In this document: positions 1 to 64,000 of the stretch, in pieces
Numbering within the stretch: position 1 is the stretch's first letter
Layout: each line of letters begins with the position of its first letter
DNA from: Methanobrevibacter millerae
Lineage (GTDB): Archaea; Methanobacteriota; Methanobacteria; Methanobacteriales; Methanobacteriaceae
DNA: 64,000 nucleotides
Assembly: GCF_900103415.1 (NCBI RefSeq)
Contig: NZ_FMXB01000003.1
Location: 48,522 to 112,521 of the forward strand
Direction: 5' to 3'
Program-made: the position numbers and the translations under genes
The notes under the pieces: model-generated
Database searches by the model: none
Told to the model about the DNA's origin: nothing
What the model saw: the letters and a program-made list of their open reading frames with translations, nothing else

Positions 1-207
1 AAGTTCGAAGCCAAGATTCTTGACGGTCAGGGTAAAGCATATCCTGGTCAGAAAGTAACCTTCAACATCAACGGAGTCTTCTATGAAAGAATTACTGGTG
101 ATGACGGTATTGCCAGGTTGAACATTAACCTGATGGCTGGCGAATACATTATTACTTCCAGCTACAACGGAATGAACGCCGCAAACAAAGTTACCATTTC
201 AAGTTAG
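1..207 (+). CDS. Adhesin-like surface protein, C-terminal fragment (5' end outside window)
   Basis: The window opens inside a reading frame that ends at TAG 205-207. Its 68 residues form one Ig-like terminal repeat with the signatures FNINGVFYER and RLNINLMAGEYIITS. The protein sequence is identical to the last 68 residues of the next gene (446-4282). The DNA differs at only four positions, all synonymous. The fragment is therefore the tail of a paralogous large secreted protein lying to the left. Such terminal repeats in Methanobrevibacter adhesin-like proteins are presumed to act outside the cell, probably as stalk or wall-contact domains; that role is inference. Nothing can be said about its N-terminal part. 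Confidence 0.85.
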   Translation, partial: KFEAKILDGQGKAYPGQKVTFNINGVFYERITGDDGIARLNINLMAGEYIITSSYNGMNAANKVTISS

Positions 208-244
208 GGAAATCAACTTTCCTTAACCTTTTTTTTATTTTTTT
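208..244 (+). terminator. Hairpin and T-tract terminator of the partial adhesin gene
   Basis: Directly after the stop codon, GGAAA (208-212) and TTTCC (218-222) form a 5-bp stem with a TCAAC loop, followed by two T-runs. The same arrangement with a TTAAT loop follows the paralogous gene at 4283, so the near-identity of the two gene ends extends into the terminator. Confidence 0.6.
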
Positions 245-342
245 GAATAATATTCAGTGTTTTTTTTATTTGTAGTGTTAAATAGCTTATTTTTACTCTA
301 ATTTTTCGAAAACGCTTTTATTTTCTTTAAAATCGATATATA

Positions 343-350
343 TTTATATA
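343..350 (+). promoter_or_regulatory. TATA box of adhesin-like gene 446-4282
   Basis: TTTATATA lies about 100 bp before the ATG in an otherwise unstructured AT-rich spacer. It matches the archaeal TATA consensus and would give a leader of roughly 70 nt. The assignment is by sequence only. Confidence 0.45.
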
Positions 351-445
351 TCTTTTGATAAAACTTTAAGTATCATTTAAGCATTTATTCTATAAAGGAA
401 GTTAAATGCTTTATTTGGTAATTCAAATATTTTGGAGTAAAAATT

Positions 446-3400
446 ATGAAAAAGAAATTTTTAATTTTTATTTGTCTGATTTTATTCATTGTCTCAATAG
501 CTGGCGTATCGGCGGCAGATGATGTAAATCAGGTAGTTGATGATACCTTAAGCGTATCTCAAGAAAACAATGAAGTTTTAAACGATAATCCTGGTACTTA
601 TTCACAACTGATTGGTGAAGCGGGTTCTGGGGGAAATATTACATTAACCAAGAGTATTTATACCTATGATTCCGGCGGCACCATTAATATTACTCAACCT
701 GGAGTTATAGATGGTAAGGGCGCTATAATTGACATGACGGGTTCATATCTTGATAGGGTTTTCAGCATCGAATCCGATGGCGTGACTCTTAAAAACATGG
801 TTTTCAAAAATCTTGATTATGCTGATTCCTATGATTCAGGTGATGATTATAATCCTGATGATGACGGTTCAGGCGATGGACATGAATTGGGCTATAATGA
901 TGATGGCGGCGTAATTTATATCGGTTCATTTAAAAATCTGGAAATTATTAACTGTACTTTCTCTGACAATGGTTTAAGCTCTGAATCTCTAGGAGGTTCT
1001 GCCATTTTCATTGATGAGCAAAGCCGTGATATTAAAATCACCGACTGTTCCTTTGAAAATAATGAAGGCCCTTCCATGGAGGGCGGCGGCGCAATTCGTA
1101 TTGAAAGCGCTGAAAATATAGAAATCGATAATTGCCGATTCAATGAAAATTCAGCATATAACAATGGTGGTGCCGTTTATATCCGTTCCTCCAATTATGT
1201 TTCCATCAGCAATAGTGATTTTAAAAACAACCGTGCAATAAAAGGCGGTGCGGTTTTAAGCGCCTATTCAAGCAATATTACTATGGATAATAATGATTTT
1301 ACAGATAACCATGCCGTATTTGAAGGAGGTGCTGTCAGTATTTCTTATGGACATGATGTCTATATAAGCAATTCTTCATTTAAAAATAATGCTTTATCAT
1401 CAGAAGAAGCAAATTATGGTGGTGCAATTTCCATTTCAGTACGTTCTGACGTTTTTATCTATGATTCATCCTTTGAAAACAACAAGGCATCTTCAGATGA
1501 GGTAAGTTATGGTGGCGCTATTGCAACCGTAAGCAATATGGCACCAGAATATAATTTCAGAGCTTTTCTTTTAGTAGATAACTGTAATTTCACATCTAAT
1601 GTTGTAGATAGTGAATTTGAACATGGTGGAGGAGCCATATACAACGGTCATGGTGATAACAGTATTTTAAGCAATTGTAACTTTATTAATAATGTTGCTA
1701 AAGGTTATGGTGATGAATATATTAGTGGGGGTGCCGTTTACTGGGAAGGTGAAAACGGTACTGTAAGCAACTGTAATTTTGTTGAAAATTCTGCAAGCAC
1801 AGGCGGAGCCCTTTATTGGGATGCAGAGGAGGGTCTTTTGAAGGATTCCAATTTCAACAATAACAGCGCCATTTTGAATGGAGGTGCAGTCTCTGCAAAT
1901 AAATTAAACGTAAACAATTGTAATTTCACGGATTGTTCCTCACTTTATCAAGGAGGTGCTCTTAATGTTTTTGGCACAGTTAACGTGACTAAGAGTAATT
2001 TTGACAATAACTCAGCCACTTATTATGGAGGAGCATTGTTCTTTACTTCAGGAAATATTGAAAATTCCAATTTCACCAATAACTGGGCTTTCGGCATCTT
2101 TGAAGACGGATATGAATTCGGCAGCGGCGGAGCTGTATGGCTTCAGGGATCTGCTAATCTAACTAATTGTAACTTCATCAACAACACTGCAACTTCAGGT
2201 GGAGCATTGGAAGTTTATGACATCGGAGGCTATGACTATAGTAGGATCTCATCCCTCGTGAGTGTTTCAAATTGCCAATTTGTAAATAACAATGCAACTC
2301 TGGGAGGCAGTGCTATCGGGTCATGTTCCAATATAACCATTGAAAAGTCCTCATTTATTGAAAATAAAGGTGATAACGGGGCACTCTATTTTAACAATGA
2401 ACTCAGTTATAAACATCCTAATATGACAATCTCCTTGACGGATATAGAGTTTAAGGACAACACTCCCGGTGATTATGGTGGAGGAATAACATTCTATGAT
2501 AATATATTGTCATTATCTGTTTATTCCGATGGATTTGATATGGCTCGTGAATACGCATCCGGTGAAGTGTCAGTTGACATTGCAGGCGAATCATTTAAAA
2601 AGGCTTTTGATTCTGAAGGTAAAGTTGATTTTGATTTAAGCAGCGTTTCTTCAGGTACCTGGGATACAATGATTTCATATTCAGAAAATGGCAAATTCTC
2701 TTCTTTTAAAGCCAATATTCCATTAACTATTGAATCCGGCGAACCATCAATTAATTTAACCGCATCAGATGTGACTAAGTATTATGGTGGTCCTGAATCT
2801 CTAGAAATTACTTTAACCAAAAATGCTCTGCCTGTAAGTGGTGCAAACATTACTGTTAATCTGAATGGTAAAAATGAAAGTGTAACTACTGATAATAAAG
2901 GTAAAGCCTACTGTGAACTTGATTTAGATGTTGGCGTTTATGATGCAGTTGCATATTACAAGGATATCACTGCTGATGCAAAGGTTACTGTTAATCAGGC
3001 CAGCACCAACACAACCCTCTCATTTTCGGTTAATGGTAAAAACGTTACTTTAACTGCAACCGTCAACTCCACCAATCCGACAGGTGAAGTTGTATTCACT
3101 GTAAACGGTGAAAATTATACTGCATCTTTAGCTGATTCTAAAGCGACATATGCCTTGTCTAACTTGACTGCAGGCAATTACACTGCAAAAGCAGCCTATA
3201 CTGGGGATGTTAATCACAAATCTTCCATATCAAATGATGTTTCATTCAATATCAGCGATTACTATATTGTAATTAATGCTCCAGACTTGATTAAATATTA
3301 TCATGGTCCTGAACGCTTTACAGCTAATTTGACCGATAATGAAGGAAATCCTGTTACTAATGTTTCAGTTAATTTTACAATTAACGGAAATACGTACGCC

Positions 3401-4282
3401 AGAGTCACTGATAGCAACGGTATCGCTTCAATGGCAATAAACCTTAACAGTGGTGTTTATCCGATTACGACTCGTTATGATGTTTATGAATTTTCATCAA
3501 CCGTAACAATCAAGGAAACGGTTTCCGGAGAAAACATTACTAAGATGTTTAGAAACGGAACCCAGTACTATGCAACCTTCTATGATACTGCAGGTAATAC
3601 ATTAGCTAACAACACTGCTGTCGAGTTCAACATCAACGGTGTTTTCTATACTCGTTACACCAACGAGAAAGGTGTTGCACGTATGAACATCAACCTGAAC
3701 CCTGGCGAGTACGTAATTACGGCTAAAAACCCTAATTCAACCGAACAGTACACGAATATCATTACTGTATTGCCTACAATCGTTGAAAACTACGATCTGA
3801 CCAAGTATTACAAGAACGCTTCACAGTATTCACTTAGAATACTTGACGAAAAAGGCAATCCTGTAAAGGCAGGTGTAGCTGTAAGGTTAAATATTAATGG
3901 AGTCTTTTATACGAGAACATCCAACGATGACGGTTACGTTAAAATGAACATCAACCTTGAACCTGGCGAATATACTATTACGGCCGAGTACAATGGTTTA
4001 ATGGCATCAAACAAAATCAAGGTCTTATCCGTTATTGAAACCCATGACCTGGTCATGAAATACAAGGACGGATCCAAGTTCGAAGCCAAGATTCTTGACG
4101 GTCAGGGTAAAGCATATCCTGGTCAGAAAGTAACCTTCAACATCAACGGAGTCTTCTATGAAAGAATTACCGGTGATGACGGTATTGCAAGGTTGAACAT
4201 TAACCTGATGGCCGGCGAATACATTATTACTTCCAGCTATAACGGAATGAACGCCGCAAACAAAGTTACCATTTCAAGTTAG
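446..4282 (+). CDS. Adhesin-like protein 1: secreted beta-helix plus Ig-like repeat protein (1278 aa)
   Basis: A large secreted surface protein. Residues 1-24 are a signal peptide (MKKKF start, long hydrophobic core, VSA cleavage site). Residues about 60-690 are a right-handed parallel beta-helix with repeated GGA(I/V/L) turns and N-rich CNF/SNF rungs, like chlamydial Pmp and pectate-lyase-type repeats. About residue 765 onward are Ig-like domains; one near 853-940 resembles Big_3_5. The tail is a series of roughly 80-residue repeats marked NINGVFY(T/E)R and NINL.PGEY. There is no C-terminal membrane segment and no LPxTG motif. ATG 446 is preceded by GGAG at 434-437. The last 207 bp nearly match the gene tail at 1-207. 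A function in adhesion to feed, host or other microbes is inferred from the family; no ligand can be read from the sequence. Confidence 0.85.
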   Translation: MKKKFLIFICLILFIVSIAGVSAADDVNQVVDDTLSVSQENNEVLNDNPGTYSQLIGEAGSGGNITLTKSIYTYDSGGTINITQPGVIDGKGAIIDMTGSYLDRVFSIESDGVTLKNMVFKNLDYADSYDSGDDYNPDDDGSGDGHELGYNDDGGVIYIGSFKNLEIINCTFSDNGLSSESLGGSAIFIDEQSRDIKITDCSFENNEGPSMEGGGAIRIESAENIEIDNCRFNENSAYNNGGAVYIRSSNYVSISNSDFKNNRAIKGGAVLSAYSSNITMDNNDFTDNHAVFEGGAVSISYGHDVYISNSSFKNNALSSEEANYGGAISISVRSDVFIYDSSFENNKASSDEVSYGGAIATVSNMAPEYNFRAFLLVDNCNFTSNVVDSEFEHGGGAIYNGHGDNSILSNCNFINNVAKGYGDEYISGGAVYWEGENGTVSNCNFVENSASTGGALYWDAEEGLLKDSNFNNNSAILNGGAVSANKLNVNNCNFTDCSSLYQGGALNVFGTVNVTKSNFDNNSATYYGGALFFTSGNIENSNFTNNWAFGIFEDGYEFGSGGAVWLQGSANLTNCNFINNTATSGGALEVYDIGGYDYSRISSLVSVSNCQFVNNNATLGGSAIGSCSNITIEKSSFIENKGDNGALYFNNELSYKHPNMTISLTDIEFKDNTPGDYGGGITFYDNILSLSVYSDGFDMAREYASGEVSVDIAGESFKKAFDSEGKVDFDLSSVSSGTWDTMISYSENGKFSSFKANIPLTIESGEPSINLTASDVTKYYGGPESLEITLTKNALPVSGANITVNLNGKNESVTTDNKGKAYCELDLDVGVYDAVAYYKDITADAKVTVNQASTNTTLSFSVNGKNVTLTATVNSTNPTGEVVFTVNGENYTASLADSKATYALSNLTAGNYTAKAAYTGDVNHKSSISNDVSFNISDYYIVINAPDLIKYYHGPERFTANLTDNEGNPVTNVSVNFTINGNTYARVTDSNGIASMAINLNSGVYPITTRYDVYEFSSTVTIKETVSGENITKMFRNGTQYYATFYDTAGNTLANNTAVEFNINGVFYTRYTNEKGVARMNINLNPGEYVITAKNPNSTEQYTNIITVLPTIVENYDLTKYYKNASQYSLRILDEKGNPVKAGVAVRLNINGVFYTRTSNDDGYVKMNINLEPGEYTITAEYNGLMASNKIKVLSVIETHDLVMKYKDGSKFEAKILDGQGKAYPGQKVTFNINGVFYERITGDDGIARLNINLMAGEYIITSSYNGMNAANKVTISS

Positions 4283-4318
4283 GGAAATTAATTTTCCTTA
4301 ACACTTTTTTTATTTTTT
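4283..4318 (+). terminator. Hairpin and T-tract terminator of adhesin-like gene 1
   Basis: GGAAA (4283-4287) and TTTCC (4293-4297) pair around a TTAAT loop just after the stop codon, followed by T-runs. It is the counterpart of the terminator at 208-244. Confidence 0.6.
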
Positions 4319-4390
4319 AATTCACCAAAACAGGAAATTTTTAAATCTCTGAAAATTCCAACGCTCCGGATTTTATTCATTTTTTCAAAG

Positions 4391-4408
4391 AGTATATAAG
4401 TAACGTCC
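4391..4408 (+). promoter_or_regulatory. TATA box plus TAACGTCC element of the 4.5-kb small-gene locus
   Basis: AGTATATAAG (4391-4400) is a good archaeal TATA box and is followed at once by TAACGTCC (4401-4408). The same octamer sits next to a TATA-like element in front of the second winged-helix locus, on the minus strand at 50986-50993. It may be a shared operator; that is inference. Confidence 0.45.
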
Positions 4409-4508
4409 CACATAATAATCTTTAAAGATGTTTTTTTCTTAAGACATAATCTTGTCTTAGCTTAAAACACCACATACTTGATATTAACCATCTAAAGGAG
4501 GAAAAATA

Positions 4509-4715
4509 ATGTCTATTAATCATATTTCACCAAATGTTAAACAGAATAATCCAATCCCAAACAAGGTTTTAAACCCAAAAAAGATTCTGGATTCACTTAA
4601 TCATGATAAACCCGAAGGAAATAATGTCCTTGAAAACATTACGGGAATTATTGATGTTGAATCTGAATTAAATGCTGTTGAATTAAAAAAATTATCTCAG
4701 ATAAGAGGATTTTAA
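4509..4715 (+). CDS. Hypothetical small protein (68 aa)
   Basis: Not recognised. The ATG is preceded by a very strong ribosome binding site (AAAGGAGG, 4494-4501), which argues that this short frame is truly translated. The protein is polar, N- and K-rich, without signal peptide, membrane segment or cysteine, and ends in a helix-like segment rich in L and K. It is the first gene of a three-gene set with a winged-helix regulator 26 bp downstream and a DUF2283-like protein after that. The common promoter and tight spacing suggest one transcript. A role as a partner or ligand of the regulator is possible but unsupported. Confidence 0.6.
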   Translation: MSINHISPNVKQNNPIPNKVLNPKKILDSLNHDKPEGNNVLENITGIIDVESELNAVELKKLSQIRGF

Positions 4716-4741
4716 TATTATCAGAATTTCAGGTGATTTTT

Positions 4742-5008
4742 ATGATATTGGATGAATTTTTGGGCGAAAATGATAGAATTAAAATACTCGAAGAACTATT
4801 AGGCTACACAGATTATTTTTTGACTGTTGAAGAAATATCTCGAATGGCTGATGTTTCACAGAAAAGAGTTCAAAATCATTTGAAGCAATTAAAAGACATT
4901 GGCATTTTGGAAGTTGAAAACAAAAGGTTTAAACTAAACAAAAACGATAAAAGGGTTTTGGCATTGGGATTAATCGAAACCCATGAATTTCAAAGAAGAT
5001 TAGATTAA
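4742..5008 (+). CDS. Winged-helix-turn-helix regulator (88 aa)
   Basis: A small DNA-binding protein. After an N-terminal helix (ILDEFLG) comes an HTH core, LTVEEISRMADVSQKRVQNH, then LKQLKDIGILEVENKRF, the typical third helix and wing of ArsR/MarR-like winged helices. ATG 4742 is preferred over an in-frame GTG at 4733 because AGGTGA (4731-4736) then serves as the ribosome binding site with 5-nt spacing. It shares pattern and order with the regulator at 50503-50961: an F.G or FLGEN start, an (L/V)xDI.I hinge, and F.LN after the wing. Its likely role is local, perhaps autoregulatory, control of the small-gene locus; targets are unknown. Confidence 0.75.
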   Translation: MILDEFLGENDRIKILEELLGYTDYFLTVEEISRMADVSQKRVQNHLKQLKDIGILEVENKRFKLNKNDKRVLALGLIETHEFQRRLD

Positions 5009-5032
5009 TGAGATTCTTATTGGTGAAGTAAA

Positions 5033-5389
5033 ATGTCAAACAATCAAGCAGAATATGATTATGACGACAATGGAGATTCCCTGTTCATCTGTCTGATTAA
5101 TCATTATAAATATAAGCATTCCGTTGAACTGGATAATGACGTAATTTTGGATTTGGATATTAACGATAAGCCCATGGCGGTTGAATTCCTGAATGCTTCA
5201 AAACTCTTTAACGCAAACAAATCTTATTTAAATGATTTAAATAAAATAACTCTTAAAATAAAGGTAACAAAAGATTCAATCACTTTAAACTGCATTATCC
5301 GAAATAACAACAATTCATTTAAGCTAAACGCCATCACAGACAATTGCGATAACATCCCTAAAGTTGAAACTCAATTACTTTACTCATAG
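5033..5389 (+). CDS. DUF2283-like protein (118 aa)
   Basis: The first 60 residues fit the DUF2283 pattern: a YDYDDNGDSLFI strand, then VELDNDVILDLDINDKP and a VEFLNAS ending. The second half (LNDLNKITLKIKVTKDSITL) is an extra beta-rich extension that I do not recognise. It lies 24 bp after the winged-helix gene, with GGTGAAGT before its ATG. DUF2283 proteins are short, of unknown function, and in archaea are often seen next to small regulators. No catalytic motif is visible. The family call is by eye. Confidence 0.6.
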   Translation: MSNNQAEYDYDDNGDSLFICLINHYKYKHSVELDNDVILDLDINDKPMAVEFLNASKLFNANKSYLNDLNKITLKIKVTKDSITLNCIIRNNNNSFKLNAITDNCDNIPKVETQLLYS

Positions 5390-5650
5390 TATGTGTATCA
5401 AGCCAAACATTTTTTCTTTTTTCCACATCACAATCAATTAAATTAACTTCACAAACAATTAAACACAAACATTAAACCTAAAGCATTAATTTAATCATAC
5501 CAAAATCCAATATTTCAATAGCTTTTCCAAGTACAACTCACCAATAAAAAATCCAAAGAAAAACTATTTTAATCATAGAAATTAAAAATAATAGTATTAT
5601 TGACTAAGTTATTTTTACTTTTTCAATTGTAAAACCAAGAGGTTATTTTC
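5390..5650 (+). other. Intergenic region before ppsA
   Basis: 261 bp of AT-rich, G-poor spacer. An AT-only palindrome, AATAATAGTATTATT (5587-5601), lies 50-64 bp before the ppsA start, and GAGGT at 5639-5643 is the ppsA ribosome binding site. No open frame or RNA gene was recognised. Confidence 0.5.
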
Positions 5651-7927
5651 ATGTACGTACAGAAATTTGAGGATTTAAATAAATCTGATATTGGGATTGC
5701 AGGTGGAAAAGGAGCTAATTTGGGAGAACTGACCCAAGCTGGCATTCCTGTACCGCCTGGCTTTGTAGTAACTGCAGGAACTTATGAAAAATTCATGGAA
5801 GACTCTGGAATCAACGATAAAGTTTTAGACATTCTTGATAAAATCGACATCAATGATACCAAGGCTCTTCAGGCTGCAGCCGAAGAAATCAAGTCAATCA
5901 TCATTGAAACTCCTATTCCGGAAGACATGATAATGTTCATTAAGGAAGCCTACAACCAGCTTTGTCAAAAAGTTGGCGAGGAAGACACTGACGTTGCTAT
6001 CAGGTCATCCGCAACCGCTGAAGACCTTCCTGAAGCTTCATTTGCAGGCCAGCAGGACACTTTCCTTCATGTAAGCGGAGACGATGAGGTAATCGAATAT
6101 ATCAGAAAATGTTGGGCATCCCTCTTTGAGGCAAGGGCAATTTTCTACAGAGAAGAAAACAACTTTGAACACTCAAAAGTTTTAATAGCTGTTGTAGTTC
6201 AAAAGATGGCTGTTGCAGACAAGGCCGGTGTAATGTTTACCGTAAACCCATCCACCGGTGAAGACATCGCATTAATCGAAGGATCATGGGGTCTCGGTGA
6301 GGCTGTAGTGTCCGGTGACGTAACTCCAGACAACTATCAGGTTGCCAAGGCCAACAATGAAATTTTAAACGTAACGATATCCGATAAGAAGGTAATGTAT
6401 ACCAACGACGAAAGCGGAACAAGTGTAAAGGTTGACGTTCCGGAAGAATTAAGAAAAGAAAGAGTATTATCCGACGAAGAGCTCATAGAATTAACCGAAA
6501 TGGGTAAAAGGGTACAGGCACACTACGGCGAGCCAATGGATACCGAATGGGCATTCGAAAGGGACAATTTATTCTTATTACAGGCAAGGCCTATCACAAC
6601 CTTAGGCGACGTTGAAGAAACGACAGTTGAAGACGCAGGCGTTGAAGGAGACGTTCTCGTAAGAGGTTTAGGCGCAAGCCCTGGTATTGCAACAGGTATG
6701 GTTAAAATCGTTTTAGACATCGACGAACTTGACAAAATCGAAGAAGGCGACGTCATGGTTACCACAATGACCACTCCTGACATGGTGCCTGCAATGAGAA
6801 GGGCAAGCGGTATCGTAACCGACGAAGGAGGAGTAACCTGTCACGCTTCAATCATTTCACGTGAACTCGGTATTCCTTGTGTTGTAGGAACCGGAGACGC
6901 CACTCAAACCTTAAAGGAAAATACAGGCGTTACCTTAGACGGTAAGAAAGGTCTCGTATTTGAAGGAATCACTGAAGTCAAGGAAGAAGCAGCTGCTCAG
7001 ACTGTTGTAGCCGCTGAAGCTCCAATTCTAACAGTAACTGAAGTCAAGGCAAACGTAAGTATGCCCGAAGCTGCCGAAAGGGCTGCCGCTACCGGTGCAG
7101 ACGGTGTAGGACTTTTAAGAACCGAACACCTTATGTTAACCGCCGGAGTCCACCCTGGAAAATTCATCGCAGACGGAAGGGAAGACGAGCTAATCGACAC
7201 AATTGCAGACAACGTTCAGATTGTTGCAGACGCATTCTATCCAAAACCTGTATGGTACAGGACCCTGGACGCTCCTACAGATGAATTCATCACCCTTGAA
7301 GGCGGTGAAAACGAACCTCGCGAACATAACCCAATGCTCGGTTGGAGAGGTATCAGAAGGGAGCTTGACCAGCCTGAAATCCTTAAATGCGAATTCAAGG
7401 CCATTAAGAAACTGCACGAAAAGGGATACACAAACATAGGCATCATGATTCCATTATCACAGTCTCCTGCTGAATTGGTTAAGGCTAAGGAACTGTGTGC
7501 TGAAGTCGGATTCATTCCTCACAAGGACGTAGACTTCGGTATGATGGTTGAAATCCCTGCAGCCGCAATTATAATCGACGAATACTTAAAAATCGGCGTT
7601 GACTTTGTAAGTCTTGGAACCAACGACTTAACCCAGTACACTCTTGCGGTTGACAGAAACAACGAGTTCGTTGCAAAGCACTATACTGAAGAGCACCCTG
7701 CAGTAATGAAACTGATTGAAAGGACAATCAGGAAATGCGCTGAAGCCGGTGTAACATGCAGTATCTGTGGTCAGGCAGGAAGCGTACCTCATATCGTTGA
7801 AAAACTCGTTAAATTTGGAATTACGTCCGTAAGTTCAAATGCAGACGCTATAGCTGAAGTCAGAAAGACCGTAGCTAGAGCCGAACAAAAAATTATTCTG
7901 GAAGCTGCCCGTAAGCGTCTCGAATAA
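5651..7927 (+). CDS. ppsA: Phosphoenolpyruvate synthase (758 aa)
   Basis: Converts pyruvate, ATP and water to PEP, AMP and phosphate, the gluconeogenic entry step for a CO2-fixing methanogen that makes pyruvate from acetyl-CoA. The three family domains appear in order. The ATP-grasp/pyruvate-binding domain (1-330) has GGKGANLGEL near the start and the RSSATAEDLP motif. The swivelling phosphohistidine domain has GGVTCHASIISREL, with catalytic His398. The C-terminal PEP-binding TIM barrel has LGTNDLTQYTLAVDRN and the SICGQ acid/base Cys706. Length is normal for a single-chain archaeal PpsA. The start has GAGGT 8 nt upstream. The gene stands alone, with its own spacer upstream and a T-rich terminator downstream. 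Confidence 0.95.
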   Translation: MYVQKFEDLNKSDIGIAGGKGANLGELTQAGIPVPPGFVVTAGTYEKFMEDSGINDKVLDILDKIDINDTKALQAAAEEIKSIIIETPIPEDMIMFIKEAYNQLCQKVGEEDTDVAIRSSATAEDLPEASFAGQQDTFLHVSGDDEVIEYIRKCWASLFEARAIFYREENNFEHSKVLIAVVVQKMAVADKAGVMFTVNPSTGEDIALIEGSWGLGEAVVSGDVTPDNYQVAKANNEILNVTISDKKVMYTNDESGTSVKVDVPEELRKERVLSDEELIELTEMGKRVQAHYGEPMDTEWAFERDNLFLLQARPITTLGDVEETTVEDAGVEGDVLVRGLGASPGIATGMVKIVLDIDELDKIEEGDVMVTTMTTPDMVPAMRRASGIVTDEGGVTCHASIISRELGIPCVVGTGDATQTLKENTGVTLDGKKGLVFEGITEVKEEAAAQTVVAAEAPILTVTEVKANVSMPEAAERAAATGADGVGLLRTEHLMLTAGVHPGKFIADGREDELIDTIADNVQIVADAFYPKPVWYRTLDAPTDEFITLEGGENEPREHNPMLGWRGIRRELDQPEILKCEFKAIKKLHEKGYTNIGIMIPLSQSPAELVKAKELCAEVGFIPHKDVDFGMMVEIPAAAIIIDEYLKIGVDFVSLGTNDLTQYTLAVDRNNEFVAKHYTEEHPAVMKLIERTIRKCAEAGVTCSICGQAGSVPHIVEKLVKFGITSVSSNADAIAEVRKTVARAEQKIILEAARKRLE

Positions 7928-7963
7928 TTTTTAAACTTTTTTCTTTTTTTTAATATTTTTAGC
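7928..7963 (+). terminator. T-rich terminator after ppsA
   Basis: Several T-runs of 5 to 9 follow the stop codon without a clear stem. This is typical archaeal oligo-T termination. The mfnA start lies 17 bp further on. Confidence 0.45.
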
Positions 7964-7979
7964 AAAAACAGATGATTGT

Positions 7980-9140
7980 ATGAACGATTTACCAATAACT
8001 AAGGATGAAATACTGAAAGAACTGGATTCAATCCAGGCTGAAGACTTAAAGTACAGTGACGGAAGGATTTTAGGCTCAATGTGCACCGAAGCCCACCCAT
8101 TTGCCAAGGAAGTCTACATGAGATTTCTTGACAGCAACCTGGGAGATCCTGGATTGTTTAAGGGAACGAAATCCATTGAGGATGAAACCGTCAAAATCAT
8201 TGGTAGATTGCTTCATCTGGATAACGCCTACGGAAATATCGTAACCGGAGGAACCGAAGCAAACATCATGGCCATGCGCGCCGCAAGAAACCATGCAAGA
8301 AAATACAAGGGAATTAAAAACGGAGAAATAATAATTCCCAAATCAGCTCACTTTTCATTTAAAAAGGCCGCTGACATGATGAACCTTAAAATCGTCGAGG
8401 TCGACATCGACAAGAACTATAAAATAGACATTGCTTCATTAAGAGAAAAAATTACCGACAATACGGTTGCAATCGTTGCAATTGCCGGAACCACGGAACT
8501 GGGCTTAATCGACCCGATAGAAGAAATATCCGAAATCGCCTGTGAAAACAACATCTATTTCCATGTTGATGCAGCTTTCGGAGGATTTTCAATACCATTC
8601 TTAAGAAACGCCGGATATGAGTTTCCAGAATTCGATTTCACTTTAAAGGGAGTCTCATCAATAACTGTCGACCCGCATAAGATGGGTTTGGCTCCGATAC
8701 CTGCCGGAGGAATAATCTTTCGCAAAAAAGAGTATCTTGAAGTGATGGCTGTCGACTCACCATACTTGACAGTTAAAACCCAGTCAACTGTTGTTGGAAC
8801 GCGCGGAGGAGCATCAAGCGCTGCAACCTACGCGTTATTGAAATATTTTGGTAAAAAGGGATACTCTGAATTAGCCTTAAATTTAATGGATAACACTCAC
8901 TTTTTAAAGGAATCTCTAGAAGAAATAGGTTATGAACTGGTTGTTGAACCTGAACTCAACATTATAGCTTTCAATCATCCAACTAAGTCAGCGGATGAAT
9001 TGTCTAAAGAACTTGAAGAAATAAATGGGTGGAAAGTTTCAGTTGCACAATGTCCGAAGGCAATAAGGATTGTCCTCATGAACCATGTAACCAAAACCCA
9101 CTTAAAGGAATTAATGAAAGATTTAAAAGAGCTGTTTTAA
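7980..9140 (+). CDS. mfnA: L-tyrosine/L-aspartate decarboxylase MfnA (386 aa)
   Basis: A PLP-dependent group II decarboxylase. In methanogens it makes tyramine for methanofuran, and it can make beta-alanine for coenzyme A. Visible are [16 protein letters not shown] (PLP phosphate contact), HVDAAFGGF (Asp that holds the PLP ring nitrogen) and VDPHKMG, with the Schiff-base lysine at Lys234. Length fits the MJ0050 family. The ribosome binding site is weak (GATGAT upstream of ATG 7980). Its 3' end overlaps the convergent mptD gene by 4 bp. Together with MptD across the strand, it places C1-carrier biosynthesis in this segment. Confidence 0.92.
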
Positions 9141-9490
9141 ATCTCCTCAACGTACATCAGAGGATAGTTCAGCTCTTCAATGTATTCTATTCTTATCACT
9201 GCTTTTACGTCATCAACGACGGTGTGTATTCTAACGTCAAGCATGTCGCCGGAAAGGGAAATGTAGTCAAAGCCGGTATTGTCATTCAAATTGATTTTAA
9301 CCTCAACGTCCTCGATTGCAGGCTGCAATTTAAATGACTCCTCGATTGTGCGCTCAAGATTTTCTTTGGTAGCTTCGCTTACGGGAGTTCCGACGAACTG
9401 GTGAAACAGGGCGCCCATGCTGATTCCACCTTCGAAAATCGCACGCTCTCTTTTAGTAATATTTGAGAAATACTTTTCATTAACATCCAT
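9137..9490 (-). CDS. mptD: Dihydroneopterin aldolase, archaeal MptD type (117 aa)
   Basis: Cleaves 7,8-dihydroneopterin to 6-hydroxymethyl-dihydropterin in tetrahydromethanopterin synthesis. The archaeal family (formerly DUF372) is unrelated to bacterial FolB. Its signatures are visible: [17 protein letters not shown] at the N-terminus, then [10 protein letters not shown], and the terminal beta-rich half with [13 protein letters not shown]. Length matches the family (about 115-120 aa). The gene starts 1 bp after the stop of the sortase gene, with GGAGG inside the sortase 3' end as its ribosome binding site. It is therefore the last gene of a minus-strand operon with two envelope genes, an odd mixture. 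Confidence 0.9.
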
Positions 9491-9491
9491 T

Positions 9492-10223
9492 TTAAAGGCC
9501 TCCGTTTAAGAATATAATCTTATCGTAAATCACCTGTGACGAAATCGGATTGAAGCAGAAATAGAACAGAATGGCGGAAATGATAAGAACCGTAGCGAGA
9601 ATGTAAATCCTAGTATCTTTCGGATAGATAAATGCCACTATCAGTCCGATAACCAAAAAGAGTCCGCTTATTATATATGCATAGGACTCATGAGGATTGC
9701 TTTCGATAATCTTTTCATCGATTCCGCTGACGTTGGTCATCTGACCGTCAATAATCAGCCTGTTTTCCGTTGAGCCAATCGGATCACACGTTATCAAAAG
9801 AACATGGTCTTTCGTTTCGCTTTCGTGCAGCTGGTATGTTGCAGGCACTATAGTCTGATTTACAACCTTGTATGTGACTTCGCCGATATCAGGCCATTCA
9901 AGGATAATCGTATCTCCGGGCACGACCTCATTGAGCCTTAGGAAAGGTGAGCCCTGAAGCGTCCTGTGGCCGAATAGGTAAACGTCCCCCTTGGTCGGAA
10001 TGGATGAGCCCATATCGGTCATTACCCCCAAATCAAGGGATTCGTTGTTGATTTTCTCTTCGATTCCAACCTTGTCGACAATGACAACCGGAGATGTGAT
10101 GTTTTTCTCGATAACGTTTTTGTGAGCAAAATAATTGACTTCTCCGGCAGCATAAAGCCCCAGTATCAGAATACAAACAATCACGATAATCGTTGTAATA
10201 TTCGGTTTATTCATAATAATCAT
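9492..10223 (-). CDS. Sortase family transpeptidase (243 aa)
   Basis: A membrane-bound cysteine transpeptidase or protease acting on surface proteins. Residues 9-28 are an N-terminal membrane anchor. The sortase fold carries the full catalytic triad: His86 in YLFGHRT, Cys146 in LLITCDP and Arg155 in TENRLII. Two more hydrophobic segments follow (about residues 173-195 and 202-222), giving a polytopic C-terminus that differs from class A enzymes. It sits between a CpaB/SAF-like membrane protein (24 bp upstream) and mptD. Substrates are not evident: none of the four adhesin-like proteins has an LPxTG-type signal, and only adhesin-like protein 2 has a C-terminal membrane segment with a charged tail. 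A second in-frame ATG lies 9 nt inside the chosen start. Confidence 0.88.
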   Translation of the reverse strand: MIIMNKPNITTIIVIVCILILGLYAAGEVNYFAHKNVIEKNITSPVVIVDKVGIEEKINNESLDLGVMTDMGSSIPTKGDVYLFGHRTLQGSPFLRLNEVVPGDTIILEWPDIGEVTYKVVNQTIVPATYQLHESETKDHVLLITCDPIGSTENRLIIDGQMTNVSGIDEKIIESNPHESYAYIISGLFLVIGLIVAFIYPKDTRIYILATVLIISAILFYFCFNPISSQVIYDKIIFLNGGL

Positions 10224-10247
10224 TTTAGGCCCTATAATTAATATAGC

Positions 10248-11408
10248 TTATCCATTCTGGTATGTTGAAGTGAGCTGGCCCTCCATCCATGAAGGTGCGT
10301 TTGCAGTTGGTATGGTCAATACGATGCTGTCCATGTTGTTTATTATGAAATTCACCTTCTCGTGTGGCACTTCCAAAAGAACCATGTACTCGGCGTCCAG
10401 ATCGCCCAGATTGATTTGCCTTTCATAGCTTGAAAGCTTGACGCCGTAATCGCGAAGCATTTCAAGTGTGGTTTCCTCATCATAGCCCTTAGCGATTGCA
10501 CCTTTAAGCATCTCAAGGACGTTTGATGAAAAGGCCTGGGTGTCCTCCGTCGGATTTGTAGTGTTTCCGGATACTTTAGTGTCTGATTTGGAGTATTGGG
10601 CGTCAATTTCGCCGCTGTCGTCATATCTCATTATTGACAGGACCGTGCAGCCGCTCACGTCAGCATCGGTATTGTTCAATGAAGTCTCGTTGAAGTCACT
10701 GCTTTCGTTTTTATAGATGTCGACGATGCTTCCCACACTAATGAGTCCAGCTCCCGCCTGCAGTCTACTGATTAATATAGGAACGGATACCGTATCCGGC
10801 TTTTTGAATATCATTTCGGATAATTTTAAAGCATCGTTGCTGTTTACGATATTTACGGCCTCATCGGCGCTCATGACAACGCTTTTTGAGGAATTCTCCC
10901 AGACGGCCATCGTGCGATTGAACTTGTCAGTATTGGTTCTGATTGACTGCAGGTGAAACTTCTTCCAGTCCGAAGTTGCAAGCTTTAAAACGTCAATGGA
11001 TTCGACCTCATGGGCATTATTCGCTTCATTAATTTTATCTTCAATCGCAAATACGTTTCCTGCGCTTGCCAAAGGACCTTTGTAAAGCTCATGAAGCTCA
11101 TTGAGCTTGGAAGTTCTTGCAGCATCAAGCTCCTCCTGTGCCGGCTCGTAAATGAGAAAGTAATATGCGGACAGTATCAGCGTCAAAATGATTAGCGTCG
11201 TTATTATTATCCCGATTTTTCTTTTCTTTTCGTCACCGACATCAAAGGCCTTATTGAAGTTAAATATTTTGCCTAATTTCTCGTTGAAGGCCTCAATGGC
11301 TGTCGGCTTTTCCACTTTTTTATGTCTTGGTCTTGGAATTTCTTTCTTTTTTAAATCTTCCATTTCATTTAATCCATTTGGAAACAGTGGATTATCTTTC
11401 TTTTCCAT
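10248..11408 (-). CDS. DUF515-like membrane protein with CpaB/SAF-like domain (386 aa)
   Basis: A single-pass membrane protein. The cytoplasmic N-terminus (1-65) is rich in K, E and P; a membrane helix follows at about 66-86 (IGIIITTLIILTLILSAYYF), then an outside domain of 300 residues. About residues 205-235 read VPILISRLQAGAGLISVGSI, resembling the SAF/CpaB fold of pilus-assembly proteins. I believe this is the archaeal DUF515 family, found in methanogens, but that is from memory. Upstream of the sortase in the same operon, it may help to assemble or present a surface structure, with the sortase attaching its subunits. That pairing is inference. Confidence 0.6.
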   Translation of the reverse strand: MEKKDNPLFPNGLNEMEDLKKKEIPRPRHKKVEKPTAIEAFNEKLGKIFNFNKAFDVGDEKKRKIGIIITTLIILTLILSAYYFLIYEPAQEELDAARTSKLNELHELYKGPLASAGNVFAIEDKINEANNAHEVESIDVLKLATSDWKKFHLQSIRTNTDKFNRTMAVWENSSKSVVMSADEAVNIVNSNDALKLSEMIFKKPDTVSVPILISRLQAGAGLISVGSIVDIYKNESSDFNETSLNNTDADVSGCTVLSIMRYDDSGEIDAQYSKSDTKVSGNTTNPTEDTQAFSSNVLEMLKGAIAKGYDEETTLEMLRDYGVKLSSYERQINLGDLDAEYMVLLEVPHEKVNFIINNMDSIVLTIPTANAPSWMEGQLTSTYQNG

Positions 11409-11832
11409 AAGAAAACCTCACCTTATTTTTTTAAACTAAATATTTGAAATCCTTCAAATGATTTAGAAGTTTTTAAAAAAATTTTTTTATCAAAAATTCA
11501 TAAAAACCTTAATATTAGTTTAAAACTCGTTATTATTAAGTTTAACTTATGAATAAGCTTTTAAATACTGTTTAATGTTATTTTAAAAGTGATGGAGTAA
11601 TATTTCTTGAATCAGAAGAATTATAATCAGAGCTAAGAATTGTCCTCACCCATAAAAAATAAATTCAAAGATAAAATATATATAAGAATTTAAAGTAATT
11701 TAATATTGTTAGACCTTAATTAAAAATGCCTTAATTCAGCGATTTTTATCAAGCTAAAATAAGGTTTTTAATTGATTTAACGATTGATTAAATGTATTTA
11801 GAACTTAATTTAATATAATTGTGAGTAGTTAG
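11409..11832. promoter_or_regulatory. Divergent promoter region between the sortase operon and the mreB operon
   Basis: 424 bp, very AT-rich, without a gene. AAATATATATAAG near 11676-11688 is a plus-strand TATA candidate for the 11833 gene. AAGAATTATAATCAG (11616-11630), preceded by GAATCAG, repeats the core of the direct-repeat unit found in front of adhesin-like gene 2 at 23101-23151. It may be a common operator. The minus-strand promoter was not clearly located. Confidence 0.4.
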
Positions 11833-12471
11833 ATGATAGAAGATAATATACGCATTCTTAGACAGGCGGCGAGAGTAAAATCAGATGATGAAGTCGTAGA
11901 TGACAAAATCTGGTGCATTATTGCAGGAAACGTCGATTTAATCGATGATGTTGCATACAGAGCCATTGCATCTAAAAACAGCGTAAAGATTCTATTTCGC
12001 GAACACGTTGTATTGAAGGAAGGAAATCTGGACAAGAAATATGATTTCATCATGCTTTACGGAAACTCCCGTAAAATCGATGAGTTCAACAGGGTTTCCA
12101 TTTCAAGGCGGGGAGCGGCCATCAAAATCTCCCATTACTACATCAATGAGGAGTCAAACCTGATGGTTCTGGTCGCACCTGACGATACGATACGTGACGC
12201 CGTGTCAATCATCGAAAAGTCAAGGATTCCATTTGCAATCCTGCAGGAATCACAGACCACGGGATTCATTGACGTGGGCATAAGCGATGACGTCAAGCTA
12301 CCTGGATTTGTTAAATCTGCTTTAAAACCATTCTACAAAGCAAATGAGGTTGTTTTATCTACAATACTTATTTCAGTCGAAAAAGATAAGGACGTTGAAA
12401 GGGTTCAAAGTATTGCTACATCTAAAAAGATATTTGTTATCGATTTTAAAGATATTATAACGGAGGATTAG
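11833..12471 (+). CDS. Conserved hypothetical protein cotranscribed with MreB (212 aa)
   Basis: Not recognised. The protein is soluble, without signal or membrane segment, and looks like an alternating alpha/beta fold in two halves: VVDDKIWCIIAGNVDLIDDV and KYDFIMLYGNSR, then NLMVLVAPDDTIRDAVSIIE and a final KIFVIDFKDI strand. Its stop is 2 bp before the ATG of the MreB-like gene, and the GGAGG for that gene lies within its last codons. The two are surely on one mRNA. A role with MreB in cell shape or in placing pseudomurein synthesis is plausible from this coupling only. Confidence 0.6.
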   Translation: MIEDNIRILRQAARVKSDDEVVDDKIWCIIAGNVDLIDDVAYRAIASKNSVKILFREHVVLKEGNLDKKYDFIMLYGNSRKIDEFNRVSISRRGAAIKISHYYINEESNLMVLVAPDDTIRDAVSIIEKSRIPFAILQESQTTGFIDVGISDDVKLPGFVKSALKPFYKANEVVLSTILISVEKDKDVERVQSIATSKKIFVIDFKDIITED

Positions 12472-12473
12472 TC

Positions 12474-13547
12474 ATGAATATTTTCGGAAACGATGAGGAA
12501 GAAGTCGAAGTTACTGATACAAGAGTTATCAGCAACAGCTTAGGGATAGATTTGGGAACTTTAAACACTGTAATCGCCAAACCGTCTGGCGACAAATTCG
12601 ATTTGTACCAGATTCCGTCTGTGGTTGCAGTCAAAAAGGATGATCCTAGTGAAGTTTTAGCTGTCGGAGAAGAAGCTAAAAAAATGCTTGGAAGAACTCC
12701 TGAAGATATTCTTGCAGTAAGGCCGCTTAAAAAAGGCGTAATTGAAAATGTCGTACAGGCACAGGCTTTGTTAATTAAAGCTATGCAGATAGGCATTAAT
12801 GAAGGAGAAAGCGTTGGAAGAATAGTTATCGGTATCCCTGGTGACGCATCCGAAGTGGAAAAGAACGCAGCCGAAGAAATCGGAAGAAAGGCAGGCGCTC
12901 AAAATATCTTAGTAATCAGCGAAGGTCTCGCAGCAGCAATTGGTGCAGGACTTCCTATCGCAGAGCCAAACGGTACAATGGTCGTGGATATCGGAGCAGG
13001 TTCCACTGATATTGTAATCATCTCCTTAGGTGGTATCAACGATATCGAAACCGTAAGATGCGGTGGAGACGATATCGACAACAAAATAGTCGAGCTTGTA
13101 GCCGAAAGATACGATGTAGCAATAGGTATTCATGATGCAGAATCCGCAAAAATCGAAGTTGGTATGGTCCACTGTTCCGAACAGCTCGAAAACTTGAGCG
13201 TTGAAATCATCGGAAAATCCCTCGAAACCAACAGACCTAAGAAAGTCGTAATCGATTCAATGCTCGTAGCTGACGCAGTCGAACCGTTCATGAAACAGAT
13301 CGTTGACGGTTTAAACGTCATTCTTGAAAGGCTCTCCCCTGAACTGATGATGGGCGTTTACAACAACTCCGTTGCTGTCGGAGGAAGTTCCAGGCTCAGA
13401 GGAATCAAGGAAAGAATCTTCGATGAAATAGCTATTCCAATCGAAATCTCAGACGATCCTATGACCGTCGTTGCAAAAGGTACTGCAATTGTCGCAGCAG
13501 AACCTCTCGCACTGGAACCAGAAGTTCGTTTAAGAGCAATGAAATAA
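12474..13547 (+). CDS. mreB: MreB-like actin family ATPase (357 aa)
   Basis: A member of the actin/Hsp70 ATPase superfamily, closest in style to bacterial MreB. Phosphate 1 motif is SLGIDLGTLNTVIA (about 23-35), the connect-1 region has IGIPGDASEVEK, phosphate 2 is VVDIGAGSTDIVII (about 170-183), and the adenosine motif is VAVGGSSRLRGI near 315-325. An acidic extension of about 20 residues precedes the fold. MreB-like proteins occur in pseudomurein-walled Methanobacteriales, where they are thought to guide wall synthesis and cell shape; this gene fits that, but the subfamily was not tested. ATG 12474 has GGAGG 5 nt upstream. It follows the unknown gene 11833-12471 directly. Confidence 0.82.
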   Translation: MNIFGNDEEEVEVTDTRVISNSLGIDLGTLNTVIAKPSGDKFDLYQIPSVVAVKKDDPSEVLAVGEEAKKMLGRTPEDILAVRPLKKGVIENVVQAQALLIKAMQIGINEGESVGRIVIGIPGDASEVEKNAAEEIGRKAGAQNILVISEGLAAAIGAGLPIAEPNGTMVVDIGAGSTDIVIISLGGINDIETVRCGGDDIDNKIVELVAERYDVAIGIHDAESAKIEVGMVHCSEQLENLSVEIIGKSLETNRPKKVVIDSMLVADAVEPFMKQIVDGLNVILERLSPELMMGVYNNSVAVGGSSRLRGIKERIFDEIAIPIEISDDPMTVVAKGTAIVAAEPLALEPEVRLRAMK

Positions 13548-13585
13548 TTTTAACAATTATTTCACTTTACTTTTTTTTTGATAAA

Positions 13586-14221
13586 ATGGATATTTTAGGC
13601 ATTGATGAGGCCGGACGAGGTTCCGTTTTAGGCCCTCTAGTCATAGCCGGCGTTGTAATTCCCGACAAAAAAGAAAATATTCTAGATAACATGGGCGTTA
13701 AGGACTCTAAAAAATTAACTCCCGAACGCCGTGAAATTCTCTCCCGCAAACTTAAAAAGATGTTTGAATGGGACACAGTAATTTATTCCGCCTCAGACAT
13801 TGACAGTTTAAGGGCAAAAGGCGTTAACCTAAATGAAATCGAGCGCAAGGGAATGCAGGAACTCATTTTGAAGTTAAAATCAGACATGGTAATCGTCGAT
13901 GCCGTTGACGTAAAGCCCGAAAGGTTTCAGGACAAACTGGAAAGGGCAACGAAGGCCAACGTAAAGGCCGAACACAAGGCAGATGACACCTATATCGAAG
14001 TTGGGGCGGCATCAATCATTGCAAAGCATACAAGGGATGTGGCAATAGCTGAAATCAACAGGGATTTTGCCGATATGGGGGGCATTGGATCAGGATACCC
14101 TTCAGATCCCACAACTAAGAAATTCCTTTCAAACTACACATATAATGAAATGCCTGATTTTGTCAGAAAGTCATGGTCTACCGTGGCAAAGCTAAAGGAT
14201 GTGCAGACTACACTGATTTGA
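13586..14221 (+). CDS. rnhB: Ribonuclease HII (211 aa)
   Basis: Cleaves RNA in RNA-DNA hybrids, including single embedded ribonucleotides and Okazaki primers. The N-terminal ILGIDEAGRGSVLGP contains Asp7 and Glu8, two metal ligands. VIVDAVDVKP gives Asp105, and AEHKADDTYIEVGAASIIAK carries the fourth acidic position. Length matches archaeal RNase HII. The frame starts 38 bp after mreB with little ribosome binding signal (GATAAAATG). A T-run at 14222-14229 follows the stop. Confidence 0.94.
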   Translation: MDILGIDEAGRGSVLGPLVIAGVVIPDKKENILDNMGVKDSKKLTPERREILSRKLKKMFEWDTVIYSASDIDSLRAKGVNLNEIERKGMQELILKLKSDMVIVDAVDVKPERFQDKLERATKANVKAEHKADDTYIEVGAASIIAKHTRDVAIAEINRDFADMGGIGSGYPSDPTTKKFLSNYTYNEMPDFVRKSWSTVAKLKDVQTTLI

Positions 14222-14327
14222 TTTTTTTTCAAGTATGAATCTTTCTTTTTTCATTCAAAAAATAGCTATTTTTAAGTATATGAACAAATATATTATTGTT
14301 ATAAAATGTATTTTTTAGAGGATAATT

Positions 14328-15167
14328 ATGATTATGGAATATATTACACCTATCTTTGAGGGAATAATGGACATTTTCACCCAAGGGGGAATTATCACAT
14401 ACATAATTCTTTTCATTGGAATTTACGGTCTCATTATTGCTCTTAGAAAAATCGCATATCTTCGCAAAATTAGTAAGGTGGATACCACAGAGATTTTCGG
14501 TGTTGTAACCGCTTCAATGGAAAGGGGAGGAGCTGTTGAGGCATTAAAGCAAATCAACAGGTTCAAAAATCCCGTAAGCCGTATCATTTCCGAAACCCTT
14601 AAAATCGGTTATAAGAACAAGACTGAGGTTGAGGAAAGTATGGAGCAGATTTTCATTGTGGAAGTTGCAAAGATGACCAAAGGGATGAGCACAATCAAGA
14701 CGATTACGGAGCTTGCTCCATTTATCGGACTGATCGGTACCGTTATCGGTATCTGGATGACCTTCAAATCTTTAGGAGTCAATCCGAACACAGCGGCAAT
14801 GGCTGAAGGTATCTACGTGGCACTCACAACCACTATCATGGGTCTTCTTGTTGTTATCATTCTATTGCCGATTTATTCATACATCCAGGGCCTTATCGAA
14901 GTGGAAATGGATAAGATTGAGCTTGCCACAAAGATGACTAATTGGGGATTTGCAGTTGTTAAGGTTAGAGTTGAAGCCAATGTGGAATGTGCCGTTAAGG
15001 CATTGCAGGAAGCTGAGGGTGTTGTCAATACGAGACTGATCTCAGACCCTTACGCTAACATCAAGGTTTCATTCAAGCCGAGTATGTTGGATAAAAGTAT
15101 TTCTAATATTATTTTAGAAAAGTGTAATGTTAATGCAGAGATTACTGAAAGTAAACTGAGACAATAA
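14328..15167 (+). CDS. exbB: MotA/TolQ/ExbB proton channel family protein (279 aa)
   Basis: An inner-membrane ion-channel subunit that, with an ExbD/TolR partner, turns proton or sodium flow into mechanical force. Membrane segments lie at about residues 18-36 (GIITYIILFIGIYGLIIAL), 131-150 (ELAPFIGLIGTVIGIWMTF) and 163-187 (LTTTIMGLLVVIILLPIYS). The central APFIGLIGTVIGIWMTF is the family hallmark. AGAGG (14317-14321) supports ATG 14328. The ExbD-like gene begins directly after the stop. In a wall-bearing archaeon without an outer membrane the energised partner is unknown. Confidence 0.88.
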   Translation: MIMEYITPIFEGIMDIFTQGGIITYIILFIGIYGLIIALRKIAYLRKISKVDTTEIFGVVTASMERGGAVEALKQINRFKNPVSRIISETLKIGYKNKTEVEESMEQIFIVEVAKMTKGMSTIKTITELAPFIGLIGTVIGIWMTFKSLGVNPNTAAMAEGIYVALTTTIMGLLVVIILLPIYSYIQGLIEVEMDKIELATKMTNWGFAVVKVRVEANVECAVKALQEAEGVVNTRLISDPYANIKVSFKPSMLDKSISNIILEKCNVNAEITESKLRQ

Positions 15168-15176
15168 GTGGTTAAT

Positions 15177-15587
15177 ATGGCTATTGACATCAAATCATAC
15201 AAGAAGAGGTTTTTGGACGATCAAAAGCCTAACATCAATCTGGTTCCATTTATTGATATTTTATTTACAATTATGATTTTTCTGGTTGTTACCAGTAACT
15301 TTTCAGCCGTGGACGTCTCAACAACGGACGTTACCGATGGCGGAACGGGCAAGCCTAACGTGACCGACGTTTCTGGTGACGCAGATTATTATATTGTGCC
15401 TGTTGCCAACCTTCAGAAGGTTACCGTCAACGGCGTTGACAGGTCAGATGCCATTTCAGGAAGCGCCGTAGGGGTTATGGCTCGGGTAATGGATGAAGGA
15501 CAGATATCGATCAAGCCCGGAGAGATTGTCATTACTACTCCTGGTGGCGTTTCCCCTCAGGAAGCTGTTCAACGTCCAAACGTTTAA
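15177..15587 (+). CDS. exbD: ExbD/TolR-like protein (136 aa)
   Basis: Partner of the ExbB-like channel. It has a short cytoplasmic N-terminus and then one membrane helix, [20 protein letters not shown], with the proton-relay aspartate (Asp27). An extracytoplasmic domain follows, unusually rich in D, T and G ([20 protein letters not shown]), which differs from the usual TolR periplasmic fold. The in-frame GTG at 15168, next to the previous stop codon, could be the start instead, adding three residues. The purO gene follows by 17 bp, so exbB-exbD-purO are likely one unit. Confidence 0.82.
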
Positions 15588-15604
15588 ATTTAGAGGAGAT
15601 TTCT

Positions 15605-16231
15605 ATGTATACTGGGAGGATATTATCAATTGGGATGAATAGTGAAGGAAAGCCTTTTGCTGCCTACAGGGTATCAAGCAGGTCATTTCCGAACAGGCAA
15701 TGCCTCAAGTTCGACGAAAGGGCATCAGTCGTTCCTGTGGAAGGATTTGAAAAGGATGTCTTTAAAAGCATCTACATTGCCTACAATTGCCTTCATATTG
15801 TCGGTGATATGGCAATAATTTCAAACGGATCCCAAACGGATGTAATTGCAGACAAGATTGCTTTAGGAATGAACATTAAGGACGCACTTGCATATTCCTT
15901 GCTTACTATGGATTATGAAAAGGACGACTACAACACTCCAAGAATTGCGGGTGTTGTAAATTCCGCTGAAAGCGAGGATGAATATGAGTGCTATATCGGA
16001 ATCGTAAACGACAGCAAGATTTTAGTTGAAAAGGTGCCTTACGGCAAGGCCGCTTTCATATCAACCTATGGAAGCCAGGTTCCCGACCCTGTGGATTTCA
16101 CGGCCAAAACAGCCACAGAATCCGCCAAGTTTATTTTTGATGAGGGCACTTTTGCTGAATATGAAAAGCCGGTAACCTCATGTGCGGCTGTTTTTGATGG
16201 AGAATGGACTATAGACGTCTATAATCCATAA
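15605..16231 (+). CDS. purO: IMP cyclohydrolase, archaeal PurO (208 aa)
   Basis: Closes the purine ring from FAICAR to IMP, the last step of de novo purine synthesis. Archaeal PurO is unrelated to bacterial PurH. The family start [30 protein letters not shown] is evident, followed by INGS-type and PRIAGVV segments and a FFTAKT-like stretch near residue 160 ([14 protein letters not shown]). Length (208) agrees with the Methanothermobacter enzyme. GAGGAG precedes ATG 15605 at good spacing. It is placed between exbD and cofE. Confidence 0.92.
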
Positions 16232-16256
16232 TTTTTTATTTTTTTAGATGATTACT

Positions 16257-17021
16257 ATGGAAATTAAGTTAATAGGCTTAGAAGGTATTCCCTTAGTTAA
16301 ATCAGGAGATGACATTTCTCAAATAATCGGGGATGCCGTTAAGGCTCAGGATTATGATTTAAAAGACGGTGACATCATATTAATCGCCGAAACGTTAATA
16401 TCAAAGGCCGAAGGAAACATCATTGATTTAAATGATATAACTCCAAGCGAAAGGGCAATTGAGGTTGCAGAAATCTGCAAAAAAGACCCTAAATTGGTCG
16501 AGGCGATTCTTCAAAACTCAAATGAGGTAGTTGAAATAGGTCCTAATTTTATTATAACAGAAACCAGACACGGATTTGTCTGCGCCAACTCAGCTATTGA
16601 TGAGTCAAACGTTGATGACGGCCTTGCAACTCCAGTTCCCGAAAACCCGGATAAATCCGCAAGGGAAATCAGGGAATTTCTTGAAGCCCAATTCGGCAAA
16701 AAACTGGCTGTAATAATTACCGACACTCAGGGAAGGGCATTCAGGGTAGGAGCCATAGGAACCGCAATAGGATGTAGCGGAATCAATCCTTTATGGGTTA
16801 GAATCGGCGAAAAGGATTTATATGGTCGTGAGCTTGAAACCACAGAAATCGCAACTGCAGACGAGCTTGCAAGTGCAGCTTCACTCATTATGGGACAGGC
16901 TAATGAAGGCCTTCCGGCAGTTATTGTTTCAGGATTTCCGGCATTCGATCATCTGAGAGATGAAAATTCAGATATCAAACCTTTGCTTCGGCCAAAGGAA
17001 TTTGACGTATTTAGAAAATAA
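16257..17021 (+). CDS. cofE: Coenzyme F420-0:L-glutamate ligase (254 aa)
   Basis: Adds glutamates to F420-0 with GTP, giving F420-2. The N-terminus [17 protein letters not shown] and the segments [50 protein letters not shown] and a C-terminal [13 protein letters not shown] are characteristic of CofE. I chose ATG 16257 because GATGATT (16247-16253) then acts as the ribosome binding site and the protein starts like its homologues; an upstream in-frame ATG at 16248 would add MIT. cofD follows 10 bp later. Confidence 0.93.
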
Positions 17022-17031
17022 GTGATGAGTT

Positions 17032-17937
17032 ATGATTACTGTTTTATCCGGAGGCACAGGCACTCCAAAATTATTGCAGGGAATTAAGGAATTAATTCCT
17101 CATGAAGACATCTCAATCATCGTAAATACTTTAGAAAACGATTACTTTGCAGGCGTTTACGTATCCGCCGATATCGACACGGTACTCTATACGATGGCTG
17201 ACATGATAAACGATGAGACATGGTACGGTGTTAAAGGCGATACCTTCACAACCCACGAAAGGCTGGAAGAGCTTAACTGCCCGGAACTTCTAAGGATAGG
17301 CGACATCGACAGAGCAACGAAAATCCAGAAGACCCTTTTGATGAAAACCCATACTTTGGAAGAGGCTGTTGAAATCCAGGCCAAAAACATGGGAATCAAA
17401 TCAAAAGTAATACCGATGAGTAATGAAAACTCAGAAATCAAAATCGTAACCGACATCGGCGAGCTTGAATTCCATGATTTCCTGATTAAGCACCAGTCAG
17501 AGCCTGAAGTATTGGACGTGGTTTTCTCTGAAGTGAAACCTGCTGAAAAGGTAATAGAAACTATCGAAAACTCCGATGCAGTAATAATCGGGCCTTCAAA
17601 TCCGATAACATCAATCCTTCCAATATTGTCTTTGGATGGGGTAAAGGATGCATTAAAGGATAAATACGTTGTTGCAGTCTCTCCAATCATCGGAAATGAC
17701 TCAGTTTCAGGTCCTGCATCCAAATTCATGAAGGCCTTGGACATTGAAGTCTCATCCGTTGGAGTTGCTGAGTTATACAGCGATTTTCTGGATGCAATAG
17801 TAATCGACAATAAGGATGAAAATTTAAAATTTAGTTTAGGCAAAATTATTAATAAAGTAATAATTACAAATACTATTATGAATAGTTCAGATGCCAAAAT
17901 CAATTTAGCCAAAAATGTTTTGGACGGCATCGTATAA
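17032..17937 (+). CDS. cofD: 2-phospho-L-lactate transferase (301 aa)
   Basis: Transfers the phospholactyl group to FO, giving F420-0, the step before CofE. The N-terminal nucleotide-binding loop is [35 protein letters not shown] and the D(A)[16 protein letters not shown] segment near residues 182-200 are typical of CofD. It is encoded directly after cofE (10 bp) and just before gch3, so the F420 side-chain genes and a flavin-type GTP cyclohydrolase lie together. RBS GTGATGA lies just before ATG 17032. Confidence 0.94.
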
Positions 17938-17953
17938 TAAAGGCGGTAATGCA

Positions 17954-18718
17954 ATGATACAAATGACTTTGATACAAATTGACAATTATGGGCCATGGAC
18001 AGTAACTCCAAGGCCACGTACTGAATCTGATTTACAAATGCTACAGGCAAGCTTATTTGCAGATTTAAACAACCATTTTGGAAACAAAAAGGGTTTGGTT
18101 TTCTTTACAAGATTCGACAATCTGCTTGCAATCTCAAACGGTTTAAACGAAGAGGACCATTTGAGGATACAAAGATCAATCAGAAACAGATATCCAATTA
18201 CAATAAGTATGGGCGTAGGAGCGGCTGAAACTCCTCACGAAGCTCAAAGACTGGCTACAATAGCTCTTCAAAAGGAAGGCGGAGCACAGTCATCACAAAG
18301 AAAAGAGATTTTAGCTATCGACAGCCTTGTCTCAGAGGAAGACAGCTTCGTTCAGGCAGCCCACATTGACATCAACAGCGTAACCGAAACATTAACCGAC
18401 ATAGAATCAGCATTTGACACAAGCTTCATGGTCAATAAGGCTCAGCATTATTTAATGACCAAATTAATTAAAAAAGGAGCGTTATTGTTTTTCATAGGCG
18501 GAGACAACTTCATGTCACCGTGCAACGGATTAAGCGAAGAGGAAATCAAAGATATTTTAGTTGAAATCGATGACGAAATCGGAATCGGCCTCAAGGCAGG
18601 AATCGGAAGAGGCAAGAACGCAGAAGACGCAGCCTACATGGCAGACATTGGTCTTGAGGAAATCCGTGACCGCAACAACGAGCCTTGGACATGGGTAGTG
18701 GAAAAGGAATACGAATAA
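17954..18718 (+). CDS. gch3: GTP cyclohydrolase III, ArfA type (254 aa)
   Basis: Opens GTP to 2-amino-5-formylamino-6-ribosylaminopyrimidinone 5'-phosphate, the first archaeal step to riboflavin and to the FO chromophore of F420. The start [20 protein letters not shown] is closely like Methanocaldococcus MJ0145. Two GGDEF-like halves are visible: [13 protein letters not shown] with [19 protein letters not shown], and [19 protein letters not shown] with [23 protein letters not shown] 17954, with GGCGGT upstream, aligns with the homologue; an in-frame ATG at 17915 inside cofD is rejected. Confidence 0.93.
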
Positions 18719-18731
18719 GGGGGATTTTAAA

Positions 18732-19451
18732 ATAAAGGTAGTTGCACCAATGGCGGGAATAACTGATTCACAGTTTTTAATCAGGGTTATTCCATGCGGA
18801 TTTGATGTGGTTACTTTAGGCGGATACAGCCTTGACGAAAAGACTGTTGAAGCTTCCTTAAAGATTTTAAAAAGGGGAAGAAAGGAATTCCACTATGAAC
18901 TTGACGAAATAATTCCCCACATTGAAAATGAAGCCAAAGCAATAAAGAAAGCTTATCCCGATGTTCGCGTAAGCGCAAACGTGCGTTCAGTAAGTCCCGA
19001 ACCGATAATAGAAGCTTCCAAAATTAAAGAACTTGATATAATAGAAATAAACTGTCATTGCCGTCAGGAAGAAATAACAGCTATCGGTTGCGGCCAGGAG
19101 ATGCTTAAAAGACCTGACCTATTCGATTACATCTCACAAATCACTGAAAACGCAGAAAGTGAAGTCTCAGTAAAGATACGCGCTAACGTTGAGGGAATAG
19201 ACACCTTAAAAACCGTCAAATTAATAGAAAGAGCCGGAGCAGACTATCTACACATTGATGCGATGGATCCGACCTGCATGGACGCCGACTGGGACTGTCT
19301 TAAAAGCATTTGCGCAAATACGGGCATTAAGGTTATCGGCAACAATTCCATCAATTCAGAAGAAAAGGTAAGGAAAATGTATGAATGCGGTGTTTTCGGC
19401 TTTTCAATAGCCCGTGCAGTCATTTCCGGAACTCTGGATTTCAATATTTAA
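18732..19451 (+). CDS. Dus-like TIM-barrel protein (MJ0144 type), probable AUA start (239 aa)
   Basis: Resembles the tRNA-dihydrouridine synthase fold. KVVAPMAGITDSQF is the first barrel strand with FMN-site residues; INCHCRQEEITAIGCGQEML, VSVKIRANV, DYLHIDAM and KVIGNNSI follow. The usual Dus catalytic cysteine context (NxGCP) is altered to EINCHCRQ, so the reaction is uncertain. A similar gene (MJ0144) neighbours the GTP cyclohydrolase III gene in Methanocaldococcus, from memory. Start: the first in-frame ATG (18750) would cut off the first barrel strand. Between the previous stop and 18750 the only near-cognate codon that restores the full start is ATA 18732, with GGGGGA 8 nt upstream. See findings. 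Confidence 0.72.
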   Translation: MKVVAPMAGITDSQFLIRVIPCGFDVVTLGGYSLDEKTVEASLKILKRGRKEFHYELDEIIPHIENEAKAIKKAYPDVRVSANVRSVSPEPIIEASKIKELDIIEINCHCRQEEITAIGCGQEMLKRPDLFDYISQITENAESEVSVKIRANVEGIDTLKTVKLIERAGADYLHIDAMDPTCMDADWDCLKSICANTGIKVIGNNSINSEEKVRKMYECGVFGFSIARAVISGTLDFNI

Positions 19452-19521
19452 CAGTGTTAATACAAACTTATATTAACATTCAAGATTAAACTTATAAATA
19501 ATTATATTAATGGGTGATTTC

Positions 19522-21126
19522 ATGAATTTTATAACTCTTAAAAACATTTCAAAATCCTTCAATGGAGTTGATGTTTTAAAGGATATTAACTTGGAGATAG
19601 GCGAAGGGGAAACATTAGGTATTTTGGGACGCAGTGGAAGCGGAAAATCAGTTTTAATCAACATGCTTAGAGGAACGCTTGACTACAAGCCGGATTCAGG
19701 AAGCATATTGCTTAACATTGCCGTATGTCCTGACTGTCTCACCGTTGAGCCTCCATCATTTGAAGGCAAAAAATGCGCTTGCGGCCATGAACTGCAGGTT
19801 CAGGAAGTTGATTTCTTTAACTGCGACAGAAAGTTATTCGCAGCTATTAAAAGAAGAATTTCAATTATGCTCCAGCGTAACTTCGCATTATACGACGAAG
19901 AAACCGTAATCGAAAACGTAATGAGAGCAATCGGGGACAGACTTCCATATGAAGAAGGACTTTACAGGTCTCTCGAATTGCTGGAAATGGTTCAGATGAA
20001 CCACCGTATCACTCACATTGCACGTGACTTGAGTGGGGGAGAAAAGCAGAGGGTAGTTCTTGCAAGACAGCTTGCTAAGGGGCCAATGACATTTTTAGCA
20101 GACGAACCGACTGGTACTCTTGACCCTCAGACCGCCGTAAAGCTTCACAATACCTTGAAAGAAGGTGTTAAGGACGAAGGAATCACCATGTTAATCACTT
20201 CCCACTGGCCTGAAGTAATGACAGAATTGGCAGATAAGGTAATCTGGCTTGAAGACGGCCAAATCAAAGAGGAAGGCGAACCTCAAACCGTAGTTGACAA
20301 TTTCATGGCTACCGTACCTGTTCCTAAAAAGCCGGAAATCCCTGAATTCGGTGAACCTGAAATTGTTCTCGAAGACGTTAAAAAGCACTATTATTCAATC
20401 GAAAGGGGAGTCATCAAGGCCGTTGACGGTGTTACATTAACTATTAATAATGAAGAAATCTTCGGTATTGTCGGTTTAAGCGGATCCGGTAAAACCACAA
20501 CTTCAAGAATGATTTTCGGTCTCACCGAGCCAAGCAGCGGTAAAATCGAAATAAGGCTTGGTGAAGATGAATGGATTGACATGACCAAGGTCGGTCCTCT
20601 TAATCGTGGTCGTATCATGCCGTATTTAGGCTTGCTGCACCAGGAATATTCACTTTATCCTCACAGAACCATTTTAGGTAACCTGACCGATGCAATCAGT
20701 CTGGACTTGCCTGCAGAATTCGGTAAAATCAAGGCAATTCACGCACTGACCACTGTAGGATTCAGTGAGGAACTTGCAGCATCAATTCTTGAAAAACATC
20801 CTGACGAACTGAGTGTAGGTGAAAAGCATAGGGTTGCACTTGCGCAGGTATTAATCAAGGAACCTAAAATTATTCTTTTAGACGAGCCAACGGGAACTAT
20901 GGATCCTATTACCCGTGTAGTCGTAACCGATTCAATCCTTAAGGCACGTGCCGAACTGGAACAGACTTTCATTATCATTTCACACGATATGGACTTCGTA
21001 CTGGACGTTTGTGACAGGGCAGCATTAATGAGAGGAGGAAAACTGCTGGATATCGGTACTCCTGAAGATATCGTTAATCAGCTGACTCCGGACGAAAAAG
21101 AAGACATGCTTAAAAGGGATGAATAA
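19522..21126 (+). CDS. atwA: Methyl-coenzyme M reductase activating component A2 (534 aa)
   Basis: An ABC-type protein with two nucleotide-binding domains that drives ATP-dependent reductive activation of methyl-CoM reductase; it has no membrane domain. First domain: Walker A GRSGSGKS (36-43), signature LSGGEKQR, Walker [12 protein letters not shown], switch TSHWPE. Second domain: Walker A GLSGSGKT, degenerate signature LSVGEKHR, Walker [12 protein letters not shown], switch ISHDMD. An insert after the first Walker A contains CPDC (69-72) and CAC (85-87), a possible metal site. ATG 19522 is favoured by GGGTGAT at 19512-19518; the upstream ATG 19510 overlaps it. The mrt operon whose product it may activate is 36 kb away in the window. 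Confidence 0.92.
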
Positions 21127-21133
21127 TTCTCTT

Positions 21134-21799
21134 TTAACCATTTAATATTTTTTTTATTTCCGCCCAGTTAGGGCAATTCTTATCCATTAATTTTTTAAAG
21201 TTTTTAGAGTGATTGAACTCGATTAAATGGCACAGTTCATGAATGAATACGTATTCCAGACATATTTTTGGCTTTTTGGCTAAATTCAGGTTAAGGGTAA
21301 TCACCCCGTTTTTCCTGCAGTTGCCCCAGTTTTTCATCTTTCTTATTTTCACTTCGTTTGGCGATTTTCCCACTTTTTTTATGCATTTATTGTAGATTTG
21401 TGGAATCTCTTTTTTAAGTTCATTTCGGTAAAAGTCTTCCAAGGTTTTTTGGCGGCTTTTGATTTTGCTTCTTTTTGAAACCGGCAGATAAATGGTTTTG
21501 TCTTTAGCGAAGGCATTTTTAACATTGTTTTCAATCAGCTGCAGGGTGTACTCTTCGCCCCAGAGATAATGCTTTTCGCCGTTGACGTACTTTAACTTGG
21601 GGACATAATCAGTATTGGCTATTTCTTCACGCTTTTTTAATATCCAGTCCATTTTAGATTCGATGAAATTAATGATTTCCTCATCGCTTACATATTCTGG
21701 AGCGGAAACCTTAACCTCACCGTCTGGAGCGGTGACTCTGAGATAAAGGTTTTTGATGTTTTTTCTTTTTACATTGATTTCAATGCCGTTAACTATCAT
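21134..21799 (-). CDS. YgjP-type (DUF45) zinc metalloprotease (221 aa)
   Basis: A SprT/M48-like metallopeptidase. The zinc motif FIHELCHLIEFNHSKNF supplies His187, Glu188 and His191, with His197 as a further ligand. Upstream are NWGNCRKNGVITLNLNLAKK, the strand pair typical of the YgjP/DUF45 family, and NLYLRVTAPDGEVKVSAP at the N-terminus. In other organisms the family is often carried with type I restriction genes; none is present here. It stands convergent with atwA, 7 bp apart. Confidence 0.85.
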   Translation of the reverse strand: MIVNGIEINVKRKNIKNLYLRVTAPDGEVKVSAPEYVSDEEIINFIESKMDWILKKREEIANTDYVPKLKYVNGEKHYLWGEEYTLQLIENNVKNAFAKDKTIYLPVSKRSKIKSRQKTLEDFYRNELKKEIPQIYNKCIKKVGKSPNEVKIRKMKNWGNCRKNGVITLNLNLAKKPKICLEYVFIHELCHLIEFNHSKNFKKLMDKNCPNWAEIKKILNG

Positions 21800-21840
21800 T
21801 AATCATGCCTCTTATTCATGACAAATTATAATAAATGAAA

Positions 21841-22038
21841 TTAATCATTTATAGAGTTTCTATAATCTTTTGCAACATCTTCGGGAGCATATTTGAGCAG
21901 AATTTCATTTACTTGGCGCATATGATCCAATTCTTCTTTCAGATTGGCTATTTTTTCATCTTTGCTTTTGATGATTTTTCTATATCTTTCTTGCTCTATA
22001 TATTCCCACATTTCTTTAAAGCCGATTTTTCCGGTCAT
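21841..22038 (-). pseudogene. Decayed 3' copy of the Rpn-type nuclease gene
   Basis: A 65-codon frame whose first part (GFKEMWEYIEQERYRKIIKS) is almost the same as the C-terminal part of the 22119-22970 protein (GFKEMWEYIEQERFRKIIKS). It ends similarly in YAPEDVAKDYRNS against YAPDDVKKDYRNS. The middle has diverged. It is the remnant of a tandem duplication whose upstream part has been lost. As it starts with ATG and stays open it could still be made as a small coiled-coil peptide, but nothing supports a function. Confidence 0.75.
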
Positions 22039-22118
22039 TTCTAATCTTTCCTAAATTTCATTAATTTTTCACATTATTTAATGAATATTCGAAAATAGGA
22101 AAAACTAAATGAAGATAA

Positions 22119-22970
22119 TCATTTAGAGTTCCTATAATCTTTTTTAACATCATCTGGAGCATATTGAAGCAAGTCTTCAATAATTTGACTCATTTCAGAT
22201 ATTTCTTCATCTTTGCTTTTGATGATTTTTCTAAATCTTTCTTGCTCTATATATTCCCACATTTCTTTAAAACCAACTTTTCCCATCATTTTTAATTCCC
22301 TCACAATTTCATTAATTTTTTCACCATCATCTAATAAATATGTTGTCCAGACAGCTACGCAAGTCGTTAAAATATTTAATAATGATGGTTTTGTTTTGCA
22401 TTTTCGAGTAATGTCTAAAATAATGTCTACTACTTCTTCATTGCTTTTCCCGTGATTTATCACTGGAAATGAACAGACATCTAAAACATCATACGCATTT
22501 AAATGAGTATTATTTCCTATTTTGAAGTAAATATTATTTAATATTTTTGTTGATTCGATTCTTCTTGATTGAATTATATGGGTTTTCACGAAGATATCCT
22601 GATTTGAGTAGTATCCTGTAATATCGTTCTTTCCTGTGTATACTACCCATTGTTCAACGTTATAACCTTTTTCAATTAATTCAAGAAGGTATCGGGTATT
22701 TCTCAGTATTTTGAAATTGTTGTATTGTGATTGATGTTCCAGATTAATCATAATTCCATTTTCTCTGGAGTATAGTGAATCCAGTTCTGACCTTTTCAAC
22801 AAATCATCAATTAAATCATTCGGTTCTCTTTTTCCAATATCATCGTAACCGGTTATATATCTTGGAAACTCTTCAACGTTATTGGAAAGAAAATGGAATA
22901 CCCAATCTTGAGTGTTTCGTCTATCGTAGACATTTATTGCTTCGTCACTATTAGTATTATTGTTTTTCAT
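22119..22970 (-). CDS. Rpn/PD-(D/E)XK nuclease family protein (283 aa)
   Basis: Looks like the recombination-promoting nuclease (Rpn, YhgA-like) family of putative transposase-related endonucleases. The N-terminal region has DRRNTQDWVFHFLSNNVEEF and LDSLYSRENGIMINLEHQS, with the acidic residue and E-x-Q of the PD-(D/E)XK-like core, followed by YLLELIEKGYNVEQWVVYTG. The C-terminus is a charged coiled coil. ATG 22970 is chosen because the upstream in-frame GTG at 22979 lies in GAGTGAT, the ribosome binding site. The 3' end is duplicated just downstream at 21841-22038. Confidence 0.7.
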   Translation of the reverse strand: MKNNNTNSDEAINVYDRRNTQDWVFHFLSNNVEEFPRYITGYDDIGKREPNDLIDDLLKRSELDSLYSRENGIMINLEHQSQYNNFKILRNTRYLLELIEKGYNVEQWVVYTGKNDITGYYSNQDIFVKTHIIQSRRIESTKILNNIYFKIGNNTHLNAYDVLDVCSFPVINHGKSNEEVVDIILDITRKCKTKPSLLNILTTCVAVWTTYLLDDGEKINEIVRELKMMGKVGFKEMWEYIEQERFRKIIKSKDEEISEMSQIIEDLLQYAPDDVKKDYRNSK

Positions 22971-23262
22971 AGTAATCACTCAAAAAATTCCTGTATTTTA
23001 CTATTATTTTAATCATATTTAAATATTTTTAAAAATAAAGTACTATATAAGCTTTATTGTAAAAAATACATTCATTCTGAAATATTCTAATGAAAAGGTA
23101 AAATTATAATCACTTATAAGAATTATAATCACTTGTAAGAATTCTAATCAGAAATACATGATATTTAAACTTTCCCAAATTAATTCAATTTGTAAATTTA
23201 TAAATATCACTTTATATCATATATATTACATTAACATCTAATGATTGTGAAGGGGTGAAAGG
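22971..23262 (+). promoter_or_regulatory. Leader region of adhesin-like gene 2 with direct repeats
   Basis: 292 bp of AT-rich spacer. At 23101-23151 there are nearly three copies of a 19-nt unit, AAGAATTATAATCACTTRT. TATA candidates are AATTTATAAATA near 23194-23205 and TTTATATCATATATATTA near 23211-23228. AGGGGTGA at 23251-23258 is the ribosome binding site for the ATT start at 23263. The repeats sit about 50-100 bp upstream of the TATA elements, where an activator or a repressor could bind. Confidence 0.5.
23101..23151 (+). repeat. 2.7 direct repeats of a 19-nt AT-rich unit
   Basis: Units at 23101-23117 (partial), 23118-23136 and 23137-23151 (partial, TTCTAATCAG variant) follow AAGAATTATAATCACTTRT. 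The core AAGAATTATAATCA also occurs at 11616-11629 in front of the mreB operon. Confidence 0.65.
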
Positions 23263-26200
23263 ATTAAAAAAAGATATCTGCTCGTTGCACTGCTTATGGT
23301 TTACCTGTCATTAAGCGCGGTTTCAGCCGTTGATGATACTGATGTTTCAGTTTTGGCAAATCCGATAATTGATGATTCGGGAATAGTTTTCGATGATTCC
23401 TTAAGCATCAGAGATTCCAGAACCATTGAAATCACTCAGGACAACTATAATGACTATTTCAACCAGTATACTGGGGAAATCAAAGCCGGTGCAGACATAA
23501 AAAGCGGAGACACGCTGAAGATAGGTAACGTTTCCAATCATGCCTTTGTCATTGACCGCCAGCTTACGATAATGCCGATATCTCCAAATGATGAGATATC
23601 AAATGGTGTCATTCATTTGGCTAAAGGCAGTGACTATTCTACAGTGGCTAATCTCACAATCAACAACACCAAAGGAATCCTAAGCATTAATTCTCAGGAA
23701 GTCGCATTATTGCACGGTATCTGGCTATCTGATACGAATTACAATAACATTACAGGAAACATTATAAGAATAGCCAACAGCGGAGGCGTTTACGCAATGC
23801 CGATGCACAACTCCAATTATAACAATATCATCGCAAATGACATGAAAACGTGGGTTACCTGCGATATCATCATGGCAGACTCCAATTACAATCTTATTTC
23901 TAAAAATACAATTGAAGTCTTGAGCTATTCCGATATGTCGGTTACAAATTTGATTTATTTTTCACCATTCGCCTTTGCAGGCCGTCTGGGCTCCTCATTG
24001 TGTCTTGGAAACACGATTACCTACAACAATTTAATAGGCTTTTCAACGCTGCCGATGTCAATTGTCATACAGGCAATCTATGAAAACAACGTAAATACGA
24101 CCATTGCGCATAATAGGATTTACAAGGGTTCATACGGCATTAACCTGTATGCGGATAACGCCTTTGTATATAACAATACCGTAAATAACAGCGCCGTTGG
24201 AATAATGACTCGAGGCTCAAACATTTCAGTCATTAACAACAGCGTATCAGGACTGAGACAAAAAACGGGAATAATGATTTTCGGCGAAAAGGGTTCAAAT
24301 GACGTGGCCTATGGTAACAACATAACATTTAAAGACGTTTCACAGGCATTGGTTGTCGGGGATTATGCCGAAGCCCATGACAACATAATTAACGTGGCGG
24401 ATTACGGTGTGGGAATCAGCGTCACGGGAGATGAACCTTATGTTCATGACAACAAGGTTAAAGTCTCATATGACGATGCGATTCAGTTCCTGTCAAATAA
24501 TGCCGTTATTGCAGATAATATATTGATAACCAATGCCCGAGGAATCTCAATTACGACAGCAAATCTCGACAGGTATTACAACAACACCATTTCCGGAAAT
24601 AAGATTACAAGCGACAGCTACGGAATCTATCTTAAAGGTCTGGTGTATAACACGACCATTTCAGCCAATGTTATCGAAACGAACGCCACTGAAGGAATAT
24701 ACAAGGACATTACCGATGAGCTGTCAGATTCAAACTACGACAACATGATTAATGGAGTCATATACGACGCTACTGCATTAATTATTGACGACAGCAATTT
24801 CTATGAGTATTTCGATGAAAACGGCTATCTAAACTACACTTTCGCTAAGGGCAGATCCAATTCAATCATATTGACTTTCCTTTCAAACAAAAACATTTTC
24901 ATCGACAGAAAAATCAACGTAATAAGCAACAAAATGGATAATCTTTTATTCAACGTCTCAGTAACGTTTTTAAGTGATTCAAGCGGATCATTAATAAGGG
25001 ATTTGAACTTCATGAATTACAATAAAAATGCTGTAATTTTAAATGATGCGGATAACGTTAATGTAATGTCCAATAACATCACATTAATGCTTTCTAAAGG
25101 CTCCAAGGACAGTGCTGCCATTTTTATCATTGGCGTTGGCGACAATAACATCATTTCAGGAAATAACATCTACGTTAACTCAAAAATCGATTATGCTTAT
25201 GCAATAAGCGCTTCAGCATTCAATCCATACACATTAACCTATAACAGGGAGTTTTCAAAGGGCTTTAAGATTTCAAACAACAATATCATAATGATTTCAA
25301 AGGGGATGGCCGAAGCGATATTTTCAGACGCAATCGTTGAAGCTGAGATTACCGGAAACAATATAAATATAATAGCTGATGAAAACGGCTACGGAATAGC
25401 GGGCGTCAACATTATAGGAAGGCTTCATGACTGGAACGTTTCAGGAAACGAAATAATAATTCACTCAAAGAAAATGGCATACCTCATTGAAGTTCACATG
25501 TTTGACAACATGACAATTGAAGATAATTACCTCTACAGCCAAAGCAGCGGCGCTTACGCAGTCGCCACATACATGTCAGACATGATAAACGTTACAAAAA
25601 ACGAAATCATAATTAATGCGGGGGATTTATCCAACATAAAAGATAACATGGACGTTATTCAGCCGGGAAACGCTGCAGTTTACATTTGCGGATTAAACAA
25701 TAACGTAAGCGTAACTGCTAACGTCATCGATACCAACGCTTCAAATCCTATAATCGTCGATGATATTGACTCAACCGTTGAAATAACAGATAACGGCCAT
25801 GTATTAAGCGACTATAACTATGACGTTTACTTTGATGAAAATCATGTCATTAATGATGTCATTTATGAAGGAAACGCATTATTATTGGGCAATCTGACCA
25901 ATCATCAGACATTAATCATTAACAAGACGATTTCAATATTGCCTTTCAGGAACTTCATCCCTTCCGTTAATTTAATCATTAATGCTGCTTTAAGCGTTGC
26001 AAACATGTCCTTTTACAATTCAACGATTTATTTAAATAATGTCTCAGAGGTTAACGTTATCAATAACACCTTCAACGATTCAATAATATTTATAAATGGA
26101 GGATTTGACAATCACATAGTTAACAACAGCTTCATTAATGCCTCCGCAATTAACTTAAGCAATACTTATGGGGATGTCATTAATTCAAATGATTTCTCCT

Positions 26201-28965
26201 TTAACGGCTCTCAAATGATTTCTATTTTAGATTCTGGCGAAATTCAAATATTAAACAATGCAGTCAATGCCAAAGGCGATGATTTAAGGGTAATATCCCT
26301 TTACAACTCAAACGATAACATTATTGAGTCAAACAGTATCAGTGCGGAATTTTTAAGAGGCGCTGGTATTTATTTAGTTAATTCAGACTATAATGCCCTC
26401 AAATCAAATGACATTCTCATTAATGGAAAATCAGATATCACCAACCAGACGGGAATTCTGCTTAAGGACTCTTCAAACAACGTGATTTTAACCAATTTCA
26501 TAATCTCCACATCAGTTAACGGCGGGGATTATGCCATAATGCTTATTGAAGATAAGGATCTCTCAAATACTGTTAATTTAAATTACTTAATCAGTGACAA
26601 CGGCAACAGGCGTGCAAACGAGGCTGTCTACAGCATTTATGAAGTCATTGAAGGAAACACTCCTTATCTGATTTATGTAAGCGATGAGGGAAGCGACATT
26701 GCAGGTGACGGAAGCGAATCCAATCCGTACTCCACGATAACTTTCGCATTAAGCAAATCATTCAATCACGCAGTCATTAACGTGATTAAGGGAACGTTCA
26801 TTGAATCCAATTTAATCATTGACAAAAACATCACGATTTCAGCCGTCAATCCGGGAAACGTCGTAATTAACGCCAATAACAAGCAGCTATTTACGATAGC
26901 TTCAAACGGAACTCTCACAGTTAACGGAATTACTTTCAAAAACGGCTTTGACGTGGATGGCGGATCATTATTTAAAAACAACGGAAGCTTATTCATTAAC
27001 AATTCTGTCATTTCAAACTCATCTTCATATTATGACAATTCAAATCCTGTATTTGACCATATCGTCGATGAAACATCATCAACAACAATCAACTGCACCA
27101 GAATGGGAATGGGAGGAGCCATCTTAAACTATGGTACTTTACTTATCAACGCTACGTTAATCAATAACAATTTCGCCCATATAGGAGGCGCAATAGCTGA
27201 TTTCGGCAAAACCAGAATCAATTCATCAAGATTTATCTTCAACAAGGCGGTTCACGGCGGTGCCATCTATACGGATTCTCCGGATACCTTGGAAATTGAC
27301 AATTCATTATTCGAGGATAATCAGGCAATAATCTCTTTGGATTATTGTATGATTCGCAAAGCCCAGTCATCATGGTCAATTGATACGGGATACGGTTATA
27401 CTTACTCTTCACTGTGCGATAATCCGCTGGCCTCAGGAGGCGCAATATTTACCCGCACAACCGATTTGGATATTTCAAATACTGAATTCAGTAAAAACAA
27501 CGCATGGAAAGGAGGAGCAATTGCCACCAATTTCGTTTCATCAAGCTCCAAAACCAAACTGCCGGTATCAATAACGTTAAACGACTGTTTATTCGAAGAC
27601 AACAGGGCAACCAACGCCGTGCACGTCAATGAAAATCTTGCAGGCAATTATCCATACAACAGCGATTATAACGGCGGTGCAATTTACGGAGCGTTCGAAA
27701 GCTTCCACGCATACGGCACCGACTTTTTGTCAAATCAGGCAGGCATTGATGACGGTTTCAGCGGTGACGGCGGTGCATTAAAGGTTCAGTCACGTGATGG
27801 AGTCATTGACCTGTGCAAATTCATTAATAACAGGGCAGGACTGACCGGCGGAGCCCTGGACCTCTCAAACAACTTCATTATCACAAGAACGATCATTTCC
27901 AACAATTCCGCAATGTACGGCGGTGCCATCAATTATCAGTCCTACTCATATTACGGACACGTTCAGGACAATTTGAACATTTATAATTCCACAATAACCA
28001 ATAACATGGCCTTGAACTCAGGAGGAGCCTTCAGGGTAGGCCAGTCCAACGTAACGGTTCATTACTCAAACATTTATGACAATTTCGCTCCTGAGGGAAC
28101 TACCATGTCCGCTTCATATATCGGAGCGGGTCCGGACAAGGTTTCAGCCGACATGAGGTACAATTATTGGGGAACTAACGAATTCGGCAAGGTAATGGCT
28201 GCAGACAACTCTGTATACAACTTCCCGAACGTTATCACCGGAAGAAAATCAAATACAATAATCAACTGGGTTGTAGTTGACGAAAAATCAGATGACGATA
28301 ATCCTTCACCTCCAATCGATTCAGGTGATTCAGACGATAATCCTGGAAGAATTGTTGTAAATCCGGGCTCCACAAAGCCGGGTACGGGTACGAATACGGA
28401 AATAGGTAATAAAGGAAATGGAAACGGGGGAAGCGGAGATGTTTCATCCAAAGGAAACAGGCCAGGTTCCGGAAGCAATATGGGCAATGGCGACGGCGGA
28501 AAATGGGGTGACGGCGAATCACAGTCATCATCAAACAGGAACGGTTCAAATACAATATCAAACGTTGATTCATCAGACGTATTCTCCTCTTCCTCAAACA
28601 GGTCTACTTCAAGTTCCGAATCCAGTAAACAATCTTCTTCTGAACCAACAAGTGAATCAGGAGATTCCTCAATTCCGGATACATTCAAAGGAAATGACGA
28701 AATGGTTAACGTGAACAATACTGATATGGGTGAATCATCATCCTCAGCATCAAGCGACTCATCTCCTGCAGGAGAAACGTCAAGTTCTGGGGGAAGTTCA
28801 GCTTCACAGGCTTCTTCATCATCCAAATCATATGAACTCAATGAAAAGACCGTTAAGGAACTGGATAACAATGTGGACATATTTATTGTCTTTGGGGTTT
28901 TGATTCTGATTTTCATTTTATTCATTATCGGCTATAAACGAAAGGAAAACGATGAGGACTATTAA
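23263..28965 (+). CDS. Adhesin-like protein 2: membrane-anchored beta-helix protein, probable AUU start (1900 aa)
   Basis: A giant surface protein. With initiation at ATT 23263 it begins (M)KKRYLLVALLMVYLSLSAVSA, a complete signal peptide; the first ATG (23296) lies inside its hydrophobic core. No ATG, GTG or TTG exists in frame between the preceding stop (23248) and 23296. Residues about 60-1100 are NosD-like beta-helix rungs (NYNNI, NNIISGNNI). A new helix domain opens near 1140 with IYVSDEGSDIAGDGSESNPY, continues with GGAI-type rungs and closes near 1632 with YNYWGTN. Residues 1667-1860 are a D/S/G/N-rich low-complexity stalk. A C-terminal membrane helix (about 1873-1893, IFIVFGVLILIFILFIIGY) and the tail KRKENDEDY anchor it. 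No LPxTG motif. It differs from the other three in lacking Ig-like terminal repeats. The adhesion role is inferred. Confidence 0.82.
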   Translation: MKKRYLLVALLMVYLSLSAVSAVDDTDVSVLANPIIDDSGIVFDDSLSIRDSRTIEITQDNYNDYFNQYTGEIKAGADIKSGDTLKIGNVSNHAFVIDRQLTIMPISPNDEISNGVIHLAKGSDYSTVANLTINNTKGILSINSQEVALLHGIWLSDTNYNNITGNIIRIANSGGVYAMPMHNSNYNNIIANDMKTWVTCDIIMADSNYNLISKNTIEVLSYSDMSVTNLIYFSPFAFAGRLGSSLCLGNTITYNNLIGFSTLPMSIVIQAIYENNVNTTIAHNRIYKGSYGINLYADNAFVYNNTVNNSAVGIMTRGSNISVINNSVSGLRQKTGIMIFGEKGSNDVAYGNNITFKDVSQALVVGDYAEAHDNIINVADYGVGISVTGDEPYVHDNKVKVSYDDAIQFLSNNAVIADNILITNARGISITTANLDRYYNNTISGNKITSDSYGIYLKGLVYNTTISANVIETNATEGIYKDITDELSDSNYDNMINGVIYDATALIIDDSNFYEYFDENGYLNYTFAKGRSNSIILTFLSNKNIFIDRKINVISNKMDNLLFNVSVTFLSDSSGSLIRDLNFMNYNKNAVILNDADNVNVMSNNITLMLSKGSKDSAAIFIIGVGDNNIISGNNIYVNSKIDYAYAISASAFNPYTLTYNREFSKGFKISNNNIIMISKGMAEAIFSDAIVEAEITGNNINIIADENGYGIAGVNIIGRLHDWNVSGNEIIIHSKKMAYLIEVHMFDNMTIEDNYLYSQSSGAYAVATYMSDMINVTKNEIIINAGDLSNIKDNMDVIQPGNAAVYICGLNNNVSVTANVIDTNASNPIIVDDIDSTVEITDNGHVLSDYNYDVYFDENHVINDVIYEGNALLLGNLTNHQTLIINKTISILPFRNFIPSVNLIINAALSVANMSFYNSTIYLNNVSEVNVINNTFNDSIIFINGGFDNHIVNNSFINASAINLSNTYGDVINSNDFSFNGSQMISILDSGEIQILNNAVNAKGDDLRVISLYNSNDNIIESNSISAEFLRGAGIYLVNSDYNALKSNDILINGKSDITNQTGILLKDSSNNVILTNFIISTSVNGGDYAIMLIEDKDLSNTVNLNYLISDNGNRRANEAVYSIYEVIEGNTPYLIYVSDEGSDIAGDGSESNPYSTITFALSKSFNHAVINVIKGTFIESNLIIDKNITISAVNPGNVVINANNKQLFTIASNGTLTVNGITFKNGFDVDGGSLFKNNGSLFINNSVISNSSSYYDNSNPVFDHIVDETSSTTINCTRMGMGGAILNYGTLLINATLINNNFAHIGGAIADFGKTRINSSRFIFNKAVHGGAIYTDSPDTLEIDNSLFEDNQAIISLDYCMIRKAQSSWSIDTGYGYTYSSLCDNPLASGGAIFTRTTDLDISNTEFSKNNAWKGGAIATNFVSSSSKTKLPVSITLNDCLFEDNRATNAVHVNENLAGNYPYNSDYNGGAIYGAFESFHAYGTDFLSNQAGIDDGFSGDGGALKVQSRDGVIDLCKFINNRAGLTGGALDLSNNFIITRTIISNNSAMYGGAINYQSYSYYGHVQDNLNIYNSTITNNMALNSGGAFRVGQSNVTVHYSNIYDNFAPEGTTMSASYIGAGPDKVSADMRYNYWGTNEFGKVMAADNSVYNFPNVITGRKSNTIINWVVVDEKSDDDNPSPPIDSGDSDDNPGRIVVNPGSTKPGTGTNTEIGNKGNGNGGSGDVSSKGNRPGSGSNMGNGDGGKWGDGESQSSSNRNGSNTISNVDSSDVFSSSSNRSTSSSESSKQSSSEPTSESGDSSIPDTFKGNDEMVNVNNTDMGESSSSASSDSSPAGETSSSGGSSASQASSSSKSYELNEKTVKELDNNVDIFIVFGVLILIFILFIIGYKRKENDEDY

Positions 28966-28980
28966 CTGGGGGTTTTTAAC

Positions 28981-31900
28981 ATTAAAAGATTATCATTAAT
29001 CATATTAATCATGCTGATATTCATGTCAATTTCGGCTGTAAGCGCTGAAGTTAATCTCACATCCGAAAACACAGACATTTACGTATCTAATAACGACAAT
29101 CCTCTGCCGGATAACGCCACCATAGTCTTTTCAAGCATCAAAGATGCTGTTGAAAGCGCAAGCGACAATTCAACAATCATTATCTGTGACGGCACTTACG
29201 GGGGTGTTTACAACACCGGGCTGACGATTAACAAGAACCTGACAATCTGCTCATATTCAAACAATACGGTAATTGACGGCGAGGGCAAATACCAGTTTTT
29301 CAACGTCAAGTCATCCTCCTCATTGGTTTTAAAGGATTTGAAATTCATTAACGGTTTTTCCAATTTGAATTCAAATCAGGCAGGAATTCTTGAAAATTAT
29401 GGTCATCTGACAATTGACAATGTTGATTTTTCTAAAATGAATGCATTTATGGGAGTCATTTTCAATAATGGAGAATTATATGTTTCAGACTCCAAATTTT
29501 CCTCATGCAAGGCATCAACCCTGGGTCAGGCAATTGTCAATATGGGAAAGTGTTCCATTTTTGATTCAATTATATCAAAGGAAGCTGACAGTAAAATAGA
29601 TGTTTCCGTTTACAATGGTGGAATCCTTATAGTTAACTCTTCAAATATTAATTCAATCAATTCCAATTATGATTATGGTGACGATACATATACGTTGTCC
29701 GTTGAAATTTATGATTCTCGTATTCAAACTTGTGAATTTGAAAACACAACATCAGTTTTTGAAAACATTTATGTTTCAAGCAATTTCGTTTTAAAAAATT
29801 CTGTGGCTTACATTAACAATGTAACGACAGCGATTCCTCGATATTCATATACCTATTCATTTTCAGCTTTCAATTCAAACGTCACGGTAATATCTTCAGT
29901 TTTTACCAACGGCATTAATGCTCCAAATACTATTCTAAACATTACCTACTCAGTGATTCTTGGAGGAATCACCGGAACCGGAATGGGAAGCAAAATCTAT
30001 GCTCCTTACAACTGGTGGGGAGACAACAGGGGACCGAACACTGAACATGTCAAGCCTGATGCTGAAAATTGGGTTGTAATGCTATTTGAAGCTTCCCAGG
30101 AACCGATTGAAGTCGCTACGAATGCAACATTCACGGTTTCAATGAATAAAATCTCTTCAAACGGGCGCATTTACGACCTGCCGAATTCGGAACTGCTTCC
30201 TAAAAGATACGTTCATATGGAATCGGAAAGTGGATACTTCTTCCCGAGTGAAGGCTACGTTGACGGTGAGTTCAGGACTAGATTAATTAACAACACCGAA
30301 GATTCGCTTGTTTATGCAAACGTCGATTCACAGAAATCCAGACTCATAATCGGAAACGGTTCAACAGATTACGCATTATACGTTTCAGATAGTCTTGGAA
30401 ACAACGCCTATGGGGACGGAAGTTATGAAAACCCGTACAAGACTCTTGACTTTGCAATTTCAAAAGCGTTGAACGGCAATACGATATACCTTCTTGACGG
30501 CATCTACACATACGCTTACAACTCCGAACTGAGCATTACAAAGAATCTTACAATCATAGGCTTGGGTGATGTCGTTTTAAAAAGGGATGACAACAGAAAC
30601 ATCTTTTCCATTAGTAAAACCGGAAATCTCCTAATCAGAAACGTTAATTTCACAGTCTTATCAGATTCCTATGACAATTCACTATTCATAGTTAACGGAG
30701 GCAATTTAACTATTGAAAACTCCCGATTTTATGACATTGACTCAACGTCAGTCATTGACTGCGAATCCAATTCATTAATCAGAATCGACAACTCAAGCTT
30801 TAAAAATAGCAGGGGTTCAGTCTGCGACGGTTACGCATCAGTGTTAATTAACAATTCACTTTTCGAAAACATAATCGCTCATTACTGGAACTCCATTTAT
30901 CACGATTACAATTATCTCTTTACCGCATCACGATATATTGAAGTGTACAACTCAGAATTTAGAAAAAACACCATGGGCATCATTAACATGCATCCGATTA
31001 TCCAGTATTCATCAGGCCTTCTCCAGCTCAGCATGGAGGAGTATTCCTACAACAGCTATGCTCTGTTTAAAAATTCCACTTTTGAAGGCAACGAATTCAA
31101 GGATCTTGTTTACCCTTATGTCGCATTCAAGATGTATGAATCCTACGGAAGCTTTTCCGGATTCGTTGACAGCTGCACATTCATTAAAAACAAAGGCCTT
31201 AAAATGGATTTAAACGTTATCGACTCATCAGTATTCACGGACAATTCCCAGATGCTTATAAATGCCCTTACGGTTAACAGTTCAATTTTTGAAAGGAATT
31301 CCAATCTTGTCCAGTCAGGTTCCGCCTATTCGGGAAACGGAATTGTCAACGCTCCAACGGTCATTAATTCAACATTCGTTTCAAACAGCGCAGCCTACGG
31401 CGGTGCTTTGTACAATCCTAAAAGCGTTCATTACTCAGTATTCATTAACAACACGGCCAGATATGAGGGAAATGACATTTTCTCATATTCCGGTGACGTC
31501 GACTATTCCGGGAACTGGTGGGGCGACAACCAAAAGCCGGATTCATCCAAGGTCTATCTCTTTTTGGGAACTTTGAAAATGGACAGCTGGATAATAATGA
31601 CTCTTGAAAGCACAAATAAAACGGTTAAAGCCAGCTTAAACACATTAACCGATGAAAGCGGCAAATTAACTCCTCTAAATTATATAATCAATCAGAGGAT
31701 GGCATATTTCTCAACAGAGGAAGGCACAATCACTCCAAACTCAACAAGGCTTCACGATAACGAGGCAACGGCAGTTATGTCATATGATGGTCCGGGAAAC
31801 TTTAAAATCTATGCAAAAATCGACAATCAGCTATTGGACATATTTGTAAAAAACAATTCCACAAGGATATTGATGGATGACGCCTCATTCTACGGCAAAT

Positions 31901-34900
31901 ACAACATGTACGATATCACTTTAGTCAACATTAATGGCCAGAAGATTTCAAACCAGACATTAACTGCTGAAATAATCGATGAAAACGGCAAAAAGGAAAT
32001 CATTTCACTTTTAACTGATGAAAATGGTTTGGCCTACATTAATTTCCATTATCCGGTCGGAAACTATACCATTAACGCATTCTATGAAGGAAACGGATAT
32101 TTTGAAAAGTCAAACGCCACCGCAAAAGTCAGTGTATTAATGGCCGATACCATATTGACATCATATAATCACACTTATTACGGCAAAAACAACGTATTCT
32201 ATGCATTCTTAACCGACGGAAATAAAAAAGCCCTTGAAAACAGGACAATTTCATTTAAAATCATCAATTCAAAAGGCCAGTCAAAAGTCTTCAACTCCAC
32301 AACCGACGGTTACGGCCGTGCGGAAATCCACTTAACCCTGGATGAGGGAAGATACACCATCGAATCAAGCTTTGAATCCGACGGATGGTATTCCGGATCC
32401 AATTCAACAGCATATATTCATATATACTCTGTCAATTCAACGATTTACGTACCGAACGTCACATTATACGGTATCGGAAACCTCTACAACATCACTTTGA
32501 AAAACCAGTACGGCAGTTTAATAAGCGGTGAAAACGTCTATGTGGTAATATCACAGGGTGATTTATCCGATGAATTCGTACTGACCACTAACGAGAACGG
32601 AGTGGCCCAGCTGGCTATCAATTACCTTCCGGGAAGCTATAACGTCACTGCAGAATACAGGGGAGATTACATTTACGGCCCTTCAAGTGGCAGAGGCGTC
32701 ATTAATGTCGAGAAGGTACTGACAAGAGTTTCAGGATTCTATCACGTTGAAATACCATTGAACGGAGTTTACGCAGTTGTATTAACCGATATGTATGGAC
32801 GTTACCTTTCAAACGAAACGATAACCCTTAACATGTATAAGGGCTCATTAATCAGGACTTATGAGGCTAAAACGACCGGTACTGGTGAAGCCATATTCAG
32901 AATAGACCTTAATGAAGGCAAATACCTCGCCACTTTTGATTATGGCGGAAGCATCTGGTATGAAGCGTCAACAGGCGCCGCAACGATTATCGTAAACAAT
33001 CAGACTGTTTTTCAGGACGTCGAATTAAACGCAAGCGACCTGATACAGTATTTCGGCGAGGACAAGTACTTCGTCATTTCATTCAAGGATCCGAACGCTT
33101 TCAGCCAATACGGAAAGACAATTGACGTCACGATATCTTCAGATACCATATCACAGTCATATAAGCTGCTGACGGATGCATTCGGCCAGGCAAGAATGCA
33201 AATCAGGCTGAATCCTGGAATATACAACATCAGCTATTCATATTCAAACAGCTATTACAACATCTACGGAGAGTCCTCCAATATGATTTATGTCTACAAG
33301 ATGCCTTCAACAATCAGGGCTTCAGACGTTATCCTCAAGAAAGGCGAAGACAAGGCCTTGGAAATATCATTAAGGGATGTCAACAACAATCCTATCAGAA
33401 ACATGCAGGTAAACGTTGAATTGGCAGGAAAGAAATACACTCTCACAACCAACGATGAGGGCATTGCGCGACTGTTAATCGATTTGGATTTGGGAGAATA
33501 TGGTGCCGAATTCTCCTTTGCCAATGAAAACTATTTATCCTCATCCGGAAGCGCAAGGATACTCGTTACCGATTCCGATAAGACTTCAACCTATCTGAAA
33601 GGAAGCGACATTAATGCCAAAGAAAATGAGCCGCTAAACTATTCTCTCACTTTATCCGATGAGCTGGCAAACCCAATCAGCGGCTTTAATGTTAATTTAA
33701 ACATTTTTGACACTGACGGCAATTTCATGGCCAATTATTCAAACGATACTGATTTTAACGGTATCGCCCAATTCAATTTTGCTTTGCCTTATGGAAATTA
33801 CCTTTTATCCGCTGTTTTCTCAGGTTCAAGCAGATATCTTGAAAGCAGCACGCTCAATTATCTCAATGTATATGTGGGCGATAATCTGACTAAAACGATT
33901 CTTTCAGGTAAACTGGGCTATAAAAACTCATACAATATCATTCTAATCGATGAACATGCAGAAAAGCTTCAAAACCGTGAACTTAAAGTAAGCGTTAATA
34001 ACAATACATTCTATTTATTGACCGATGACAACGGTGAAGCCTCCTTTGATTTGGGATTTGAAGCAGGACATTATGACATTTCCGTTAACTTTAATGGAGA
34101 TGAAACCCATCTTAAATCATCTTTCAGCGACCATATAGTACTATCAGGCAATTCAAGCTATCTTTTTGCAGATGATTTAGTCAAGTATTACAGAAACGGA
34201 ACCCAGTTCTACGTTCAGCTTCTGGATTCTGTTGGAATGGTGTTAATGGGAAAAGACATTCTCTTCAGCGTTAACGGAACTAATTTAACCAACATAACCG
34301 ATGAAAACGGATGGGCTACGTTAGTCATCGATTATCTTCCAGGAGAATATGACGTTACCTGTTCATATGAAAACACCTCCGCAAAGGCTAAAATAACCGT
34401 ATTGTCAACGATTATTGCAAGTGATTTGATTAAAGAGTTCAAAAACGCAACGGGTTTTGATGCAAGGGTCATTGACGGTAGCGGAGCTGCAATAGTAGAT
34501 ACCAACGTTACAATGCTTTTTGACGGAAAATTCTACGTTCGTTCAACTGACTCTGAAGGTTTTGTTCATCTGGATATTGATTCAAATCCGGGAAACTACA
34601 CGATTACCGTTCAAAATCCTTACGATGGCCTTAAGAACGCCTATAATATTATCGTGCTTCCTTCAGCCAAATTAATAAGCACTGAGATAATCGGAAATCT
34701 TACATCTGAAGGCTATGTATTGATGTTAATTGATGCAAATAACAAGTCATTGGCCAATGCAAGGCTCTCAATTAAAATTAACAACAACGATTATTCAGTA
34801 ATAACTGACAATCACGGCCAGATATTAATTGAAATCACAAAAAACGGAATCTATAACATCAAGGCCTATTTTGCCGGAGACGGATTATACGAAGCTTCCT

Positions 34901-35964
34901 CATTTGAATATGCATTAATCGTTTCAGCAAACAGGACGCAATTGATTGCATCTGACGTAATCAAGTACTATAAGAATGGAACCCAGTTCTACGCACAGCT
35001 ATTGGACGAATCAGGTTCTCCAATGGCAAATGAAAATATTACCTTGGCCATTAACGGAATGAACTATACTCGCCAGACCAACGCTTCAGGATGGATCAGA
35101 TTTAATATCAACCTGAATCCTGGTGTTTACGATTTATACTGCGCCTATTGGGGTTCAAATCCTGATGAGGACGCATTCGCTTTAGCAAATATTACAGTTT
35201 TATCAACGATAATGGCTGAAAACCTTGTCAAGTACTATAAGAACGCTTCACAGTTCTACGTTAAAGTCCTTGACGGTGAAGGTAATCCGTTAATTAACAC
35301 AAACGTCACCATGAACATCAATGGCGTTTTCTACACGAGACTTACCAACGGTGAGGGCGTTGCAAGGTTAAACATAAATCTAAACCCTGGCGAATACATT
35401 CTATCCGTGACAAATCCCAACGACGGCTTGATGAGGTCATTTAATGTCACCGTTCTCTCAACAATAATCTCAGAGGATTTGGTAAAGTACTATAGGAACG
35501 CTTCACAGTTCTGCGTTAAAATCCTTGACTGTGAAGGAAATCCGTTAGTTAACTCAAATGTCACCATGAACATCAACGGCGTTTTCTACACAAGAACCAC
35601 CGATGAATGGGGAATTGCACGCTTAAACATCAATTTAAATCCTGGTGAATACACGATAACGACAACGGACGAATCCGGCCTTTCGGTTTCAAACAAAATT
35701 ACTGTCCTTTCAACCTTAATCGCAAAGGATCTTCACATGAAATACCTGGACGGCTCCAAATTCGAAGTCAATGTCCTCAACGGAAAGGGAAATCCATATC
35801 CTAACCAGGAAGTCACTTTCAACATCAACGGTGTATTCTACACCAGAACAAGTGATGAAAACGGCATCGCAAGGCTGAACATTAATCTGATGCCGGGCAA
35901 ATACATAATATCCTCCACTTATGATACCTTGACAATCTCTAATTATGTTGTGGTCTATCAATGA
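28981..35964 (+). CDS. Adhesin-like protein 3: beta-helix plus long Ig-like array, probable AUU start (2327 aa)
   Basis: A secreted giant protein 15 bp after adhesin-like gene 2, so probably cotranscribed. Starting at ATT 28981 gives (M)KRLSLIILIMLIFMSISAVSA, a perfect signal peptide; the first ATG (29011) would remove its charged end and half of its core. CTGGGGGT precedes at 28966-28973. First beta-helix about 40-345, closed by YNWWGDN. Second opens at about 467 (LYVSDSLGNNAYGDGSYENP) and closes near 846 (GNWWGDN). From about 870 to the end runs an array of Ig-like domains of 75-100 residues. The last ones, from about 1730, carry the NINGVFYTR signature at 85-residue spacing. Two neighbouring repeats near 35224-35700 are about 90% identical in DNA. 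No membrane anchor. Cys2178 and Cys2184 fall in one repeat that otherwise has Tyr and Gly there. Confidence 0.82.
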   Translation: MKRLSLIILIMLIFMSISAVSAEVNLTSENTDIYVSNNDNPLPDNATIVFSSIKDAVESASDNSTIIICDGTYGGVYNTGLTINKNLTICSYSNNTVIDGEGKYQFFNVKSSSSLVLKDLKFINGFSNLNSNQAGILENYGHLTIDNVDFSKMNAFMGVIFNNGELYVSDSKFSSCKASTLGQAIVNMGKCSIFDSIISKEADSKIDVSVYNGGILIVNSSNINSINSNYDYGDDTYTLSVEIYDSRIQTCEFENTTSVFENIYVSSNFVLKNSVAYINNVTTAIPRYSYTYSFSAFNSNVTVISSVFTNGINAPNTILNITYSVILGGITGTGMGSKIYAPYNWWGDNRGPNTEHVKPDAENWVVMLFEASQEPIEVATNATFTVSMNKISSNGRIYDLPNSELLPKRYVHMESESGYFFPSEGYVDGEFRTRLINNTEDSLVYANVDSQKSRLIIGNGSTDYALYVSDSLGNNAYGDGSYENPYKTLDFAISKALNGNTIYLLDGIYTYAYNSELSITKNLTIIGLGDVVLKRDDNRNIFSISKTGNLLIRNVNFTVLSDSYDNSLFIVNGGNLTIENSRFYDIDSTSVIDCESNSLIRIDNSSFKNSRGSVCDGYASVLINNSLFENIIAHYWNSIYHDYNYLFTASRYIEVYNSEFRKNTMGIINMHPIIQYSSGLLQLSMEEYSYNSYALFKNSTFEGNEFKDLVYPYVAFKMYESYGSFSGFVDSCTFIKNKGLKMDLNVIDSSVFTDNSQMLINALTVNSSIFERNSNLVQSGSAYSGNGIVNAPTVINSTFVSNSAAYGGALYNPKSVHYSVFINNTARYEGNDIFSYSGDVDYSGNWWGDNQKPDSSKVYLFLGTLKMDSWIIMTLESTNKTVKASLNTLTDESGKLTPLNYIINQRMAYFSTEEGTITPNSTRLHDNEATAVMSYDGPGNFKIYAKIDNQLLDIFVKNNSTRILMDDASFYGKYNMYDITLVNINGQKISNQTLTAEIIDENGKKEIISLLTDENGLAYINFHYPVGNYTINAFYEGNGYFEKSNATAKVSVLMADTILTSYNHTYYGKNNVFYAFLTDGNKKALENRTISFKIINSKGQSKVFNSTTDGYGRAEIHLTLDEGRYTIESSFESDGWYSGSNSTAYIHIYSVNSTIYVPNVTLYGIGNLYNITLKNQYGSLISGENVYVVISQGDLSDEFVLTTNENGVAQLAINYLPGSYNVTAEYRGDYIYGPSSGRGVINVEKVLTRVSGFYHVEIPLNGVYAVVLTDMYGRYLSNETITLNMYKGSLIRTYEAKTTGTGEAIFRIDLNEGKYLATFDYGGSIWYEASTGAATIIVNNQTVFQDVELNASDLIQYFGEDKYFVISFKDPNAFSQYGKTIDVTISSDTISQSYKLLTDAFGQARMQIRLNPGIYNISYSYSNSYYNIYGESSNMIYVYKMPSTIRASDVILKKGEDKALEISLRDVNNNPIRNMQVNVELAGKKYTLTTNDEGIARLLIDLDLGEYGAEFSFANENYLSSSGSARILVTDSDKTSTYLKGSDINAKENEPLNYSLTLSDELANPISGFNVNLNIFDTDGNFMANYSNDTDFNGIAQFNFALPYGNYLLSAVFSGSSRYLESSTLNYLNVYVGDNLTKTILSGKLGYKNSYNIILIDEHAEKLQNRELKVSVNNNTFYLLTDDNGEASFDLGFEAGHYDISVNFNGDETHLKSSFSDHIVLSGNSSYLFADDLVKYYRNGTQFYVQLLDSVGMVLMGKDILFSVNGTNLTNITDENGWATLVIDYLPGEYDVTCSYENTSAKAKITVLSTIIASDLIKEFKNATGFDARVIDGSGAAIVDTNVTMLFDGKFYVRSTDSEGFVHLDIDSNPGNYTITVQNPYDGLKNAYNIIVLPSAKLISTEIIGNLTSEGYVLMLIDANNKSLANARLSIKINNNDYSVITDNHGQILIEITKNGIYNIKAYFAGDGLYEASSFEYALIVSANRTQLIASDVIKYYKNGTQFYAQLLDESGSPMANENITLAINGMNYTRQTNASGWIRFNINLNPGVYDLYCAYWGSNPDEDAFALANITVLSTIMAENLVKYYKNASQFYVKVLDGEGNPLINTNVTMNINGVFYTRLTNGEGVARLNINLNPGEYILSVTNPNDGLMRSFNVTVLSTIISEDLVKYYRNASQFCVKILDCEGNPLVNSNVTMNINGVFYTRTTDEWGIARLNINLNPGEYTITTTDESGLSVSNKITVLSTLIAKDLHMKYLDGSKFEVNVLNGKGNPYPNQEVTFNINGVFYTRTSDENGIARLNINLMPGKYIISSTYDTLTISNYVVVYQ

Positions 35965-36027
35965 TTTTTGAATTTCTGTAATGTATTTCGGATAATTTTA
36001 TATACTTTCACTATATAATATTATATT

Positions 36028-36046
36028 ATGTCTATTAGATAGACAT
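36028..36046 (+). promoter_or_regulatory. Perfect 8-bp palindrome downstream of the TATA region of adhesin-like gene 4
   Basis: ATGTCTATTAGATAGACAT is a perfect inverted repeat with a TAG centre. TTTTATATAC (35997-36006) and CTATATAATATTATATTA (about 36011-36027) are TATA candidates just upstream, so the palindrome falls at or just after the likely transcription start. Either a repressor site or a leader hairpin. Confidence 0.55.
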
Positions 36047-36122
36047 TACTTTTTATCAATTACAATTGATTTATTTTTTCTTCATGTTTTTGATAATTAT
36101 ATAAAATATTTTTGGTGAAAAT

Positions 36123-39100
36123 TTGAAAATCAATAAAATACTAATGGTTAGCATAATACTGCTGGCCATATTATCAATAGGTGCTGTAAGTGCTGTGGAT
36201 GACGAATCTTCAGTTCTTGCGGCAGATGACACTGCAGATGTTATTTCTGCAGATTCTTATGATAAAAGTATATATGTTGATACTGCTGGTAGCGATTCAA
36301 ATACCGGTAGTTCATCAAGTCCCTTCGCCACATTAAATAAGGCCATATCAGAAGTCAACGCTTCTCAAAATACGGCAATTTATTTAAAGGCAGGCGAATA
36401 TGCGGGCGAGAACAACACCAATTTAGTTATTAATTTAGCCCATTTAAACTATAACGGGACCTTAACCATAATTGGTGATGAAAATGGTGGAACTATTCTT
36501 GATGGGGGTGATGAAGCTTCCATTATTAACTCAATAAGTGCGGACTCTATTGTAACCCTTAAAAACATCGCTTTTATGAACGGTAAAAGGGATATGGGTT
36601 CTGCAATAAGATCTTCTGGTGACCTGACTATTGATTCATGTATTTTCGAATCAAACGAGGCAACAAACCTTGCAGCTGTCTATCAGGATAAGGCAAATAA
36701 CTTAACCATTATTAATTCCAAGTTCTTAGACAACAAGGCAAGCCAGTACGCTGACTTGTACTTCTCCCAAAACGCTTTAATAACTCTTATTAATAATGTG
36801 TTTGACGGAGCTGTATCAACCAGTTCCTACGCCTACGCTCCTGGAGTTTCAATTCAAACAGGTAAATCCATAATCAAAGGAAATACCTTTAAGAACATGA
36901 AAAATTCATATTATGCGATTTTACACGTTACATATAACAATGGAGAAAACACTGCAAACATAACAGACAACGTATTCATGAACTGTACATACACAGGCTC
37001 AAACGGTGCATTATTATTTGCTCAAAACGCATATCTCAAAAACAACACTTTCATTAACTGCAGCTCAAGCACTGCAGCCGTATATGCAAACACTGACATT
37101 AATGCAAAAGTTGTATTTGATGACGTTAACGTAACCGGCACCAAGTTTGACTTAACCGCAACAGTCACTGACGTTGACGGAAACCTTGTTAAAAACGCAA
37201 ATGTTATCTTTACTATTGACGGCAAACAGGTAGGTCAGGCCAAATCCGGAAATGATGGTGTTGCAAAATTGACCGTTAGCAAATTACTTGAAAACGGCAA
37301 ATACACCATTTCAGGTACTCAGTCCTATTCCACAAGCTCTACAAATCCTTTTGAAGTAAGTGTTACGGACGCTACTGCTACTGTCAATTTCGACCATTCC
37401 CCAGTTGAATACTGGGTATCCACAACCGGTAACGACACTTCCGGTGACGGTAGCAAAAACAATCCTTTCTTAACTTTAAAACATGCTTTGGACGTTGGAA
37501 CTGCAGCTACTGTTGATTTGACTGTTCATGTGATGGACGGCATATACAACGGTACAGGCAACTACGCTTTATCCTACTCAAACGTTGGTAAAATCACAAT
37601 CGCCGGTGAATCATACGCAAATGTAATAATCGACGCTGAACATGCTAAATCAGGATGGAGCGGAGCTCAAATTTTCCAATTCGGACAATATATTGAAGCT
37701 AAATTCGTTAACTTGACATTCGTCAACTGTGACTCAAATTCAGTTAACGCATACACATATACCATGAAGGACTGTGTCGTTGTCAATTCATCCGGAATTC
37801 GTGCTCAAAGCGGAAATGACGGCGTAGTAATCGAAGGTTCAACTTTCTTCAACGTTAAAGGTCAAGTCAATTTATATAATGCTGAAATTTACAATTCCTA
37901 TTTCATTAACTGTGATGCAGGTACAAGCACAGGCTTGTTATGGCTTGCTACAAACAATGATCACGTAATACGCTTGGAAAACAACACTTTCTTTAACAAC
38001 ACTGTCGCAGGTTTTTCCGGCGGTGCTGCTTACTATGTCCAGGGAAACCTTGTAAGTATCAACAATACATTCGATTCAAATACTGTAACCGGAACCAGTG
38101 CCAATTACATTGCTTATGCAAGTGCAAACAAGATTACCTCAATTGATGACAAGTTCGTTAACAACAACGTAACCAGTTATGTCATCCAATTCAGAAGTAC
38201 TGGCGTTGATCCGGAAATTCTTGTAGATAACATTACTGTCGTAAACAACTATGCTTCCGGAAACGGTGCAGGCTTATCAACCACCGGAGCTAAAATCAAA
38301 AACGGCAGATTCATCAACAACACCGCTTCAGGAAACGGTGGTGCAATATATCTCTTGAACCATGGAAAGACTGCAGAAGTTTGCAACATGAGCATTGAAG
38401 ATACTGTCTTTGAAGACAACACTGCTAAAATGGGTAATGACATATTCATCGCTCCAGGTGAAGGTAATAACGTATTTACAGAATTGGGCGATTTAACAAT
38501 CACTGCAAACGACTTGAACGTAACTGAATTGTCAGGAACCTTAGTCGTAAGCGTAACCCATCCGTCCGGTGCTATCATCGGCGGAGGTCAGGTACAATTC
38601 TACCTTGACGGCAATCTTGTCGGAAAAGCAGACTTAATCAATCAGAACGCAACATTCGAATACATCGGATTTGAAAACAACACTGTCTACAATTTCACAG
38701 CAGTTTATGAATACGCATCCGAAAACGACACTTACGTAGCAGGTACCGTATCCACAAACATTTCAAGCGCACTGGACAGCGTTGAACTCTACGTATCAGA
38801 CTTAAAAGGTGACGACAACAACAACGGTAGCAAGGACTCTCCATTCAAGACCATTTCCAAAGCATTAAGTGCAGGTTACAAGCTATCCACAAACGTAACC
38901 GTCCACGTACTTGAAGGAAACTACTCCGGAGAGCTCAACACCAAACTTAACGTCCCTACAACAATTTACTTAACCATTGTCGGTGAAGGAAGAGACAAGA
39001 CTGTCATCACAGACAGTGAAGCAGATTACTTCCTGACCGTCCAGGCAGGTACCAAACTATTCACATTGGCTGACATGACCTTAAAGAGAGCAGCCCGTGA

Positions 39101-42100
39101 CACCCAATCCGCAATTTACGTTGAAGAAGGCGCTAATGCTGAAATCAACAACGTTGCATTCCTTGAAGGACAGGGTAATTACGGTGGTGCAATCAACACA
39201 GCAGGTATTTTATTCATCGGCAATTCCTATTTCTTCGATAACGGATACTTTGACATTGCCAAAAGGGCTAACGCATACAGCGGCGGTGCAATTTACAACG
39301 ACGGTGTTTTAACCATTGATAACACTACTTTCGAAGGAAACCACGCAGGAAGATTGTCAACCATATCAACTCAGGGCGAACTGTACATGTACAACTCACT
39401 TGTAATCGATAACATCAACGCTTATTCAATGAATATGGATTTAGTAGCTATCGGTGCATATGGGGGTCAAAAAGGTAACATGACTATCGAAAATACAATA
39501 TTTAAAGTAACAAACAGAACCATTGATGAAATCAATGACGGTCACGTTTACGATAAGGCAAGATCATTAACCTGTTTGGCTATAGGTTCCTGTGAAAGCG
39601 TATACATTTACGATTCAACTTTCGTTAATGAAGGTGCAGTATTTGCTCCTTACGTATTCAGCGGAATCAACTCCTGGAACTTAGCCGGCGGAGGTTACAC
39701 CTTAGTTACCGGTGACGTTCACGCATACAACACAACCTTCAGCAACGTTCAGGCCGTAAGCCTATTCTATTCAAGAATCGATGGTGCATCCTATCACTCA
39801 TACAGGTTCTTTGAAGGATGTTTATTTGACAACGTCGAATATCTGATTGCAGCCATGAATAATGGTAACTTCTCAGTTTCCATAACCGATTCAGTTATTA
39901 TCGGAGACAACCTTGCTAAAGTAGGTATTGCAAGCGGCAAAAACCTTGACATGTACATTTCAGACAACTGGTGGGGAACAAACAACGCAACATATGCAAA
40001 CGTTACTGTCGGAACCACCAATTACATCAGTAATTCAGTCATGAAACTCAGAGAAATCAGTTCCGAAATTGTTGCTCCTGAAAGCTATCTGATTTTAACT
40101 TTAGACGCTACAAACAATACTGGTTTGATTCAGGATGTAACTTTAGCATTCAAATCATTCGACGGTGAAAACGCAACAGATTACGAAGGAACATTATATC
40201 CTAGCGAATTCACAATCTCAGCAACAAACGGTACTTTGGCTCAGGAAAATGGAACCATTGACTCAGCAGTCATCATTCCATTTGAAGGAACCGAAAACGA
40301 AGGATACTATGTTGAAGCTACCGTGGACAACCAGACCGTCAACTTAACTGTTGAAGACAAACTGTTCCTCGGAAACGCAACCATATTGGCTGAAGACGTT
40401 ATTTTATACTTCAATGAAACCCAATTCAACGTAACCGTTTTAGACGGAGATAAAAAAGCAAACGTCGGAAAACTCACCTTAAGATTAGTCAACGGAATCT
40501 ATGAAGCAGACATCATTGACGGTATCGCTACATTCAGCATTGATGCATTGGCTCAAGGAACCTATGATCTTGATTATTCAATCGGCGGAGACAAGATTTT
40601 CAACCCTGCAACCAACTCATCAACATTATATGTCGTTTACGTCGTAACCAATGAAACATTCTATGACTTCTTTACTGAAAACGGAACTTTAAAAGATGAA
40701 ATTGCTGCTGAAGAATTAATATTTGCTGGTGAATTCTCTGATCTGGTTGATACAATAATCATTGAAAAAGCAATCTCATTAGTCGGTAATAATGCAACTT
40801 TAAATAACATTGCCATGGCTATTGCTGGTGATAACGTTACTGTTAACGGATTCAACTTTGTAAGTGATAATCTAACTAATGCACTCGCTATTATTGAATC
40901 AGATGATGTTGTAGTTTTAAACAGCAAGTTCAACATGTCTGGTGTGGAAAATGCTGATAATGCTGTTATAGCTGTTATCGGATCAAATGATGCATGCATC
41001 TTCAATAACGAAATCACTTTCGTCGCTTCAACAAACGGCACTTATGAAAACGCAGCTATCTCTGCTAGTGATGCTAACGGTTTAGTTGTTTCAAAGAATA
41101 CTATAGATGCTACTATTCCTTCCCGTTCTATTGACTGGGGTACAGGAACAGTTTATTCCGAAGGTGTAGCTATAAGCGGTGACAATGCAGTATTCTCAGA
41201 TAATACAGTCATTGTCAAATCAAACGATAAGATGAGTACTTACGACACCATTTATGCAGTTTCAATTACCGGTGCCAACGCATCAGTAATCGACAACGAA
41301 ATTAGTGTTTCAGACGCTCCATATGGATACGCTCTTGTAGTTACCGGTCAAGACTTCGTTATCGATGGTAATACTCTCGAAGCGGGTGAAAATGAATCAT
41401 ACGCATGTGGTATTGACATTGAAAGTAACTCAAAAGGTACTATTGAAAACAATAATATTAATGTTAAAGGCGACTCCGTTTACGGTATTTACACCGCTAA
41501 CTGGGCCGGTGACGTAAAAGCAAACATTACAAACAACACAATTGTAGCAAAAGGTATTACAGCATTCGCAATGTCTCTAAGCGGTAGCGAAGCAAACGTT
41601 GAAAATAACGGTATTTTGATGTACGGTAACTTCACAACAGGTATCGCTTCAAAATTCGACATGATTTTCATTACAAACAACAATATTGCGGCTTTAGGAA
41701 CAAATGAAGGCACTCCTGCAGGTTACGACTCAATGGGTCCTGAAACAACTGGTGTACACATCGTAACTGGTGACGCACTGGTAAAAGATAACACCATTAC
41801 ATCCAACAGCAAATATGCAGTTGATATGGACTCAACAGGTGCCGTAACCGACAACGAACTGGTCACTCCATTATTGACCGGTGATTTTGCAGTCGATTAC
41901 ACTCAAGGCTCTGGAGTTCTTGTTGCAAACAACACTCCTGCAATGGAACTGAACAATACGTTAACTAACGATACATTCTACGTCTACTTCGATGAAGAAG
42001 GAAAAATCAGGGAACAAATCGATGCTGACAACTTAACGTTCATCGGCAACTTCTCCGATTTAGTAGGCTGCATTATCATTGACAGGCCAGTTGTTTTATT

Positions 42101-44306
42101 AAGCGATAACGCAACATTAAATGACATTGCAATGTTTATCGAAGCTGACAACGTAACTGTAGATGGATTCACATTCGAAGCAGAAAACCTGATTAATGTA
42201 ATCGCAGTATGTGAAGCAGACAACGTTGCAATCGCAAACAGTGAATTCTACGTAACTGGTGTCGCTGATGTGGACAACATCGTAATCGGCATCGTAGATT
42301 CTGTAAACGCATCAGTTCTTAACAACGAAATCTATTTCGATGCAGATACCAACGGAACTCACTTGAATACAGTCATTCGTGCTGTTGATTCAGATGATGT
42401 AGCTATTTCATTCAACGAAATCTACGCTACCCTGCCTTCACGTTCCATTAACTGGACCAGCGGAGAAGTCTATTCAGTAGGTGTCGACGTTGATGGCTGT
42501 GACGACGCTGTTATTCAAAACAACATCATCGGCATCAAATCCAGTGACAAGATTGCCACTTACGATACTATCTATGCAGTATCCGTTAAAGGTGACAACG
42601 CTTCAGTTATCGACAACGAAATCGGTGTCTTTGAATCCCCATACGGATATGCTGTTGTTCTTTCAGGTGAAGAATTCGTCATCGACGGAAACGAACTCAC
42701 TGTAGGCGAAAACGAAACCTATGCATGCGGCATTGAAGTTGACGGCAAATCTAACGGTTTAATTAACGACAATGAAATTAATGTTAAAGGCGAATCCGTT
42801 TACGGTATCTACACCGCTAACTGGGCCGGTGACGTAAAAGCAAACATTACAAACAACTACATTGAAACCGACGGTGTAACTTCATTCGGTATGTCATTAA
42901 GCGCAAGCGAAGCATTGGTTGAAAACAACACAATCTCTTCAAACGGTAACTTCACAACCGGAATCGCTTCAAAAGTTGCTAATATTACTATCAACAACAA
43001 CACAATCACTGACAACGCATCAGATGAAGGAACTCCTGCAGGTTACGACTCAATGGGTATTGAAACTACCGGTATCCACATTGTAAGCGGAAACGCAACC
43101 GTAACCAACAACGACGTTAAAACCAACGGTGAATTTGCAGTTGACGCCAAAGGAACAGGCTCCGTTACCGATAATTCATTATTCTCAAAAGAATACACCG
43201 GTGACGCAGCTGTAGACTGCGATCCTGAAAACACAGTTGTTGCAAACAACACTCCTGAAATGACCAGAGTTGTCATTAACGCTGAAGACGTTGTAATGTA
43301 TTACAAGAACGGTACCAGATACGTTATCATCTTATCCGACCAGTTCGGAAACCCAATAGCTAACAAGACAGTTACATTAACAATCAACGGCGCATCATAC
43401 AACAGAACCACCGATGCAAACGGTACTGCTTCCTTAGCCATTAACTTAGGCAGCGGAAACTACACTGCATTCGCATTGTTCATTGGCGTTGACGGTTTAT
43501 CCGATGCAAGAGTTGAAAACAACATAACTGTCCTGTCTACAGTTTACGGTGATGACATCGTTAAGGTATTCAAGAACGCAACTCAGTACTACGCCACATT
43601 CCTTGACGGTCAAGGAAACCCATTGGCAAACGGCACTGAAGTGACCTTCAACATCAACGGTGTAATGTACAAACGTTACGTTAACGGAACTGAAGGTAAA
43701 GCAAGACTCAACATCAACCTCCCACAAGGAGAATACGTCATTACTGCAATCAACCCTGAAAACGGTGAAATGCACGCAAATAACATTACTGTCTTGCCTT
43801 CAATCGTCAACAACAACGATCTTGTAAAATACTACAAAAACGATTCACAGTACTACGTAACCATTATCGGCGATGACGGAAACCCTGTCGGTGAAAACGT
43901 AACCGTTAAATTCAACATTAACGGTGTATTCTACGAAAGGAAAACCAACGCATCAGGCGTAGCAAGGTTAAACATTAACTTAGAACCTGGCAACTACATT
44001 ATCACCGCCGAATACAACGACTGCAGAGTATCAAACAACATTACCGTATTGCCTGTGTTAAACGCAACTGATTTAACCAAGAAATACGGCACTCCAAATC
44101 CTTTCGTTGCAACATTGGTTGACGGTACCGGCGCTCCATACGCAGGTCAAAACGTAACCTTCAACATCAACGGTGTCTTCTATCAGAGAACCACTGATGC
44201 TTCAGGTAACGCCAAGTTAAACATTAACTTGATGGCCGGCGAATACATTATAACCTCAAGTTATAACGGAGCAAACATCGCAAACAAGGTTACCGTAACG
44301 GCTTAA
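36123..44306 (+). CDS. Adhesin-like protein 4: multi-domain beta-helix protein with 440-residue internal duplication (2727 aa)
   Basis: The largest protein in the window. It starts at TTG 36123 with GGTGA at 36114-36118; the signal peptide is (M)KINKILMVSIILLAILSIGA followed by VSA. Helix-opening caps of the type YVS..G.D..GDGS..NPF.TL..AL occur near residues 50, 430 and 889, and a closing DNWWGTN near 1282. Residues about 1510-1948 and 1949-2381 are two colinear copies of one domain, offset 1317-1320 bp in DNA. The tail (about 2385-2727) has Ig-like repeats with NINGVFY(E/Q)R like proteins 1 and 3. Many Asn-X-Ser/Thr sites could be glycosylated. No membrane anchor or LPxTG. A separate promoter region with a palindrome precedes the gene. 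Confidence 0.85.
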   Translation: MKINKILMVSIILLAILSIGAVSAVDDESSVLAADDTADVISADSYDKSIYVDTAGSDSNTGSSSSPFATLNKAISEVNASQNTAIYLKAGEYAGENNTNLVINLAHLNYNGTLTIIGDENGGTILDGGDEASIINSISADSIVTLKNIAFMNGKRDMGSAIRSSGDLTIDSCIFESNEATNLAAVYQDKANNLTIINSKFLDNKASQYADLYFSQNALITLINNVFDGAVSTSSYAYAPGVSIQTGKSIIKGNTFKNMKNSYYAILHVTYNNGENTANITDNVFMNCTYTGSNGALLFAQNAYLKNNTFINCSSSTAAVYANTDINAKVVFDDVNVTGTKFDLTATVTDVDGNLVKNANVIFTIDGKQVGQAKSGNDGVAKLTVSKLLENGKYTISGTQSYSTSSTNPFEVSVTDATATVNFDHSPVEYWVSTTGNDTSGDGSKNNPFLTLKHALDVGTAATVDLTVHVMDGIYNGTGNYALSYSNVGKITIAGESYANVIIDAEHAKSGWSGAQIFQFGQYIEAKFVNLTFVNCDSNSVNAYTYTMKDCVVVNSSGIRAQSGNDGVVIEGSTFFNVKGQVNLYNAEIYNSYFINCDAGTSTGLLWLATNNDHVIRLENNTFFNNTVAGFSGGAAYYVQGNLVSINNTFDSNTVTGTSANYIAYASANKITSIDDKFVNNNVTSYVIQFRSTGVDPEILVDNITVVNNYASGNGAGLSTTGAKIKNGRFINNTASGNGGAIYLLNHGKTAEVCNMSIEDTVFEDNTAKMGNDIFIAPGEGNNVFTELGDLTITANDLNVTELSGTLVVSVTHPSGAIIGGGQVQFYLDGNLVGKADLINQNATFEYIGFENNTVYNFTAVYEYASENDTYVAGTVSTNISSALDSVELYVSDLKGDDNNNGSKDSPFKTISKALSAGYKLSTNVTVHVLEGNYSGELNTKLNVPTTIYLTIVGEGRDKTVITDSEADYFLTVQAGTKLFTLADMTLKRAARDTQSAIYVEEGANAEINNVAFLEGQGNYGGAINTAGILFIGNSYFFDNGYFDIAKRANAYSGGAIYNDGVLTIDNTTFEGNHAGRLSTISTQGELYMYNSLVIDNINAYSMNMDLVAIGAYGGQKGNMTIENTIFKVTNRTIDEINDGHVYDKARSLTCLAIGSCESVYIYDSTFVNEGAVFAPYVFSGINSWNLAGGGYTLVTGDVHAYNTTFSNVQAVSLFYSRIDGASYHSYRFFEGCLFDNVEYLIAAMNNGNFSVSITDSVIIGDNLAKVGIASGKNLDMYISDNWWGTNNATYANVTVGTTNYISNSVMKLREISSEIVAPESYLILTLDATNNTGLIQDVTLAFKSFDGENATDYEGTLYPSEFTISATNGTLAQENGTIDSAVIIPFEGTENEGYYVEATVDNQTVNLTVEDKLFLGNATILAEDVILYFNETQFNVTVLDGDKKANVGKLTLRLVNGIYEADIIDGIATFSIDALAQGTYDLDYSIGGDKIFNPATNSSTLYVVYVVTNETFYDFFTENGTLKDEIAAEELIFAGEFSDLVDTIIIEKAISLVGNNATLNNIAMAIAGDNVTVNGFNFVSDNLTNALAIIESDDVVVLNSKFNMSGVENADNAVIAVIGSNDACIFNNEITFVASTNGTYENAAISASDANGLVVSKNTIDATIPSRSIDWGTGTVYSEGVAISGDNAVFSDNTVIVKSNDKMSTYDTIYAVSITGANASVIDNEISVSDAPYGYALVVTGQDFVIDGNTLEAGENESYACGIDIESNSKGTIENNNINVKGDSVYGIYTANWAGDVKANITNNTIVAKGITAFAMSLSGSEANVENNGILMYGNFTTGIASKFDMIFITNNNIAALGTNEGTPAGYDSMGPETTGVHIVTGDALVKDNTITSNSKYAVDMDSTGAVTDNELVTPLLTGDFAVDYTQGSGVLVANNTPAMELNNTLTNDTFYVYFDEEGKIREQIDADNLTFIGNFSDLVGCIIIDRPVVLLSDNATLNDIAMFIEADNVTVDGFTFEAENLINVIAVCEADNVAIANSEFYVTGVADVDNIVIGIVDSVNASVLNNEIYFDADTNGTHLNTVIRAVDSDDVAISFNEIYATLPSRSINWTSGEVYSVGVDVDGCDDAVIQNNIIGIKSSDKIATYDTIYAVSVKGDNASVIDNEIGVFESPYGYAVVLSGEEFVIDGNELTVGENETYACGIEVDGKSNGLINDNEINVKGESVYGIYTANWAGDVKANITNNYIETDGVTSFGMSLSASEALVENNTISSNGNFTTGIASKVANITINNNTITDNASDEGTPAGYDSMGIETTGIHIVSGNATVTNNDVKTNGEFAVDAKGTGSVTDNSLFSKEYTGDAAVDCDPENTVVANNTPEMTRVVINAEDVVMYYKNGTRYVIILSDQFGNPIANKTVTLTINGASYNRTTDANGTASLAINLGSGNYTAFALFIGVDGLSDARVENNITVLSTVYGDDIVKVFKNATQYYATFLDGQGNPLANGTEVTFNINGVMYKRYVNGTEGKARLNINLPQGEYVITAINPENGEMHANNITVLPSIVNNNDLVKYYKNDSQYYVTIIGDDGNPVGENVTVKFNINGVFYERKTNASGVARLNINLEPGNYIITAEYNDCRVSNNITVLPVLNATDLTKKYGTPNPFVATLVDGTGAPYAGQNVTFNINGVFYQRTTDASGNAKLNINLMAGEYIITSSYNGANIANKVTVTA
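40650..43262 (+). repeat. Tandem duplication of a ~1.32-kb domain inside adhesin-like gene 4
   Basis: Copy 1 is about 40650-41966, copy 2 about 41967-43262. They are colinear with an offset of 1317 bp at the left end and exactly 1320 bp further right, so only one codon has been gained or lost. Protein similarity is moderate overall, but 41461-41537 and 42781-42857 differ at only 2 of 77 bases, and GTPAGYDSMG is encoded almost identically in both. Confidence 0.9.
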
Positions 44307-44322
44307 AAAACAGATATTCAAT

Positions 44323-44370
44323 AAATATGGTAATTATTAATTAATTATCATATTTTCTCTTATTTTTTTT
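44323..44370 (+). terminator. Strong hairpin terminator of adhesin-like gene 4
   Basis: Arms 44323-44336 and 44342-44355 pair over 14 positions, with one G-U, around a 5-nt loop. A T-rich stretch with a run of eight T follows. It starts 16 bp after the stop codon. Confidence 0.7.
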
Positions 44371-44446
44371 AGTGTTTAAACGCTTCAATCATTTTTCACG
44401 CTCTTTTTTATAGATTCTTTTCTTGAGCCATGACATTTTACAAAAG

Positions 44447-44459
44447 TATTATATATTTT
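44447..44459 (+). promoter_or_regulatory. TATA box of the marker 9-sirC-hemA operon
   Basis: TATTATATATTTT lies about 45 bp before ATG 44500, giving a short leader of roughly 15-25 nt that includes the GGTGA ribosome binding site. Confidence 0.5.
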
Positions 44460-44499
44460 GTTTTAGAAAAATTAAAACATTATATTATGGTGAATTATT

Positions 44500-44982
44500 A
44501 TGAGTTGGGAAGATGCACCATCCCATATATGTAGGGGTGGAGATGTAAGGGGCCTTGCTTTTTGTTGCCCTCCAATTAAACCATGTCCGGTTTTAAACGC
44601 TTTGGAGGAAGTTAATCTAACTCCTCAGGAGTATATTGAAATCAAAGTGCAGTTCGGCAGAGAAACAAGACTGGGAGAAGGAGCTGGTACATGTTTCGGT
44701 TCATTAATCTGGTGCTGCAAGCCGTCAAAGCCATGTCCGTTAAGGGACATGACCTTAAGGAATATGGGCATGAGCTATGAAGAGTATGAGGATTTAAAAA
44801 AGGAACTCTCAGAGAGATTGGTCGGCGTTCAAAAGCCTGCACCTGATGCAAAGGCAGAAGCGCTAGCCGAAACCTTCAACATTTCAAAGCTTGAAGCAAT
44901 GAACGTTTTAACCGATTGCAACAACGACCTGAGAAAAGCCGTAAGCGTTTTAAAGGCAAGATCACTGGAAGATTCTGATTAA
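44500..44982 (+). CDS. Methanogenesis marker 9-type cysteine-rich protein (160 aa)
   Basis: A methanogen-specific protein of unknown function, assigned by the [20 protein letters not shown] motif. It is an internal duplication. C11...C22 C23 PPIKP C29 PVL..LT..EY..IK is repeated 50 residues later as C65...C72 C73 KPSKP C79 PL..MS..EY..LK. The eight cysteines are suited to two metal centres, but none is proven. Residues 115-155 ([20 protein letters not shown] and following) look like a UBA-like helical bundle. ATG 44500 follows ATGGTGAATT. It is the first gene of an operon with precorrin-2 dehydrogenase and HemA, which hints at tetrapyrrole or F430 chemistry; that link is inference. Confidence 0.75.
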
Positions 44983-44983
44983 A

Positions 44984-45613
44984 ATGGACTGGACTGCTCT
45001 TTATTTGAAAACTTCTGGACTTAAAGTCTTCATTTTAGGCACCGGCGAAGTTGCAACGAGAAGAGCAAATAGATTTTTAGACCATGGGGCTATCGTAAGG
45101 ATGGCCGGTTCATCAATGGATGATGATTTAAAAGGAAAAGGGGCTTTTTTGCATTCGACTGATGAAGCGGATGAACTGGTCAAATGGGCGGATTTGGTTG
45201 TGGTGGCAAGCGGCGATAAGGAGCTGTGCGATCACGTTTCAAGGATATCTGAAGATAAACTGGTTAACAGGGCAGACCTGCCATACGATGGTGACATTAT
45301 CGTTCCCACAAGCTTTTCAATAGGAGACGTTGAAATTTCTATTTTTACGGGCGGAAAAAGCCCATTAATGGCAAGGCAACTGAGAAAGAAAATCCAGGCC
45401 ATAATAACTGAAGAAGACATTGCAGAAATCGAGCTTCAGGACTATTCACGCTCACTTTTAAAGGAAAAACTGCCTGATCAAAAGGACAGGCGGGATTATT
45501 TATATAAGATTTTTGAGGATGAAGACATTAAGGAATTGATTAAATCCGGAGAAATCGACAGGGCAAAGGCTGTTATTTACGAATCAATTGAGAGGGATTT
45601 TGATGATACTTAA
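44984..45613 (+). CDS. Precorrin-2 dehydrogenase / sirohydrochlorin synthase (209 aa)
   Basis: An NAD-dependent enzyme of the Met8p/SirC/CysG-N family that oxidises precorrin-2 to sirohydrochlorin, the common precursor of siroheme, cobalamin and coenzyme F430. The Rossmann start is KVFILGTGEVATRRANRFLDHGA. Then come ADLVVVASGDKELCDHVSRI, VNRADLPYDGDIIVPTSF, and the dimer segment GDVEISIFTGGKSPLMARQLRKK. No uroporphyrinogen methylase domain is fused. The start is 1 bp after marker 9 and the end overlaps hemA by 11 bp, so the three are translationally coupled. Confidence 0.9.
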   Translation: MDWTALYLKTSGLKVFILGTGEVATRRANRFLDHGAIVRMAGSSMDDDLKGKGAFLHSTDEADELVKWADLVVVASGDKELCDHVSRISEDKLVNRADLPYDGDIIVPTSFSIGDVEISIFTGGKSPLMARQLRKKIQAIITEEDIAEIELQDYSRSLLKEKLPDQKDRRDYLYKIFEDEDIKELIKSGEIDRAKAVIYESIERDFDDT

Positions 45614-46802
45614 CTTAAGGGTAGACCATAAGATTGCAGACATTCAATCAATGGAGAACATTTCAAAGGATATCGACGACATTTTCTGGAAACTGCAGGA
45701 AAAGTATTCAATAAACGAATACATCGAAATATCCACCTGTAACCGTAAGGAATACTATATCCACAACGACAGCATCGCTTTTGAAGACGAGCTTTTATCC
45801 CATGAAAATCAAAGCATAATCATCGAATACGGCGAGGCATCAGTAATTCACCTGCTTCGTATGACCTCAGGTCTTGAATCAATGATTGTCGGCGAAGACC
45901 AGATTTTAGGCCAGGTCAAGGACGCAAAGGCCAAGGCAGTGAAAAACCACCACTGCGGAAAGGTTCTCGATACAGTCTTTACAAAGGCCATTCATGTAGG
46001 ACAGGTTGTAAGAAACAAGACCAACATCAACAAGGGCTCCGTTTCCATAGGCTCCGCTGCAGTCGATTTGGCCGAATCCCATTTAGGACAATTGAACGGC
46101 AAATCAGTTCTTGTAATCGGCGCCGGAAAGATGGGTCGATTGGTGGCAAAGGCACTGGCTGAAAAGAACCTGAGCGCCATTGTTGTTGCAAACAGGACTT
46201 ATTATGTGGCTGTCGAGCTTGCAAAGGATTTGGACGGAACAGCCATTTTATTCTCAGAGCTTGAAGACTATTTGAAAACAGCCGATCTGGTGATAAGCGC
46301 AACAAGTGCACCCCACACCATCATAGATAAGGAAAGGCTTGAGCGCATCGGCATTGAAAATGAGGAGCTGTTCATGGTCGACATCGCAAATCCACGTGAC
46401 ATTTCAGAAGACGTTACCGATTTGGGAGTCAAATTATGCAACATTGACGATTTGCGTGAAATTGCAGACATCAATACCAAGCTTCGTGAGAAGGAATTCG
46501 ATGAGGCAGAAATCATCATCCAGGAAGAGTATGATTTGCTTAAAGAATCCTTTAAAATAATGGAAGTTGAAGATTTGCTGTCCACTTTAAGGACATCTAT
46601 GGAAGAGATAAGACAACGTGAAATGAAAAAAGCATCTTCAAAGTTGTCTGATGTAGATGGAAGCAGTAAAATAATGGAAAATTTAACGAATTCAATTGTC
46701 AACAAGATATTTTTCGACATTTCACAAAACCTGAAGGATGCCGCAAAAGAGGATAAAAAAGAAGTGATTGAGTCTGCAGAATATATCTTTGACTTCAAAT
46801 AA
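45603..46802 (+). CDS. hemA: Glutamyl-tRNA reductase (399 aa)
   Basis: Reduces glutamyl-tRNA(Glu) to glutamate-1-semialdehyde, the first committed step to all tetrapyrroles including F430. The catalytic cysteine is Cys46 in ISTCNRKEYY. MTSGLESMIVGEDQILGQVK and the NADPH domain SVLVIGAGKMGRLVAKALAE with VANRTY are clear, and the C-terminal helical dimerisation domain is present. ATG 45603 is chosen over the in-frame TTG 45588: GAGAGGG upstream is the ribosome binding site, and the start then resembles other archaeal HemA proteins. It overlaps the preceding gene by 11 bp. Confidence 0.95.
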   Translation: MILNLRVDHKIADIQSMENISKDIDDIFWKLQEKYSINEYIEISTCNRKEYYIHNDSIAFEDELLSHENQSIIIEYGEASVIHLLRMTSGLESMIVGEDQILGQVKDAKAKAVKNHHCGKVLDTVFTKAIHVGQVVRNKTNINKGSVSIGSAAVDLAESHLGQLNGKSVLVIGAGKMGRLVAKALAEKNLSAIVVANRTYYVAVELAKDLDGTAILFSELEDYLKTADLVISATSAPHTIIDKERLERIGIENEELFMVDIANPRDISEDVTDLGVKLCNIDDLREIADINTKLREKEFDEAEIIIQEEYDLLKESFKIMEVEDLLSTLRTSMEEIRQREMKKASSKLSDVDGSSKIMENLTNSIVNKIFFDISQNLKDAAKEDKKEVIESAEYIFDFK

Positions 46803-46803
46803 T

Positions 46804-47928
46804 TTATTCAAACATTCCCTTGACATCGCTTATTTTAACTTTGCCGGATTTAAGGGCATAGTCAATGTCTGACATGTCCACAACTGTCTTATCATTAGCT
46901 ATTGCGTTGTGAAGGGCTGTTTTAAGTATTTTCTCTTTTATATCTCTTCCGGACATGTTTTTTGACACCTTAACGAGCTTATTAATGTCCAAATCATATT
47001 CTAAAGGCAATGTTTCCAGATTGTTTTCAAATATTTGGCGCCTTTCTTCATCGTCTGGAAGCTTGAACTCGATTTCCTCTTCAAAACGGCTTCTCACGGC
47101 GCTGTCAAGTGATGAGGAATTGTTTGTGGCGCATATGGTAATTACCGCCTCGTTTTCATTAATTCCATCCATTTCCGTGAGAAGGGCATTAACTATTTCT
47201 GAAACGTCACCCCTCAAAGACTGAAATGACCTGTGAAGCGCAATGGCATCTATTTCATCAATGAAAATTATTGAAGGTGAGTTCTTGGAGGCCTTTTCAA
47301 ACAGATCATGTATCTTGGATGCGGCGTCACCGACATGGTCGCCGATTAATGAGGTTGCCTTGATTAGATAAAGCGGAACCTCAACCTCGTTTGCAAGTCC
47401 CTTGACAAGCATGGTTTTCCCGGTACCCGGATGGCCGTAAAAGAGAATGTTTTTAGGAGCCCAGGAGCCGAATACTTCCGGTTCTCTTAGATACTTTTCA
47501 ATGACCTTGATTTTATTCTTGGCATTAACCTGTCCGACGATATCTGAAAGCTTAATGCTGCTTTTGATGCTTTTAACGTTTTTAAGCTTGTCGGTTTCAT
47601 CAAGGATAATCTTGATTTTGGTAGTTTCTGAAATGATTGAGTTTTCAGGCTTTACGCTGATTACCTTAAACGCAAAATCAGGTATGATTTTTTGATCAAA
47701 CAAATAGGATTCGTTGTTGATTTCCATTCCCAGCCACTGGTCACGAGCGTACTGTTCAAACAAACCAGTATCGGTTATTTCAAGGCTGCTTTCCATCATC
47801 TCAAAGTCAAAGGGATAGCCTGCGGCCTTGAGGACCACGCATTCTGCATTGCGTTTGTTGTCCGTTTCGAAAACGGCTGACTTTTGGGTCTGACTTTTAA
47901 GCTCGCTTTTTTTGGAATTGTTTTTCAA
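46804..47928 (-). CDS. CDC48/PAN-like AAA ATPase, TTG start (374 aa)
   Basis: A single-domain AAA ATPase with an N-terminal substrate-type domain of about 120 residues. Walker A is YGHPGTGKT (164-172), Walker B IIFIDEIDAIA (220-230), sensor 1 ATNNSSSLDSAVRSRF with arginine fingers, followed by a C-terminal helical lid. It lacks the second ATPase domain of Cdc48 and the coiled coil of the proteasome-activating nucleotidase, so it belongs to the small archaeal AAA proteins of unknown substrate. The start is TTG with GTGGTGATT just upstream. It is convergent with hemA (1 bp apart) and divergent from the phosphoesterase gene. Confidence 0.85.
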   Translation of the reverse strand: MKNNSKKSELKSQTQKSAVFETDNKRNAECVVLKAAGYPFDFEMMESSLEITDTGLFEQYARDQWLGMEINNESYLFDQKIIPDFAFKVISVKPENSIISETTKIKIILDETDKLKNVKSIKSSIKLSDIVGQVNAKNKIKVIEKYLREPEVFGSWAPKNILFYGHPGTGKTMLVKGLANEVEVPLYLIKATSLIGDHVGDAASKIHDLFEKASKNSPSIIFIDEIDAIALHRSFQSLRGDVSEIVNALLTEMDGINENEAVITICATNNSSSLDSAVRSRFEEEIEFKLPDDEERRQIFENNLETLPLEYDLDINKLVKVSKNMSGRDIKEKILKTALHNAIANDKTVVDMSDIDYALKSGKVKISDVKGMFE

Positions 47929-48002
47929 AAAATCACCACAACTTTATATTTGAATACATAATATATAATCTTAACAATATTTAATTTTTTGGTGTAAAAA
48001 TT
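47929..48002. promoter_or_regulatory. Divergent promoter between the AAA ATPase and phosphoesterase genes
   Basis: 74 bp. ATAATATATAA (about 47958-47968) is the plus-strand TATA candidate. It is nearly palindromic and could serve both directions. Confidence 0.4.
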
Positions 48003-49082
48003 ATGAGTTTTAGGAAAAGACGTGTGCTGATGATGACTCCTTTATATATAATATTCGAGTTTTTTCTGCTTAAATATCTATTTTTGCTATTTTATCCTCT
48101 GGATGATTTGACGATTGCTTTAATGGCATTAATCCTGGGACTCATGAATGTGGGTTCCATGCTTTTAGAACTTAAAAAATCAAGGTTTATCACGCGTCTG
48201 TTAACGGAAATATTCGCAATATGGATATGGGCATCGATGATGTATCTCATTGAACTTGTAATCATTTATTCTGTCTCCATCTTTTTCCAACTGGATTATA
48301 CGTTAGTATTAATTATATTGGCTCTTGTTCCTATAATCGGAGTTTACGCATACTGGAAGGCTCATAATTTAGTTGTAAACGAAAGAACTATCGAACTGGA
48401 CAATTTAACAAAAGAAGTAAATGTGGTTCATTTATCGGACGTTCATTTCGGCGCCGTCAGATATAAAAAGATAATAAGGCAGCTTGCCGATACGTTAAAA
48501 ACCTTGGAAGATTCCTGTGAAGTGGCCATAATTTCAGGCGATATGGCGGACGGCTCATCGGTGGTTTTGGAAGACGATTTCATGCCTTTAAGTGAAGTCA
48601 ACATGCCGATAATATTCACGCCGGGCAACCATGACTATTATATTGGCCTTGAAAACGTCAAAAAGGCCTGCAGAAAAGCGGGAATTATTGTTTTAGACAA
48701 TGAGTCAACGCAAATCGGAGACTTGAACATCTATGGCTTGGCATACAGTTTCGACGATATTAACGCTCCAGGTATTGATGAGCTTAAAGGTGAAATAAAA
48801 AACGATAAGACAAACATCATGATTTACCATGTTCCTTACCTCTGGGAGGAGCACTCAAAAGCCGGTTTTGACATCCAGCTTTCCGGACACACGCACGGAG
48901 GCCAGTTCCATCCCGCAACCTGGTTCTGCCGTTTGCTTTACGGATACAACAGGGGACTATTCAAGGATGAAAGAGGCCATTACATGCACGTAACGACTGG
49001 AGTGGGCTCAATGGACCAGCCAATGAGGTGGGGAACCGACTCCGAAGTGGTGATACTAAGATTAAAGCATGCTCTCGTATAG
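48003..49082 (+). CDS. Membrane-bound calcineurin-like metallophosphoesterase (359 aa)
   Basis: Four N-terminal membrane segments (about residues 10-33, 36-55, 66-95 and 99-117) lead into a metallophosphoesterase domain of the YaeI/UPF0046 type. Metal-ligand motifs are present in order: HLSDVHFG (Asp146, His148), ISGDMADG (Asp180), FTPGNHDYY (Asn209, His210) and LSGHTHGGQFHP. The E. coli homologue YaeI acts on lipid A intermediates; here a phospholipid or nucleotide phosphate is more likely, but the substrate cannot be read. RBS GGTGT lies before ATG 48003. The last 21 bp overlap the convergent endonuclease IV-like gene. Confidence 0.85.
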   Translation: MSFRKRRVLMMTPLYIIFEFFLLKYLFLLFYPLDDLTIALMALILGLMNVGSMLLELKKSRFITRLLTEIFAIWIWASMMYLIELVIIYSVSIFFQLDYTLVLIILALVPIIGVYAYWKAHNLVVNERTIELDNLTKEVNVVHLSDVHFGAVRYKKIIRQLADTLKTLEDSCEVAIISGDMADGSSVVLEDDFMPLSEVNMPIIFTPGNHDYYIGLENVKKACRKAGIIVLDNESTQIGDLNIYGLAYSFDDINAPGIDELKGEIKNDKTNIMIYHVPYLWEEHSKAGFDIQLSGHTHGGQFHPATWFCRLLYGYNRGLFKDERGHYMHVTTGVGSMDQPMRWGTDSEVVILRLKHALV

Positions 49083-49898
49083 CTCTTTCATTTTCAAAGA
49101 ATCAATGTCCCTTAATGGCGTTTCACAGATGATGTTGGCTTTCCAGTCGTTGTCAATGAGATTGGCCAGCAAATCCTCGATTTGGGGTCCGTACTCATCG
49201 CTTTCATCCAAAGTGTGATGCTTTACCTCTCCGGCTCTGCTGTACTCGATGGTGGTGAAATGGCAGTGCAGGAGGTCAATGTCCAGCTTGTTTTCAATTG
49301 TTGAGAAAATGCAGTTGTAATCGTCCTTTTTGGTTAGGTATCCTCTTCCACGGGCATGGATATGGGCAAAGTCAATCGTAGGCTCAAAATGCTCAAAGCT
49401 TGCGCATAATTCAACGATTTCCTCAATGTTTCCCTGCTGAGTCCTTTTTCCGGTTGTTTCAGGAGCAAAGGTAAACTCCTCAATCCCTTCGGCTTCAAGC
49501 TCTTCAAAGAGGCGATTGATAGTCTGTTTGGAAATCTCCATTGCCTTTTCAGGCTTCCGGTTAGTGTAAAATCCAGGATGGAAAACCAGACGGTAGGCAC
49601 CCATCCATTCGCCGGCACGGGCGGTGGCTATGAGGTGGCCGATGCTTTTGTCAATCTTTTCGGATTCCTTTGCGCACAGATTAATATAGTAGGGTCCGTG
49701 CATGGATATCAGTATTTCAAACTTCTCGGATTCCTCTTTCAATATTCTGGCGGATTCCTCTCCAATCCTGACTCCGTAAGGGGACTGGTATTCGTATGAG
49801 TCAAGCCCGATTCGCTGTATGTATTTGGGGGCCTTGTAGGCAGCTCCCTTGTAGTTGACAGGACTTCCAGCAGGTCCAAAAAATACTTTGTTTTTCAT
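49062..49898 (-). CDS. nfo: Endonuclease IV-like (AP endonuclease 2 family) TIM-barrel protein (278 aa)
   Basis: Related to deoxyribonuclease IV, which cuts DNA at abasic sites. It starts FFGPAGSPVNYKGAAYKAP. ILISMHGPYYINL, RLVFHPGFYTNR, FTFAPETTGK, PTIDFAHIHARG and LLHCHFTTIEY provide the His/Glu/Asp metal ligands of the trinuclear zinc site. Methanogen members are often annotated as 'endonuclease IV-related', so a sugar-isomerase-like function is not excluded. The gene is convergent with the phosphoesterase (21-bp overlap). Confidence 0.82.
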   Translation of the reverse strand: MKNKVFFGPAGSPVNYKGAAYKAPKYIQRIGLDSYEYQSPYGVRIGEESARILKEESEKFEILISMHGPYYINLCAKESEKIDKSIGHLIATARAGEWMGAYRLVFHPGFYTNRKPEKAMEISKQTINRLFEELEAEGIEEFTFAPETTGKRTQQGNIEEIVELCASFEHFEPTIDFAHIHARGRGYLTKKDDYNCIFSTIENKLDIDLLHCHFTTIEYSRAGEVKHHTLDESDEYGPQIEDLLANLIDNDWKANIICETPLRDIDSLKMKELYESML

Positions 49899-49954
49899 AT
49901 CTTTACTATGATTTTGATGGTAATTATATTTTTTTTAAAAAATATTGTGAAAGA

Positions 49955-50239
49955 TTAGATGGAATAATATTCTCCTAATCTTTCCGCAATAATTTTTTGG
50001 ATTTCATCTTTCATCCGATGGTTCAAAAAAACATCAAGTCCATGATTTGTTTTTTTGTATCCCATTATCTTTTCGGCATGTAGTTTTTTAATTTCCTTGT
50101 GTATTTATTTACATGGGATTTCGGATAATTTGTTACATAGGTTGGTGATGGGTGTATGCTTTTTGTTAAAGTAATGCTTTTTCCACATGAAAAATAAGAT
50201 TTTTACTCTGATTTCATCAGAATTCCTATTTTTCGCCAT
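49955..50239 (-). pseudogene. Winged-helix regulator gene interrupted by an in-frame TAA
   Basis: On the minus strand, ATG (50239) opens a 44-codon frame ending KLSEIPCK, then TAA at 50107-50105. The same frame then continues without interruption for 49 codons to a second TAA at 49957-49955 (IHKEIKKLHAEKIMGYKKTN onward). The joined 94-codon sequence reads as one winged-helix domain: EIRVKILFFMWKKHYF first helix, TPITNLCNKLSEI helix, IHKEIKKLHAEKIMGYKKT third helix and wing. The stop falls between the second and third helices. It lies 5 bp after the 50245-50493 gene and completes a three-gene minus-strand locus. A point mutation, sequencing error or recoding are the options; decay is the simplest. 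Confidence 0.7.
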
Positions 50240-50244
50240 TTTAA

Positions 50245-50493
50245 TCAAATATATTTATCTAATAGTTTTTTTAATTCAGTTGCAGTTTTTTTATTTAAAA
50301 TAATTTGCATATCTGACTCATATATTATTTCTAAATCGCCTTGTTCATTGTTTTTTAATTTTTTGTTTACTGGTATTATCATAATTTCATCATCACTTCC
50401 GCCAACTCCTACATGGGAGATATTAACTACTTTGGAATTTGAGCTAATTCTTATCCCTTCTTTAGTAGGTACATTAAATTCTTGCTCATTCAT
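50245..50493 (-). CDS. Hypothetical protein of the second winged-helix locus (82 aa)
   Basis: Not recognised. A small acidic, beta-rich protein with KVVNISHVGVGGSDDEIMII in the middle and a C-terminal helix (LNKKTATELKKLLDKYI). The helix resembles the end of small regulatory or immunity-type proteins, but no family is evident. It begins 9 bp after the winged-helix gene 50503-50961, with GGTGAAAAT as ribosome binding site, so the two are coupled. A partner role for the regulator is inferred from position only. Confidence 0.6.
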   Translation of the reverse strand: MNEQEFNVPTKEGIRISSNSKVVNISHVGVGGSDDEIMIIPVNKKLKNNEQGDLEIIYESDMQIILNKKTATELKKLLDKYI

Positions 50494-50502
50494 ATTTTCA
50501 CC

Positions 50503-50961
50503 TTATTTTTCATCCATTAACATGAATTCAAAATTAATTAGTTTATTTGTATTGATAGAAGAAAACGTATAATTTTCCTTAATGTTTATTTCTTGTTCGA
50601 GAGCATCCAAATTTACATTGGGAGCAGATTCACTTAAATATAATTCTTCTTCTTCAATTGTAAGTTCATCAGATATTTCATCAGGCAATTTAATTTGTTT
50701 TTGATATTCTATTTCAACAAATTCTTCACTAATTGCCATTAATCCTTTAACAATGTTGGATTTAGAATTTAAACTAAATTTTGAATTTTTACATGTTATA
50801 ATTTCAATATCAACTAATTCATCTATGAAATTATTCAATGTTGACCTAGAAATCTCAGCACCTACGGCTATTTGTTGCTTTGTATGCTGAGAAAATGGCG
50901 TTGATATCATATAGTCAATTACTTTGACCTGTGGACAATTTCCAAAAATTTCTTTAAACAT
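50503..50961 (-). CDS. Winged-helix regulator with acidic C-terminal extension (152 aa)
   Basis: An N-terminal winged helix of about 80 residues (FGNCPQVKVIDYMI, then HTKQQIAVGAEISRSTLNNF and FIDELVDIEIITCKNSKFSL) is followed by an acidic tail (LPDEISDELTIEEEELYLSE) with no known fold. It resembles the small regulator at 4742-5008 in length of the core and in spacing. ATG is preceded by GAGGTG. The promoter has TAACGTCC on the coding strand (50993-50986), as in the 4.4-kb locus. It is followed by the 82-residue protein and the broken winged-helix gene. Confidence 0.7.
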   Translation of the reverse strand: MFKEIFGNCPQVKVIDYMISTPFSQHTKQQIAVGAEISRSTLNNFIDELVDIEIITCKNSKFSLNSKSNIVKGLMAISEEFVEIEYQKQIKLPDEISDELTIEEEELYLSESAPNVNLDALEQEINIKENYTFSSINTNKLINFEFMLMDEK

Positions 50962-51114
50962 AGCAACACCTCATGTATAAAAATTGGACGTTATCATAAA
51001 TAAATTTTTTCATCGTACAAATTTTAGACATTAATTTGAAGTGTAAATTCAATTCATGTCAGAGTTTTGAAATTAATCTGTGGTGTTAATTTAAAAAAAT
51101 AAATAATGGGGGAA
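50962..51114. other. Intergenic region with promoter of the second winged-helix locus
   Basis: 153 bp between the regulator (leftward) and the 3' end of gap (also leftward). It holds the minus-strand octamer TAACGTCC (50993-50986) beside a TATTTATG-type TATA element near 50996-51005. Nothing else was recognised. Confidence 0.4.
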
Positions 51115-52131
51115 TTATAAAATTCCCATTGCTTTGTTTGTTTTAGCTATTGATTTTTCGTTGTCGCTTTCCATTTCAAGAAGAGCGCGAATAGCATCGA
51201 TGTTTTCCGGAACAACGTCGGATTCCTGGTGCACGGCCTGCATGTAGAATAATTCGTTTCCGACGACATTGATGGATTCTCTCCATACCGGAATTTCGTA
51301 CAGGTCATTCCTGTTTCTGCCTAATTCCTTGGCGTATTCCATAAGCTCCGCTGTTGAACCGAGACCTGCTTCGGCGTCAACGACGATTACCCTTGAACGT
51401 TTTTCGAGTGCTTCAATGATTTCTTCGGTTTCCACGTCGTTGTTGATTTCAACCATGATGTTGTGCTGGTGCATGAGGGTTGTAGGCACGAGCAAAGCCA
51501 TTGTTGTAACGTCAATTCCTTTCATTACGGTCTGCACGTCCGGACCGTGGTGGGATGGCACCGTCGGAGGGTTAGGCACGATTGCGTTGATTGGACCTTT
51601 CTTGATTTCGGAAGGGTCTGATCCTCTTCTTACCATGACCGCCCTGACCTTTTTGATGTCTGCAATAGGGTCGATTGTGCTTAAGGTACGTGTAAGTCCG
51701 GTCGTGTTACAGGAAACGACTCTGGTGTAGTCTGCTCCGTATGAGTCGTCATAGTTTGCAATCGCGTTGAATGAAAGTCCTGTGAGGTCGTGGTCTTCTC
51801 CGCCCTGATAGATGGCCTTTACGCCTGCCTTTTTATACATTTCAAGGTTTTGAGGTCCGATGTTTCCAGGAGTACAGTCAACCACAACGTCAGCTTCCTG
51901 AATCATTTCTTCAACGGTTCCTGCTATTTCGATTCCGGCTTCCTTAAACAGTCCTTCCCTTTCAGGAATTCCGATGTATAAAGGATAGTCCTTTTCTTCA
52001 ACGGCAGTCCTTGCTTCGTAGTTTGGTCTGGTCTTACTCACACCAATTATTTTCATATCGTCTTGAGCTGAAACAGCATCAGCAACTCTTTTTCCTATAG
52101 TTCCATATCCATTAATTGCAACAGATTTCAT
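51115..52131 (-). CDS. gap: Glyceraldehyde-3-phosphate dehydrogenase, archaeal type II (338 aa)
   Basis: Interconverts 1,3-bisphosphoglycerate and glyceraldehyde 3-phosphate with NAD(P)H, for gluconeogenesis together with PpsA. The nucleotide-binding start is [18 protein letters not shown]. The catalytic cysteine is Cys141 in [33 protein letters not shown] and [11 protein letters not shown] are archaeal-type phosphate and active-site segments. Length (338) matches archaeal GAPDH. A minus-strand TATA candidate (TTTTATATAAG) lies near 52177-52187. Confidence 0.96.
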
Positions 52132-52306
52132 TTTAATCCCTTAAAAATTATCTATGCTTAAAGTTTTATTTTTTAACTTATATAAAATTTGATATTTGAG
52201 TTTATATTAAAAAAAATTAATTTTTAAATAGTATAATTTATATAATCTATATCAATAAACTCAAACATTCGAGTTTTTTTTAAAAAAAATTTAAGGTGAA
52301 CATATT
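52132..52306. promoter_or_regulatory. Divergent promoter of gap and the DUF4013 gene
   Basis: Plus-strand TATA candidate AATTTATATAAT near 52234-52245. AAACTC (52257-52262) and GAGTTT (52271-52276) form a 6-bp inverted repeat near the expected start of the DUF4013 transcript, followed by a T-run. AAGGTGA at 52292-52298 is the ribosome binding site. Confidence 0.4.
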
Positions 52307-53020
52307 ATGGAAATAGTTGATATTTTAAAGGATGCAATGGTTTATCCGGCACACAACATTACCTCTTTAATACTTTATATCGCTTTGGGTATTATTGCAG
52401 GTATCGTTGGCGGAGGAACCATTGTGGGTATGGCCATGGGTTATGCCGACAAAAACGTATTTATGCTTTTAGGATCAGGACTTATAGGTATTCTCATCTT
52501 TCTTGTAGTGGCTTTCGCAATTTCAGGTTATGAACTGGATATCATTAAATACGGTATCATCAGAAGCGACGAAGGACCTAGAATCGACTTTTTAAGACAA
52601 TTCATTAACGGTGCAAGGTTATTCCTGGTACGTATTGTCTACTACCTCATTCCGGTTATAATTTCTTCAATTTTAAGCATTATCTTCCAGCACTGGGTAA
52701 CTACAATAATAAGCATTATCCTATTGGTTATTTTTGCCCTTGCCGAATTCATGGCGGAGTGCAGATTAGCTAAAACCGAAGATCTGGTCTATGCCTTATC
52801 AATTAAAGATGCAATTGAAGACATTACAAGAGTCGGTATCATAAATCTCTTGTTATTCATCATTATTGTTGCAATCATCGCTGTCGTATTGCTTTTAATT
52901 CTTGCATTCGTCATGAAATGGAATTCATACATCGGCGGATTACTGATGGGTATTGTTGGTGTATACTTGGTATTCTTCATTGGTAGAGCAAGCGGTTTAT
53001 TATACTCAAATGTGGAATAA
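52307..53020 (+). CDS. DUF4013 family membrane protein (237 aa)
   Basis: A polytopic membrane protein of unknown function. About six hydrophobic segments are visible, among them SLILYIALGIIAGIVGGGTI near residue 20, LGSGLIGILIFLVVAFAISG near 56 and LLLFIIIVAIIAVVLLLILA near 184. The central conserved element LRQFINGARLFLVRIVYYLI is like those of the DUF4013 proteins common in Methanobrevibacter. Monocistronic, with its own promoter. No binding motif is visible. Confidence 0.7.
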   Translation: MEIVDILKDAMVYPAHNITSLILYIALGIIAGIVGGGTIVGMAMGYADKNVFMLLGSGLIGILIFLVVAFAISGYELDIIKYGIIRSDEGPRIDFLRQFINGARLFLVRIVYYLIPVIISSILSIIFQHWVTTIISIILLVIFALAEFMAECRLAKTEDLVYALSIKDAIEDITRVGIINLLLFIIIVAIIAVVLLLILAFVMKWNSYIGGLLMGIVGVYLVFFIGRASGLLYSNVE

Positions 53021-53126
53021 ATAAACCACAATTTTTTCTTTTTTTTAATTATTTTAATATTTTAACCGAATTTGCCAATAGCATATTAAACATTTATTTA
53101 TCATGTAGTCAAATATTATGTATGTC

Positions 53127-53143
53127 GGTAGACATTTGCTACC
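53127..53143 (+). promoter_or_regulatory. Inverted repeat at the amt-glnK promoter (candidate NrpR site)
   Basis: GGTAG (53127-53131) and CTACC (53139-53143) form a perfect inverted repeat with a 7-nt spacer, just after the TATA candidate AAATATTATGTAT (53111-53123). The overlapping ATGTCGGTAGACAT (53123-53136) is also a perfect palindrome. Position and GGTA/TACC half-sites fit a nitrogen repressor of the NrpR kind, which controls glnK-amt in other methanogens; the exact consensus is quoted from memory. Confidence 0.5.
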
Positions 53144-53178
53144 TATAATTATTTTTTTTTAATTTTTGTCGTGATATT

Positions 53179-54387
53179 ATGGTTTTAAGTACAGGAAATA
53201 CTGCTTGGATGCTCGTTGCAACCATTATGGTTTTATTGATGAGCGTTCCGGGCATTGCATTTTTTTACGGAGGATTATCGAAAAAGAAAAACGTTTTAAA
53301 CTCAATGTTTCTCTCATTGATAGCTTTTGCAATAGCCAGTCTTATATGGATTTTCTACGGCTATCAGATGTCCTTTTCACCTGATTCATTTTTCGGATTC
53401 GTTGGAATACCACAAAGCCTTTTCATGGAAGGAATTGGCGTTGATTCACTTACAGACACCATTCCGACATTCGTATTTGCGGGCTTTGAGCTGACCTTTG
53501 CGGCATTGACAGCGGCAATCGTTTCAGGTTCCATTGTCGGAAGGATGAAAACGAAAGCGTGGGTTGTCTTTACTATTTTATGGGTCAGCCTGATTTACAT
53601 TCCCGTCTGCCACTGGATTTGGGGCGGAGGATGGATGATGAGTCTGGGTGCAATCGACTTTGCCGGAGGAATCGCAGTTGAGGTCAACTCAGGTTTTTCA
53701 GCCCTTGCGCTGGCACTTATTCTGGGAAAGAGAAGGGACACTTCACTGCTCCCGCATAACCTGGGATATTCCATTTTGGGCGCAGGATTTCTGTGGTTCG
53801 GATGGATGGGATTCAACGGAGGATCAGCACTGGCAGCAAACGGCCTTGCAGGTTCAGCAATCCTGGTTTCAAATACCGCAGCAGCGGCCGCAATGATAGT
53901 GTGGGTAATTCTGGATATGATTAACATAGGAAAGCCGACTGTATTGGGCGCAATCACCGGTGCGGTTGCAGGACTTGTTGCCATTACTCCGGCATCAGGA
54001 TACGTTCAGCTTTCAGGCTCACTGGTAATAGGAATTGTCGCATCACTGATTTCCTATTTTGCGGTTTACAATCTCAAAAGCAAATTCGGATACGATGACG
54101 CTTTGGATGTATTCGGTGTCCACGGACTTTCAGGAGTCTGGGGACTGATAGCTACGGGGCTTTTCGCATCGCCTGCAATAAACGGCGTGGCAGGATTGTT
54201 CTACGGCAATCCGCATCAGCTGACGGTTCAGATTATTGCCGTTGTTGCAACAATGATTTACACTTTCGGTGCAAGCCTGATAATAGCAAAGGCGCTTGAC
54301 ATGACTATGGGACTTAGAGTAGATGACAGAGAGGAAATTGCTGGTCTGGATACGGCATTGCACAAGGAATCCGGTTACAGATTATAA
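53179..54387 (+). CDS. amt: Ammonium transporter Amt (402 aa)
   Basis: An eleven-helix trimeric channel for ammonium uptake. The N-terminus lacks a cleaved signal, with [20 protein letters not shown] as the first helix followed by [10 protein letters not shown]. The pore twin histidines are in [10 protein letters not shown] and [27 protein letters not shown] and [11 protein letters not shown] are also characteristic. The cytoplasmic tail is short. glnK follows by 19 bp, the classic pair in which GlnK plugs the channel when nitrogen is plentiful. A palindrome at the promoter suggests nitrogen control. Confidence 0.96.
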
Positions 54388-54406
54388 TTAATGTGGAGGT
54401 ATTGAT

Positions 54407-54745
54407 ATGAAAAGAATTATAGCGGTTATTCGAGAGGAAATGTTTGAAAACGTAAAGACAGCCCTTCTGGCAGCAGGCTGTGAAGGAATGAACGTTTCAA
54501 CGGTTAACGGAAGAGGAAGACAAACGGGCGTTAAGGAATCCTACAGGGGATCCAGCTATTGCATCGATTTGATTCCTAAAACAAGGGTTGAACTGATTGT
54601 CAATGAAGAGGACCTGGATGACGTCATTGACATTATCATAGAAAGCGCCAGAACCGGTGATGTCGGGGACGGAAAGATATTCGTTTCAGATGTTGAGGAA
54701 GTAATTAGAATAAGAACTGGCGAGAGAGGTTCCAAGGCGGTTTAA
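54407..54745 (+). CDS. glnK: PII nitrogen regulatory protein GlnK (112 aa)
   Basis: A trimeric signal protein that senses ATP/ADP and 2-oxoglutarate and blocks Amt. The start MKRIIAVIREEMFENVKTAL, the T-loop region GRGRQTGVKESYRGSSYCID with Tyr51 at its tip, and VIDIIIESARTGDVGDGKIFV are standard PII motifs. Length is normal. GTGGAGGT lies before the ATG. The gene is coupled to amt. Confidence 0.96.
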   Translation: MKRIIAVIREEMFENVKTALLAAGCEGMNVSTVNGRGRQTGVKESYRGSSYCIDLIPKTRVELIVNEEDLDDVIDIIIESARTGDVGDGKIFVSDVEEVIRIRTGERGSKAV

Positions 54746-54777
54746 ATTAATAAAAAAAAGATAGAAATAGGATTTAA

Positions 54778-54990
54778 TTATTCCACATTAAATCCTGCTT
54801 CTTCAACTGCTTCTTTGATTTCTTCATCACTTACCTTATCGGCATCCAATGTGATTGTAGTGATTCCAGAATCTAAATCAGCTTTTGCGTCTTCAATACC
54901 ATCAACGTCGGTCAATGATAATTGTACGGCATTTACGCAGGAAGGACAGTGCATTCCTACAACTTTGATTTCTTTTTCTTCTAAAGCCAT
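54778..54990 (-). CDS. copZ: CopZ-like heavy-metal-associated (HMA) protein (70 aa)
   Basis: A small cytosolic metal chaperone with the ferredoxin-like HMA fold. The binding motif is GMHCPSCVNAV (Cys15, Cys18), and the C-terminus ends in an EEIKEAVEEAGFNVE helix-strand. It probably carries Cu(I) to the P-type ATPase encoded directly upstream, whose end it overlaps by 10 bp. GGAGG lies before the ATG. It forms part of the csoR-ATPase-copZ metal locus. Confidence 0.9.
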   Translation of the reverse strand: MALEEKEIKVVGMHCPSCVNAVQLSLTDVDGIEDAKADLDSGITTITLDADKVSDEEIKEAVEEAGFNVE

Positions 54991-56856
54991 TTTGCGCCTC
55001 CATGTGTTTTGATGTTCATATCTTTGAATGATTTTTTATTTATATTTTTAGTTATGCCTAATCTTTTGTAGTTAACCATCAGTCCTGAATATATTATTAC
55101 AACGACGGAGCCGATATTATGGATTAATGCACCTGAAATTGGGTCAATAACGCCTAATACGGCCAGAATCATTGCGGTAATGTTCAATACAAGTGAAAAG
55201 GCAATGTTTATGTTAATCGTTTTAATGGTCTGTCTTGAAATAGCTATCAGATGAGGCAGATCGCCGATATTGTCGTTAATAAGAGTGATGTTTGCCGCTT
55301 CAATGGATACGTCGCTTCCGATGCTTGCCATAGCTATTCCGACATTGGCCTTTTTAAGGGATGGCGCATCGTTGATTCCGTCGCCAATCATTGCCACCTT
55401 GTTTTCATCAAGCTGCCTTTGGCCGATGTATTCGCTTTTGTCTTCGGGAAGGCAGTTGAACATGAAATTGGATAAATTCAGTTCCCTACATACATGGCCT
55501 GCACTGTTTTCATTGTCTCCGGTTAGAAGTGTGCTTTTAATGCCAAGGCCCTTTAATATTTCGACAGTTTCTCTTGACTCGGGTCTTAATACGTCGGCAA
55601 GTATCACGTTTCCTATGACTTCACGGTTCTTGACGACGAAGATTTCGCTTTTCCCCGTTTGAGAGATTTAAGTTTTTACTCAGATTAATGTTTTCATCCT
55701 TTAAAAGTTCCGGCTTTCCGGCCATTATTTCATGGCCGTCCACCGTGCCTTTCACTCCCTTTCCCATTATCATTTTGAAGTTTTCAACTTCTCCAAGCTC
55801 CTTTTCGCCGTAATGATTCATTATAGCCTTTGCCAGGGGATGCTCCGATTTGGATTCAAGGGATGCAAGCAGATACATCATCTCGTCATCTCCATTGACT
55901 GAAACCACTTTCGGCGTTCCGTAGGTCAGGGTGCCGGTCTTGTCGAATATTATTTCGTTAACGTGAGCCAGCTCCTCTATTGACTGGCCGTCCTTGACCA
56001 GAATGCCGTATTTCGTCAGGTTGCCGATGCATGCCATTATCGCCGTCGGCGTTGCAAGCACCAGTGCGCACGGACAGAATACGACCAGAACGGTAACGGC
56101 CCTTATTATTTCGCCCGTAAATAGGTATGTCAATACTGCAGCTGAAAATGCGATTAAAACAATCCATGTTGCCCATCTGTCTGCCGTCCTGACGATTTTT
56201 GCGTTTTCAGGCTTTGATGACTCAACCAGTTCAATCAGCTTTTGAAGTGAACTGTCCTGGCTTTCCTTGGTTGCCGTCATCATAAATGATCCGTAAAGGT
56301 TCATCGTTCCGCTTGAGACTTCATCCCCTTTCGTTTTATCGACAGGCATTGATTCGCCCGTTAATGTGGCCTCATCAATTGAGGTTTCTCCTTCAGTGAT
56401 TATTCCGTCACACGCTAATGTTTCGCCCGGAAGCACCTTTAAAGTGTCTCCAACGTTAATTTCGTTAGCATTGATTTTTTCCTTTTTCCCGTTCCTTACT
56501 CTCGTTGCTGTTGTGGGGGTTAATCTTATGAGTTCTTCTATTTTTCCCTGAGTCTTGGATACGGTGTATTCTTCCAGAAATCCTCCTATAGCCATTATCA
56601 CAGCGATTTCTCCTGCAGCAAAGACCTCGCCGATTGCTATTGATGCGATGATTGCAATTGTCACAAGAAGATCTGCTGTTATGTCAGCTTTCGTTAAACC
56701 AATAATGCATTCCTTGAATATTGGTACTGCACATAATGCGACAGCTATCCATGACAAATAGCTCAATGAGTCCATAAGACTCAACAGCAGACTTGTCACG
56801 GACACGACTATCAGCATTATGTCAATCTTTTTGCCTTTGTCGAATTTGAGATTCAT
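54981..56856 (-). pseudogene. Heavy-metal (CPC-type) P-type ATPase, frameshifted into two frames
   Basis: A P1B metal-exporting ATPase. The first frame (56856-55621, 411 codons) has TGES (167-170), the membrane metal site CPCALVLATP (261-263 for CPC) and the phosphorylation site DKTGTLT (305-311). The second frame (to 54981) has ADVLRPESRETVEILK, TGDNENSA and the hinge GDGINDAPSLKKANVGIA. Between them the frames disagree by one base at GGGGAAAA on the coding strand (55656-55649): removing one base joins NLSNG to KSEIFVVKNREVIGNVILAD. No N-terminal HMA domain is fused; the separate CopZ-like gene follows. If the shift is real, export would be lost; a sequencing error in the homopolymers is equally possible. 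Confidence 0.85.
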
Positions 56857-56879
56857 TTAAAACAGCCCCTAGGTATAGG

Positions 56880-56897
56880 TATACCCCATAGGGTATA
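56880..56897 (-). promoter_or_regulatory. CsoR-type operator in front of the P-type ATPase
   Basis: TATACCCCATAGGGTATA contains a perfect inverted repeat TATACCC/GGGTATA with a 4-nt centre. It is 24 bp from the ATPase ATG and 18 bp after the end of csoR. The adjoining GGTATACC (56878-56885) is also palindromic. It matches the TACCCC...GGGGTA style of CsoR operators known in bacteria. Confidence 0.75.
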
Positions 56898-56915
56898 AGG
56901 TTACTTTAAAAAAAA

Positions 56916-57188
56916 TTAAAGTCTGGAGTAGTATTCCAAAATGGTTGAGATATCGCCTAAAGCGTCATCTGCATCGCCGTCATCGATTGCTTCCTTTACG
57001 CAGTTTTCCAAATGTCCCTCTACAATAATGTGCCCAACCTTATGCAGAGCGGATTTGGATGCGTTGACCTGCATGAGTATCTGTTCGCAGGGAATGTCCT
57101 CGTCAATCATGCGGTCTATTGCATTGATTTGGCCGATGATTTTTTTAAGCCTTCTGTGTAAGTTTTCACTGTCCATACATTTTTTCAT
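56916..57188 (-). CDS. csoR: CsoR/RcnR-type metal-sensing repressor (90 aa)
   Basis: An all-helical DUF156 repressor that leaves DNA when it binds Cu(I) or another metal. LHRRLKKIIGQINAIDRMID is the family start. The ligand pattern Cys-x24-His-x3-Cys is complete: Cys34 in IPCEQIL, His59 in EGHLENC and Cys63. This favours copper sensing (CsoR) over formaldehyde (FrmR) or nickel (RcnR). ATG 57188 is preferred over GTG 57197, which lies in AGGTGG, the ribosome binding site. Palindromic operators flank the gene on both sides, implying control of itself and of the ATPase-copZ pair. Confidence 0.9.
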   Translation of the reverse strand: MKKCMDSENLHRRLKKIIGQINAIDRMIDEDIPCEQILMQVNASKSALHKVGHIIVEGHLENCVKEAIDDGDADDALGDISTILEYYSRL

Positions 57189-57198
57189 AGTAACCACC

Positions 57199-57216
57199 TA
57201 TACCTACAGGGGTATA
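57199..57216 (-). promoter_or_regulatory. Operator in front of csoR
   Basis: TATACCTACAGGGGTATA has perfect 6-bp arms TATACC/GGTATA and sits 10 bp before the csoR ATG. It is the same type as the site at 56880-56897 and probably serves autoregulation. Confidence 0.65.
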
Positions 57217-57240
57217 TGAACCTTATATTATATAAATCTT

Positions 57241-57759
57241 GTTATGGAAATCATTAATAGTTAATACTTTTAATATAATTTTTATTATTTATATATTATT
57301 AATTTTTAAAAAAGTATTACATATTTTTATTTAATTCAAATCAGTCATTTTTCCATTTCAGCAATTCAAATCAGCTGTTTTCATTAATCAATCAACATTA
57401 TTTCATTCAATTCCCTTTTGCTAGTGATTAATCGATTATCTTTTTTTAACCATTATTGTGGCTAAATTTTAAAAATCATTAATTTAATACTTTTCTTTTT
57501 TAATTAAACCATAGTCAATATTTTCCAATTTTAAAGTTCAATGTCAGTTTTTTCAATTTAATTTCACTTAAAAATCACTTAAATCCAAATCAAACCTTTT
57601 TAAAATGATTTATTTTTAAGTAACCTTTATATGTTTATTACTCCTTATATAAAGATTTGATTATTTATTAAATAATCGTTTCTTTGATAATTGTATTAAC
57701 TCAGTTAATACTTTTAATAAGGTATTAATTTTAAGGTACAATAATTTAGGAGGTAAGTA
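57241..57759 (+). promoter_or_regulatory. Long upstream region of mrtBDGA with TATA box, three TTAATACTTT boxes and a leader hairpin
   Basis: About 520 bp without a gene. TTAATACTTT occurs at 57261, 57484 and 57705, spaced 223 and 221 bp, with an inverted AAAGTATTA at 57311-57319. The TATA candidate is CTTATATAAA (57644-57653); CCTTTATATG (57624-57633) is another. TTAATAC (57705-57711) and GTATTAA (57722-57728) can pair as a leader hairpin. AGGAGGT before ATG 57760 is a very strong ribosome binding site. The region from about 57256 is repeated at 62451-62972. MCR II is hydrogen-regulated in related methanogens, so these elements are candidates for that control. Confidence 0.6.
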
Positions 57760-59091
57760 ATGCGAATATATGATGACGAATTAGATTTGTATGGTCCCGA
57801 TGGAAAACTTCTCCAGGAAGACGTTCCGTTGGAGGCTATCAGCCCGCTTAAGAATTCTGCGATTCAGGATATGATATATGACATTAAAAGATCTGCTGCA
57901 GTAAACTTGGCCGGTATTGAAAAAGGATTGAAAAATGCTGCTATGGGCGGTAAATCCGTTTTTATTCCGGGAAGAGAGCTGGATCTTCCTATAGTTGAAA
58001 ACGCAGAAGTGATAGCCGGGAAAATTGAAAAGATTCTTCGCGTTAATGAAGATGATGACACCACCGTTAACCTTATTAACGACGGACAGCAATTGCTGGT
58101 TCAGCTTCCGTTTGAAAGGCTGAACGTGGCTGCCGATTATTCCGTATCCACAATGCAGACAGGTGCCGCAACGATTCAGGCAATCATCGACACCTTTGAT
58201 GTAAACATGTTTGACGCATCAACAATCAAGACGTCAGTAATGGGTGCATATCCAAGAACCGTCGATTTGTCCGGTGCACACATCAGTGCGCTTCTGGGGC
58301 CTCCGGTTCTCCTGGAAGGTTTAGGTTATGGTTTAAGAAACATTATGGCAAACCACGTTGTTGCAATTACCAACAAGCAGACTTTAAATGCTGCTGCACT
58401 GTCCTCAATCATGGAACAGACTGCAATGTTTGAAACCGGTGATGCGACAGGGGCCTTTGAAAGGATGCACCTGCTGACCCTGGCATATCAGGGCTTGAAT
58501 GCCGACAATTTGGTTTTTGACATTGTAAAGGAAAACGGAAAGGGAACCGTAGGTACTGTAATCCAGTCCCTGGTCGGCAGGGCAATTGAGGATAATGTAA
58601 TCAGAGTAGCTAAAAAGATGCCTTCAGGATATAATCTATATGAACCGGTTGACTGGGCATTATGGAACGCTTATGCCGCTGCAGGATTGCTTGCTGCAGT
58701 AATCGTTAATATCGGTGCTGCAAGGGCTGCTCAGGCAGTTGCATCAACTGTATTGTATTATAACGACATGCTCGAATACGAAACAGGGCTTCCTGGTGTG
58801 GATTACGGAAGAACCGAAGGTGTAGGTGTAGGATTCAGTTTCTTCTCACATTCAATTTACGGTGGGGGAGGACCGGGAACATTCCACGGAAACCACGTAG
58901 TAACAAGACACGCAAAGGGAACGGCAATTCCTTGTGCATCCGCTGCAATGTGTTTGGATGCGGGAACCCAGATGTTTTCAGTTCAAAGGACTTCATCATT
59001 GATTGGAATAGTCTACGGCACTATAGACAATCTTAGAAATCCGATTCCTAACGTTGCAAACGTTGCAGGTGAAATTAAGGAAAAGCTTTAG
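57760..59091 (+). CDS. mrtB: Methyl-coenzyme M reductase II, beta subunit (443 aa)
   Basis: Beta subunit of the (alpha-beta-gamma)2 enzyme that makes methane from methyl-CoM and CoB. Family features are [18 protein letters not shown] at the start, [20 protein letters not shown], the glycine-rich [20 protein letters not shown] and [14 protein letters not shown] near the active site. The operon order B-D-G-A without mcrC identifies the isoenzyme II (mrt) operon rather than mcrBDCGA. AGGAGGT precedes the ATG. Confidence 0.94.
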
Positions 59092-59100
59092 GGTGTTTTT

Positions 59101-59595
59101 ATGGATGAATCAGAAAAGGTTAATGTTATAGACATTAAAATTATTCCAAACAGATACTTGAAGCCAAAGACTACCGAAAAATTGCTGAACGCCATTTATA
59201 ATCTGGAAGGTCAGCAAAGAGTCCTGATACATGGCCCATCAATTCCTCTGAAGGTATTTTATGGACCGGGAAAGGGACACGTTGTAAATCACACGGACAG
59301 AAAGGTCATAAACGTGAAAGGTCATGATCTGGAACTGCGTGTAATGGTCGGCGAAATCGTTATCACTGTGGACATGTCTAAGTTCAACGCCTTTATGGAT
59401 GATTTGGAAGACATTCTGGGTGAATTCATGCCGTGTGACTATTCATTGCTTGTTGGAATCTTCACGAGAACAAAGTCAACGATTTCCGATTATCTCAAGT
59501 ATGGAAACAATTTCGAAAGCGCAATAGATGAACGTTACATCGGTTTGGTCGATTCACGTGCAAAAACATCTGAAACAGTTAAAGTTATTAAATAA
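59101..59595 (+). CDS. mrtD: Methyl-coenzyme M reductase operon protein D (164 aa)
   Basis: A small accessory protein encoded in all mcr/mrt operons. It is not a subunit of mature MCR but is found with the apoenzyme and is thought to help assembly or F430 loading. The recognisable start DIKIIPNRYLKPKTTEKLLN is followed by RVLIHGPSIP and KVFYGPGKGHVVNH, with a central strand ELRVMVGEIVITVD. Position between mrtB (9 bp) and mrtG (12 bp) confirms the call. Confidence 0.92.
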   Translation: MDESEKVNVIDIKIIPNRYLKPKTTEKLLNAIYNLEGQQRVLIHGPSIPLKVFYGPGKGHVVNHTDRKVINVKGHDLELRVMVGEIVITVDMSKFNAFMDDLEDILGEFMPCDYSLLVGIFTRTKSTISDYLKYGNNFESAIDERYIGLVDSRAKTSETVKVIK

Positions 59596-59607
59596 TGTTG
59601 GTGAATT

Positions 59608-60402
59608 ATGGGATATAAAGCTCAATACGGTCCTGGTGAAACTAAAATTGCTGAAAACAGAAGAAAGCATATGAATCCGGACCATGAATTTAAGAAAGTT
59701 AGAAGTGTATCTGATGAAGGCATAGTAAAGATACTTGGCCACAGAAACCCTGGTGAAAGCTATAAGACCGTTCATCCACCATTAGCTGAAATGGAAGATG
59801 ACGGGGATATTATCAAACACATCGTAGAGCCAACGCCAGGTGCTGCTGAAGGAATCAGGGTCAGATACATTCAGTTTGCGGATTCCATGTATAATGCTCC
59901 TGCACAACCTTATGACAGAGCCAGAACATATATGTGGAGATATAGGGGAGTGGATACAGGTACATTATCTGGAAGACAGGTAATTGAAATAAGAGAACAG
60001 GATTTGGAAAAAATAGCCAAAGAGTTAGTCGAAACCGATATTTTTGACCCGGCAAGATGCGGAATGAGAGGCGCAACGGTGCACGGTCACTCACTGAGGC
60101 TTGACGAAAACGGTCTGATGTTTGACGGGCTTCAAAGGTACATCTTCAATGAAGAGGATGGACACGTCTACTACGTGAAAGACCAGGTTGGACGTCCTTT
60201 GGATGAAGCCATTGACGTAGGCGCACCTTTGGATGAGGATTATCTGAAGGAAATCACCACAATCTACAGGGAAGACAATATAGGTATGAGACAAGACAAG
60301 GAAGCTCTTGAAGTCGTTGAAAATATCCATACTGCTCGTACTGAAGGAGGATATGGTATGGGTGTATTTTCCAAGGACTTAAAAAAGAAATTAGGTGAAT
60401 AA
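59608..60402 (+). CDS. mrtG: Methyl-coenzyme M reductase II, gamma subunit (264 aa)
   Basis: Gamma subunit of MCR II. Signatures: [40 protein letters not shown], and [21 protein letters not shown] length of 264 fits MrtG, as McrG of isoenzyme I is about 15 residues shorter. GTTGGTGAATT upstream is a good ribosome binding site. The mrtA ribosome binding site (AGGTGA) lies in its last codons, so the two are coupled. Confidence 0.94.
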
Positions 60403-60403
60403 A

Positions 60404-62059
60404 ATGGCTTTGGAGAATAAAAAGTTTTTAAACGCATTAAATCAAAAATTCAAAGGTGAAGATCAGGAAAGCGATCACACCAGTTTCTACTGCTTCGGCG
60501 GCTGGAAACAGTCCGAAAGAAAAAGGGAATTCAATGATGCTGCGGAAAAATTAGCTAAAGAAAGAAACATGCCATTTTATAATCCGGACATTGGTGTGCC
60601 GCTGGGTCAAAGGCAGCTGATGGCATACAAGATTTCCGGAACCGAAGATTACGTTGAAGGCGACGACCTGCACTTCTGTAACAATGCGGCAATCCAGCAG
60701 CTTGTTGACGACATAAAAAGGACAATCATTGTAGGTATGGACACTGCACACTCTGTTCTTCAGGAAAGGCTCGGTGTGGAAGTGACTCCGGAAACGATTA
60801 ACGAATATATGGAAAACATTAACCACGCGCTTCCGGGCGGAGCCGTTGTGCAGGAGCACATGGTTGAAGTTCACCCTGGACTTGTGGATGACTGTTACGC
60901 TAAAATATTTACCGGAAACGACGATCTGGCTGACGAACTGGACAAACGGGTGTTAATTGATATTAATAAGGAATTTCCAGAAGATCAGGCAGAAATGCTC
61001 AAGAAATATGTTGGAAACAAAACCTATCAGGTAAGTAGGGTTCCTACCCTTGTTGTAAGGGCATGTGACGGAGGTACAGTTTCCAGATGGTCCGCTATGC
61101 AGATAGGTATGAGTTTCATCAACGCATACAAGCTATGTGCGGGTGAAGCGGCTATCGCTGACTTTTCATACGCTGCAAAGCACGCAGACGTTATCGGTAT
61201 GGGTGCATTCCTGCCGTCAAGACGTGCAAGAGGACCTAACGAACCCGGCGGTGTGGCATTCGGTAACCTTGCCGATATGGTACAGACTTCAAGGGTAAGT
61301 GACGACCCTGCGGAAGTGTCTCTGGAAGTAATTGCGGCCGCTGCAGTACTCTACGACCAGGTCTGGCTTGGATCATACATGTCAGGCGGTGTAGGATTTA
61401 CGCAATACGCAAGTGCAGCATATACCGACGACATTCTCGACGATTTCCTCTATTACGGTATGGATTATGTTGAAAAGAACTATGGAATGTGTAACGCTGA
61501 ATTAAGCATGGATACTGTCCGTGACATCTCAACCGAAGTAACCCTTTACGGATTGGAACAGTACGAAATACCTACCCTTCTTGAAACCCACTTCGGAGGT
61601 TCTCAAAGGGCAAGTGTCATATCTGCCGCTGCAGGCTGTTCAACCGCATTTGCAACCGGAAATTCAAACGCCGGTGTAAACGGATGGTATTTAAGTATGA
61701 TTCTGCATAAGGAAGCTCATTCCAGACTTGGATTCTACGGCTATGACTTGCAGGATCAGGCAGGTGCATCAAATTCATTATCAATCAGAAGCGATGAAGG
61801 TCTGATTCACGAATTGAGAGGTCCAAACTATCCGAACTATGCAATGAACGTAGGACACCAGCCTGAATATGCAGGTATCGCTCAGGCACCTCACGCAGCA
61901 AGGGGAGATGCATTCTGTACAAATCCATTAATCAAGATTGCATTTGCCGATGACAATCTGACGTTCGACTTCAAGCATCCGAGAAAGGAAATAGCTAAGG
62001 GAGCATTAAGGGAATTCATGCCTTCCGGTGAAAGGGATATTATCATTCCTTCAATTTAA
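60404..62059 (+). CDS. mrtA: Methyl-coenzyme M reductase II, alpha subunit (551 aa)
   Basis: Catalytic alpha subunit binding F430, coenzyme M and coenzyme [20 protein letters not shown] holds the positions of the methylated His (His260) and methyl-Arg. [15 protein letters not shown] holds an active-site Tyr. [15 protein letters not shown] holds the thioglycine site (Gly446) and the Asp later oxidised in isoenzyme I. Where the Methanothermobacter isoenzyme I has S-methyl-Cys452 this protein has Ala453. [20 protein letters not shown] and [10 protein letters not shown] close the site. ATG 60404 is chosen because the in-frame GTG 60395 lies within AGGTGA. Confidence 0.95.
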
Positions 62060-62450
62060 AAATCAATGAAAATGGTGGAAAAACGGCAGTAATTGGAAAA
62101 TAAGAATGGATTGTTGCATTGATAAATTAATTAAGATTAAAATTTATATCATCAAACTTTGCCCAAACATAAATGAATCTTAATGTCAATATCAATGCAT
62201 TTAATCTTTTTCAATTTTATTATATTTAAATATGCATTTTAAAGCCGATGTGAATTTAAATTTGCTGCTTTTTCACCTCTTTTTTTATAAACTGTTCATA
62301 ATATTCTGTATTTTGCTTATTTTTTCACATTTAATCCCTGAATTAACGTTTCATTAACGGGTCATATGTGCAGGCGAAAAATCGAGTAATGTATTGAATT
62401 TGCCTTTTGGGAATTTCTTGCGTGCTGATGATTTTTCGATGGGGTTTTAG
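62060..62450 (+). other. Intergenic region after mrtA
   Basis: About 390 bp with no gene recognised. It is AT-rich with scattered T-runs (for example 62279-62286) that could end transcription. A GC-richer patch, AACGGGTCATATGTGCAGGC near 62356-62376, is not explained. No similarity to the region left of 57241 was seen, so the duplicated segment begins only near 62450. Confidence 0.4.
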
Positions 62451-62972
62451 ATTTATTAATACTTTCAGAATAAATTTTATTATTTATATATTATTATTTT
62501 TTTAAAAAGTATTACATTTTCTTTATCCAATTTAAACTCCGTATTTTCCTCATCAACTGATTTAAATAAGTTATTTTCATTTGTATTAAATTATTTTCTG
62601 GGGTTTGCTGCTTTTTGATAGTGAATAATCTGTTATATTTTTTTAACTTACTCTGTGTTTAAATTTTAAAATCAGTTAAATTAATACTTTTATATTTTAA
62701 CTTAATTTTGACCAATATTTGCTAATTTAAAAACTTAATATTAATTTTCATAAAATTATGTTGCTTTTAAAATAATTAAAATCAAATCAGACGTTTTTTA
62801 AACGTTTTATTTTTAAGAAACTTTTATATGCTTATTACTTCTAATATATAAACTTGATTATTAGTTAAATAATCATTAATTTGAGGATTGTATTAAGTCA
62901 GTTAATACTTTTAATAAGGTATTAATCGATTAAGCACAATTCTCCGGAAAGTAACCTGTGTGCGAAATTATG
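62451..62972 (+). repeat. Second copy of the mrtB upstream region with possible vestigial mrtB start
   Basis: Colinear with 57256-57775 at an offset of 5195-5197 bp. All three TTAATACTTT boxes (62456, 62681, 62902), the inverted AAAGTATTA (62506), the TATA candidates (62818-62852) and the leader hairpin arms (62902-62908, 62919-62925) are kept. Over the 120 bp from 57611 against 62808 I count 17 mismatches (86% identity). At the place of the mrtB start (AGGAGGTAAGTAATGCGA) the copy has GGAAAGTAACCTGTGTGCGA, and the following frame reads GTG CGA AAT TAT GGC GAT AAA TAA, like MRIYDDE then a stop. Confidence 0.8.
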
Positions 62973-63280
62973 GCGATAAATAATTCTGCATGTTGAATGA
63001 AAATCCTTAAACGGCATTCCTTAAAAGTTATTTGACTGCTTTAGCTTTCGGTGATTCAATAAAAAGTGATGCATTAAAGCTATAAGCTATTTTAAATCAT
63101 TAAAAACTATTGTAATCACGTCGTGGAGAGAGATTTCTGAATTGCCGAAAATTAACTGGGTGTCCGGAATGTTTGTTCGTGCATTTGGATGTTATTGTCG
63201 CAATACATTAGGTTATTTTCCTAAAATCAAACAGAAATGTTTGTTAATGACGATGTAATAGACACATAAAAAGAATTCAT
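62973..63280 (+). other. Spacer between the duplicated mrt region and mtd
   Basis: 308 bp. It contains a somewhat GC-richer part (63110-63180) with no open frame of note and no resemblance to mrtB that I can see. The mtd promoter may lie here or within the duplicated mrt region; no convincing TATA box was found close to mtd. Confidence 0.4.
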
Positions 63281-63311
63281 GAATAATGAGGGATTTATTC
63301 CTTCATTATTC
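63281..63311 (+). promoter_or_regulatory. 13-bp leader hairpin just before mtd
   Basis: GAATAATGA (63281-63289) pairs perfectly with TCATTATTC (63303-63311). Four further pairs inside (one G-U) leave a 5-nt loop. The stem ends 12 nt before the mtd ribosome binding site (GGTGA, 63324-63328), so it could affect translation, mRNA stability or processing. No T-run follows, which argues against a terminator. Confidence 0.65.
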
Positions 63312-63332
63312 AAATGAAAGAATGGTGAAATA

Positions 63333-64000
63333 ATGGTAGTGAAAATTTGCATATTAAGAAGCGGAAATATTGGAACCTCTCCAGTATTGGACTTGTTATT
63401 GGATGAAAGGGCAGACAGACCAAACATTGACGTTAGAGTGTTCGGGTCCGGAGCTAAAATGAATCCTGAACAAGTTGAAAATGTTGTACCTAAATTAGAA
63501 CAATTTGATCCTGATTTCTGTAAATTTATCAGCCCAAACCCTGGGGCACCTGGTCCTGCAAGAGCAAGGGAAATCCTCTCTGAAGCAGACATACCAGCCG
63601 TTATCATCGGTGACGCTCCAGGTAAGGGCAAAAAAGATGAAATTGAAGAACAGGGCCTCGGCTACATTATCGTAATGTCTGATCCGATGATTGGTGCAAA
63701 AAGGGAATGGCTGGACCCTACAGAAATGGCTATTTTCAATGCAGACATCATCAAGGTACTTGCTGAAACCGGTGCATTAAGACTGGTTCAAAACACAATC
63801 GATGACATGATTGCTGCAGTTGATGCAGGTAAGGAAATCGAATTGCCTAAACTCATTATCACCGCAGAAAAAGCTGTCGAAGCAGGCGGATTTGAAAATC
63901 CATATGCCAAAGCTAAAGCAATCGCAGCTTACGAAATGGCTGGCGCTGTAGCCAATTTAGATATGAAAGGTTGTTTCATGACAAAAGGATTTGAAAATTT
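63333..64000 (+). CDS. mtd: F420-dependent methylene-tetrahydromethanopterin dehydrogenase (5' part, runs off window)
   Basis: Reversibly reduces methenyl-H4MPT to methylene-H4MPT with F420H2, the fourth step of CO2 reduction to methane. The frame starts VVKICILRSGNIGTSPVLDL and continues with RPNIDVRVFGSGAKMNPEQV, DFCKFISPNPGAPGPARARE, VIIGDAPGKGKKDEIEEQG and YIIVMSDPMIGAKREWLDPT, all closely Mtd-like. 222 codons are inside the window; the rest (about 55) lie beyond 64000. GGTGA precedes ATG 63333. It follows mrtBDGA with the duplicated mrt region between. Confidence 0.95.
   Translation, partial: MVVKICILRSGNIGTSPVLDLLLDERADRPNIDVRVFGSGAKMNPEQVENVVPKLEQFDPDFCKFISPNPGAPGPARAREILSEADIPAVIIGDAPGKGKKDEIEEQGLGYIIVMSDPMIGAKREWLDPTEMAIFNADIIKVLAETGALRLVQNTIDDMIAAVDAGKEIELPKLIITAEKAVEAGGFENPYAKAKAIAAYEMAGAVANLDMKGCFMTKGFEN

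What the first reader, a model, noticed from the sequence alone, without database searches (positions are those of the whole stretch)
49955..50961. Second winged-helix locus has a regulator gene with an in-frame TAA between HTH helices
Seen: on the minus strand a 94-codon frame (50239-49955) is broken only by TAA at 50107-50105; both halves are open in the same frame and read as one winged-helix domain. It follows a winged-helix gene (50961-50503) and an 82-residue protein (50493-50245) in tight array, making two regulators and one unknown in one small operon. Inference: a recent nonsense mutation. Methanogen recoding uses UAG (pyrrolysine), so readthrough of UAA is unlikely.
Basis: partly seen in the sequence, partly recalled or inferred. 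Interest (0 to 1): 0.5.

Follow-up and report, generated by a model that had tools for sequence, protein, structure and literature searches.

The report
Broken regulator in a three-gene module
In a methane-making archaeon, a small DNA-binding gene is cut by a recent stop codon; it is the third gene of a three-gene regulatory module that sits at different places in related genomes, and there too this gene is broken far more often than its two partners.

Summary
In detail: minus-strand frame 50239-49955 has one in-frame TAA (50107-50105). The gene is a winged helix (model pLDDT 90). The stop falls at the start of the recognition helix, so the 44-residue product cannot be a normal DNA binder. This is a recent nonsense mutation; I found no support for readthrough.

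The larger result is the module: winged helix (wH, 152 aa), DUF3467-like protein (p82) and small winged helix (p94). It occurs in 16 of 67 genomes of the genus (21 copies) and in other Methanobacteriaceae. The window copy lies between gap and nfo, which are neighbours without it in 28 of 28 relatives that could be compared. In the genus p94 is broken in 10 of 21 copies, p82 in 0 and wH in 1. A conserved pair of TGT-N11-ACA sites precedes wH and looks like an autoregulatory operator; in the window each site has one mismatch. The module's role in the cell is unknown; my mechanism is inference.

The parts
49955..50239 (-). p94: small winged-helix gene broken by an in-frame TAA (codon 45); third gene of the module
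   Evidence: sequence; relatives across the stop; winged-helix model, TAA read as Y for folding only
50105..50107 (-). in-frame TAA; the position is variable in ten intact copies (L, Y, H, Q, E, K)
50245..50493 (-). p82: DUF3467-like protein, second gene
   Evidence: ORF; 8 of 19 family members match PF11950 weakly, not the window protein itself; profile comparison, prob 95.1, E 3.4e-8
50503..50961 (-). wH: winged-helix protein with an acidic tail, first gene
   Evidence: ORF; HTH_45 E 0.0035, below cut-off; profile match to winged helices of DUF3467 operons, E 7e-8; charge
50974..50990 (-). operator-like site 2 (TGT-N11-ACA, one mismatch in the window), start at -29 of wH
51014..51030 (-). 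operator-like site 1 (TGT-N11-ACA, one mismatch in the window), start at -69 of wH
49935..51095 (.). approximate extent of the insertion between gap (51115-52131) and nfo (49062-49898); exact ends not defined
   Evidence: relatives lack it; no convincing terminal repeats

Best explanation
The broken frame is a recent pseudogene of p94, the third gene of a three-gene regulatory module (wH, p82, p94) that sits between gap and nfo only in this lineage among those compared. Shown by computation: homology across the stop, the empty site in relatives, conserved paired sites before wH, and breakage of p94 far more often than of its partners in the genus. Inferred: wH dimers bind the two TGT-N11-ACA sites, 41-42 bp (about four helical turns) apart around a TATA-like stretch, and repress the module's own promoter; p94 is a second DNA binder acting on other targets or at the same control region; p82 modulates one of them; the acidic wH tail may hold the basic p94 in check. 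Loss of p94 removes its output but leaves wH and p82, which are kept. In the window the stop removes the recognition helix and the wing.
For: Relatives cross the stop; 9 of 9 invariant columns after it kept, no acceleration; winged-helix model with pLDDT 90.3; p94 broken in 10 of 21 copies of the genus, p82 in 0, wH in 1 (Fisher 0.0005 and 0.0036; 0.0034 and 0.020 if two judgement calls are counted as intact); gap-nfo without the module in 28 of 28 comparable relatives; at least one exact TGT-N11-ACA before wH in 37 of 40 loci, shuffle mean 1.7, maximum 6; sites also kept where p94 is broken, both exact in L088 and L098; wH tail charge median -16.5, p94 +9.
Against: No binding, expression or phenotype data. 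The window is one of the three of 40 loci without an exact site, so its own regulation may be weakened. p82 has no known fold match and the window p82 alone does not match DUF3467. In 22 complete modules outside the genus p94 is intact in all 22, so repeated loss is a feature of this genus, not of the module. L101 and L103 share one deletion that their wH relationships do not explain.
Confidence: 0.72

Rival explanations
1. The module is toxin-antitoxin-like: p94 is a costly effector, wH with its acidic tail (perhaps with p82) the antidote and autorepressor; loss of the effector is selected while the antidote is kept.
For: Small adjacent genes, paired control sites, patchy placement and an empty site, p94 broken in 10 of 21 copies against 0 and 1 for the partners, opposite charges.
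Against: p94 looks like a winged-helix DNA binder, not a known toxin fold; no PADLOC match for the module proteins; p94 intact in 22 of 22 complete modules outside the genus; no toxicity data.
Confidence: 0.15
2. p94 is still made in the window by readthrough of UAA, or shifted frames in other copies are made by programmed frameshifting.
For: Downstream residues are conserved in the window and after the shared deletion of L101 and L103 (pN 0.17, pS 0.77 over 20 codons). A weak degenerate tRNA-like gene has the anticodon loop CTTAAA.
Against: ARAGORN called no TTA, CTA or TCA anticodon at the 77 tRNA places (150 of 224 first-look candidates had been scored); the RNA around the stop is not specially folded (z -1.08); lesions differ between copies, including a lost start codon and a truncation.
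Confidence: 0.04
3. The TAA is a sequencing or assembly error, or a polymorphism absent from most of the strain.
For: Only one genome of this species was at hand; no reads were available.
Against: The genome is 99.99% complete with 0.94% contamination. p94 is broken in nine other copies of the genus while p82 and wH in the same assemblies are nearly always clean, so a real lesion is the more likely reading.
Confidence: 0.06
4. The 44-residue product is itself the functional protein and the rest is leftover.
For: The first half is open and has a start codon.
Against: It lacks the recognition helix and wing; the second half is as conserved in the window as expected; 14 of 21 copies in the genus keep an open frame over most of the profile, none ending at this position.
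Confidence: 0.03

Closest known systems
Archaeal operons of winged helix + DUF3467 (PF11950) + a ~93-108-aa third gene (L131, L134, L136, L250)
   Same: Same order and two layouts, third gene in line or divergent; wH and p82 profiles match theirs. Of 15 uninterrupted third-gene matches, 14 lie beside a DUF3467 match, one of them in the window's own genome (G000:C11).
   Different: p94 matches their third gene only weakly (prob 12.7); p82 does not reach the DUF3467 cut-off. Function of those operons unknown.
MarR/PadR/TubR-type small winged-helix DNA binders (fold level)
   Same: p94 model resembles them, e.g. 9ilk, 4rs8, 4asn, 7wjp (TM about 0.6-0.7 by query)
   Different: No PDB match reaches E 0.001; no sequence match of weight
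Type II toxin-antitoxin operons (general idea, from memory)
   Same: Small adjacent genes, apparent self-control sites, one gene lost first
   Different: Three genes, no toxin fold, no toxicity data

Membership tests
Pseudogene by nonsense mutation | Homologues continue past the stop | tested here: met
Pseudogene by nonsense mutation | No functional readthrough product | not testable with these tools
   No stop anticodon called, but no proteomics
Winged-helix DNA-binding proteins (p94) | Winged-helix fold | tested here: met
   Model pLDDT 90.3 with helix and wing order; fold neighbours. DNA binding not tested
DUF3467 (PF11950), for p82 | Score above the curated cut-off of 25 bits | tested here: not met
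   8 of 19 members match at E up to 5, best 0.0029; the window protein does not. Hence 'DUF3467-like', not a member
DUF3467 (PF11950), for p82 | Profile similarity to accepted members | tested here: met
   hhalign against five DUF3467-type proteins, prob 95.1, E 3.4e-8, 71 columns; three of them scan above the cut-off
Toxin-antitoxin system | A toxic gene product neutralised by its partner | not testable with these tools
   No PADLOC match for module proteins; no known toxin fold
Virus or plasmid cargo | Relatives in viral, plasmid or phage collections | tested here: not met
   p94 profile in viral contigs: 22 pattern matches, none confirmed; window wH in plasmids and phages: no match. The other genes were not searched there
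Programmed recoding | Suppressor tRNA or recoding signal | tested here: not met
   the degenerate CTTAAA-loop gene is the one doubtful case

The most novel reading that the evidence does not exclude
A new class of small self-controlled archaeal conflict or selfish module (winged helix, DUF3467-like, winged helix) whose third gene is a DNA-binding effector costly enough to be switched off again and again in gut methanogens while its controlling pair is kept; at one site (L101, L103) the switch may be a recurring, possibly reversible, frameshift.
Probability: 0.15. Interest if true: 0.6.

Novelty: new variant of a known kind. Interest (0 to 1): 0.38.

Why it matters
It turns one stop codon into a testable evolutionary pattern: a regulator module placed at differing sites in related methanogens, with ready operator candidates, in which one DNA-binding gene is lost repeatedly while its partners are kept. 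It also gives DUF3467 a conserved operon setting; the single held paper that names DUF3467 (PMC11986949, one passage seen) lists its function as unknown.

Tried and rejected
Readthrough of UAA: no stop anticodon called and no unusual RNA fold. A second p94 in the same genome: none with the profile; the weak hit (E 0.25, contig C34) was taken as chance. Virus, plasmid or phage origin: with the limits given in the membership table. Known defence system: no PADLOC match for wH, p82, or an intact p94. A wider regulon for the exact double site: 60 places in 67 genomes against 48 for the reversed-pattern control; 5 of the 60 lie before module copies (G010, G012, G020, G021, G023); the other 55 were not placed one by one. 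Fold match for p82: model only pLDDT 72, best hit E 0.21. The MjaI endonuclease match of p94 (E 0.0058, below cut-off) occurs in 1 of 14 members and was taken as chance. Terminal repeats of the insertion: none convincing. p94 against wH: no similarity. Base composition: the module is 25-30% GC against 45-50% in gap and nfo, but other nearby stretches (52000-53249) are 26-38%, so this is no proof of foreign origin. Literature searches: DUF3467, 1 paper; DUF2283 with DUF4258, none; DUF2283, none; Methanobrevibacter with pseudogenes, transcriptional regulators and winged helix, none; stop codon readthrough with archaea, UAA and methanogen, 5 listed, none opened. One notebook entry says '28 of 29' for the empty site; the right figure is 28 of 28, one further contig being too short.

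Full report
WHAT IS THERE. The frame 50239-49955 (minus strand) has one in-frame TAA at 50107-50105. It follows 50961-50503 (wH, 152 aa) and 50493-50245 (p82, 82 aa) with 9 and 5 bases between genes. I call the third gene p94.

RELATIVES. In 67 genomes of the genus the module occurs in 16 genomes, in 21 copies (integrity). Two of the copies (L090, L091, genome G011) share their flanks and may be one locus assembled twice. Named records include Methanobrevibacter MAGs, M. thaueri and a Methanosphaera; in Candidatus Methanoflexus (L127) only wH was found, in Candidatus Methanobinarius (L121, the same contig as L237 by length) a decayed wH and p94 without p82. The p94 profile matches 46 of 138 genomes of the family. 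Thirteen relatives align with the window across the stop at 37-58% identity; three of these (L010, L011, L006) come from copies that I later count as broken near the start.

THE STOP IS RECENT. In ten intact copies position 45 holds L, Y, H, Q, E or K, so the stop sits at a variable residue. All 9 invariant columns after it and 9 of 11 before it are kept in the window. With one tree fixed for the three genes, the window's terminal branch is 0.102 of the total for p94, 0.128 for wH and 0.231 for p82: p94 has not evolved faster.

WHAT IT REMOVES. The protein read through the stop is predicted as a winged helix (pLDDT 90.3; helices 3-20, 31-37, 43-55; strands 59-64, 67-72). PDB fold neighbours are small winged-helix proteins, though none reaches E 0.001. 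The stop at residue 45 removes the recognition helix and the wing.

READTHROUGH. The own genome has 77 tRNA matches (150 of 224 first-look candidates were scored). ARAGORN on 31 loci that cover them called no anticodon TTA, CTA or TCA; one locus (L282) gave no call, and two degenerate genes have two-base anticodons, one with the loop CTTAAA. The RNA around the stop is not specially folded (z -1.08).

ONE OF MANY BREAKAGES. Of the 21 copies in the genus p94 is broken in 10: the window (stop); L088, L095, L098, L100, L101, L102 and L103 (frameshifts); L096 (no usable start); L104 (truncated). p82 is broken in 0 of 21, wH in 1 of 21 (L102, start region). Judgement calls: L087, L093 and L094 must start with TTG or GTG and were counted intact; L088 keeps a frame from an internal TTG and L096 lacks only its start, and both were counted broken. 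Fisher p is 0.0005 against p82 and 0.0036 against wH; with L088 and L096 as intact (8 of 21) it is 0.0034 and 0.020, and dropping L091 changes little. By length, p94 is 29% of the three genes and holds 10 of 11 broken-gene cases (p 3e-5; 9 of 10 with L101 and L103 as one, p 1e-4). The partners serve as a control for assembly error, since they lie in the same assemblies. In 22 complete modules outside the genus, p94 is intact in 22, but several are near-identical. Left out of these counts: L105, L106, L127, L220-L224, L227, L233, L237, L244-L246 (incomplete modules or fragments), of which L223 and L237 have a broken p94, and L105, L227 and L246 are p94 fragments; also L107 and L130.

AN ODD PAIR. 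L101 and L103 carry the same one-base deletion in p94, yet L101's wH is closer to that of the intact L099 (dN 0.10) than to L103's (0.16). Codons beyond the deletion, read apart, still look conserved between L101 and L103 (pN 0.17, pS 0.77, 20 codons). Parallel deletion, recombination or a reversible switch remain open.

INSERTION. The gap gene was found in 62 of 67 genomes of the genus; 30 of the 64 matches came with DNA, one being the window's own. Of the 29 others one contig is too short (L300). In 28 of 28 nfo follows gap without the module: within 31-57 bases in 26, 180 in L298 and 573 in L301, where a different 114-aa gene lies. The other copies of the module sit elsewhere: four share one site (L085-L088), four share another (L097, L099, L101, L103), the rest lie in differing surroundings apart from L090/L091. 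Five genomes hold two copies (four if L090/L091 are one). Searches of viral contigs (p94) and of plasmids and phages (wH) found nothing.

PARTNERS. p82 is DUF3467-like: 8 of 19 members match PF11950 weakly (best E 0.0029), the window protein not. A profile comparison with five DUF3467-type proteins gives prob 95.1, E 3.4e-8; wH against the winged helices of those operons prob 94.6, E 7e-8. Those operons have the same build, with the third gene in line or divergent. Their third gene matches 18 of 150 genomes; of 15 uninterrupted matches 14 lie beside a DUF3467 match, including one in the window's own genome (G000:C11:42137-42573), and three genomes show interrupted or partial ones only (G001, G011, G119). 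p94 itself matches that third gene only weakly (prob 12.7).

CONTROL SITES. I took 40 wH-bearing loci (left out: L091, L102, L215-L219, L221, L222, L234, L244). Before wH, 37 of 40 have an exact TGT-N11-ACA and 32 of 40 have two or more with up to one mismatch; shuffles (a Markov resample, which keeps dinucleotides only on average) give means of 1.7 and 6.5, maxima 6 and 13. The commonest layout is about -70 and -29, 41-42 bases apart around a TATA-like stretch. The window is one of the three without an exact site (with L106 and L127); its two sites have one mismatch each. Copies with a broken p94 keep the sites (both exact in L088 and L098), which points to wH as the binder; that is inference.

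MECHANISM. My best reading is that wH represses its own promoter at the paired sites, p94 is a second DNA binder, p82 modulates, and the acidic wH tail (median -16.5) may hold the basic p94 (+9) in check. No step of this has been tested.

VERDICT. The stop itself is ordinary. The one-sided, repeated loss within a conserved module that changes places is the part worth following.

Noticed in passing
   Followed up: partly
G000:C11:42137-42573 (own genome, outside the window): A DUF3467 match followed by an uninterrupted third gene of the related operon type.
   Followed up: partly
G000:C5:83.1-84.1 kb, C5:89.5-91.7 kb, C8:49.5-50.9 kb: 77 tRNA matches in the genome, many for an archaeon (from memory), in large arrays of 9, 17 and 11 ARAGORN calls, including two degenerate genes with two-base anticodons. 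A provirus or mobile element was not looked for.
   Followed up: no
L103:6239-6496, L101:2610-2972, L220:1457-3958: Other small genes beside the module: DUF3781 in L103 (94.8 bits), DUF2283 in L101 and L220, a weak DUF4258 match in L220. They suggest islands of small two- or three-gene units.
   Followed up: partly
L101 and L103 (p94): The same one-base deletion in two copies whose wH genes are not closest relatives.
   Followed up: partly
L301:2528-2872 (-): A different 114-aa gene lies between gap and nfo in genome G003, so this spacer has received small genes at least twice.
   Followed up: no
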